Assembly (NCBI GenBank): GCA_017427265.1
Contig: JAFRTG010000024.1
Coordinates: 1-36,183 of the forward strand
Source of the DNA: Oscillospiraceae bacterium
GTDB taxonomy: Bacteria > Bacillota > Clostridia > Oscillospirales > Ruminococcaceae
Direction of reading: 5' to 3'
Length of the DNA: 36,183 bases
Part shown: piece after piece, positions 1-36,183 of the stretch
Numbering within the stretch: position 1 is the first letter of the stretch
Layout: each line of letters opens with the position of its first letter
Notes under the pieces: generated by a model
Database searches by the model: none
The model's input: the letters and a program-made list of their open reading frames with translations, nothing else
Told to the model about the DNA's origin: nothing
Position numbers and translations under genes: made by a program

Positions 1-40
1 GGGATGTGCGCCGCATGTTCAGCCAAAAGGAGGAACCATT

Positions 41-469
41 ATGAAAAAGAAAGTTTTCGCCGCGCTTTGCGCAGGCGCCATGCTCTGCGGCATGGTTTCC
101 ATGCCGGTTTCTGCGTGGGAAACCAAGTACACCAAGGGCGATGTCAACATGAACGGCGAAATTGACCTGAGAGACATTACAGAGCTTCAGAAAGAATATA
201 CTTACTATTCTCTCTGCGGAATGGAACACTATCTGACAGAAGAGCAGATCGAACGGGGAGATATTCTCCCGGATACCAAAACGAAAATGTTTGTTGATCG
301 CTTTGGGGATAACACGCACGAGATCACAGCAAGAATCTCACTGGTTGACGTTCATTTGCTGCTGAAATACTATACCTATGCAATGGTTGATCCGGAATTA
401 CGGGAAAAAGACATTGTGGAATGGGTAAAAGAGTCGAATCCTCAGCTTGGGGCAAAGTACGAAAAGTGA
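41..469 (+). CDS. Small secreted dockerin-like protein
   Basis: A 142-aa protein with a classic signal peptide: MKKK, a hydrophobic core, and probable cleavage after VSA near residue 25. A dockerin-type calcium loop follows directly (GDVNMNGEIDLRDI, residues 33-46), with the usual D-x-N-x-N/D-x-x-x-D spacing. The second duplicated half (near ARISLVDVHLLLKYY) keeps the helix pattern but not a clear calcium loop, so this is a degenerate or atypical dockerin. No catalytic domain is present. The start has a strong SD (AAAAGGAGG, 7-8 nt upstream). The next gene begins 11 nt downstream and is also a dockerin protein, so the two are probably co-transcribed. It may be a small cellulosome-associated or cell-surface accessory protein. 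The dockerin call is fairly firm; the role is unknown. Confidence 0.8.
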   Translation: MKKKVFAALCAGAMLCGMVSMPVSAWETKYTKGDVNMNGEIDLRDITELQKEYTYYSLCGMEHYLTEEQIERGDILPDTKTKMFVDRFGDNTHEITARISLVDVHLLLKYYTYAMVDPELREKDIVEWVKESNPQLGAKYEK

Positions 470-480
470 GGTGAAAGGCA

Positions 481-1404
481 ATGAAGAAAAAAGTATTGAC
501 CGCATTGTTCTGCATAGTTTCATTCGCTTTGCTTCTTGCCTGTAAACCGATTGCGATTCGAGCCTATGCAGTCAATGATTTTGGAATGACTGTTCAGGAA
601 ATTGAAACGCCATTCACTTTAAATAACACTTCTGTCTATGCCGGAGATTATAAAGTTACAATCTCAGTGTCAAATAATAACGGCATTGCAGCCGCAGGTA
701 TTTACTGTCCATTTTCCAACAGCGCATTTTCTCCAATTTGTATCAGCGATCATACTCATCCACTTGTTAGCCTTGGTACGGTATTAACTGGCGTACCTTA
801 CTTAAGTGCATACAGTACCAACCTAGATAATTTCGGATTGTCTTTTTCGACCCTCTCCAATATAACCGGGAATGGTGATCTTTTCTCGTTCTATCTTCGT
901 CCAAATCCTAATGCATCTATAACACCTGAAAATATTACCGAATTGATTTCTCAAATAGTTGTAGATGAAATATATGATGAGGATGAGGAACCCCTTTCAT
1001 ATACCATTCCAACCGAGTTTGAATACACCGTAGCAATTCCGTATTCGTTCTATCTCGGTGACATTGACGGAACGGTCAGCAACAACGGTTACAGAATCGG
1101 CCTGTTGGATGTGCAGAAGCTGTTGCAGATGATTAACAGCTATGACGGCACACTGTACGTAACTGCCACGGATACCAATTTCTCGCAGACGGATTATCCC
1201 GGCCTTTACGTCATGATTAACAATGTTCCGACACTGGAACTTCGCGTTGCGGATGTCAACTTTGACGGCATCATCGACAGCACGGATCACGCACTGCTTC
1301 TGGATTATTACGTCGATTGCATTATCGGTCTGGAACCGGAAGGCGAAATCGGCCAGCTGCAAACCCACGTTACATACGTGGTGCAGTATTCGACCGGAAG
1401 CTGA
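481..1404 (+). CDS. Secreted protein with cohesin-like domain and C-terminal dockerin
   Basis: A 307-aa protein with an N-terminal signal sequence, probably cleaved after AYA near residue 29; a Cys at residue 21 after LLA makes a lipoprotein a less likely alternative. Residues about 35-185 are β-rich and start with a segment (VYAGDYKVTISVSNNNGI) like the first strands of cohesin or cohesin-like modules. Residues about 193-285 form a dockerin with two loops, GDIDGTVSNNGYRIGLLDV (unusual insertion) and ADVNFDGIIDSTD (canonical). No enzyme motif is visible. The combination suggests a non-catalytic structural or adaptor component of a cellulosome-like surface complex. SD GAGGTGAAAGG lies just upstream, and the gene follows the previous dockerin gene by 11 nt. 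It is more AT-rich than most of the window. The cohesin-like assignment is tentative; the dockerin is firm. Confidence 0.75.
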   Translation: MKKKVLTALFCIVSFALLLACKPIAIRAYAVNDFGMTVQEIETPFTLNNTSVYAGDYKVTISVSNNNGIAAAGIYCPFSNSAFSPICISDHTHPLVSLGTVLTGVPYLSAYSTNLDNFGLSFSTLSNITGNGDLFSFYLRPNPNASITPENITELISQIVVDEIYDEDEEPLSYTIPTEFEYTVAIPYSFYLGDIDGTVSNNGYRIGLLDVQKLLQMINSYDGTLYVTATDTNFSQTDYPGLYVMINNVPTLELRVADVNFDGIIDSTDHALLLDYYVDCIIGLEPEGEIGQLQTHVTYVVQYSTGS

Positions 1405-1492
1405 ACCTGACATAATCCGCCCCGGATGCATCACCTTGCCCACATCAAGGCGCATCCGGCTGACGATAGTTCATACCAGCGGAAAAAACGGT

Positions 1493-1530
1493 ACAGAAAA
1501 CCCCTGCACACGCAGGGGCTTTCTGTTTGC
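1493..1530 (+). terminator. Intrinsic terminator of the dockerin gene pair
   Basis: A long symmetric hairpin: ACAGAAA-AC-CCCTGC, loop ACAC, then GCAGGG-GC-TTTCTGT followed by TTTGC. It lies about 90 nt after the stop of the second dockerin gene, immediately before the GC-rich repeat block. Confidence 0.7.
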
Positions 1531-1540
1531 CGAACCCGTC

Positions 1541-1688
1541 TCCCCTGAAAGGGGGCGGGCGGGCAGTGCCCGCTTCCAATTTCCTTCGGGCGGGCAGTGC
1601 CCGCTTCCAATTTCCTTCGGAGGGCGGCAGCGGAGCTCCCCCAACAAGTGAAATTCACGCCGCTGTTCGCGGCTTCTGTGACGCAACC
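1541..1688. repeat. Divergent copies of GC-rich interspersed repeat
   Basis: Holds two near-identical 35-bp pieces containing the palindrome GCGGGCAGTGCCCGC and TTTCCTTCGG. The conserved core (GGAGGGCGGCAGCGGAGCTC) and an ACGCCGCTGTTCGCGGC hairpin follow. The same core appears in the tandem units that follow and at 35.9-36.2 kb. Open frames through this block are low-complexity translations of the repeat and are not believed to be genes. Confidence 0.85.
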
Positions 1689-1990
1689 TCTCCCCGCATT
1701 TTTGCCTCCCCTGAAAGGGGGCGGGGAGCCCCCGCGGGCAATTCCCTCCGGAGGGCGGCAGCGGAGCTCTCCCAAGGAGACAAGTACACGCCGCTAAACG
1801 CGGCTTCTTATGACGCACCTCTCCCCGCATTTTTGCCTCCCCTGAAAGGGGGCGGGGAGCCCCCGCGGGCAATTCCCTCCGGAGGGCGGCAGCGGAGCTC
1901 TCCAAAGGAGACAAGTACACGCCGCTAAACGCGGCTTCTTATGACGCACCTCTCCCCGCATTTTTGCCTCCCCTGAAAGGGGAGGTGTCT
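1689..1990. repeat. 131-bp tandem repeat, two full copies plus a partial
   Basis: Full units at 1689-1819 and 1820-1950, plus the first ~35 bp of a third from 1951. The two full copies differ by one base by eye (CTCTCCCAAGG versus CTCTCCAAAGG). Each unit starts TCTCCCCGCATTTTTGCC and contains several self-complementary stretches: CCCCTGAAAGGGGG, CCCTCCGGAGGG, and GCCGCTAAACGCGGC. The near-identity points to recent duplication. No coding function is supported. Confidence 0.9.
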
Positions 1991-2029
1991 GCGCAGCAGA
2001 CGGAGGGGTTTAGTGATCCGCTCAACGCA

Positions 2030-2063
2030 AAAGGCGCCGATTTCACCAATCAGCGCCTTTTTT
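2030..2063. terminator. Bidirectional terminator-like hairpin
   Basis: AAAGGCGC and GCGCCTTT form an 8-bp stem around a 15-nt loop, with TTTTTTAC on the plus strand and CTTTTGCG on the minus strand. It can end transcription of the minus-strand nicotinamidase operon (stop at 2165), and anything reading out of the repeats on the plus strand. Confidence 0.6.
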
Positions 2064-2104
2064 ACAATTTTTCGCGTGATTCCAAGGAACACTGTCCCTT
2101 TGGC

Positions 2105-2156
2105 GGGGCTTGGGTGAGTTTGCTCACAAACTCGCAGCGAAGCGGGCGAAAGCCCC
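2105..2156. other. Structured 3' region (nested stems) downstream of the nicotinamidase-like gene
   Basis: An outer stem GGGGCTT/AAGCCCC (2105-2111 and 2150-2156) encloses a perfect inner hairpin GAGTTTG-CTCA-CAAACTC (2116-2133) and a short CGC/GCG hairpin. It lies between the stop codon of the minus-strand gene and the terminator. It has no T-run of its own. It could be a 3' stabilising structure or another short interspersed repeat; one copy is present here. Confidence 0.4.
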
Positions 2157-2164
2157 ACTGTCAT

Positions 2165-2710
2165 TCACTGCGCAGCAATACCGCTTTCCACTTCAATCTG
2201 GCAGGCCTGCATGGCCGCGAGTGCATTGTCGTGGCTCTGCGGGGTCACGCCTGCGCAGCAATCGGCAAAGACCTTGACCGGAACCTCCGGGAACGCCGCC
2301 TTGAGGATCATCGCATTGCTGATGACGCAAATGTCCGTGCAGACGCCGATCACCTGAAATTCCTCGATCTTGCGCCGTTTTCCGATTACCTTCGGCAGAT
2401 CGGCAGCACCGAACGTCACCTTTTCGAGGAGCACAGCGTCCTCGCCGAGCGCGTTTTTAACCGTCGTCTCGAGCTTCCAGCCGTTTGTGCCCTTGATGCA
2501 GTGCGGCACAGGCAATTTTCTGCCTTCCTGCGTGTTGAGGTAATCCTCAGTGTGCGTGTCAAGCGTTGCGATCACAAGCCCGTCGGGGTTTTCCTTGCGA
2601 AACGCCTTGATCTTTTTCACAACCGGCTTGACGACGGCGGCCGTCTCAGGATTGCCGAGCACACCTGTCGTAAAATCCTTCTGCATATCAATCACGATCA
2701 ATGCTTTCAT
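2165..2710 (-). CDS. Nicotinamidase-like cysteine hydrolase (isochorismatase family)
   Basis: A 181-aa single-domain hydrolase of the isochorismatase-like fold. Visible catalytic elements are Asp8 in IVIDMQKDF, Lys97 in LLEKVTFGA, and Cys128 in GVCTDICVISNA, the D-K-C triad of PncA-type enzymes. DTHTEDY (about 51-57) and VPHCIKGTNGW (about 68-78) resemble the metal-site and substrate loops of nicotinamidases. The likely reaction is nicotinamide to nicotinate in NAD salvage, inferred from these motifs and from the upstream NrtR-like NAD regulator; a related amidohydrolase activity cannot be excluded. ATG at 2710 is preferred over an in-frame TTG six bases upstream, because GAGGAG lies 7 nt before the ATG. 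It is the last gene of a three-gene minus-strand unit, starting 42 nt after the 58-aa ORF. Confidence 0.85.
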   Translation of the reverse strand: MKALIVIDMQKDFTTGVLGNPETAAVVKPVVKKIKAFRKENPDGLVIATLDTHTEDYLNTQEGRKLPVPHCIKGTNGWKLETTVKNALGEDAVLLEKVTFGAADLPKVIGKRRKIEEFQVIGVCTDICVISNAMILKAAFPEVPVKVFADCCAGVTPQSHDNALAAMQACQIEVESGIAAQ

Positions 2711-2752
2711 GGCCAATCTCCTCTCATTGAAAATATCGAATCAGCGCGCCTT

Positions 2753-2929
2753 TCAGATTAGCTTGCGGAGCAGTCTGCCGGTTCCGCGGCGCATCACGGA
2801 ACGGCGTCCCTTTTTCAGAATCGTGTCCACAGCCCTGTCAACGAAGCGATCGGTTGCTTCCTCGGCAATGCGTCCGATGATCTGTCTCCCGACTTTGCGG
2901 GCAACTTTTTTTGCAATGATATGTTTCAT
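2753..2929 (-). CDS. 58-aa basic protein, translationally coupled to the Nudix regulator
   Basis: A short frame with about 20 Arg/Lys/His residues out of 58 (starts MKHIIAKKVARKVGRQIIGR, ends GRLLRKLI). It has a possible amphipathic helix rich in Ile/Val/Ala and no membrane segment. Its ATG overlaps the stop of the upstream Nudix gene in an ATGA arrangement (2926-2929). It has its own SD (AAAGGACGG) inside the 3' end of that gene. The overlap, the SD and the placement between two NAD-linked genes support real translation. No family is recognised. It could be a nucleic-acid-binding or partner peptide, but no function is claimed. Confidence 0.6.
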   Translation of the reverse strand: MKHIIAKKVARKVGRQIIGRIAEEATDRFVDRAVDTILKKGRRSVMRRGTGRLLRKLI

Positions 2930-3690
2930 GATAAACCGTCCTTTCTGCGGTATAATCTGGCAGTGCGGTGTGCAGCTGCCTCGTTGAAGAATTCGGTTTC
3001 CTGCAGCTTGGGCGCCATCTTTTTGCGGAAATTCTGCGAAGATGTGTGCATTCCGGTGATGGCCTCATATGGCTGCTGCAGGTCTGAGATGGCGAAAAGC
3101 TCCGGCATCAGATCAAAAATCATGTCGTGGTGGATGACCTCGTCACGGAGCCTGCGGAAGCCCTCAGCGATGATTGCTGCATGATCAAATGCAAGCAGAT
3201 TCGAGATTTCCGCATCGCCGTAGCGGTCGAGCAGCGGCGTCCCGTCCGGTGCTGTCAGCCTGATATTCAGGCAGCCGTTTGACTCCTCGGCAACAAAATC
3301 CGCCCAGCAGGCCGCGGCCGCATCGGAGCCGGAAACCGTCGAAAGTGCTACGGTTTTGGTGAGCGCAAGAAATGCGCAGGAGATTACCCAGCCGCGCGGA
3401 TCCCGGTCAGGAGCACTAAAAACACGCAGATGCATGATTTTCGGGCTTGAAACGCCGGTTTCCTCGGAGAGTTCGCGCAGAGCTGCCTGCTCAACCGTCT
3501 CGCCGCGCTGCAGGAATCCGCCGGGCAGCGACCACGCGCCCCGGAACGGCTCCTCGCCTCGTTTCACAAGCAGGAGCTTGAGTTTTCGCTGCTTGAGCCC
3601 GCCGCGGGATGCGGCATCCGCGGTGTCAAAGCCGAACACGACTGCATCTGCTGCAACGGACGGCCGGTCATAATCTTCGATCCTGTACAT
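2926..3690 (-). CDS. nrtR: NrtR-like Nudix-domain transcriptional regulator
   Basis: A 254-aa protein. Residues about 10-150 are a Nudix domain with an intact Nudix box (residues 58-80: G-x5-E-x7-REL-x-EE-x-G-V), so ADP-ribose pyrophosphatase activity could be retained. Residues about 192-250 match the winged-helix tail of NrtR proteins (LMPELFAISDLQQPYEAI, then a basic NFRKKM helix and a RTARLYRRK end). NrtR proteins repress NAD-biosynthesis genes and are released by ADP-ribose. Here it heads an operon with a nicotinamidase-like gene, which fits. ATG at 3690 has AAAGAGG 5 nt upstream. A perfect σA promoter and a repeated GTTTGTAAC site lie just ahead, suggesting autoregulation. A simple ADP-ribose/NADH hydrolase is the alternative, but the C-terminal domain argues for a regulator. 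Confidence 0.85.
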   Translation of the reverse strand: MYRIEDYDRPSVAADAVVFGFDTADAASRGGLKQRKLKLLLVKRGEEPFRGAWSLPGGFLQRGETVEQAALRELSEETGVSSPKIMHLRVFSAPDRDPRGWVISCAFLALTKTVALSTVSGSDAAAACWADFVAEESNGCLNIRLTAPDGTPLLDRYGDAEISNLLAFDHAAIIAEGFRRLRDEVIHHDMIFDLMPELFAISDLQQPYEAITGMHTSSQNFRKKMAPKLQETEFFNEAAAHRTARLYRRKDGLS

Positions 3691-3703
3691 AGTGCCTCTT
3701 TGA

Positions 3704-3726
3704 GTTTGTAACTGATTGTTTGTAAC
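3704..3726. promoter_or_regulatory. Putative NrtR operator: two GTTTGTAAC sites
   Basis: The 9-bp palindromic motif GTT-TGT-AAC occurs at 3704-3712 and again at 3718-3726, a 14-bp phase. It lies between the -10 box and the SD of the Nudix regulator gene. That position is right for repression of the operon. The assignment to NrtR is inference from position; the motif has not been compared with known NrtR boxes. Confidence 0.5.
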
Positions 3727-3740
3727 TCTTTGTTGTTATC

Positions 3741-3769
3741 ATTATAGCACATTTTGGTGCCCTTGTCAA
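3741..3769 (-). promoter_or_regulatory. Consensus σA promoter of the nrtR operon
   Basis: On the minus strand, -35 TTGACA (3769-3764), a 17-bp spacer and -10 TATAAT (3746-3741), both perfect hexamers. It drives the Nudix regulator, 58-aa protein and nicotinamidase-like genes. Confidence 0.9.
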
Positions 3770-3925
3770 GCGTTTTCACCTTAATTTTTCTGAATTTTCT
3801 GCTCTGGCTGCCATTTTTCCCGCGATTTTTGAAAATGCCTCTTCCGGCAGAAAAAATGCATCGAAAAATTTCCTTCGCTTGTTGTAAGGGGCAGCTAACC
3901 GGAATTTCGGTGCACTCCGCGACCG

Positions 3926-4930
3926 GTGGCGCACTCTGAGCGGAACGTGTTTATGCTTTTATGCTTTTATGCTTTTATGCGCTGCATCACGCGCAAGGCA
4001 GTTTCCGGCTGCTGCGAATGGTGCACGGCAATGGCGGGGCGTTATGTCTACGGCGAGGAGCCTGACGACATTTACCGCCGCCACGACAACTGCGACTGCA
4101 CCGTGACCTTTGAGAACGGGCGCAAGCGGCAGGATGTGTGGAGCAAGCGGACTTGGGAAGCGCCGGAGCCGGGAGCGGGTGCAGGTGCACCTGTGGACTT
4201 CATTGGCAAAGAAGTTCCACAAAAAGACTTGACAATTCTTCCGAATAATGATACAATTAAATCAGAGAAAAGCATTCGCAGTTTTTCACAAGAGCTTACT
4301 GAAAAATATGGTTTTAAAATTAGCGAAGCTTTTGAGCAGCTTGACGAGAAATTGTGCAGAGATTCTTTTACTGGTTTTGAATACATATTGGCTGAGTTCC
4401 CGGAGCTTTTAAACACAGTTCAAAAAATAAAAGTTATCCGTACACACAAAGTACCAATGTCTTGTGAAAGAGGAACTCTCAATTTTAATTCTGATTATTT
4501 TTCATCCTATGATATTTTATCTGCGACGTGTAAAAGGCAGTCTGAAATACGACATTGGATCCAGAATTCTTCACCCGCATCTGTGATGGTTCATGAGTGC
4601 ACACATGCTATTGAGTCATTACTTATAAATCTATCTCCTGATTATCTGTTTGACTTTCAGAGAGAGGATGCATGGCGCGAGTGCAACGAAGCATCAAAGA
4701 TTGTTTCTAAAGCAATTGAAGAACTTCATCAAAATGGTATTGGGCTTGATCAAAGCAAAGTTCAGCTTGTTTCTGCTATTTCAAAGCAGTCGCTTATCAG
4801 TGATTCCGAAACTTTGGCAGAAGCGTTTGCTGATGTATATGCGAATGGAACGTCAGCTAATCCTTTGTCAATCATTATCAGAAGGATAACTTTTGATACA
4901 TATTCAAGTTATAAGAAAGGGCGTGTTTGA
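3926..4930 (+). pseudogene. 5'-truncated MuF phage head protein fused to a zincin (HExxH) domain
   Basis: The frame is open for 334 codons from a GTG at 3926, but no SD precedes it or the in-frame ATGs at 3953 and 3977, so the original N-terminus seems lost. Residues about 18-75 (CITRKAVSGCCEWC, then RRHDNCDCTV and KRQDVW) match the C-terminal Cys/His-rich end of MuF/SPP1-gp7-type head morphogenesis proteins. After a short Gly/Ala/Pro linker, residues about 95-334 form a separate AT-rich domain with HECTH at 223-227 and a downstream ETLAEAFAD (295-303) that can supply the third zinc ligand, a gluzincin-like pattern. MuF proteins with C-terminal toxin domains are a known class of phage polymorphic toxins. 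The peptidase activity is inferred. The 5' truncation suggests a decayed prophage; the toxin domain itself has no internal stop. Three small phage-like ORFs follow. Confidence 0.7.
3953..3980 (+). repeat. Octanucleotide tandem repeat (ATGCTTTT)
   Basis: Three and a half copies of ATGCTTTT (3953, 3961, 3969, partial at 3977) lie at the start of the MuF-zincin frame. The unit is not a multiple of three, so gain or loss of a copy would shift the frame entering the gene. Confidence 0.85.
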
Positions 4931-4931
4931 G

Positions 4932-5075
4932 ATGATGGTAGACCCCGAATGGCTGGATTATGCTATTTTTAGCGATGATGGTCGCTTAATCGGTATTTCT
5001 GAAGACGCGCCTGACAGCGCAAAAGAAGAATACGAAGAATATTTACAACTTATCAAAAACGGTGTGAAGCCGTAA
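4932..5075 (+). CDS. 47-aa acidic small protein after the MuF-zincin gene
   Basis: Starts ATGATG two bases after the toxin-domain stop, with AAAGGG about 10 nt upstream. The product begins MMVDPEWLDYAIFSDDGRLI and is strongly acidic (many Asp/Glu), with no membrane segment. Immunity genes of MuF toxins usually sit directly downstream of the toxin, so it is a candidate immunity protein. It is very short, however, and could equally be a small phage structural-region ORF. No family is recognised. A hairpin starts on its last stop-codon base. Confidence 0.5.
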   Translation: MMVDPEWLDYAIFSDDGRLIGISEDAPDSAKEEYEEYLQLIKNGVKP

Positions 5076-5104
5076 ACCGCCCTGAGTAATCAAGGCGGTT
5101 TTCT
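5075..5104 (+). terminator. Terminator-like hairpin in prophage remnant (first)
   Basis: AACCGCC (5075-5081), 12-nt loop, GGCGGTT (5094-5100), then TTCTC. It begins at the stop codon of the 47-aa ORF and is followed at once by the SD of the next ORF, so it may attenuate rather than fully terminate. Confidence 0.55.
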
Positions 5105-5127
5105 CATGCCCGAAAAGAGGTGAAACG

Positions 5128-5316
5128 ATGTCTGAGAATGAATACCGTGATTTTCTGAAAAACGGTATCAAGAAGCTCTCAGAGATGATTGAAGACGGCG
5201 GATTCGGAAATCCGACAGCAACGGCAATCATTCTTTGTGAGCACAATCGTCTTGTAGATAAACTCTATGAGCTTGACCGAAAGGCGGTGACTACCATGAC
5301 CGTGAGAGGCAACTGA
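5128..5316 (+). CDS. 62-aa small protein of the prophage remnant
   Basis: The product begins MSENEYRDFLKNGIKKLSEM and continues as a mostly helical protein with the segment NPTATAIILCEHNRLVDKLYELDRK. It has a good SD (AGAGGTG, 5 nt before ATG) and stops just before a strong terminator. No family is recognised. The size, spacing and hairpin-bounded layout resemble small accessory ORFs in the head region of temperate phages. A role as an immunity protein for the MuF-zincin cannot be excluded. Confidence 0.55.
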   Translation: MSENEYRDFLKNGIKKLSEMIEDGGFGNPTATAIILCEHNRLVDKLYELDRKAVTTMTVRGN

Positions 5317-5327
5317 ATACAACACCA

Positions 5328-5355
5328 GCACTGAGGAAACCTCGGTGCTTTTTTC
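5328..5355 (+). terminator. Intrinsic terminator in prophage remnant (second)
   Basis: GCACTGAGG (5328-5336), triloop AAA, CCTCGGTGC (5340-5348), followed by TTTTTTC. It lies 11 nt after the 62-aa ORF. The downstream sequence CATGCCCGAAAGGAGG repeats the one after the first hairpin. Confidence 0.75.
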
Positions 5356-5376
5356 ATGCCCGAAAGGAGGCACACC

Positions 5377-5553
5377 ATGCCGAACGGAGCAAGAGCACGT
5401 CCGAACCTACGGCCTGACCGTAACAGCCAAGCACGCAAAACGGGGTGCGGTATTCCCCTGCCGGACATGCCGTTTCGCCGGAATGTTTCGTCGAAATCAG
5501 TAGGAAATGCCCGGAATCGCTGCGCCGAATTGGGCAAAAGGCTGTATTTTTGA
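5377..5553 (+). CDS. Possible 58-aa ORF, prophage remnant edge
   Basis: ATG preceded by GAAAGGAGG at good spacing. The product starts MPNGARARPNLRPDRNSQAR and is basic and low-complexity, with no recognised family. The ribosome-binding site looks genuine and is part of a module repeated upstream, but the downstream protein may be the truncated or frameshifted 5' end of a lost phage gene where the remnant meets the chromosome. Treat as uncertain. Confidence 0.35.
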   Translation: MPNGARARPNLRPDRNSQARKTGCGIPLPDMPFRRNVSSKSVGNARNRCAELGKRLYF

Positions 5554-5570
5554 TTCTTGTCAAAAAAATA

Positions 5571-5599
5571 TTTGTAAAATTCGCAGAAATATGTATAAT
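5571..5599 (+). promoter_or_regulatory. Candidate promoter of the ECF sigma operon
   Basis: A perfect -10 TATAAT at 5594-5599 with a weak -35 TTTGTA (5571-5576) at 17 bp. It lies 63 nt before the sigma-factor ATG. No classical ECF-type -35 (GGAAC) was seen nearby, so autoregulation by the sigma factor is not obvious from sequence. Confidence 0.5.
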
Positions 5600-5661
5600 A
5601 TAAGACAAGAAACAGTCACTTCGTGCGTATTAAGATATGAAGAGAGAAAGCGGTGATACAT

Positions 5662-6207
5662 ATGATTGAAATGCACCCCGGCAGCCGGTACGAAATGGTA
5701 TCGGAGCTCTTCAGACTGTACGGCAAGCTGATGTATGATGTTGCGTACAGTATTTTGAAGCATGAGCAGAATGCGGAGGACGTTGTGCAGGAAACCCTGC
5801 TGAAGCTGATCGAAAAATCCGATCAGTGTGAACAGTTCGTTCCGCAGAAAATGCGGCGTTTCATCACTGTGATGACGCGGAATACCGCGCTCGATTTCCG
5901 CCGCAGACAACAGCGTAATATTGCTGTCGATATGAACGAGGAAGAAAACCAGAGCGTGCTCTCGCTGGTCTCCAGCGACGAGGATATCTTTCAGGCGCGC
6001 GAGCTGGCCGCTTCGTTCCGTCAGCTGGATGAGGACGAGCAGGATTTGCTCTGGATGAAATACTGGGAACGGCAGACAAGCCGGCAGATCGCAGCACGAC
6101 TGCATATTTCAGAAGCAGCGGCGGTCTCCCGTCTGCGCCGTGCCAGGGAACATCTGAAAGAGCTTTATCTGAATGGAGGTGAATCCGGTGGATCCGTATC
6201 AGTTTGA
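5662..6207 (+). CDS. ECF-type RNA polymerase sigma factor
   Basis: A 181-aa protein with the two domains of ECF sigma factors. Region 2 is residues about 13-80 (LYGKLMYDVAYSIL, AEDVVQETLLKL, then the helix MTRNTALDFRRR). Region 4 is residues about 112-168 (LDEDEQDLLWMKYWERQTSRQ, then IAARLHISEAAAVSRLRRAR as the helix-turn-helix). It should direct RNA polymerase to a small regulon on release from a partner. ATG at 5662 is chosen, with AAGCGGTG about 6 nt upstream; an in-frame GTG at 5653 would add three residues. The 3' end overlaps the next gene by 20 nt, and that gene encodes a single-pass membrane protein, the usual arrangement for a sigma/anti-sigma pair. Confidence 0.9.
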   Translation: MIEMHPGSRYEMVSELFRLYGKLMYDVAYSILKHEQNAEDVVQETLLKLIEKSDQCEQFVPQKMRRFITVMTRNTALDFRRRQQRNIAVDMNEEENQSVLSLVSSDEDIFQARELAASFRQLDEDEQDLLWMKYWERQTSRQIAARLHISEAAAVSRLRRAREHLKELYLNGGESGGSVSV

Positions 6208-7564
6208 CGAATTGATGGAAAAAATGATGTGTGAGGTCGCTGAGGAACGGATTGACCATCAGGATCACGTTTTCTCCGACGATTTTGAATTCGAGCTGCA
6301 GCGGAAGCTCCGTGCAAAAACACGCACCTCGCAGACCCGGCAGGCGCAGCGCAACCGCATTATCGTCAACAGCGGTTCGGATGCCGAAACAGTGCCGGCC
6401 TGTCAAACAAGGAAAAATGCGTATAAACCCTTCCCGAAGGCGTATGCAATCGGCGGCATGGCTGCATGCCTGCTGCTGGGCGCGGTTCTCTTCCGGGGCT
6501 GGCAAGGCCTCCGGGAGCAGATCGTTCTGAGTGAGCAGAGCACGCCGGAGCAGATTACCGAATCCGGACAGGCTGTGCCTGAACAGAGTTCTGCTCAGGT
6601 TCAGGAGCCGGCCGAATCTCAGGCGGAGAACAGCTTTGCAGCGCCGACTGCAGAGCAGCAGCCTTCGCAGGCAGACGTTCCGCAGGAGGCGATTCTCCCC
6701 GCGCTGCCGGATCAGGCTGAAAATATTTCCACAGAACCCGCCGTGCCGGAAAAAATTGTGACTGTTGTGACAGTTCTGAAAACTGTGACGGTCGCACCGG
6801 TGACGACGCTTTCCGAAGTGACTACCACAACGGCTGCGCCGGTGACGCATGAGCCGGGCGATGCGGAACAGAACGCTGAAATCCCGGAGAAGGTCTATTC
6901 CAAATGTGAGAAAAACGGACTTCCTGCCGATAAAGTGGATGAGATGTTCGCAGAGAAAACGAAGAAAAATCCGACGAAGGATTATGATTATGTTTTCTAC
7001 TGCGAGTGCGAAAAAACAGACAGCGCGTTTACTGCGGACATTCTGACGGATGTTGATACATCGAAGGTTTCATTTTTCGATGCAGTTCCGCTGAATCGCA
7101 GGACGCTTGACGTTTCTCCCGCGATGACGGATGAGGCAGACACAGAGCCGGGCTGGACACGGTATCGCAATACAGTGTCCGGAAACGGAAAGTACAGCAG
7201 GTTCGTATACCGCCTGGTGTGTGAGGAGCCTGTCGATCCGGAGAAGCCGGAACAGTGTATCGTTCAGGGTACGGTATTGAGTTTTACCGTAAACGGCGAG
7301 CCTGCTCCGAAGCCTGAGGACTATATCCATCCCTTCTATCACAGGATGATCGCGCTGGGCGATGTCAACGGCGACAATCAGGTTGACGTTACGGATGCGA
7401 ACCTTATTATTCAGTACAGCGGCGGTTCGTCGGTCTCTGCCATCAGCGACCGCGGAAAGCTGGCTGCAGATGTCAATCTGGACGGAATTGTTGATTTGGA
7501 TGATGCTGTTCAGATTCTTACCTACATTGCCAACTGTGTTCCCCACGTGTGGGGTAACTGTTGA
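6188..7564 (+). CDS. Putative transmembrane anti-sigma factor with extracellular dockerin
   Basis: A 458-aa protein read from GTG 6188, which has GGAGGTG 6 nt upstream; the gene overlaps the sigma gene by 20 nt, suggesting translational coupling. Residues 1-84 are cytoplasmic, charged and partly helical (no zinc HxxxCxxC anti-sigma motif). Residues about 85-103 are a single membrane helix (AIGGMAACLLLGAVLF). Residues about 112-230 form a long Gln/Glu/Pro/Ala then Thr/Val-rich linker. Residues about 235-385 are an unrecognised extracellular domain. Residues 391-458 are a canonical type-I dockerin with two full calcium loops (DVNGDNQVDVTD and DVNLDGIVDLDD). Layout and operon position imply an anti-sigma factor that senses, or is anchored by, a cohesin partner outside the cell. 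The anti-sigma role is inference; the membrane topology and dockerin are seen directly. Confidence 0.8.
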   Translation: MDPYQFDELMEKMMCEVAEERIDHQDHVFSDDFEFELQRKLRAKTRTSQTRQAQRNRIIVNSGSDAETVPACQTRKNAYKPFPKAYAIGGMAACLLLGAVLFRGWQGLREQIVLSEQSTPEQITESGQAVPEQSSAQVQEPAESQAENSFAAPTAEQQPSQADVPQEAILPALPDQAENISTEPAVPEKIVTVVTVLKTVTVAPVTTLSEVTTTTAAPVTHEPGDAEQNAEIPEKVYSKCEKNGLPADKVDEMFAEKTKKNPTKDYDYVFYCECEKTDSAFTADILTDVDTSKVSFFDAVPLNRRTLDVSPAMTDEADTEPGWTRYRNTVSGNGKYSRFVYRLVCEEPVDPEKPEQCIVQGTVLSFTVNGEPAPKPEDYIHPFYHRMIALGDVNGDNQVDVTDANLIIQYSGGSSVSAISDRGKLAADVNLDGIVDLDDAVQILTYIANCVPHVWGNC

Positions 7565-7604
7565 TGAATTTTTTACATGACGGATGATTTGATCTTTTTT
7601 GCTC

Positions 7605-7643
7605 GCCTGCTTCGGGTTTCCGGGGCAGGCACTTTTATTTTTT
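7605..7643 (+). terminator. Terminator of the sigma/dockerin operon
   Basis: GCCTGC (7605-7610) pairs with GCAGGC (7625-7630), with an inner CGG-GTTT-CCG stem, followed by ACTTTTATTTTTTG. It lies 40 nt after the operon stop. Confidence 0.65.
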
Positions 7644-7845
7644 GCGGGAAATAATGCCGCTCTGTTTAGTTTGTATTATATTGCCATTTTGGTATTTTTC
7701 ATGAAGCGGAATTGTAAAACAATCGTGCACATAAAAACAATTTATGCGGAATCCGGGCTTTTATCTGAATCCGGTATACATATTATATCAGCCGGTGTTC
7801 CCGCCGCGTTTTTCGCGGTATACGCGGAAATCTGCCGAAAAATAC
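7644..7845. other. AT-rich intergenic stretch without a gene
   Basis: Part of the ~400-bp gap between the dockerin anti-sigma gene and flotillin. Short open frames here have no SD and no protein-like composition. A small CCGCG-TTTTT-CGCGG hairpin lies near 7804-7818. Nothing else is seen apart from the flotillin promoter that follows. Confidence 0.5.
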
Positions 7846-7874
7846 TTGACAAGCGGCTGAAAATATGCTATAAT
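7846..7874 (+). promoter_or_regulatory. Consensus σA promoter of the flotillin gene
   Basis: TTGACA (7846-7851), 17-bp spacer, TATAAT (7869-7874), both perfect. It lies 89 nt before the flotillin start. Confidence 0.9.
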
Positions 7875-7963
7875 ATTTTCCAACGGGTGCAAAGGCGGTG
7901 CAGCGTGCTTTGTGTCCGGATTTTTGTACCATGTTGCAAACGAAATGAAAGGAAGTGTTTGCT

Positions 7964-9520
7964 ATGCTGTCTACCCTGATTGCTGCGTTCCAGTTTGAAC
8001 TCCCGTTCAACCCGATTACCGCTGCCGCGATCGTCATTGCAGTGATTCTGCTGATTATCGTACTGGCCTCCGGTTACCTCAAGGCGCCGCCGGATACTGC
8101 TTATATTATCTCCGGTCTGCGCAAAAAGATCATCATCGGTAAAGCGAGCATCCGCATCCCCTTCTTTGAGCGTGTCGATAAACTGAAGCTCCAGCTCATC
8201 GCTGTCGATGTCAAGACTTCCAGTGCGGTTCCGACCGCAGACTACATCAACATCAATGTTGATGCAAACGTCAATGTCAAGGTTTCCAGCGACCCGGTCC
8301 TCATTAAGCTCGGCGCTGAGAACTTCCTGAATAAGGATACTGCCTATATTGCAAAGGTCGCCAGAGAGGTTCTGGAAGGTAATATGCGTGAGATCGTCGG
8401 CCAGATGACGCTGGTCGCTATGGTCAATGACCGTAAGGCGTTTGCGGAAAAGGTGCAGGAGAATGCTGCGCCCGACCTCAACCGCATGGGTCTGGAAATC
8501 GTTTCGTTCAATGTTCAGAACTTCACCGATGACCAGAACCTGATCGAAAACCTCGGTATCGACAATGTGACCACGATTCAGAAGAAGGCTGCGATTGCAA
8601 GAGCAGAATCCGAGAAGGAAATCGAAATCGCAAAGGCTGCTGCCCAGAAGGAAGCCAATGACGCAAGAGTTCAGGCGCAGACCGAAATCGCAAAGAAGAA
8701 CAATGAGCTGGCGATCCGTCAGGCGGAACTGAAAAAGGATGCCGATACCCAGCTCGCTATCGCGGATGCTGCGTATGAAATCCAGAAGGAAGAGCAGCGC
8801 CGTACAATCGAAGTCACCAGAGCAAATGCAAATATCGCTGCATCTGAGAAGGACGTTGAACTGAAGGCCAAGGAAGCTGAGGTCAAGGAAAAGGCCCTCG
8901 ATGCAGACGTCAAGAAGATGGCTGAGGCTGCACGCTATAAGGCACAGCAGGAAGCCGATGCAAAGCTCTATCAGCTGAAGAAGGAAGCCGAAGCAGACCG
9001 CTTCCAGCGTGAGCAGGAGGCCGAAGCACAGAAGGCTGAGGCTGAGGCCGCAAAGTATGCGAAGATGCAGGAGGCCGAAGGTATTGCCGCTGTCGGTCAG
9101 GCAGAGGCTGACGCAATCCGCGCAAAGGGTCTTGCAGAGGCGGAAGGTATCAACGCAAAGGCTGAGGCTATGAAGAAGTACGGCGAGGCTGCTGTCCTCG
9201 AAATGTACTTCAAGGCACTGCCGGACGTCGTCAAAAATGCTGCGATCCCGCTTGCCAATGTGGATAAGATCACCATGTACGGTGACGGCAATTCCAGCAA
9301 GCTGGTGGGTGACATCATCAGCTCGACCACCAAGATCACCGACGGGCTGACCGAGGCAACCGGCATTGACCTGCGTGCGCTGCTGGCAGGATTCCTCGGC
9401 GGCAAGCTCGCAGACCCGAAGAACAAGGCTGCGCTCCCCGATGAGCTGCCCTCTGAGAGTGAGGCGTTTGCGGACTATCATCCGGAAAATGATCCCAACA
9501 ACCGCCTTGCGGATATGTAA
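7964..9520 (+). CDS. floT: Flotillin (SPFH-domain membrane scaffold protein)
   Basis: A 518-aa protein. It has an N-terminal membrane segment (about 18-37, ITAAAIVIAVILLIIVLASG). The SPFH/band-7 domain spans about 40-210 (PPDTAYIISGLRKK, IRIPFFERVDKLKLQLI, VQNFTDDQNLIENLGI). A long Ala/Glu/Lys-rich coiled coil follows (about 215-400, many EAE/KAE repeats). The C-terminal part is flotillin-like (MYFKALPDVVKNAAIPLANVDKITMYG). Flotillins organise functional membrane microdomains. The coiled coil and length fit the FloT/YuaG type rather than the shorter FloA. ATG at 7964 has AAAGGAAG 8 nt upstream. The next gene follows after only 3 nt. Confidence 0.93.
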   Translation: MLSTLIAAFQFELPFNPITAAAIVIAVILLIIVLASGYLKAPPDTAYIISGLRKKIIIGKASIRIPFFERVDKLKLQLIAVDVKTSSAVPTADYININVDANVNVKVSSDPVLIKLGAENFLNKDTAYIAKVAREVLEGNMREIVGQMTLVAMVNDRKAFAEKVQENAAPDLNRMGLEIVSFNVQNFTDDQNLIENLGIDNVTTIQKKAAIARAESEKEIEIAKAAAQKEANDARVQAQTEIAKKNNELAIRQAELKKDADTQLAIADAAYEIQKEEQRRTIEVTRANANIAASEKDVELKAKEAEVKEKALDADVKKMAEAARYKAQQEADAKLYQLKKEAEADRFQREQEAEAQKAEAEAAKYAKMQEAEGIAAVGQAEADAIRAKGLAEAEGINAKAEAMKKYGEAAVLEMYFKALPDVVKNAAIPLANVDKITMYGDGNSSKLVGDIISSTTKITDGLTEATGIDLRALLAGFLGGKLADPKNKAALPDELPSESEAFADYHPENDPNNRLADM

Positions 9521-9523
9521 CGC

Positions 9524-10093
9524 ATGGAAAAAGTATTCTGGAACGGCGGGGCCCTGCTTGCACCGGTCCCGCCGGTTCTTGTCACCTGCGGCACGATGGA
9601 GCAGGCAAATGTCCTGACCGTCGCCTGGACGGGCATCTGCTGCACGCACCCTCCGATGACCTACATCTCCGTGCGGCCGTCGCGCTATTCCTATGATATC
9701 ATTAAGGAGCGCGGCGAGTTTGCAATCAATCTGACAACCACTGCAATGGTGAAAACAGTTGATTTCTGCGGTGTGCGCTCCGGCAGAAATGTGGATAAGA
9801 TCAAGGCCTGCGGGCTGCATCTGCTGGAGGCGGAGCACGGCAGCGTGCCGATCCTTGCAGAAGCGCCTGTCAGCCTGACCTGCAAAGTAACACAGATCAT
9901 TCCGCTCGGCTCGCATGACATGTTTCTTGCGGAGATCACCGGAACGGCAGTCGATTCGCGCTATGTAGACAGCAAGGGCAAGCTGAATCTGCAGCAAAGC
10001 GGACTGCTGGCCTATGCGCACGGCGAATATTTTGCACTCGGCAGAAAATGCGGCGCATTCGGTTATTCCGTTAAGAAAAAGAAAAAAAGATGA
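9524..10093 (+). CDS. Flavin-reductase-like FMN-binding split-barrel protein
   Basis: A 189-aa protein of the flavin reductase-like (DIM6/NTAB) family. Typical segments are PVPPVLVTCGTMEQANVLTV near the N-terminus, THPPMTYISVRPSRYSYDII, GEFAINLTT, and CGVRSGRNVDKIKACGL. These place it with FMN-binding split-barrel proteins that reduce flavin or carry FMN for partner redox enzymes. The substrate is unknown. It begins 3 nt after flotillin with no clear SD of its own, so it probably depends on upstream translation. It ends in a run of lysines (KKKKKR) just ahead of a terminator. Confidence 0.85.
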   Translation: MEKVFWNGGALLAPVPPVLVTCGTMEQANVLTVAWTGICCTHPPMTYISVRPSRYSYDIIKERGEFAINLTTTAMVKTVDFCGVRSGRNVDKIKACGLHLLEAEHGSVPILAEAPVSLTCKVTQIIPLGSHDMFLAEITGTAVDSRYVDSKGKLNLQQSGLLAYAHGEYFALGRKCGAFGYSVKKKKKR

Positions 10094-10100
10094 TGCAGAA

Positions 10101-10147
10101 CAGGGCTGCCAGAGATTCCTTCGGGAGTCTCCGGCGCCCTGCTTTGT
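10101..10147 (+). terminator. Terminator-like hairpin after the flavin-reductase-like gene
   Basis: CAGGGC...GCCCTG closes a long imperfect stem with a TTCG tetraloop (10101-10141), followed by a modest CTTTGTC tract. Confidence 0.6.
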
Positions 10148-10227
10148 CATGTCTCACAAAAAACTCAGGCGGATTCCGGCTCCGATAAGGAACATGTGAG
10201 AAACGTGTCGGAATACTGCGAAAGCAC

Positions 10228-10256
10228 TTGCTTTTTTTACGGTTTTATATTACAAT
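10228..10256 (+). promoter_or_regulatory. Promoter of the phosphodiester-glycosidase operon
   Basis: TTGCTT (10228-10233), 17-bp spacer, TACAAT (10251-10256), about 56 nt before the ATG of the NAGPA-domain gene. Confidence 0.65.
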
Positions 10257-10312
10257 ATAGAGTGGACGATACCAGATTTTTCCAATCGGGAGATAAGGAA
10301 CGGGAATTCAAC

Positions 10313-11341
10313 ATGGCAAAAAGAAGACGCAGAAAAAACAGATATGCCACGCTCGGCATCCGGACACTGATTTTGGTGCTCGTGACGCTGATGCTGTTTC
10401 ACTCCGGCTGCAAAAAGCTCGGCAAAATCGCTTCGGATCCGGCGTATCCGATTGCAAGCCGGCAGTATACGGAACAGGAGGAGGCGCACGGCAGAATCCG
10501 CGCGCTTCGCAGTATTCTTTCCGGCAAGGCGGAGGAGACGGAGGAGAACAACGGAAACCTCCTGATGCGCACTGCATCGGCTGCACCGGAATATGAAACC
10601 GTCGAGCTCAAGGCACCGCTGAACGAATCTGAAACAAAACAGGAACAGCCCGAAACAGAGCTGATTGATATTAACCGCGGCGTGTTCCGCGGCAAGCTGC
10701 TGCGCATCAAGGATGCTTCCCGTGTTTATATCGGCGTTTCCGGCCCGCTCGGAGAGGAACATGCCGGCAAGCAGCTCGGCGATATTGTCCGCAGCTACGG
10801 CGCGCTTGCAGGCGTCAACGCGAGCGGCTTCTATGATCCGGACGGCATGGGCAACGGCGGTACGCCGCTCGGCCTTGTGATCTCGCAGGGCAAAATGGCG
10901 TTCGGCTATGACTGGATGAATTATGAGGTCATCGGTTTTGACAAGAAAAACAAGCTGCACTGCGGCTATATGACCGGCAGACAGGCAATGGATATGGGCA
11001 TCCGCGATGCTGCCTGCTTCGGGCCGGTTCTGATTTCCGAAGGCAAGCGGATGAATACCGCCGACCGCTGGAGCGGTCACAATCCGCGCACGGTCATCGG
11101 CCAGACCGATGACGGCACGGTTCTGATTCTGCTGATCGAAGGCCGCCAGATCAGCAGCATCGGTGCGACCTTTGACGATGTCAAAGATCTGATGGAGGAA
11201 TACGGCGCGGTCAATGCCGGCAATATGGACGGCGGCGCATCCTCTGTCATGTATTACAACGGTGAGCAGATTACGCTCAGCTCGTCTCTGAACGGTACAA
11301 GAGACATTCCGAGCTGCTGGCTCGTCGCACCGGAATCGTAA
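10313..11341 (+). CDS. Membrane-anchored phosphodiester glycosidase (NAGPA domain) protein
   Basis: A 342-aa protein. It has a very basic N-terminus (MAKRRRRKNR), a membrane anchor at about 14-30, a charged linker, then a C-terminal NAGPA/phosphodiester-glycosidase domain (about 130-340). Typical motifs are LAGVNASGFYDPDG, GGTPLGLVIS, GHNPRTVIGQTDDG and AGNMDGGASSVMYYNG. The human relative uncovers mannose-6-phosphate. Bacterial members are linked to exopolysaccharide or wall-glycan processing, so an extracytoplasmic phosphodiester cleavage role is inferred. ATG 10313 is chosen because AAGGAACGGG lies ahead; upstream in-frame codons lack an SD and would include the promoter. The next gene, a repeat-tailed membrane protein, starts 14 nt downstream, so they form an operon. 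Confidence 0.85.
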   Translation: MAKRRRRKNRYATLGIRTLILVLVTLMLFHSGCKKLGKIASDPAYPIASRQYTEQEEAHGRIRALRSILSGKAEETEENNGNLLMRTASAAPEYETVELKAPLNESETKQEQPETELIDINRGVFRGKLLRIKDASRVYIGVSGPLGEEHAGKQLGDIVRSYGALAGVNASGFYDPDGMGNGGTPLGLVISQGKMAFGYDWMNYEVIGFDKKNKLHCGYMTGRQAMDMGIRDAACFGPVLISEGKRMNTADRWSGHNPRTVIGQTDDGTVLILLIEGRQISSIGATFDDVKDLMEEYGAVNAGNMDGGASSVMYYNGEQITLSSSLNGTRDIPSCWLVAPES

Positions 11342-11355
11342 GAAAGGGAGGGGAT

Positions 11356-12960
11356 ATGCCAATGGAGCAGCAAAAACGCAGTCCGCAGTCCCGCCCGCCG
11401 CGGCCGAAGCGTCCTGCCGGTACACAGCAGAGACCGTCGCGTCCCGCTGATGCACAGCACAGAGCACCGCGTCCTGCCGGCGCACAGCACAAAGCACCGC
11501 GTCCTGCCGGCGCGCAGCACAGAGCACCGCGTCCTGCTGACGCGCAGCACAGAGCACCGCGTCCCGCCGGTACACAGCACAGGGCTCAGCATTCCGCCGA
11601 AGCGCAGCAGAGCGTCCGGCGTCCGGCTGATGCGCAGCAGCGGGCAAAGCGTCCTGTTGACGGACATCAGCGCCCGCCGCAGCAGCGAACCCGCCGCCCG
11701 CAGCATCCGGTACAGCATCCGGCACAGCGCCGTCCGCAGCAGAACCGTCCGTATCCGCAGCGTCCTACAGGCTACGGCTCAAGAAGCGCTGCCGCACGCC
11801 CCCGCAGCCGTTCACAGGCACGGAGGCGCTCGCGTTCGCAGAGCAGTTCCATGTTTATTGTGTTCGTGATTCTGTACATCGTTATCGGTTCGATTGTCAT
11901 CCGTCAGGCCGGGAAGAAGGCAAAGGCCTATCTCAGCGAGTACGAGGCTTCCCGCCCGCAGTACAAGATCGAGGAATATGTCGCCGGGCTGAATGACACA
12001 TTCTACCGCGATATGATCGAACAGGCAACGAATAATCTTGAGGTATCCAAATACGAATCCAAAAAGAAGCTGCAGGAGACAATGAAGCCGGACAGCAGCG
12101 TTCTGCAGAACAATGCAAAGTATTCCTATAAAAAAGCGGAGAATTTTCAGGAATCGCAGCCGCTTTATCACATTCTCCGGAACGACAGGGTGGTTGCCGA
12201 TGTGCAGCTGGAACGCTCCGGCTGGACGGCCAAATACGAATTCCCGGAGTGGCGTCTCGGGGAGCCGCAGCCGGCACTGAAGGTACAGGCAGAGCCGGCC
12301 TATTCCGTCTCGGTCACGATGCCGAAGGGCTCTGTACTGAAGGTCAACGGTCACACGGTCGATGAGGATGAATTCCGGGAGACAGACTCCGAGCTGCAGC
12401 TTTCGCAGGTCGAGCAGTACTATATGAAGCAGCCCTTTTCTGTCAGATGCCATATCACAGGGCTGTTTGCACCGCCGGAGATCGAGGTCATCTCCGATGA
12501 GGGCAGAGCGCTCACGCCCGAACAGGAGCCGGACAGCGATGCGGCAGAGCAGGTCTATGTGTTCGTGCAGGGCGATACCGCGGAGCAGGAACCGGAATTC
12601 GTGCAGCGCGTCGAGGAGCTGACAAAGGCGTATTTCAATTATGTCATCAACACAAACTGCGACCGCTATACAAATATTGCAGTGCTGAACAATTATCTTC
12701 TGCCGGGCTCAGACGCTGCTGTTCTGATGCAGAGCATCATTGACGATGTGTACTGGAACAACACGCCGACAACCCGCGAGGACAAGGTCTTTGAGGTGCA
12801 GCATATCAAAAAGTATTCGGACAAGGTTCGTACCTGCGAGGTGAAGTTTGATACCGCCGTCACAAAGCAGGTGCGGAACGAGTATATCGGCACTGTGAAA
12901 TGGACCATGGTGAACACCGGCTACGGCTGGTATGCAAGCAGCATCAGCCTGCTGCCGTGA
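11356..12960 (+). CDS. Single-pass membrane protein with basic repeat tail and NTF2-like end
   Basis: A 534-aa protein. Residues 1-165 are a Pro/Arg/Gln/His-rich cytoplasmic tail with about eight decapeptide repeats (pattern RPAxAQHRAP, residues 19-98) and then RS-rich basic sequence. One membrane helix follows at about 167-184 (MFIVFVILYIVIGSIVI). The extracytoplasmic part (about 185-534) includes a β-rich segment (VTMPKGSVLKVNGHTVDEDEF) like TcaA-type repeats. Its C-terminal domain (about 415-534) has the look of NTF2/MecA-N-like folds. No catalytic site is seen. The SD AGGGAGGGG allows ATG 11356 or ATG 11362; the first is used. The operon context with the NAGPA protein suggests envelope assembly. 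The tail may bind nucleic acid or acidic polymers, but that is speculation. Confidence 0.75.
   Translation: MPMEQQKRSPQSRPPRPKRPAGTQQRPSRPADAQHRAPRPAGAQHKAPRPAGAQHRAPRPADAQHRAPRPAGTQHRAQHSAEAQQSVRRPADAQQRAKRPVDGHQRPPQQRTRRPQHPVQHPAQRRPQQNRPYPQRPTGYGSRSAAARPRSRSQARRRSRSQSSSMFIVFVILYIVIGSIVIRQAGKKAKAYLSEYEASRPQYKIEEYVAGLNDTFYRDMIEQATNNLEVSKYESKKKLQETMKPDSSVLQNNAKYSYKKAENFQESQPLYHILRNDRVVADVQLERSGWTAKYEFPEWRLGEPQPALKVQAEPAYSVSVTMPKGSVLKVNGHTVDEDEFRETDSELQLSQVEQYYMKQPFSVRCHITGLFAPPEIEVISDEGRALTPEQEPDSDAAEQVYVFVQGDTAEQEPEFVQRVEELTKAYFNYVINTNCDRYTNIAVLNNYLLPGSDAAVLMQSIIDDVYWNNTPTTREDKVFEVQHIKKYSDKVRTCEVKFDTAVTKQVRNEYIGTVKWTMVNTGYGWYASSISLLP
11410..11649 (+). repeat. 30-bp coding tandem repeat, about eight units
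   Basis: In-frame repeats encode RPA(G/D)(A/T)QHRAP-like decapeptides. Central units (about 11440-11580) are nearly identical, for example CACAGAGCACCGCGTCC recurring; outer units are diverged. Copy number could vary between strains without breaking the frame. Confidence 0.85.
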
Positions 12961-12979
12961 GCTTTATCCTGATTTCCGT

Positions 12980-13018
12980 AAAAAAACACAGCAGACAAGG
13001 CGTCTGCTGTGTTTTTTT
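12980..13018. terminator. Bidirectional intrinsic terminator between convergent genes
   Basis: A near-perfect stem of an A-run plus ACACAGCAGAC, loop AAGGC, then GTCTGCTGTGT and a T-run. It has A/T tracts on both sides, so it ends both the plus-strand membrane-protein gene and the minus-strand VanY-like gene. Confidence 0.9.
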
Positions 13019-13034
13019 CATACGCTCAGAACCG

Positions 13035-14129
13035 TCAGGATGCGGAAGCGTCAGCGTCTTCAGGGGAACCGGCTTCGGTTTCGGAGGACACCTTGGCAGG
13101 TGCGCTGCTTTCGTCTGCATCGGCCTGACGGCCCAGCACGATGGTCACAATGAATCCGTGCCTGTTGTTGCCGGATACACTGAATTTATACCCGATCGGC
13201 ACCGGGACAACGGCCTCCGGCGACGGATCGTTCGGGTCAATGGAAACATAGTACACCTCAAACAGCTGGCCGAGCTGGTCGCTGACCGTGAGGTGCGTGC
13301 CGTCCTGCGGATAGGTTTCCAGCAGATCGGCATATTCCTCCATGCACAGGTGGTTCTTGTACATATACCATGCATGGGGCTTTCCGACATAACGGAAAAC
13401 AGAAGTCTTGTCGGAGATTTTTGTGATGCTCTCCTTATCGGCGGGGAAGCGCTGCACAAAGCCGTATTCGGCACAGTGCTTCATAATCCATTCGTAGTCG
13501 CCCTCTCCGGTGAAATCCTGAAAGATGCCGTTTGCATAAACCGAGAGGTCGAAGGAATATCCGGATTCCATCTCGCTGCAGCCGGGAATCGCAAAGCGCT
13601 GTGAACCGGTTGCGCCCGTCCGCTGCAGATCGGCTTCGTAAAGCTCCTTCTGCGTCTGCTTGGTGATATAGCCTTCCATGACCATCAGGTCAGCGTGACC
13701 GGTCGCCTCATGGAACGCAGCCGCCATTTTGTTGAGCGCGTCTACTGCATCGCTGTGCAGTGTGACAGTCATATCCTTGACATTGAGAAACTCGTTCTTA
13801 TGTTCAAACACATTCACAATGCCTGTATCCAGATCCTCAGTCGGGCAGTCATGATTGACAAGCGCAAGCGAACCGTGCTTGATCTCAGTGACCGGGATCG
13901 CTTCAAAGCCGAAGTCGATCGCCTCTGTTTCTGTCCCGGAGGACAGCTCATTTTCGGATGCACTGATCTCCGGTGCGGAATCCGGTGCGGGGGCAACAGG
14001 CTCCAGATTGCTCATGACATGGAGCAGTCCGCAGCCGGCCGCGCCGATAAGCACAACAGCAAGGACGCCGGCAATCAGACCCTTGGGCGATTTGCGCAGC
14101 TCCTTTCCGGTTGATCGGTAGTCAGCCAT
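13035..14129 (-). CDS. VanY-like (M15B) wall protein, catalytic residues apparently lost
   Basis: A 364-aa protein with an N-terminal membrane anchor (about 17-39, GLIAGVLAVVLIGAAGCGLL). The body is clearly similar to D-Ala-D-Ala carboxypeptidases of the VanY/M15B family: GCSEMESGYSFDLSVY at 183-198, DYEWIMKHCAEYGFVQRFP at 211-229, FRYVGKPHAWYM at 245-256, and CMEEYADLLE. Active members carry SxHxxGxAxD and E-P-W-H. Here the first zinc His is Met187, Asp194 remains, and the EPWH stretch reads K241-T-S-V244. Two of the three zinc ligands and the catalytic Glu are therefore missing, so it is probably a pseudoenzyme, perhaps a peptidoglycan-binding or regulatory protein. The start has a weak SD (GCAGAAG). 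Confidence 0.8.
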   Translation of the reverse strand: MADYRSTGKELRKSPKGLIAGVLAVVLIGAAGCGLLHVMSNLEPVAPAPDSAPEISASENELSSGTETEAIDFGFEAIPVTEIKHGSLALVNHDCPTEDLDTGIVNVFEHKNEFLNVKDMTVTLHSDAVDALNKMAAAFHEATGHADLMVMEGYITKQTQKELYEADLQRTGATGSQRFAIPGCSEMESGYSFDLSVYANGIFQDFTGEGDYEWIMKHCAEYGFVQRFPADKESITKISDKTSVFRYVGKPHAWYMYKNHLCMEEYADLLETYPQDGTHLTVSDQLGQLFEVYYVSIDPNDPSPEAVVPVPIGYKFSVSGNNRHGFIVTIVLGRQADADESSAPAKVSSETEAGSPEDADASAS

Positions 14130-14214
14130 AAAACTTCTGCGTCACTGCCGTTTGGCAGCCGCATACTCCTTTCTGCAGTTCAAATCACGGAAATACGTAT
14201 CTCTGTATGGCAGT

Positions 14215-14220
14215 ATTATA
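14215..14220 (-). promoter_or_regulatory. Extended -10 promoter of the VanY-like gene
   Basis: Minus-strand TGG-TATAAT (extended -10) about 86 nt upstream of the start; no good -35 was found at 17 bp. Confidence 0.55.
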
Positions 14221-14324
14221 CCATAGATCGGGGCGAAAAGGAACGCCTTCTTGGCATCTTTGTGAAATTGACACAAAAGTGATATACAATTATCAATATA
14301 ATTGCCAAATTTAACGGCAAGCTA

Positions 14325-14353
14325 TTGACTTTTGTCCCCTGCTGTGGTACACT
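14325..14353 (+). promoter_or_regulatory. Promoter of the zinc-ribbon gene
   Basis: TTGACT (14325-14330), 17-bp spacer, TACACT (14348-14353), 49 nt before the GTG start. A small TTGCC/GGCAA hairpin lies just upstream, between this and the divergent promoter. Confidence 0.7.
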
Positions 14354-14402
14354 GAAAGTATCCCGAACCCGGTGGTTCAGCAACAGGAAGGAGGTGCGTG
14401 CT

Positions 14403-14675
14403 GTGAAATGTCCGAATTGCGGAGAGCAGGTCATCACCAGACACAGCTTCTGTGTGATCTGCGGCGCTGATTTGAAGGACGTTCAGTCCGAAAGTAAATT
14501 ACAGCATGCAGCCGGTTCCGTCCGTGCAGTACGGAAGCGGTTCCGCACATTGACCAAGCCGCGGGCGCACCGTGATAACGAAAGCGTCGCCGCTGCGGCA
14601 CCTGAAGCCTTGCAGCCGGAACAGAATGTCAGCGAAAACCCGGTTCTGCCCGGGGCGTACCATCGCTGTACCTGA
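14403..14675 (+). CDS. Small zinc-ribbon protein
   Basis: A 90-aa protein from a GTG start with an excellent SD (AAGGAGGTG, 7 nt). The N-terminus is a zinc ribbon with Cys3, Cys6, Cys17 and Cys20 (KCPNCGEQV, then CVICGADL). The rest is Arg- and Ala-rich and probably disordered, with no membrane helix. Such zinc-ribbon leaders are common on small Firmicutes proteins of unknown role. It stands alone between its own promoter and terminator. The function is not known. Confidence 0.75.
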   Translation: MKCPNCGEQVITRHSFCVICGADLKDVQSESKLQHAAGSVRAVRKRFRTLTKPRAHRDNESVAAAAPEALQPEQNVSENPVLPGAYHRCT

Positions 14676-14715
14676 GAAGGGATACAGAAGGGAAGCGCGG
14701 ATTTTGAAACAGGGC

Positions 14716-14753
14716 GCATTGCCGTTCCTCCGGGGACGGCAATGCCGTTTTTT
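14716..14753 (+). terminator. Strong intrinsic terminator
   Basis: GCATTGCCGT (14716-14725) pairs with ACGGCAATGC (14736-14745), followed by CG and seven T. It ends the zinc-ribbon transcript. Confidence 0.9.
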
Positions 14754-14836
14754 TGTTTCGTACTTTGTGAAAATTGAGTGAAAACCGTATGGAAATTTCG
14801 TCATAATTAACAAGTGCTTTTTTTGCTCCATTGTGG

Positions 14837-14842
14837 TATAAT
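14837..14842 (+). promoter_or_regulatory. Extended -10 promoter of mscL
   Basis: TGG-TATAAT (extended -10, hexamer 14837-14842), 50 nt upstream of the mscL ATG; the -35 region is poor. Confidence 0.6.
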
Positions 14843-14892
14843 AGTAATAATCAATGCGGCTCAAGCGTCGCAGCATGAAAGGATGTATCAAT

Positions 14893-15327
14893 ATGGCAGA
14901 TGTGAAAGAAAAAGGCAAGGGCCTCCTTGCCGAGTTTAAGGAATTTGCCCTGAAGGGCAATGTGATGGACATGGCAATCGGTGTGATCGTCGGTGCTGCG
15001 TTCGGCAACATCGTTACAGCACTGACTGACAACTTTATCAATCCGCTGATCGGCCTGGTGACGGGCGGCGCAAAAACCGACGAAAACGGCAATGTGATTG
15101 TTTCGGCCGGCACATGGAAGGTCGGCGGCGTGGAGTTCGGCTACGGTGCTTTTATTTCCGCAGTTGTGAACTTCCTCATCATCGCTCTGATCCTGTTCTT
15201 CCTGCTCAAGGCTGTCAATAAGGCTATGGAGATCGGCAAGAAGAAGGAAGAGGAGAAGCCGAAGGAGCCGCCGAAGGAAGAGGTTCTGCTGACCGAAATC
15301 CGCGACCTGCTCAAGGAAAAGAAATAA
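14893..15327 (+). CDS. mscL: Large-conductance mechanosensitive channel MscL
   Basis: A 144-aa protein of typical MscL length. It has an N-terminal amphipathic helix (LLAEFKEFALKGNVMDMAIGV), TM1 with the glycine-rich pore (AIGVIVGAAFGNIVTALTDNFINPLIG), a periplasmic-side loop, TM2 (FISAVVNFLIIALILFFLL), and a charged C-terminal bundle helix (EVLLTEIRDLLKEK). It forms a pentameric channel that opens at high membrane tension to release solutes in hypo-osmotic shock. ATG 14893 has AAAGGATG upstream. It is monocistronic, with its own promoter and terminator. Confidence 0.97.
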   Translation: MADVKEKGKGLLAEFKEFALKGNVMDMAIGVIVGAAFGNIVTALTDNFINPLIGLVTGGAKTDENGNVIVSAGTWKVGGVEFGYGAFISAVVNFLIIALILFFLLKAVNKAMEIGKKKEEEKPKEPPKEEVLLTEIRDLLKEKK

Positions 15328-15348
15328 GCTTCATTCTTATGATACATC

Positions 15349-15378
15349 AAAGCGCCGCACGCTCTGTGCGGCGCTTTT
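15349..15378 (+). terminator. mscL terminator
   Basis: AAAGCGCCGCAC, loop GCTCT, GTGCGGCGCTTT, then TACTTT. It lies about 20 nt after the mscL stop. Confidence 0.9.
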
Positions 15379-15415
15379 ACTTTGGAAAAAGAGGGATCTT
15401 CGATGAATTGATAAT

Positions 15416-15462
15416 GGGGACTCCGTCCCCAAACCCCTGCCAGAGGGATACTATCCCTCTGG
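15416..15462. repeat. Twin-hairpin intergenic element
   Basis: Two adjacent palindromes, GGGGACTCCGTCCCC (15416-15430) and CCAGAGGGA...TCCCTCTGG (15440-15462), joined by AAACCCCTG. It has the look of a short interspersed palindromic repeat; one copy is present here. The rest of the 15379-15621 gap holds no convincing gene or terminator. Confidence 0.5.
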
Positions 15463-15621
15463 ACTCCCGATTTATGAATATAGAATCTAAAATACATTTT
15501 TTCTATCATTTTGCTTATAACGGGATTCTTAATGGCCGGCAGCCCGTAAGCGGGGGGTATGAGGCAGCGCCCCGTGTTAAATCCATCGGAGATACCGCTT
15601 GATTGCAGTCAGCCGGATGGA

Positions 15622-16677
15622 TTATTCTTCTGCGGCGGGTTCGCTTTCAGCGGGAGCCGCTTCCTGCTCAGGTTCAGCCTCCTGTGCAGGCGCTTCCTTG
15701 GCGGAATCCTTCTTGTCGTCATCCTCGTCATTGAGCAGATCTGCTGTGATTCTGAGATCGCGCAGGCAGTTTTCATCTGCGATGCAGGATGTGCCGTCCG
15801 GGCCGGGCGTGCAGATCAGCGTCGGGCCGATGGCCGGTGCAGCGCCATATTCAAAAATGTATGTAATGGCGTGACGGTGCTCCTCAAAATCCATCATGGT
15901 GATATCCGTCGTCACGGCATTGATGACGGAATTGAAATATGCATCAATGTTTCTGGCGACACGGTTGCTGTAAGTGCCCTTCTGGTCGTTGTTGTCGCTG
16001 CGGTCAACATCCTTGCGGTCGTTGTCGCCGATGCAGTCGTTCAGCAGCGTGGCAACGGAATCGCCGATGACACTTGCACGCATCTGCTCATTGGCATACT
16101 TCATTGTGGTCAGCAGCGTTTCATACTGCTTGTTGTCCAGCGTGACCGGCGTGGTGGATTCCTTCAGACCGGTATCCTTGACGCCGACAACATAATTGAC
16201 ATTGCCGAGAATGTTGACAAGGCTCTGGAATCCCTGGCTGTCAAGCTCGATATACCGGTCAACCGGCATCTGCAGCGTTTCCGCTACAGCCGCTTTCAGC
16301 GAGACGGGGCCGTGGTTCTCATAACATGCACTGAGCGTCATGGTGCGGCCTTCAAAGTTCATCTGCAGATTATCCGGCAGGCCGATGCACATGATCTGCT
16401 TCTTGACCGGGTTGAAGCGCATCGTCATATAGGCGTTTTTGCGCTCTTCCATACCCGGCTTCAGAATAAACAGGATCGTGTTGATGTCCTCATCGGAGAT
16501 GAGCTTGGTCGAGCTCTGCATCTGCTGCAGATTTCTTGTCTTTTCTGTCAGTTTGTTGTAGAAATAGAATGCAACACCGCCGAAAACAAGCAGAGATACC
16601 AGAATGGTTATCATGAACGGAATTGCGGTGCTGCCGGGCTTCGGGCCGCGGCGTTTGTAGGAATTGGTCATTGCCAT
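15622..16677 (-). CDS. LytR-CpsA-Psr-like membrane protein, degenerate active site
   Basis: A 351-aa protein from ATG 16677 (a GTG six codons upstream is possible; neither has a good SD). It has a basic N-terminus, a membrane helix at about 20-40 (PFMITILVSLLVFGGVAFYF), then an extracellular domain patterned like LCP proteins: NTILFILKPG, the β-hairpin MTMRFNPVKKQIMCIGLPD, then VAETLQMPVDRYIELDSQGFQSLVNILG. Active LCP enzymes attach glycopolymers to peptidoglycan using Asp and Arg residues in GxD, RSD and PRD motifs. Here these read LKPG, RKN and LPDN, so catalysis is doubtful. The C-terminus is an acidic Glu/Ala/Pro tail. It may be a regulatory or scaffold paralogue. The LCP assignment rests on pattern only. 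Confidence 0.65.
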   Translation of the reverse strand: MAMTNSYKRRGPKPGSTAIPFMITILVSLLVFGGVAFYFYNKLTEKTRNLQQMQSSTKLISDEDINTILFILKPGMEERKNAYMTMRFNPVKKQIMCIGLPDNLQMNFEGRTMTLSACYENHGPVSLKAAVAETLQMPVDRYIELDSQGFQSLVNILGNVNYVVGVKDTGLKESTTPVTLDNKQYETLLTTMKYANEQMRASVIGDSVATLLNDCIGDNDRKDVDRSDNNDQKGTYSNRVARNIDAYFNSVINAVTTDITMMDFEEHRHAITYIFEYGAAPAIGPTLICTPGPDGTSCIADENCLRDLRITADLLNDEDDDKKDSAKEAPAQEAEPEQEAAPAESEPAAEE

Positions 16678-16745
16678 TTTGCGTTCGCAGTGCACACGGC
16701 AGGCCGTATGCAGACTGCTGCTCCTTTCCTCATGTGTTCGTTGGC

Positions 16746-16828
16746 GGCAATACTGCGCAGAGACCGCCTCTCACGGCTTTGTGTACGGACTGCCAGCAGC
16801 ACGTACAGAGCCTCTGCGCGGTATTGCC
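16746..16828. repeat. Long imperfect inverted repeat (17-bp arms)
   Basis: GGCAATACTGCGCAGAG (16746-16762) and CTCTGCGCGGTATTGCC (16812-16828) pair with one T-G wobble. An inner GTACG/CGTAC stem sits in the loop. It starts two bases after the stop of the minus-strand YpsA-like gene. There is no T-run, so it is not a classic terminator; it may be an mRNA-stabilising structure, an RNA element or a remnant of a small mobile element. Confidence 0.7.
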
Positions 16829-16829
16829 A

Positions 16830-17366
16830 TTAAAAGTAAAAGAAGTCGTGTGCGGGGCGCGCCTGCCTTTCGGCAAGCTCCGTATTGAGCACCCGCAGCT
16901 CCAGCCCCTGCCGCTCCGCCATGCGGATGGTCTGGCCGGTGCCGGAATGTATATCTGCAACCAGCGCAATCAGCCGGCGGCTGTGATCCACCATATACTG
17001 ATTTCGCCTGGTAAAGCATCCTTTCTGATAATTCCTGCAGATGCAGACGGTTTCATCCGCTGCGTGCAGGACGGTCTGCATATGATATCTTGCGGCGCCG
17101 CGGAGCCGTGTGATCTGCTGTTCATAGGGCAGCACGCAGATCAGCTTCAGCTTTCGCGCCGGCTCCCGGAAACGGAAGTGCAGCACCATGTCGGCAGCCC
17201 AGAGGTCAGTGCCGCGTGCCATGCCGGTATAGAAAGTATCTGCGCCGTCGCGGATTGCGGTTTCAATCTCCCTGTAAAGCAGGCTCTGCAGCATCCGCAG
17301 CTGCGTACCTGTCGGCAGCTTTTCCGGTCTGTGGCCGGAGAAGCAGACCGCAAACGGTTCCGGCAT
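16830..17366 (-). CDS. YpsA-like SLOG-superfamily protein (DUF1273-type)
   Basis: A 178-aa protein starting MPEPFAVCFSGHRPEKLP, the signature opening of YpsA/DUF1273 proteins. DTFYTGMARGTDLWAADMVL is the nucleotide-binding segment of SLOG Rossmann folds, and LKLICVLPYEQQ and SRRLIALVADIHSGTGQTI are further conserved blocks. SLOG proteins are predicted to bind nucleotide-derived ligands; B. subtilis YpsA affects cell division, but the biochemical role is unsettled. The ATG at 17366 shares one base with the stop of the upstream kinase (TGATG), indicating translational coupling. It is the last gene of the dnaD-led operon before a large inverted repeat. Confidence 0.85.
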   Translation of the reverse strand: MPEPFAVCFSGHRPEKLPTGTQLRMLQSLLYREIETAIRDGADTFYTGMARGTDLWAADMVLHFRFREPARKLKLICVLPYEQQITRLRGAARYHMQTVLHAADETVCICRNYQKGCFTRRNQYMVDHSRRLIALVADIHSGTGQTIRMAERQGLELRVLNTELAERQARPAHDFFYF

Positions 17367-18301
17367 CAGCTTGTAAAGACAGATCCGCCGATGAATTCCC
17401 GCACGAGCGACTGCTCCGGAATCCATTCATCACCGAGCGGCGTCATGCCTTCGAGCACGCGCTGCAGCATGGGGATGCCCGTTTCCGGCGCGGCAGCTTC
17501 TGCCAGCTTGCGGACGGTTTCCAGCAGAATCGGCTGATAAACCGAAAGCTCATAGCTCATGAAGGTATCCAACTCATAGTCTGCAAGATGCTTATACGGC
17601 ATGATGTACAGATTTTCGCCTCTGGAAATGCTGCTGAGCATCTCACAGGATTCCTGCGGCGAACGGCCTCTCGTGCGGCTGTCGCGGATCAGGCGGCGGG
17701 CAAAGCGGATCAGCGAGGGATGCAGCCGGTCCTCATTCATGCTGATGCGGGTGCGCACGCTGAGATAAATGCGGTTTGCAATGTCATGCGTATCGCCGGT
17801 GACATCCGGGTTCAGCGCGTGGATGCCCTCCATGATAATCAGCTCATTGGACTTGCGGCGGAGCGTCCGGCCGGATTTTACCTGCTTCTGCGCTGCAAAA
17901 TCGAAGCGCGGCAGTTCGACCTCCTCGCCGCGTGCAAGCTGCTCGAGCTGCGTGTTGAGCAGATCGGTATCCAGCCGCAGCGGTGATTCGTAATCAGGTC
18001 TGCCGAACTGATCGACGATATCCTGATTGCGTGTGCCGTCGGCATAATAATTGTCCATCGAAAGCGTATGTGATTCAAAACCCGCAGCATCGAGGATCTG
18101 CTCCAGACGGCAGGCGGTTGTGGTCTTTCCGGAGCCGGAAGGTCCTGCAATCAGCGTGATCGGACGCTCCTTGGCATGCCGGCAGATATCGTCTGCAAGA
18201 TCGCGCAGCTGCTTGTCGTAAGCGGCCTCTGCGTCGATCACGAACAGCTCCGGTGCATCGTGCACCATATGATTGATTTCATTCAGGGCGATTTCGTTCA
18301 T
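17366..18301 (-). CDS. Uridine-kinase-like P-loop nucleoside kinase
   Basis: A 311-aa protein with Walker A GPSGSGKT at 53-60, preceded by a β-strand (ITLIAGPSG). Typical phosphoribulokinase/uridine-kinase features follow: SMDNYYADGTRN, the lid-region DFGRPDYESPLRLD-type segment, VELPRFDFAAQKQV, and IIMEGIHALNPDVT. It probably phosphorylates uridine/cytidine or a similar small molecule. The protein is longer than classical Udk (~210 aa) and resembles the longer uridine-kinase-like proteins of Clostridia, which carry extra N- and C-terminal segments. SD CAGGAGG is 7 nt before ATG 18301. It starts 2 nt after the helicase-loader stop and overlaps the next gene by one base. Confidence 0.85.
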   Translation of the reverse strand: MNEIALNEINHMVHDAPELFVIDAEAAYDKQLRDLADDICRHAKERPITLIAGPSGSGKTTTACRLEQILDAAGFESHTLSMDNYYADGTRNQDIVDQFGRPDYESPLRLDTDLLNTQLEQLARGEEVELPRFDFAAQKQVKSGRTLRRKSNELIIMEGIHALNPDVTGDTHDIANRIYLSVRTRISMNEDRLHPSLIRFARRLIRDSRTRGRSPQESCEMLSSISRGENLYIMPYKHLADYELDTFMSYELSVYQPILLETVRKLAEAAAPETGIPMLQRVLEGMTPLGDEWIPEQSLVREFIGGSVFTS

Positions 18302-18303
18302 AG

Positions 18304-19284
18304 TCAGGCCTCCTGATTGCGGTTTTGCATAATACTCTTCTGTAAGCGGATATCCGTCCCGTAAAACTGCATGATGCAGGCAGAAAACAGGCGGGAGAGA
18401 ATGCGGTTTCCGTATTGCGCCTGCAGGTCCTCCTTGGAAAGATTGGTGTTGACGATGAACGGACGGCCTGCGTTGAGGCGGCTGTTGAAAATCGTATAGA
18501 TCACGGACCGCGTGAAGCTGGTATCAAATTCCGTGCCGAAGTCATCGAGAATCAGGAGATCGCATTCCAGCAGCATGTCGAGCGTATCGGACTGTCCTCC
18601 CCTGCTGAATCGTTCCTGCTCCAGCTTGTGCAGGAGACTCCCGGCGGAATCGTAGATGACACTGAATCCCTTTTGCAGCAGAACGGATGCAATCGAAAGG
18701 GAAAGATGCGTTTTGCCGAGCCCAGTGTTGCCGATCATGAGCAGATTGCCGGATTTGCGCGCGTCAAACTGCTCCGCATAGCTGCGGCACTGCTGACAGA
18801 TGCGCTCCATGATCCGGTATTGCTCCGGCGGCAGGTCGCGGTAATAGGCAAGGGAAAACGATTCAAAGCTGCAAAGCGCAAGGCGCGACTGTGCATTCAG
18901 CTGCTCCGCGCCGACAATGCCGATTTCCCGTTCGAGGCATTCGCAGGGCTTGCCGCTGACAAAGCCGGTATCGCTGCAGCGTTTGCAGGTATACTGCGTA
19001 TCAAGATAGTCTGCGGGGTAGCCGTGTGCGGTCAGGATGTTCCGCAGCATGGCATCTGCATCCAGACAGTGGGATTCGAGCTTTTTGAGCCGTTCACTGC
19101 GGTCCTCCGCTTTGAGCGCCTGCACAATGGAAAGGCAGGCTGTCCGCAGCTGACGGTCAAGCTCGGCCGTTTCGGGAATCTCCGCCCGGATCTGTTCGGT
19201 GCGGCGCTCCTGCTGCTCCTGTGCGCGGATCCGCCGCGCCTGAATGCGCCGGATCGCTTCATCATATATTTTTTCCTGATACAT
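18304..19284 (-). CDS. dnaC: DnaC/DnaI-like replicative helicase loader
   Basis: A 326-aa AAA+ ATPase. The N-terminal half is helical and charged, with a zinc-binding Cys cluster (Cys100, Cys103, Cys114, Cys116 in CKRCSDTGFVSGKPCEC), like the helicase-binding domain of DnaI. The ATPase domain has Walker A GNTGLGKT (185-192), Walker B LLILDDFG (243-250) and a sensor-like IVNTNLS. It loads DnaB-type helicase at the origin or restarted forks. Start ATG 19284 has GAGGAG close upstream. It follows dnaD by 22 nt in the same operon, the usual primosome pair of Firmicutes. Confidence 0.92.
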   Translation of the reverse strand: MYQEKIYDEAIRRIQARRIRAQEQQERRTEQIRAEIPETAELDRQLRTACLSIVQALKAEDRSERLKKLESHCLDADAMLRNILTAHGYPADYLDTQYTCKRCSDTGFVSGKPCECLEREIGIVGAEQLNAQSRLALCSFESFSLAYYRDLPPEQYRIMERICQQCRSYAEQFDARKSGNLLMIGNTGLGKTHLSLSIASVLLQKGFSVIYDSAGSLLHKLEQERFSRGGQSDTLDMLLECDLLILDDFGTEFDTSFTRSVIYTIFNSRLNAGRPFIVNTNLSKEDLQAQYGNRILSRLFSACIMQFYGTDIRLQKSIMQNRNQEA

Positions 19285-19306
19285 ATTCTCCTCAGCTTCG
19301 GGCGGT

Positions 19307-20332
19307 TCAGAAGCGGTTGACCAGCTTGTCGAAGTCGCTCAGGTCAAACGAAGCATCCTCCTGCTTCCGTTTCGCTGCTGTGGGCTTCTGCGGCTGTACG
19401 GCGGGCTTCTGTGCCCGCTGGCGCTTTTTGTCGGCATAGAAGGCGTCGTCGAGCTGCTGTGCGGCAGCGACGGTTCTGACGCCGTCCCGCTCCCACGCCT
19501 CCAGAATGGAATTCATATAAGGAAACGACAGCTTGTCGTCTGTCTGATTTCTGGTTTTTTCATAGGCATAGCGCACCAGCTCCACGGGATATCCGCTGCG
19601 GTGCCATGCATCAATAAAGCTCTGCTGCTTATCAGTCGGATGCCGGTGCATCTCAAAAATTTTCATCAGCTGACCGGTATAGCTGCGGGAATCGGTTCTG
19701 TTCCGGATATCCTCCATGGCCTGACTGCTGTCCTTTATGCCGCGTGCCTGCCAGTCATAGGCGATTTTTTCCATATAAAGCGGCGTGAACTGCCCGACCT
19801 CCGCACAGAAGGCGGCGAGAATCAAAATCAGCTCCGGACTGAGCCCGAGATATTCGTGCATCCAGACCAGACTTTTCAGCGCCGTGTGATTGAGCGGCTT
19901 TCCGGCATATTTTTCCGCCTCGGCAAACAGCTCCGGGTTCTGCCGGACCCGCTCGGCAATCTCCGAGGGGTTCAGCGGGAAGCGGCTGCTGTTGGTCATG
20001 GGCGCAGGCGCAGGCGAAGCGGCTTTCTGCGGCTCCGGTGCTGATACCGGCGGCAGCTCTTGCTGCGGTGCCGGCTGCGGTGCCGGGACAGAAGCGACAG
20101 GCGGTGCGGCTTGCAGGACATTGGCATCCTGCCAGAACACGATTGCTTCCTCAACAGCCGCGGGCTGCACCTTGCAGCAGGCGGCAATCTGCTCCGCCGG
20201 CAGTGACTCGCCGGCATGGCAGAGCACATAGAGCAGCACCTTCAGCTGATCGTGGCTTGCAAGGCCGAGCAGATGATCGGCCACTGCGACCGGTACCGGG
20301 AAGGCGTGTCCGTTATTCAGATAGATCTCCAT
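19307..20332 (-). CDS. dnaD: DnaD-domain replication initiation protein
   Basis: A 341-aa protein. The N-terminal ~80 residues resemble a winged-helix DnaB2/DnaD domain (LLGLASHDQLKVLLYVLCHAGE). A Pro/Ala-rich linker (about 85-125) follows, then two DnaD/DDBH2 helical repeats (about 140-290), ending with the typical YMNSILEAW (YxxxIxxxW) motif. The C-terminus is basic. DnaD/DnaB-type proteins remodel origin DNA and recruit the DnaI-helicase complex. SD GGGGAGGA precedes ATG 20332. It is the first gene of a four-gene minus-strand operon with the helicase loader, a nucleoside kinase and a YpsA-like protein. Confidence 0.92.
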   Translation of the reverse strand: MEIYLNNGHAFPVPVAVADHLLGLASHDQLKVLLYVLCHAGESLPAEQIAACCKVQPAAVEEAIVFWQDANVLQAAPPVASVPAPQPAPQQELPPVSAPEPQKAASPAPAPMTNSSRFPLNPSEIAERVRQNPELFAEAEKYAGKPLNHTALKSLVWMHEYLGLSPELILILAAFCAEVGQFTPLYMEKIAYDWQARGIKDSSQAMEDIRNRTDSRSYTGQLMKIFEMHRHPTDKQQSFIDAWHRSGYPVELVRYAYEKTRNQTDDKLSFPYMNSILEAWERDGVRTVAAAQQLDDAFYADKKRQRAQKPAVQPQKPTAAKRKQEDASFDLSDFDKLVNRF

Positions 20333-20375
20333 CGCAGTCGTCCTCCCCGAATTGTAAAGATAGAAATACTCTTAT

Positions 20376-20404
20376 AGTATACCACAAAATCCGAAAAATG
20401 TAAA
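20376..20404 (-). promoter_or_regulatory. Promoter of the dnaD operon
   Basis: Minus strand: TTTACA (20404-20399), 17-bp spacer, extended -10 TGG-TATACT (hexamer 20381-20376), 44 nt before the dnaD ATG. Confidence 0.8.
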
Positions 20405-20517
20405 GTGCATAGCACCTGAAATATTTCTGAAGAATCCCGCTTTGGTCCGGATGCTTAAAATTCGTATAAGAATTCGCAAAATCTGGGCAGCAAACAGACA
20501 AAAAGGCGTTTTATACA

Positions 20518-20546
20518 TTGACAAATCATGTTATATTCATTATACT
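20518..20546 (+). promoter_or_regulatory. Promoter of the dockerin metalloprotease gene
   Basis: TTGACA (20518-20523), 17-bp spacer, TATACT (20541-20546), about 40 nt before the ATG. Confidence 0.85.
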
Positions 20547-20586
20547 GTAAGTGTAGGACGGGGGGAAAGGAGGTACTGTACTCGGG

Positions 20587-22140
20587 ATGAACAGGAAACT
20601 CATACGGCTGCCGGCGCTTCTGGCGGCTGCAGCGGTCGGCTTTTCAATGCTCCCGCGGCTTTCTGCGTCTGCTGCGGTGCAGAAGGAGCTGACCGGTTAT
20701 TACGGGGATCTGACATTTGATAAAACAGTTGACATTGAGGACGTGATGCTGCTTTCCGACGGACTGACCGTGCAGGAGTCCATGCGGGATGAACAGTATG
20801 AACGTGCGGATCTGAATCATGACGGCGAAGTGAATGCCGTCGATCTGACTCTGCTGAAGCGTGCTGCAATCGGTGAGCTGGAGCCGGAAGCGATCTATAC
20901 CGAGGTCGAGGTGCCGGACAAGCTGATTGATGCGCCGATCCGTTCGCTCTATCAGTATCTGCCGTCTGTGGGGGAAGCGAATATTCTGATGATCGCGGTG
21001 GATTTTCCGGACGCAAAGCATCCGGAGCAGTACAGCGCCGAACAGATTCATACGCTTACCTTTGGCGATGAAAACAAAGCAGATCCGTGCTATCCGCTGG
21101 AGAGCATTTCTGCTTACTATACCAGATCATCTTACGGGCGGCTGCATCTGAACGGCGATGTTTATCTGTATACTGCGCAGAAGAATATTGACGATTACAT
21201 CAATCAGGAAATCATGCTGCTGGACGAGGTGCTGGGCGCACTGGATGCGGAGATCGACTATAACCGCTACAACGCGAACGGCGACATGGCGATCGACACG
21301 ATGCTGCTGGCACTGCCGCCTTCCTCAGATCCGGAATTCGGATGGTCGAGCCCGTTCTGGCCCTGCTCTTTCGGCTACAGCGGCAGAAAAACATTTGACA
21401 ATCTCTTTCCCGGCAATATCTGCATGGGGCGCTGGGCTCTGAGCGACCGCGCCGGCTTCAACAGCACATGGATACACGAGCTCGGTCATGCAATGGGTCT
21501 GCCGGATTACTACTACTATGAGAACGCGATCGGCAACGGCGACGGCCTGACCGGTGAGGCGGGGTATCTGATGATGGATGATTCCATCGGCGATATGTCC
21601 GCATTTGACAAGCTGATGCTCGGCTGGTATGCCGAATCCGAGGTGCAGATCTATTCCGGCGGCACGCAGACCTATCAGCTGGATTCCAGCCAGCACGCGC
21701 CGGGCTGCGTCATCGTGCCGTATAAGGAGCTCAACGGGTACATGAGCGAATACTTCGTGATCGAAAATGTGACGTCGGACGGCAACAATGCGTCCAAGCT
21801 CTACGGCTGGGGACAGGTCTTCCCGCTGTTTCAGAAGGGCGGCCTCCGGGTGATGCACTGCGATTCGGAGCTCATGTACAATTTCTGGCGGCAGCCTGTC
21901 GCACTGAAATGGAACAATTACAGCCCGTACTACGACAATTCCAATCTCAAGCAGCGGATTCTGCGGCTTGTCAACGACGGAAAGGGCTTCTTCCGCAGCC
22001 GTTCCGTGATCTCGAACCAGACGTCCGGCTTTGCATGGTATGATGCGGAGGGCGGCCAGACGGTCGATCCGGGCGTGACCATTCAGGTCGGCGGCTTTGA
22101 GAACGGCATCTGCAGCTTTACAATCTCACAGACAACGTGA
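20587..22140 (+). CDS. Secreted M6-type metalloprotease with N-terminal dockerin
   Basis: A 517-aa protein. It has a signal peptide with likely cleavage after SAS-A near residue 29. A dockerin follows at residues about 40-97, with calcium loops DLTFDKTVDIED and DLNHDGEVNAVD. The catalytic region starts near residue 125 (ANILMIAVDFPDAKHPE). It has HELGHAMGLPD at 297-307, the HExxHxxGxxD zinc motif of M6 (immune inhibitor A-like) metalloproteases, and a later GWYAESEVQ region. The dockerin would place a protease in a cellulosome-like complex, anchored at its N-terminal side. The SD (AAAGGAGG) sits 14-20 nt upstream of the ATG, rather far; no closer SD was seen. It is monocistronic, with promoter and terminator visible. 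Confidence 0.88.
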   Translation: MNRKLIRLPALLAAAAVGFSMLPRLSASAAVQKELTGYYGDLTFDKTVDIEDVMLLSDGLTVQESMRDEQYERADLNHDGEVNAVDLTLLKRAAIGELEPEAIYTEVEVPDKLIDAPIRSLYQYLPSVGEANILMIAVDFPDAKHPEQYSAEQIHTLTFGDENKADPCYPLESISAYYTRSSYGRLHLNGDVYLYTAQKNIDDYINQEIMLLDEVLGALDAEIDYNRYNANGDMAIDTMLLALPPSSDPEFGWSSPFWPCSFGYSGRKTFDNLFPGNICMGRWALSDRAGFNSTWIHELGHAMGLPDYYYYENAIGNGDGLTGEAGYLMMDDSIGDMSAFDKLMLGWYAESEVQIYSGGTQTYQLDSSQHAPGCVIVPYKELNGYMSEYFVIENVTSDGNNASKLYGWGQVFPLFQKGGLRVMHCDSELMYNFWRQPVALKWNNYSPYYDNSNLKQRILRLVNDGKGFFRSRSVISNQTSGFAWYDAEGGQTVDPGVTIQVGGFENGICSFTISQTT

Positions 22141-22160
22141 GAAAACATCCGGAACATCAG

Positions 22161-22197
22161 GAGCGATACACGCTTGAAAACCGTGTATCGCTCTTTG
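22161..22197 (+). terminator. Terminator of the dockerin metalloprotease
   Basis: GAGCGATACACG (22161-22172) pairs with CGTGTATCGCTC (22182-22193), followed by TTTG. Confidence 0.8.
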
Positions 22198-22238
22198 TAT
22201 ATCCGCAAACGGATATTTGTGATATATTGCAAAAATAC

Positions 22239-22267
22239 TTGCATTTGCAAACGGATTATGTTATAAT
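22239..22267 (+). promoter_or_regulatory. Promoter of the giant membrane-protein gene
   Basis: TTGCAT (22239-22244), 17-bp spacer, TATAAT (22262-22267), about 40 nt before the TTG start. A direct repeat GCAAACGGAT occurs at 22205-22214 and in the spacer at 22247-22256, a possible regulator site. Confidence 0.8.
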
Positions 22268-22306
22268 AATGATAATTACATTTTTCGGTCATAAGGGGGG
22301 AGACAT

Positions 22307-25300
22307 TTGGAACTCATTATTTTTGTCATAATTGTATGGCTGATTTCACCGGTCGTACTGCTTGTGCTGTGGGCATTGGAACGGCGAAAGAAACAGCGCA
22401 TGAAGGATGTGCTGCTGTATCTGCATTCACAGAAGAAGATTACAGATGCCGATCTGCGTGCGGCCGGATTGCTGCCGCAGTATCCGGCTGCAGGTACATA
22501 CGAACCTGTTCCGCCGCCTGCGGTGCAGCTGCCGCGTTCGGAGAACGACATGGAGGCTGCCGCAGCAAGAGCCGCCGCAATCGCAGAGGCGGAGCTCAGC
22601 GGCAAACCGATTCCGGAGCCGGAACCCGCTTTGCCGCCTGCCGTACCGCAGCAGGCTGTCGCTGAGCTGCTTCCGCAGACGCATGTGGTCCTCGCAGAAG
22701 AAGAATCTGCGGCCGAAATCTATGCGGAAACAGAAGAACCGGCAGAGAAATCTGCCGCTGCTGCTGAGGAATCCGCAGAAGGAATTCAGACGGCTGCAGA
22801 AGATTTGACAGCAGAGTTTCCCGCTGCCGCAGAGGCATCCGAAGCAGAGCCTTCTGCTGAACGGGCTGTGCCGGCTTTCGCAGAGCAGCCGCATGAGGCG
22901 GCACCGAAACCGGAATTCCGGCCGCTGCCGGAACCGCAGCTTCCCGCAGCAGACAGTCTGCAGGGAATGCGTCCTGCCGCATATGACGACAGGCAGGGCA
23001 CGGATATTTCTGCAATCAGCGTGATGCTTTCGGTCGGTGTGGCACTGATCGTCATTGCAGGTCTGATCTTTGTCCGCACGGCATGGGAATCCATGTCGGG
23101 CTTCGGCAGACTGGCTACCCTCGCTGCCGGATGCGGTCTGTTCTTTGGCGCGTCTGCGCTGGCCGACCGCGCATGGCAGCTCGAACGCACTTCGATGGCA
23201 TTCTTCACGCTCGGTGCAGTGTTTGTCCCGATTTCCGTCTGGGCGGCGGGTTATTTCCATCTGCTCGGCGACGGCCTGTCAGACCCTTCAAATCCGTGGC
23301 TGTTCTTTCTGGCGTTTGCAGCGTTCTCGCTGATTGCGCTGCTTGCAGTCCGGCGCTACCGGATGAATATCTGGGGCATTGCCGCGCTCGGCGGCATCAT
23401 TCTGAGCTATCTGACCTTTGCGGGCGGACTGGAATGGAGCGTGCGCGATCTCGGAGATTCGGGTGAATACAAATCTGCCGGCATTGCCGTATTTGTGCTC
23501 GCGGTTGCCGTCATGGCGCCGGTGCTGACCTTTACCGTGCGGCTGTTCAAGGATAAGCTGCCGGATGTGCTCGCCGTGCTTGCAGAGCCGTTTTCGCTTG
23601 TTTACGGCCTGATTGCCGCACTGCTGGTATTCCGCTGCTTCGCGGGCGGACAGCAAATTCTGAACCTGAGCGTGCTGCTTGCAGCGGCATTTTTCCTGAT
23701 TGCTGCGGCAGTATTCGCAGCGCCGGTATCCGACCGGCTCGAAGAGTTCGCTGCGATACCGTTCAGCATCTATTCAATCGCCGGGTTCGGTCTGCTGCTG
23801 TATCCGGTCTATGACAGCCTCTACGGCGGCGGCGACCGCCTCATGGAGGGCGAGAGCAATACCTTCTATACAATCACGCTGTTTCTCGCCTGCGCACTGC
23901 TGGAAATGATTCTGCTGCTGACAAACAGCCTGCCGGATACCGTGAAGAAGGGCTATTTCTATGCGGCGTTCGGTCTGACCGCTTCCGCACTGCCGCTGCG
24001 CCTGCTTGTCGCAGAGGAAGCACTCCCGGTCATGCTGGTGCCGGAGGCGATTCTGATTGCTGTCTGGATGATCGCAGTCCGCAGAAAGCCCGCTCTGCCG
24101 GGCAAAGCGCTTGTGACGGCGCTCTGGTGGCTCTTCGCCTTTGAGCTGGCCGCGAATATCGGAACCGGCAGCGAGGAACCGTGGTATCATCAGCTGATGT
24201 TCTTTGCCGCGGCAATGTTCATTCTGTTTGCGCTTTCCGTCCCTGCAAAAACCTTCCGCACGGCCGGCTCCGATCTGGTCTTTACGGTTTCGGCGGCCTG
24301 TGCTGTGGGTGCGGCTGCAATGGAGTATGCGCCGGATGTTGCGAAACGTCCGCTGTTCCTCGCGGTTTTTGTGACGGTGCTGTTGCTTTGCTGGTATCTG
24401 TCACTGAAAAAGGTGCAGCACGGCTGGCTGCGGTTCATCTATGCGGCGGTTGTCCCGCTCGGCACGGCGGCGACGCTGCTTGGGCAGGAGGATCTGATTG
24501 CAAAGATTCTGCTCCTTTCAGTGCTTGCCGCAACCCTCGCACTGAACTGGTATCTTGCGCTGCACAATGACGGGCAGACCACCCCGCAGTATTTCCATGC
24601 AGCTGTTGTTCCGCTGATGCTGGCGGCGATTGCCGTCTACGCCGAGCAGAATTTCCTGCAAGGCACGGGGCGGATGATTCTCCTCTGGACGGCTGCTTCC
24701 GCGGCGGCCGGTGCCGTTGTCTACTATACAACAAAGCGCCGGTTCCATTTCATCCGCCGCCTGATGTTTGCGATGTGCGTCGTTCCTGCGATTCTCCTCG
24801 GATTTATTTCGGCTGTACTGGAGATCGGAAAGCTGGTGCCGCTGCATCAGGCGCTCTGTGCGCTGATTGCGCTCTGGCTGTTTTATCTCTGCGCCGGTCA
24901 CGGATTCCGGAAGATCAGTATTCCGGCGTTTGCGTCCGCTGTGCTGCTGACGCTGCTCTCGACCGGCCATGCTGTGCGTGATGCCGTATTTGACGGAAGA
25001 ATGCGCTTTACGGTCTATATGATTGTCGGTGTCTGGCTGATTGCGCTCTGCGCTGTCAAATATGCGATTTCTGCGCGGATGCTGACATTTCCGGGGCGCG
25101 AGGACGTTTCCCTGACCGCCAGCGTGTATGCAGCATTCTTTGCCGTATTCGTTTCCGTGCAGCTTCTGGCGCTCAATCCTGTCGAATGGGAGCCGTTCTG
25201 CTTCTTCTACTGCTTCGGCTTCGGCGTGCTCGCGTGGTTCACGACGACGCGCAGACAGATGATTCTGCCCGGTATCTGCGCATTTGCGATGATTCTCTCG

Positions 25301-26137
25301 GTTGAGTCTCTCCGCGAACGGATCGTCAAAAACTCCCCGGTATCTGTTTTGCTGCAGATCCTGTTCTTTGCCGCGATGACGCTGCTGTTCCCGTACATCG
25401 GCAATGTGCTGCGGGAATCGGAGGATGATCCTGCGGAGCAGCGCCGCTCGTGGATTCTGACCGCCGTCGGCGGCATCATGCCGCTGTGGCTGATGTGGTC
25501 GTCGTTCATGCCGTATGAGGTGGTATACAGCAAGCTGGAGCTCAAGTGGATCCGCTTTGCTGTGCTCGTGCTGATTTCGGCGTATGTGCTGCATTTTGCA
25601 GTGCTGTGCGAGGACAACCGCCTGCGCCGCACTTTCCAGACTGCTTCTGCTGCGGTTCTGACAGTCGCGTTCTGGCTGATGCCGTTCTTCGACGTCAAGG
25701 GGACGCTGCTGGAGGGCAAGCTGCATCTGCTGCCGCTGGTCGGCTTTGCAATCGTTGTGCGGCGGCTCTACGGACAGAAGGCCGGCGGAAACTTCCTGTT
25801 TGCCGTCGGTGTCTATACGATGGGCGTGCTGGCCTTTGCGGCGCTGCTCAGCGAGGAGCCGGGCGATCTCCTGATTGTTCTTGCCGTTGCACTGGTCATG
25901 TTCGTGGTTTCGTTCTACGTCAGGCAGAAAAAATGGTTTCTGCTGGGCGGCGGCTCGCTGGTGCTGACCGGTATTTACATGCACATGAAGCTGACGGACG
26001 GCAGACAGTGGTGGGTTTATCTGCTGCTGGCCGGCCTTGCGCTGATTATTGTTGCGGCATCGAACGAGACGCTCAAGCAGCGCGGCGATTCGCTGAAATC
26101 TCACGCCGGCCGTCTCTGGGAGGACTGGACATGGTAA
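22307..26137 (+). CDS. Giant polytopic membrane protein (1276 aa), function unknown
   Basis: TTG start with GGGGGGAG upstream; no ATG with an SD is near. An N-terminal helix (residues about 2-22) is followed by a basic stretch. A cytoplasmic Ala/Glu/Pro-rich low-complexity region spans about 60-225. From about residue 240 to 1260 there are many (roughly 25-30) hydrophobic helices with short loops. The first block (ISAISVMLSVGVALIVIAGL, then TAWESMSGFGRLATLAAGC) has the rhythm of DUF2157/DUF2339-type membrane proteins, which is a weak family hint. No catalytic motif is evident. It has its own promoter. The frame is uninterrupted over 3.8 kb, so the gene is under coding constraint. Confidence 0.8.
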   Translation: MELIIFVIIVWLISPVVLLVLWALERRKKQRMKDVLLYLHSQKKITDADLRAAGLLPQYPAAGTYEPVPPPAVQLPRSENDMEAAAARAAAIAEAELSGKPIPEPEPALPPAVPQQAVAELLPQTHVVLAEEESAAEIYAETEEPAEKSAAAAEESAEGIQTAAEDLTAEFPAAAEASEAEPSAERAVPAFAEQPHEAAPKPEFRPLPEPQLPAADSLQGMRPAAYDDRQGTDISAISVMLSVGVALIVIAGLIFVRTAWESMSGFGRLATLAAGCGLFFGASALADRAWQLERTSMAFFTLGAVFVPISVWAAGYFHLLGDGLSDPSNPWLFFLAFAAFSLIALLAVRRYRMNIWGIAALGGIILSYLTFAGGLEWSVRDLGDSGEYKSAGIAVFVLAVAVMAPVLTFTVRLFKDKLPDVLAVLAEPFSLVYGLIAALLVFRCFAGGQQILNLSVLLAAAFFLIAAAVFAAPVSDRLEEFAAIPFSIYSIAGFGLLLYPVYDSLYGGGDRLMEGESNTFYTITLFLACALLEMILLLTNSLPDTVKKGYFYAAFGLTASALPLRLLVAEEALPVMLVPEAILIAVWMIAVRRKPALPGKALVTALWWLFAFELAANIGTGSEEPWYHQLMFFAAAMFILFALSVPAKTFRTAGSDLVFTVSAACAVGAAAMEYAPDVAKRPLFLAVFVTVLLLCWYLSLKKVQHGWLRFIYAAVVPLGTAATLLGQEDLIAKILLLSVLAATLALNWYLALHNDGQTTPQYFHAAVVPLMLAAIAVYAEQNFLQGTGRMILLWTAASAAAGAVVYYTTKRRFHFIRRLMFAMCVVPAILLGFISAVLEIGKLVPLHQALCALIALWLFYLCAGHGFRKISIPAFASAVLLTLLSTGHAVRDAVFDGRMRFTVYMIVGVWLIALCAVKYAISARMLTFPGREDVSLTASVYAAFFAVFVSVQLLALNPVEWEPFCFFYCFGFGVLAWFTTTRRQMILPGICAFAMILSVESLRERIVKNSPVSVLLQILFFAAMTLLFPYIGNVLRESEDDPAEQRRSWILTAVGGIMPLWLMWSSFMPYEVVYSKLELKWIRFAVLVLISAYVLHFAVLCEDNRLRRTFQTASAAVLTVAFWLMPFFDVKGTLLEGKLHLLPLVGFAIVVRRLYGQKAGGNFLFAVGVYTMGVLAFAALLSEEPGDLLIVLAVALVMFVVSFYVRQKKWFLLGGGSLVLTGIYMHMKLTDGRQWWVYLLLAGLALIIVAASNETLKQRGDSLKSHAGRLWEDWTW

Positions 26138-26184
26138 CCGGCATACAGCAATGGCACTGACGCAAAAAAATATCCATATAAAAG

Positions 26185-26514
26185 TTATGCCCCTGAGCGT
26201 TCCGAAGCGCTCAGGGGCATTTGTTGATCATTCCAGTAAAATCCAGAAGTTATCTGCACTGCATACTGCATCCGGGACTGACCCGAAATATGTGACTTTA
26301 AGATATCATGTATTTTCTGCACACAATTTTCTTCATTATCTGCGGAAAACCACAGGATCAGATTATCCTCCAGATCGCTCACGCTGTCGTTGCCCTCGAA
26401 CTCAAGTCCGGGAATCTGTTCCGTCAAAAAGACATCTGCTTCTTCTGTGATGCCGAGTTCCTTTTCAACGTCCAGTTCGCCGCAGCCATAATCATAAAAA
26501 TATACCTTTATCAT
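26185..26514 (-). CDS. Small acidic protein of unknown function
   Basis: A 109-aa protein from ATG 26514 with GGAG 8 nt upstream (an in-frame upstream extension lacks an SD). It starts MIKVYFYDYGCGELDVEKEL and is acidic, with mixed α/β character and no signal or membrane segment. No family is recognised. Its last codons and stop lie within the stem of a terminator hairpin. It sits 75 nt downstream of a lipoprotein hydrolase gene on the same strand and may be co-transcribed with it. Confidence 0.65.
   Translation of the reverse strand: MIKVYFYDYGCGELDVEKELGITEEADVFLTEQIPGLEFEGNDSVSDLEDNLILWFSADNEENCVQKIHDILKSHISGQSRMQYAVQITSGFYWNDQQMPLSASERSGA
26187..26220. terminator. Terminator hairpin overlapping a coding end
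   Basis: ATGCCCCTGAGCG (26187-26199) and CGCTCAGGGGCAT (26208-26220) form a perfect 13-bp stem with an 8-nt loop. The minus-strand gene stops inside it; T-rich tracts follow on both sides (AACTTTTATAT on minus, TTGTTG on plus). It probably serves both convergent genes. Confidence 0.7.
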
Positions 26515-26589
26515 TTTGCACGCTCCTGCCAATACCGGTGATGGTTTCAGCACAGCGCCTCTGCGATGATCCCGTGCGGCGCCCCTGCT

Positions 26590-27624
26590 TTACGTATGCG
26601 ATTGCAGGAAAGTGAGGCACTGCGCAGCCATCTGCTCGCCGGCTGCACCCTGAAAGAGATGGTCTGCACCCTCGATCTCCGCAATCTCCGCCGACGGGAA
26701 GGTCTGCTGTGCACGCTCATAATAATCGTGATACCGGGTGCCGAGGCAGTCATCTGATGTGCCGAGGAAAATCAGCACATCCTTATCGCAGTCCGGCATA
26801 TAGTCATAGATATCCAGACTGTACATATCCGTGACGAAGAGCTTTCCGACAATCGTCCGCATGGCCTCCAGCTGAACTGTGTCCGGCACCTGCGAAAGAT
26901 CGCCGTTCACTTCCTGCGCGACGGCTTCCCGCATCTCGTCCGGATAGCGGTAGCTCGGCTCGACCAGCATCATGCCCTGAATGTCATCCGGCCTGCGGCA
27001 GCCGGCATAGGTCGCTGCCAGCCCGCCGAGGCTGTGTCCCCAGAGGAACACCCTGCCGGTATCGACCTTCGGCAGCGCGGAAAGCGAATCCAGAATGACA
27101 TTGATATCCGCAGCTTCGGTCAGCACGGAGCGGTCCGTCATTTTGCCGCCGCTGGCCACTCTGCCGCTGCCGATAAAATCAAAGATCAGTGCGGCATAGC
27201 CGTTTGCCGCGAATGTTTCCGCCTCATCTGCATAATATGTATGCTCAGCGGTCTGCCCGGAGCACAGCACGACGGTCGGGAACGGCCCTTCGCCCTGCGG
27301 CAGATAAAGCTGTCCGAAGATCTTGACGCCGTCGCGGTAAAAGTTCACGTTTTTGAGATCCTCACGCAGACCGGAGACCTCCGGTGTTCCGGCTTCATAG
27401 CGAAACGGATCAGTGGATTCGATCTGTGCGGGTGCGGTCTGCGCCGGAGATTCTGCGCTGCTTTCCGGCACAGACGTTTCCGGTGCAGCGGTTTCTGCGG
27501 CAGGTGCTTCCGTGACGGCAGGCTCCTGCTGCGGCGCGGAACCGGCCGCGCATCCGGTCAGGAACGGCAGGCAGACCAGCAGTGCAATGCCGGCCGCATA
27601 AATGCGGTGATGCCTTGGGTTCAT
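26590..27624 (-). CDS. Lipoprotein α/β-hydrolase
   Basis: A 344-aa lipoprotein: signal peptide ending in the lipobox LTGC with Cys25, then a Thr/Pro/Ala/Glu-rich linker (about 28-75). The α/β-hydrolase domain spans about 85-340. The nucleophile elbow is GHSLGG with Ser197; the acid is likely Asp290/291 in LGTSDD; the base is His321 in GADHLF. FDFIGSGRVASGGKM is a typical oxyanion-side strand. The likely activity is an esterase or acyl hydrolase on the outer face of the membrane; carbohydrate-ester cleavage is possible but unproven. SD GAAGGGA precedes ATG 27624. It is the first gene of a two-gene unit with the small acidic protein. Confidence 0.88.
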   Translation of the reverse strand: MNPRHHRIYAAGIALLVCLPFLTGCAAGSAPQQEPAVTEAPAAETAAPETSVPESSAESPAQTAPAQIESTDPFRYEAGTPEVSGLREDLKNVNFYRDGVKIFGQLYLPQGEGPFPTVVLCSGQTAEHTYYADEAETFAANGYAALIFDFIGSGRVASGGKMTDRSVLTEAADINVILDSLSALPKVDTGRVFLWGHSLGGLAATYAGCRRPDDIQGMMLVEPSYRYPDEMREAVAQEVNGDLSQVPDTVQLEAMRTIVGKLFVTDMYSLDIYDYMPDCDKDVLIFLGTSDDCLGTRYHDYYERAQQTFPSAEIAEIEGADHLFQGAAGEQMAAQCLTFLQSHT

Positions 27625-27664
27625 ATTCAGGCTTCCCTTCTGCGTATCGGCAGTATTTTATGCA

Positions 27665-27694
27665 ATTATATCACAAAAAGCCGGAACCTGTCAA
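27665..27694 (-). promoter_or_regulatory. Promoter of the lipoprotein hydrolase gene
   Basis: Minus strand: TTGACA (27694-27689), 18-bp spacer, extended -10 TGA-TATAAT (hexamer 27670-27665). Confidence 0.85.
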
Positions 27695-27751
27695 GAAATT
27701 GAATCTAACCGATGCAAATCTTTCGGAATTGTGAACTTTCGCAGGAATCGC

Positions 27752-27780
27752 TTGACAGGAAACGGAAACTGTGCTATAAT
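27752..27780 (+). promoter_or_regulatory. Consensus promoter of the fatty-acid synthesis operon
   Basis: TTGACA (27752-27757), 17-bp spacer, TATAAT (27775-27780), both perfect. No other strong promoter or clear terminator was seen inside the following 8-kb gene cluster. Confidence 0.92.
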
Positions 27781-27810
27781 AGCACATGGTGTGCTAGCAC
27801 ACTATGTGCT
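27771..27810. promoter_or_regulatory. Overlapping palindromes, probable TetR operator
   Basis: A 30-bp palindrome at 27781-27810 has half-sites AGCACATGGTGTGCT and AGCACACTATGTGCT (one mismatch). It directly abuts the -10 box. A second, exact palindrome GTGCTAT-A-ATAGCAC (27771-27785) covers the -10 itself. Position and symmetry fit repression by the TetR-family protein encoded just downstream. Confidence 0.75.
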
Positions 27811-27843
27811 GGGCAATTCTGTCAGAAAGGAGTCTGAACCGTT

Positions 27844-28470
27844 ATGGCAGAAGAAGAAGAGATCAAACAGGATACGGCGGAAGAGCCGAAGCACGAACGG
27901 ATCCGGGATGACATTTCGGACAGGATCGTGCAGATCGTAGCGCGGATTGCAGCAGAAGAAGGCGCGCATAAGGTGACCGTCAAAAAGGTCATCACCGAGC
28001 TCGATGCGACAAACCGCGTTTTTTATAACCGTTTTTCCAGTATTGACGAGGTTTTGCGCATTGTCTACAGCAATGCCGTTGTGCAGATGCACGAGAACAT
28101 CAAGCCGGAGTTTCACGACAGGGAGAGCTTTCTGGAATTCTGTGTGCGGACGGCCGTGGATGTTCTGATGCAGACATATGATGTCAAGATGATGTTCCGA
28201 TGTTATGTGTTCGAGCACGACTCTTTGACAGAGGACAACCGCCTCTGGTGGGCGGACAAAATCCGGAAGTATTACCGGATCGCATTGAAGCTGGGGTTTG
28301 CAAAGGAAGTGGACGAGGAGCTGCTTTGCTATGCGATCTGGTGCTTCTGCCGCGGATATTACGCGGATACGGTTGCAAGACAGCTCCCGAAGGAGGAGGC
28401 AGTACGGCATTTCCGGTTCGGCTTCACCTGCCTGCTGAACGGCCTGCTCAGGGAGAACGGGCAAACATGA
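27844..28470 (+). CDS. TetR-family regulator of the fatty-acid operon
   Basis: A 208-aa protein. After a charged N-terminus, residues about 20-75 form a TetR DNA-binding domain (VARIAAEEGAHKVTVKKVI, then TNRVFYNRFSSIDEVLRIVY). Residues about 90-205 are the helical ligand-binding and dimer domain. It is the first gene after a promoter overlapped by long palindromes and is followed by fabH after 19 nt, so it most likely autoregulates and controls the fab genes, possibly in response to an acyl-CoA/ACP or fatty acid. In many Firmicutes this position holds FabT (MarR type) or FapR; a TetR protein here is a different solution. SD AAAGGAG lies 11 nt before ATG. Confidence 0.85.
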   Translation: MAEEEEIKQDTAEEPKHERIRDDISDRIVQIVARIAAEEGAHKVTVKKVITELDATNRVFYNRFSSIDEVLRIVYSNAVVQMHENIKPEFHDRESFLEFCVRTAVDVLMQTYDVKMMFRCYVFEHDSLTEDNRLWWADKIRKYYRIALKLGFAKEVDEELLCYAIWCFCRGYYADTVARQLPKEEAVRHFRFGFTCLLNGLLRENGQT

Positions 28471-28489
28471 TTATTAGGAGAGACAGAGG

Positions 28490-29443
28490 ATGAGTATTCA
28501 GGTTCTTGGCACCGGTGCGTATGTACCGGAACGGATCGTGACAAATGACGAGCTTTCTACAATGGTCGATACCTCGGATGAATGGATCCGGCAGCGTGTC
28601 GGCGTTGCGGAGCGGCGGGTTTCTGTCAGCGAGAATGCGGCGGAAATGGGCGCAAAGGCTGCACAGAAGGCGCTGGAGGCTGCGGGCATCACGGCAGATC
28701 AGCTTGATCTGATCGTCGGTGCGACGGTCTCCTCGGATTTCGGCTGTCCGTCCATGTCCGCAAAGGTGCAGGAGCTGATTGGTGCGGGATGCCCTGCATT
28801 CGATGTCAATTCCGCGTGCAGCGGCTTTCTGTTTGCGCTGGATACCGCGGCGGCCTTCGTTGCAAGAGGCGGCATCCGCTATGCGCTCGTGCTCGGTGCG
28901 GAACGCCTGAGCCGGATTCTTGACTGGACAGACCGCTCGACCTGCGTCATCTTCGGTGACGGCGCCGGTGCGGCCGTCATTGCGCCGGGTGAGAATTATC
29001 TTGCATCGCATCTGTACACGCAGGGCGGAGAGAGCGTGCTCTCGATCCCGCTCGGCAAGGGCAACTCCCCGTTCTATGAAAAGGACGTCGCACCGCTGGC
29101 TGTCCACATGAGCGGGCAGGAGACCTTTAAGTTTGCCGTCAAGCAGATCGTCGGCGAAATCCGTCTGATTGCGGAGCGCGCCGGCATCACGACAGAACAG
29201 ATCGACTATATCGTGCCGCATCAGGCCAATATCCGCATCATCGACCTTGCCGCACGGCGGCTCAATGTGCCGATGGAAAAATTTGTCGTCAACATCGAGC
29301 GCTACGGCAATACGTCCTCTGCAAGCGTCCCAATCTCGTTTGACGAGCTCGTGCGCAGCGGCAGACTCAAGCGCGGCGATCTGATCGCGCTCTGTGCATT
29401 CGGCGGCGGCCTTTCAAGCGGCGCCTGCCTCATCAGATGGTAA
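28490..29443 (+). CDS. fabH: β-Ketoacyl-ACP synthase III
   Basis: A 317-aa protein with the complete FabH triad: Cys110 (DVNSACSGF), His244 (PHQANIRII) and Asn274 (NTSSASVPI). Positions match the E. coli enzyme. It condenses an acyl-CoA starter with malonyl-ACP to begin each fatty-acid chain. The C-terminal GGGLSSGACLIRW is typical. SD AGGAG precedes ATG 28490. It is the first enzyme gene of the operon. Confidence 0.97.
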   Translation: MSIQVLGTGAYVPERIVTNDELSTMVDTSDEWIRQRVGVAERRVSVSENAAEMGAKAAQKALEAAGITADQLDLIVGATVSSDFGCPSMSAKVQELIGAGCPAFDVNSACSGFLFALDTAAAFVARGGIRYALVLGAERLSRILDWTDRSTCVIFGDGAGAAVIAPGENYLASHLYTQGGESVLSIPLGKGNSPFYEKDVAPLAVHMSGQETFKFAVKQIVGEIRLIAERAGITTEQIDYIVPHQANIRIIDLAARRLNVPMEKFVVNIERYGNTSSASVPISFDELVRSGRLKRGDLIALCAFGGGLSSGACLIRW

Positions 29444-29535
29444 GCCCCAAAGTAAGCATGTAACACAGAAGCACGCTGCTGACAGCGGCTCTGTTTACAG
29501 ATAAAAATCCAAATTAAATCATGGAGGAACAAGCT

Positions 29536-29757
29536 ATGAACAGCGAAAAGATCATTGAAGTCCTTGCAAATCACCTGGAGATGGATCCGTCGGAAATCAC
29601 CGAGGAGACCACCTTTGACGATCTCGGCGTAGACTCTCTTGAGGCTGTTGAGATCATGATGGAAATGGAGGACGAGTTCGGCGTTGAGATCAACCCGCAG
29701 GAAGCAGGCAAGTCCGTCAAGGAACTGATTGCCTACATCGACAGCAAGCAGGGCTGA
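29536..29757 (+). CDS. acpP: Acyl carrier protein
   Basis: A 73-aa acidic protein with the phosphopantetheine site GVDSLEAVE (Ser34). It carries growing acyl chains for the FAS II enzymes. ATG 29536 is chosen over an in-frame ATG at 29521, because GGAGG lies 8 nt before it, whereas the upstream ATG would overlap the SD. The 77-bp gap after fabH holds no obvious terminator. Confidence 0.97.
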   Translation: MNSEKIIEVLANHLEMDPSEITEETTFDDLGVDSLEAVEIMMEMEDEFGVEINPQEAGKSVKELIAYIDSKQG

Positions 29758-29761
29758 TTCT

Positions 29762-30697
29762 ATGAAGCGCACGGCAGTTCTCTGCGATCTGCTGGGCACC
29801 CGTTATCCGTTGATGCAGGGCGGCATGGCGCATATCTCCGATGCCCGCCTTGCAGCTGCGGTCTCCAACGGGGGCGGCCTCGGCATCATTTCTGCGGCAA
29901 GCGGAAATGCAGAACAGATCGCAGCACAGATTGACGAAGCCCGCAGGCTGACCGATCGCCCCTTCGGCGTGAACATCATGCTGCGCGGTGATAATATAGA
30001 TGAAATTGCAAAGCTGCTCGCGGAGAAAAAGGTCGCCGTCGTGACGACCGGTGCGGGCAGTCCCGCTGCGTATATCCCGATGTGGCGGGAGGCCGGCATC
30101 AAGGTCATTCCGGTGATTTCCACCGCGGCCATGGCACAGCTGATGGAGAAATCCGGCGCGGATGCCGTCGTTGCAGAGGGTACGGAATCCGGCGGCCATG
30201 TCGGCGAGATGACGACGATGGCACTGGTGCCGCAGGTCTGCGATGCAGTCAGCATCCCGGTGATTGCGGCAGGCGGCATCGCGGACGGCAGAGGCTTTGC
30301 AGCAGCCGTGATGCTCGGTGCATGCGGCGTGCAGATCGGTACGCGGTTCCTTGCAGCCGCAGAATGCCCGATCTCGGAGGAGTACAAGACCCGTGTCCTC
30401 AAAGCGAAGGATACCTCAACCATCGTGACGGGCCGCAGACTCGGTCACCCGGTCCGCAGCCTGAAATCTGTATTTTCGCGGAATTATGCGAAGGCAGAGT
30501 ATACAGATATCTCGGATGAGGCGCTTGAGGCAATGGCAGTCGGCACACTGCGTGCGGCTGTTGTGGACGGCGACCCGAAAAAGGGCTGCTTCCTTGCCGG
30601 TCAGATCTCCGGTCTTGTAAATCAGGAACAGCCTGCCGCGGAGATCGTTGCGGAAATCATGGCACAGGCCGAAAAGCTGCTCGGCGGAACGCTCTGA
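29762..30697 (+). CDS. fabK: Enoyl-ACP reductase II (FMN-dependent)
   Basis: A 311-aa TIM-barrel flavoprotein of the FabK/nitronate-monooxygenase family: YPLMQGGMAHISDARLAAAVSNGGGLGII at the start, AEGTESGGHVGE with His146, and IPVIAAGGIADGRGFAAAVMLGACGVQIGTRFL for FMN phosphate binding. It reduces trans-2-enoyl-ACP in the last elongation step. FabK replaces FabI in many Firmicutes, which makes such species insensitive to triclosan-type FabI inhibitors. It starts 4 nt after acpP with a weak SD, so it is probably coupled. Confidence 0.95.
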   Translation: MKRTAVLCDLLGTRYPLMQGGMAHISDARLAAAVSNGGGLGIISAASGNAEQIAAQIDEARRLTDRPFGVNIMLRGDNIDEIAKLLAEKKVAVVTTGAGSPAAYIPMWREAGIKVIPVISTAAMAQLMEKSGADAVVAEGTESGGHVGEMTTMALVPQVCDAVSIPVIAAGGIADGRGFAAAVMLGACGVQIGTRFLAAAECPISEEYKTRVLKAKDTSTIVTGRRLGHPVRSLKSVFSRNYAKAEYTDISDEALEAMAVGTLRAAVVDGDPKKGCFLAGQISGLVNQEQPAAEIVAEIMAQAEKLLGGTL

Positions 30698-30710
30698 GCA
30701 GAATGATCCA

Positions 30711-30749
30711 GCGGGACAGTGCTGTCCCCTGCATATTTCCTACGGAGGA
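30711..30749 (+). promoter_or_regulatory. Hairpins enclosing the fabD ribosome-binding site
   Basis: GGGACAG-TG-CTGTCCC (30713-30728) is followed by TTTCCT-ACGG-AGGAAA, whose right arm contains the fabD SD (GGAGG). The layout (GCGGG...CAGTGC...TTTCCT-CGGAGG) resembles the GC-rich repeat at 1541-1630. It may be a degenerate copy that also affects fabD translation. Confidence 0.45.
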
Positions 30750-30755
30750 AACACA

Positions 30756-31679
30756 ATGGGCAAAATCGCTTTTCTTTTTGCCGGACAGGGTGCGCAGTAC
30801 AGCGGCATGGGCAAAACGCTGTACGAAACAAGCGCCGCGGCAAAAACACTCTATGATACGGCGGAGGAAATCCGCCCGGATACCATGCAGCAGTCGTTTG
30901 CCGGCAAGACAAGGGAACTGATGCGCACGGAGAATACACAGCCCTGCATGTATCTGGTTGATCTGGCAGCGGCACGCGCACTTGAGGAGGCAGGCATTCA
31001 CGCGGACGGCGCAGCGGGCTTTTCGCTCGGCGAGGTCGCGGCGCTGGCCTTTGCAGGTGTATATTCCGATGCGGACGGCTTCCGGATCGTCACAACGCGC
31101 GGCAAGCTGATGCAGGATGCATCCGATGCGGCGGACACTGAGATGTGCGCAGTCCTCAAGCTGGATGCCGAAACCGTCGAAAAAGCTGCTGCGGAATTTG
31201 AGCAGCTCTACGCAGTAAACTTCAACTGCCCCGGCCAGACCGTCGTTTCCGGTCTGGAAAGCAGCATGGAGGATTTCGAGGCTCGCATCAAGGAGCTCGG
31301 CGGCAAATGCGTTCCGCTGCCTGTCAGTGCCGCATTCCATTCGCCGTTCATGAACGATGCATCCGCAAAATTCGGCGCGGTACTCGGCGATTACAGCTTT
31401 GCGGCACCCCGCATTCCGGTTTATGCAAACCTCAATGCACAGCCTTATGATGCGGCAAAGATCCGTGAAACGCTGGAGCAGCAGATGCGCTCTCCGGTGC
31501 GCTGGCAGAAAACGATCGAGAACATGATCGCGGACGGTTTTACCGATTTCATTGAGGTCGGTGCCGGCAAAACGCTCAGCGGACTTGTGAAGCGAATCTC
31601 CGCAGATGTGCGGATCTATAAAGTGGACAGCGCGGAAACGCTGGAAGAAACAATAAAGGCGGTGAAGGAATCATGCTGA
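30756..31679 (+). CDS. fabD: Malonyl-CoA:ACP malonyltransferase
   Basis: A 307-aa protein: FLFAGQGAQYSGMGK at the N-terminus, nucleophile Ser90 in GFSLGEVAALAFAG, and catalytic His195 in SAAFHSPFM. GVSxGE-type elbows usually read GHSLGE; here the His is Phe89, a tolerated position. It transfers malonyl from CoA to ACP. ATG 30756 has GGAGG at good spacing. The 3' end overlaps fabG by 7 nt. Confidence 0.96.
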   Translation: MGKIAFLFAGQGAQYSGMGKTLYETSAAAKTLYDTAEEIRPDTMQQSFAGKTRELMRTENTQPCMYLVDLAAARALEEAGIHADGAAGFSLGEVAALAFAGVYSDADGFRIVTTRGKLMQDASDAADTEMCAVLKLDAETVEKAAAEFEQLYAVNFNCPGQTVVSGLESSMEDFEARIKELGGKCVPLPVSAAFHSPFMNDASAKFGAVLGDYSFAAPRIPVYANLNAQPYDAAKIRETLEQQMRSPVRWQKTIENMIADGFTDFIEVGAGKTLSGLVKRISADVRIYKVDSAETLEETIKAVKESC

Positions 31680-32419
31680 AGGGCAAAACAGCACTCGTGA
31701 CCGGCGGCGCGCGCGGCATCGGCGCCGCAATCTGCCGGAAGCTCGCCTCCATGGGCGCGGACATTGCAATCGTCGATCTGCAGGTGACCGAACAGGCGCA
31801 GCAGCTGCAGGAAGCCATTGCAGCGGAATTCGGTGTCAGGGCGCAGGCCTATGCCTGCAATGTCTCCGATCAGGAGCAGTGCAAGGCAACGGTCAAGCAG
31901 GTGATCGCGGATCTCGGCAATGTGACGATCCTCGTCAACAATGCCGGCATCACCAGAGATGCGCTGATCCTCGGCATGAAGGAAGCGGATTTCGATGCGG
32001 TCATCAGCACGAACCTCAAGGGCACCTTCAACATGACACAGGCATGCTACCGCCCGTTCATGAAGCAGAAGTACGGCAAGATCATCAATCTTGCATCTGT
32101 ATCGGGACTGCTCGGAACAGCCGGTCAGGCAAACTATGCCGCCTCCAAGGCGGGCGTCATGGCGCTGACCAAGGTTACGGCCAGAGAGCTCGGCTCCAGA
32201 GGCGTGACCTGCAATGCCATCGCACCTGGCTTCATCGCAACGGATATGACAAAGGAAATCAGCGAGGAAGCGACCAAAAACTATCTGGAATCCATTCCGA
32301 TGGGCAGAGCCGGACAGCCGGAGGATGTTGCAAATCTCGCAGGCTTCTTAGCCTCGCCGGATTCGGATTATCTGACCGGAACGGTCATCCGCATTGACGG
32401 CGGACTTGCGATTTCCTGA
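31673..32419 (+). CDS. fabG: 3-Ketoacyl-ACP reductase
   Basis: A 248-aa short-chain dehydrogenase: cofactor loop TGGARGIG (10-17), NNAG (89-92), catalytic Ser142, Tyr155 and Lys159 (YAASK), and the C-terminal GTVIRIDGGLAIS. It reduces 3-ketoacyl-ACP with NADPH. Its start lies within the end of fabD, with GAAGGA as SD, so translation is coupled. Confidence 0.96.
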   Translation: MLKGKTALVTGGARGIGAAICRKLASMGADIAIVDLQVTEQAQQLQEAIAAEFGVRAQAYACNVSDQEQCKATVKQVIADLGNVTILVNNAGITRDALILGMKEADFDAVISTNLKGTFNMTQACYRPFMKQKYGKIINLASVSGLLGTAGQANYAASKAGVMALTKVTARELGSRGVTCNAIAPGFIATDMTKEISEEATKNYLESIPMGRAGQPEDVANLAGFLASPDSDYLTGTVIRIDGGLAIS

Positions 32420-32521
32420 GAAACACGCGCCGCAGGCGCACCAACCAACCACGCAATACGCAATCCGAATGAACCGCTGAATTCTATTCGCTGCGTCTGC
32501 GATTCCACAAGGAGTAAAAAC

Positions 32522-33754
32522 ATGAGCAGGAGAGTTGTTGTGACCGGACTCGGCGCTGTCACGCCGATCGGCAATGATGTTGCATCCTACTGGGACGGTC
32601 TGAAAAACGGCAGAAACGGAATCGGCCCGGCAACACGGTTCGATACCGCTGACCTGAAGGCCAAGCTCTGTGCAGAGGTCAAGGATTTTGACCCGAAGCA
32701 GTATCTGGATGCAAAAACCGTCCGTCAGACGGACCGCTATCAGCAGTATGCACTGGCAGCTGCCATGCAGGCCGTCACGGATTCCGGCATCAAAGAGCAG
32801 ATTGATCCGGAACGCTTCGGCGTATATTTCGGCACCGGCATCGGCGGCTTTGAAACCTTTGTCAATGAGCATAATACCTATCTGAACAGAGGCCCTTCCA
32901 GAGTGTCTCCGTTCTTTATCACAAAGATGATCGCCAATATGGCAGCCGGCATGATTGCCATTCACATGCAGGCAAAGGGTCCGTGCATCGAAGTCACAAC
33001 CGCCTGCGCGACCGGTACGAACGCCATCGGCGAGGCCATGCGCGCAATCCGTCACGGCTATGCAGATGCGATTATAGCGGGCGGCGTCGATGCAGCCTTG
33101 CATCCGCTTTCGATGTCGGGCTTTATCAACTGCCAGGCACTGACAGAGAGCACTGATCCGAATGCAGCGTCCATTCCGTTCGATAAGCGCAGAAACGGCT
33201 TTGTCATGGGCGAGGGCGCAGGCGCACTTGTGCTGGAGGAATATGAGCACGCAGTTGCACGCGGTGCCAATATTTATGCAGAGCTTGTCGGCTACGGCAG
33301 CACCTGCGATGCCTTCCATGTGACGGCACCGGACAGCGAAGCTGTTGCATCCGGCAAGGCCATTGCGGATTGTCTTGCCGAGGCAGCAAAGGATGTGCCG
33401 GCAGAGCAGATTTATCTGAATGCACACGGCACCAGCACGCCGCTCAATGATAAAACAGAAACCAAAGCGATCAAGAATGCATTCGGTGCGGATGCATACA
33501 AGATCCATGTCAGCTCGACCAAATCCATGACCGGTCACCTGCTCGGTGCTGCCGGCGCCATTGAAGCAATCGCTGCCATCAAGGCGCTGCAGAACAATCT
33601 GGTTCCGCCGACGATCAATTATAAGGAACCGGATCCGGAATGCGACCTCAATATCACCCCCAATACAGCTGCTGAAACGCCGCTGCAGCTGGCACTTTCC
33701 ACATCGCTCGGCTTCGGCGGACACAATGCCTGCATCGCATTTGCAAAAATCTGA
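32522..33754 (+). CDS. fabF: β-Ketoacyl-ACP synthase II
   Basis: A 410-aa condensing enzyme with Cys162 (TTACATG), His302 (NAHGTSTPLND) and His339 (MTGHLLGAAG), the C-H-H triad of FabF/FabB. It elongates acyl-ACP with malonyl-ACP. SD AAGGAG precedes ATG 32522. The 102-bp gap after fabG contains only a short GCGCC...GGCGC hairpin. In related operons accB often follows fabF; here fabZ follows. Confidence 0.97.
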   Translation: MSRRVVVTGLGAVTPIGNDVASYWDGLKNGRNGIGPATRFDTADLKAKLCAEVKDFDPKQYLDAKTVRQTDRYQQYALAAAMQAVTDSGIKEQIDPERFGVYFGTGIGGFETFVNEHNTYLNRGPSRVSPFFITKMIANMAAGMIAIHMQAKGPCIEVTTACATGTNAIGEAMRAIRHGYADAIIAGGVDAALHPLSMSGFINCQALTESTDPNAASIPFDKRRNGFVMGEGAGALVLEEYEHAVARGANIYAELVGYGSTCDAFHVTAPDSEAVASGKAIADCLAEAAKDVPAEQIYLNAHGTSTPLNDKTETKAIKNAFGADAYKIHVSSTKSMTGHLLGAAGAIEAIAAIKALQNNLVPPTINYKEPDPECDLNITPNTAAETPLQLALSTSLGFGGHNACIAFAKI

Positions 33755-33792
33755 TCCAGCCTGAACAAATTGTTATGAACGGAGGATAACAT

Positions 33793-34227
33793 ATGAACCG
33801 GACAGAACTCATGGAGCTGCTTCCGCACCGGAACAGCATGCTCCTGTTGGACGAAGCAGAAGTTATTGAAGGCACCGCACACGGAAAAAAGAAAATTACG
33901 GGAGAGGAGTGGTTTCTGGACGGACATTTCCCCGGACACCCTGTTGTGCCGGGTGTGATTCTCTGCGAGATTATGGCACAGTCGGTTTGTGTCTGCATGG
34001 AAAAACAGCCGGACGGCTCGCAGCCGCTGACCCTGTTTACCGGAATCGACAAGGTCAAATTCCGCAATCCTGTCGTGCCGGGCGATGTCTTTGAAACCAG
34101 ATGTGAGATCATCAAGAACCGCGGCTCGTTCTACTGGGCAAAGGGCGAAGGCTTTGTGGACGGCAAACGCTGCGTCAGCGCAGAGTTTTCGTTTGTCGTC
34201 AAGCCGGCAGAGGAGGTGCAGGAATGA
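33793..34227 (+). CDS. fabZ: 3-Hydroxyacyl-ACP dehydratase
   Basis: A 144-aa hot-dog-fold protein. His45 lies in [13 protein letters not shown] and Glu59 in ILCEIMAQ, the FabZ catalytic pair. [13 protein letters not shown] is the usual opening. It removes water from 3-hydroxyacyl-ACP. SD CGGAGG precedes the ATG. It overlaps accD by 4 nt (ATGA). Confidence 0.95.
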
Positions 34228-35042
34228 GCGCAATCAAGAATATTCTGAATACCCTTACCGGCAATGTCGAGCAGCCGCCGCGTGTCTGCAAAAAATGCAG
34301 CGCGGAAATCCCCTATCAGGATTATCTGGCAAATCACTGCATCTGCCCGCAGTGCGGCGCATATTTCCGGATGCGCGCCGTGGAGCGGCTGGAAGAAACC
34401 GTTGACCGCGGCTCCTTTCAGGAGATTGACAAGAAGCTGAAATCCAAAAACCCGATTGACTTTCCCGATTATGCGCAGAAGCTCGACAAGGCGGAAAAGG
34501 CCAGCGGCCTGACCGAGGGCGTTGTCTGCGGCACGGCCAGGATCGACGGCATGGAATGCGCCCTGTTCATCATGGATTCTGCATTCATGATGGGCAGCAT
34601 GGGCACAGTCGTCGGCGAAAAGATCACACGGCTGTTTGAAAAAGCGACCGTTCTGCACCTGCCGGTAATCGGCTTTATTACATCCGGCGGCGCAAGAATG
34701 CAGGAGGGCATTTTCTCCCTCATGCAGATGGCCAAGGTCTCCGGCGCCGTCAAGCGTCACAGCGAGGCAGGTCTGCTTTACATCGCCGTTCTGACCGACC
34801 CGACAACGGGCGGCATCACCGCGAGCTTTGCAATGCAGGGCGATATCATCATTGCAGAGCCGAAGGCACTGATCGGATTTGCCGGACAGCGCGTCATCGA
34901 GCAGACGACCGGCGAGAAGCTGCCGGCGGGCTTCCAGCGTGCGGAATTCCAGCTGGAGCACGGTTTCGTCGATCTGATCGAGGAGCGTCCGCGCATGACC
35001 TATACACTGGCAAAGCTGCTGCGTCTGCATCAGCCCGCATAA
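34224..35042 (+). CDS. accD: Acetyl-CoA carboxylase, carboxyltransferase β subunit
   Basis: A 272-aa protein with the N-terminal zinc ribbon (Cys22, Cys25, Cys41, Cys44) typical of AccD. The carboxyltransferase crotonase fold follows ([50 protein letters not shown]). With AccA it moves CO2 from carboxybiotin to acetyl-CoA to make malonyl-CoA. It is coupled to fabZ through an ATGA overlap. Confidence 0.95.
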
Positions 35043-35120
35043 CAGCGTAAAGCATGAAAATGACATACACATTGAAGCAAGCGGTTTATGATACGATAGT
35101 TGAGAAAGGCAGGGTATTCT

Positions 35121-35912
35121 ATGGCAATCGCTGACAGCAAGACTGCATACGAGCGCGTTCAGGCGGCGCGGAACGGAAAGCGTCCGATGGGCTCGTATTA
35201 TATTGAGCACATGATTGATGATTTTGTTGAACTGCACGGAGACCGCCGCTTCGGCGATGATGCTGCGATTGTTGCGGGTGTCGGTTATCTGAACCGCATT
35301 CCGGTCACGGTGATCGCAATGGAGCGCGGCGACACGATCGAGGAGCGCATGAAGCGCAACTTCGGCTGCCCGGAGCCGGAAGGCTACCGCAAGGCGCTGC
35401 GCCTGATGAAGGAAGCGGAGAAATTCCACCGCCCGATTATCTGCTTTATCGGCAGCTCCGGCGCATACTGCGGCATTGAGGCAGAAAAGCGCGGGCAGGG
35501 ACTTGCCATTGCAGAGAACCTCTACGAGATGATGGGACTGAAAACGCCGGTGATCTCCGTGGTGGTCGGCGAGGGCGGCAGCGGCGGCGCACTGGCGCTC
35601 GGCGTCTGCGATACTGCGATCATGCTGGAAAATGCCGTGTATTCTGTGATTTCGCCGGAGGGCTGCGCAAGTATTCTCTGGAAGGATGCGGCTATGGCGC
35701 CGGAGGCTGCGGCACATCTGCGGCTGACGTCCTATGATCTGAAGTCGTTTGATGTTGTGGAGCATGTGATTCCGGAGGAGGGCAAAACCGACCGTGAGAT
35801 CTGCTCTGCACTCAAGACACTGCTGCTTGAGGAGCTCAGAAAGCTGATGCAGCTTTCGCCGGAAGCGCTTCTTGACCACAGATACGAAAAATTCCGCAAA
35901 ATCGGCGCCTAA
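35121..35912 (+). CDS. accA: Acetyl-CoA carboxylase, carboxyltransferase α subunit
   Basis: A 263-aa protein: YIEHMIDDFVELHGDRRFGDDAAIVAGV, then SSGAYCGIEAEKRGQGLAIAENL and VVVGEGGSGGALALGVCD, the AccA crotonase fold. It is shorter than E. coli AccA (319 aa), lacking much of its N-terminal helical part, as is common in Firmicutes. ATG 35121 has AAGGCAGGG upstream; an in-frame TTG seven codons earlier is less likely. It is the last gene of the operon, and no ordinary terminator precedes the repeat block that follows. Confidence 0.95.
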   Translation: MAIADSKTAYERVQAARNGKRPMGSYYIEHMIDDFVELHGDRRFGDDAAIVAGVGYLNRIPVTVIAMERGDTIEERMKRNFGCPEPEGYRKALRLMKEAEKFHRPIICFIGSSGAYCGIEAEKRGQGLAIAENLYEMMGLKTPVISVVVGEGGSGGALALGVCDTAIMLENAVYSVISPEGCASILWKDAAMAPEAAAHLRLTSYDLKSFDVVEHVIPEEGKTDREICSALKTLLLEELRKLMQLSPEALLDHRYEKFRKIGA

Positions 35913-36183
35913 GCGGGCGGGCGGGCAGTGCCCGCTTCCAATTCCCTTCGGAGGGCGGCAGCGGAGCTCCCCCAATGAAGCAAATACACGCCGCTGTTCG
36001 CGGCTTTTGTGACGTAACTTCTCCCACTGCTAAAGCCCTCCAGTGTCGGCAGTGCCGACAGCCATTTCCCTTCGGAGGGCGGCAGCGGAGCTCCCCCAAT
36101 GAAACAAATACACGCCGCTGTTCGCGGCTTCTGTGACGTATCTTCTCCCAATGCTAAAGCCCTCCAGTGTCGGCAGTGCCGAC
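35913..36183. repeat. 124-bp tandem repeat, related to the 1.5-2.0 kb repeats
   Basis: Two units with a 124-bp period (conserved TTCCCTTCGGAGGGCGG at about 35943 and 36067), running to the window edge. They share the core (GGAGGGCGGCAGCGGAGCTC) and the ACGCCGCTGTTCGCGGC hairpin with the left block. GCGGGCAGTGCCCGC in the first unit and TGTCGGCAGTGCCGACA in the second are further palindromes. The first hairpin may act as the end of the fab transcript. No gene is believed to lie here. Confidence 0.88.

Follow-up and report, generated by a model that had tools for sequence, protein, structure and literature searches.

The stretch of DNA analysed here (the window, 36,183 nt) makes up the entire contig C22 in a 3.82-Mb assembly. 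On its forward strand it bears two overlapping genes, coding for a sigma factor of the ECF type (P0001) and for a membrane protein that ends in a dockerin (P0002). The features of this locus are as follows.

5572..5599, + strand: promoter-like site TTGTAA-16-TATAAT upstream of the sigma gene (consensus scan, 10/12; putative)
5662..6207, + strand: ECF sigma factor gene P0001, 181 aa, ATG start (PF04542 and PF08281 over cut-off)
6188..7564, + strand: membrane partner gene P0002, 458 aa, GTG start, overlapping the sigma gene; putative anti-sigma factor
6188..6439, + strand: N-terminal domain of P0002, residues 1-84, predicted to be cytoplasmic (alignment of three sequences)
6440..6493, + strand: membrane helix, about residues 85-102 (hydropathy)
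6494..6892, + strand: linker, Q/E/P-rich and then T/V-rich (sequence)
6893..7351, + strand: X domain, residues 236-388, of no Pfam family; relatives only in the genomes G024 and G016 among 30 congeneric genomes
7355..7528, + strand: type I dockerin with two complete calcium loops, residues 390-447 (PF00404)
7605..7630, + strand: terminator-like hairpin behind the pair (11 pairs, 8 of them G-C, T-rich tail)

P0001 consists of sigma-70 regions 2 and 4 only, over approximately 180 aa. Region 2 (PF04542, 2.3e-13) and region 4 (PF08281, 4.1e-10) both exceed the Pfam cut-offs, and TIGR02937 is matched with 76.4 bits for a cut-off of 42.9. As judged from its domain content, P0001 is a member of the ECF family. 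The original prediction had proposed an ECF-type rather than a sigma-I factor, overlapping by 20 nt a membrane gene with a canonical dockerin, and these three points were all confirmed, the overlap lying at 6188-6207. The GTG at 6188 is the better start for P0002, because a GGAGG (6175-6179) is found 8 nt ahead of it and the alternative ATG placed mechanically at 6173 overlaps this GGAGG. The promoter-like site of the sigma gene is of the housekeeping rather than the ECF type. Its TTGTA, and not its TATAAT, is common to the orthologous loci in genomes G002 and G019 described below, and no shared ECF-type motif was recognised by eye in the three upstream regions. Elsewhere in the window, a gene for an SPFH/flotillin protein follows directly behind the pair (7964-9520, + strand), with a perfect TTGACA-17-TATAAT at 7846-7874, and the frame at 3926-4930 (+ strand), upstream of the pair, has a weak match, below cut-off, to the phage VG15 family. 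The 517-aa protein encoded at 20587-22140 (+ strand) begins with a signal-like sequence, bears its dockerin (6.8e-10) at the N-terminal end and matches Peptidase_M6 slightly below cut-off.

The predicted architecture of P0002, with an N-terminal domain, one helix, a linker, an unannotated domain and a dockerin, was found again, the description of the linker as Thr/Pro-rich being only roughly right. In the N-domain, F6, E11, M14, A18, E20, I22, H27, F29, D32, F33, E34 and L37 are invariant in the three sequences aligned. A V/T-rich stretch around residue 190 was picked out by the hydropathy script as well; it is probably part of the linker, since Lys occurs in it and the G019 orthologue has a single helix. 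From the sequence we infer a topology with the N-domain inside the cell and the dockerin outward. Pfam assigned the N-domain to no known family, and neither Pfam nor NCBIfam gave a convincing family for residues 236-388. No known anti-sigma domain was found in P0002 by Pfam, zf-HC2 and DUF4179 both being absent, and there was no match to RsgI_N (PF12791), so that the label 'anti-sigma factor' rests on context. The AlphaFold2 models were too poor to use, both for P0002 alone (mean pLDDT 40.9) and for the N-domain with its two orthologues (mean pLDDT 60.1, pTM 0.20); the low-confidence N-domain model has helices at 3-19 and 33-52, plus the membrane helix at 85-114.

The dockerin of P0002 scores 34.7 bits with PF00404 (cut-off 22.9), and 38.7 bits in the genome-wide dockerin search. 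Both calcium loops, as read from the sequence, carry Asp or Asn at positions 1, 3, 5, 9 and 12. A dockerin HMM trained on 56 dockerins of the same genome gives 56.9 bits, and as the P0002 dockerin is itself one of these 56, it is the Pfam score that provides independent evidence. In the PDB, P0002 is matched best by the group I dockerin 5m2o_B (E 1.1e-3). The genome as a whole yielded 129 dockerin and 22 cohesin matches, the dockerin search having scored 150 of 242 candidates, with 56 of its 129 matches aligned. These numbers make it very likely that the source bacterium, a gut, Ruminococcus-like cellulose degrader, is a cellulosome maker. Among the 55 other dockerins aligned, the closest to that of P0002 share 36-44% identity with it. 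They belong to three GH9-CBM3 proteins, a cohesin-dockerin protein, a transglutaminase-like protein, an LRR_5 protein and a GH43 protein, the dockerin of the last being present in the genome-wide dockerin listing and missing from a later domain scan. By eye, basic residues common in this subgroup are replaced by Q, T and N in P0002, which suggests that cohesin binding may be lost or different. When the positions of the Ruminococcus flavefaciens group 1 dockerins are mapped by eye, P0002 has V, T, N, I and Q at the first five, so that it may possibly bind a group 1-type cohesin.

Clear orthologues of P0001 were found in two of the 29 other congeneric genomes, G002 (54% identical) and G019 (53%), the search itself giving 55% identity; the sole further match at E 1e-14 is only 28% identical. 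In both genomes the sigma gene is overlapped by a gene for a membrane partner with the same N-domain as P0002. Because both orthologues were found through their sigma genes, this linkage is not independent evidence. Among the 30 congeneric genomes, strong matches to an N-domain model were confined to these three loci and four further matches were weak (E 0.015-0.097), which shows an absence of stray copies rather than an independent linkage to sigma factors. Homologues of the membrane gene away from any sigma gene, which the original prediction had regarded as speaking against it, were thus not among the strong matches. It had also proposed a search of related genomes for conservation of overlap and dockerin, and the overlap is present in both orthologous pairs. 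Whereas the sigma factor and the N-domain are conserved across the orthologous pairs, the ectodomains differ: X-dockerin in P0002, LRR_5-like in G002 and one-loop dockerin-like in G019. A search of public contigs with P0002 gave no relative, and one with the sigma alignment gave the G002 and G019 loci and one weak match (25% identity). Since searches with the whole of P0002 are dominated by its dockerin, the N-domain, the one-loop dockerin-like domain and the X domain were searched separately.

From the promoter region as far as the linker, the G002 and G019 loci share 93.4% DNA identity (1115 nt aligned); beyond this they diverge, and a 67-nt match resumes behind the next gene in G002. This next gene codes for an LRR_5-like dockerin protein (dockerin 29.5 bits; LRR_5 26.4 bits for a cut-off of 27.7), and the locus (L066) lies at C169:2642-5415. 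Over 830 nt, the ectodomain DNA of the G002 partner has 94.5% identity with the LRR_5-like part of this gene, of which it is a copy that stops before the dockerin. This reads as a recent exchange of ectodomain.

The X domain occurs in three of the 30 congeneric genomes: in that of the window, on P0002, in G024 and in G016 (E 4.4e-7, with a model built from the P0002 and G024 sequences). In G024 and G016 it lies not on the membrane partner but on a separate dockerin protein whose start resembles a signal peptide (the dockerin scores 43.6 bits with PF00404 in G016 and was identified by eye in G024), encoded 91 nt (G024) or 70 nt (G016) behind an ECF gene and its partner with a one-loop dockerin-like domain. 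All three X-dockerin proteins end in HVWG, followed in P0002 by two further residues. The sigma factors beside the G024 and G016 genes are not close to P0001, and the X-dockerin unit therefore occurs with two different ECF chassis, fused to the partner once and as the next gene twice. On reading the sequences we rejected the idea that P0002 is a sequencing artefact joining a partner to an X-dockerin gene downstream of it, since P0002 lacks the one-loop dockerin and the signal peptide that lie between the two in G024 and G016.

Pairs of this layout are numerous in the genus. BLAST with P0001 against its own genome gave 30 matches at E up to 10, the weakest of which are not ECF factors; as sigma genes were found here by BLAST and not by a family model, some may be missing. 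Of the frames that start close to the sigma stop, we took the longest as the partner, a choice that favours long frames. On this basis, for 26 of 27 partners in the genome of the window the gene overlaps that of the sigma factor and the product has a helix near its N-terminus, with an overlap of 4 nt in 21 of the 27. The corresponding figures for G024 (3.6 Mb) are 55 of 60 and 39 of 60; no early helix is present in four of these 60 'partners', and some of the rest are surely false, for example an RpoD-like frame. G024 has 69 matches to the sigma-70/ECF model, which also catches other sigma-70 factors, and 62 sigma frames were found in the stretches examined. From this genome alone, we judge the array to be unusually large. 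A complete dockerin was found on one of the 87 partners surveyed in the two genomes, namely P0002. Among 29 partners (25 from the genome of the window and four from relatives), Pfam at E 0.1 gave PASTA in two, DUF4179 in two and dockerin and LRR_5 in one each, as well as one zf-HC2, which we take to be an anti-sigma domain. RsgI_N exceeded its cut-off in none of the 30 congeneric genomes, with sub-threshold matches in two, in agreement with the predicted departure from sigma-I/RsgI.

In these 29 partners Pfam at E 0.1 missed cohesin-like and one-loop domains, and we therefore used an own cohesin HMM and profile comparisons. The one-loop dockerin-like domain, searched with seeds from three sigma partners (G019, G024 and contig C18 of the genome of the window), gave 26 matches in 14 of the 30 congeneric genomes. 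One match at a contig edge (L120) was set aside, leaving 25 assessable. A sigma frame lies immediately upstream and overlaps the partner in 22 of these, or 19 of 22 without the three seeds; overlap here means that of the sigma frame with the stop-to-stop frame of the partner. Of the five matches with E between 8e-5 and 9e-4, three lie beside a sigma gene. The three matches without a sigma gene are L136, L137 and L139, the last of which, judged by eye, is an LRR-like protein with a complete dockerin. In L136 (G019, contig C46) and L137 (G023, contig C152) the start is signal-like, the one-loop dockerin-like domain lies near the N-terminus and no sigma gene adjoins. The resemblance of this domain to dockerins is limited to the first loop (hhalign probability 87%, 19 columns), and it is not a complete dockerin. 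Among 197 genomes of the family that were sampled, the genome of the window is the one with such ectodomains.

The cohesin HMM was built from 17 cohesins of the same genome, none of them from sigma partners. It marked three partners in this genome (G000) as cohesin-like:

C14:47701-49852: partner L076, 54.7 bits
C11:21947-24174: partner L077, 48.7 bits
C49:89210-90969: partner L036, 20.3 bits, the sole basis for this assignment

A partner in G024 also matches this HMM (38.0 bits). With a profile of the C14 and C11 ectodomains, the first five PDB matches are cohesins, three of them with E below 0.01 (best 5n5p_A, E 1.1e-4), and comparison with the cohesins of the genome gives an hhalign probability of 96.9%. 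A related profile that includes the G024 partner recovers places that PF00963 also marks as cohesin (C3 and C18). A single cohesin-like sequence searched against the PDB gave nothing of use. No match to the cohesin or dockerin HMM was obtained with 1740 shuffled partner sequences under default filters. These cohesin-like ectodomains would be the mirror image of the P0002 dockerin.

Among known systems, the pair works most like sigma-I/RsgI of Acetivibrio (Clostridium) thermocellum and A. cellulolyticus, where a cellulosome maker likewise has multiple pairs of a sigma factor and a membrane anti-sigma factor. In those pairs a cytoplasmic part is described as binding sigma, followed by a single helix and by ectodomains of modular make-up (PMC3413522, PMC6056542). 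The RsgI ectodomains are CBM, PA14 or GH modules, whereas that of P0002 ends in a dockerin, and sigma-I, as defined in PMC6056542, has a C-terminal domain of its own instead of region 4, whereas P0001 has an ECF-type region 4. With region 4 present and RsgI_N absent, the pair falls outside sigma-I/RsgI on both features tested. It shares with sigma-V/RsiV and sigma-P/RsiP of Bacillus the proposed combination of an ECF factor and a membrane anti-sigma factor; anti-sigma factors of this type are described as controlled by proteolysis (PMC6066255, PMC8844934). P0002 differs from them in having no match to DUF4179, an anti-sigma domain according to PMC6066255, and in its ectodomain of cellulosomal type. 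The X module-dockerin dyads of R. flavefaciens (ScaB, CttA and a putative cysteine peptidase) are reported to bind ScaE (PMC5301203). We liken them to P0002 by layout, the X module standing directly before the dockerin in both; these dyads are not known to be sigma partners. The group 1 dockerins of R. flavefaciens sit on secreted proteins, and several of their surface residues differ, by eye, from those of P0002. Our searches of the openly available literature brought up no paper in which the partner of an ECF factor is a dockerin or cohesin protein.

The best reading of these data, to which we give a probability of roughly 0.45, is that P0001 and P0002 form a sigma/anti-sigma pair that reports the state of the cellulosome through contact with a cohesin. 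The N-domain of P0002 would hold the ECF factor at the membrane, and the X-dockerin end, outside the cell, would plug, or fail to plug, into a cohesin of a scaffoldin. The presence of the cellulosome, its occupancy or its engagement with the substrate would then change the ectodomain and release the sigma factor to its presumed target genes, probably by regulated proteolysis as in RsiV/RsgI-type systems. The pair belongs to an ECF array of the genus whose ectodomains include a dockerin, one-loop dockerins, cohesin-like domains and the LRR part of a dockerin protein. Several observations speak against this reading: a complete dockerin is carried by a single partner out of 87, the subgroup residues are replaced, the promoter-like site is of the housekeeping type, P0002 has no known anti-sigma domain, and some partner ectodomains, such as PASTA (two of 29), are unrelated to cellulosomes. 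The original prediction is partly supported, in its layout rather than in the sensing role that it proposed for the dockerin; the dozens of pairs, the exchange of ectodomains, the cohesin-like partners and an X domain that travels with a dockerin had no place in that proposal.

The cohesin-contact reading has two main rivals. In one, which we find doubtful, the X domain would sense a small or polymeric ligand, and the dockerin would only tether this sensor of a sigma/anti-sigma pair beside scaffold and substrate. The restriction of X to the neighbourhood of ECF pairs, whether fused or encoded by the next gene, agrees with this, as does the use of binding modules for sensing in RsgI systems (PMC3413522, PMC12484212); however, in G024 and G016 X sits on a separate dockerin protein rather than on the membrane partner, and it has neither a known fold or ligand nor a usable structure model. 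The other, which we regard as unlikely, holds that the dockerin came in as a by-product when ectodomains were shuffled from dockerin genes nearby and has no role in signalling, the pair sensing envelope stress or something else. A recent copy of this kind is seen in G002, where it stops before the dockerin, and the substituted subgroup residues and the PASTA ectodomains would also fit. Against it, both calcium loops of P0002 are intact and its HVWG end is shared with the X-dockerins of G024 and G016, which suggests selection on the X-dockerin unit. Quite improbable, in our view, is that P0002 has no anti-sigma role and is a membrane anchor that recruits scaffoldins and is co-transcribed with the sigma factor. 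Through its dockerin end it could keep a scaffoldin with a cohesin at the membrane, and its N-domain belongs to no family, but sigma factor and N-domain are conserved together where the ectodomains differ, and dozens of pairs with unrelated ectodomains repeat this layout.

Returning to the cohesin-contact reading, we tentatively extend it to the genus, with some reserve. Dozens of ECF/membrane pairs would take the place of sigma-I/RsgI, and part of them would carry connectors (dockerin, one-loop dockerin-like or cohesin-like) that are exchanged as cassettes with cognate secreted dockerin proteins, the cell reading the assembly of its own cellulosome via cohesin-dockerin contacts. According to one survey, only cellulosome makers of the Acetivibrio type use RsgI receptors (PMC11557425), and the regulation of ruminococcal cellulosomes seems open. 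The system offers named parts that can be tested, and the difference in ectodomain between G002 and G019 is a natural, ready-made experiment. The layout of P0001 and P0002 suggests that the state of the cellulosome may feed back on gene expression; if this is true, transcription would be set not by a sugar but by how a machine outside the cell is assembled.
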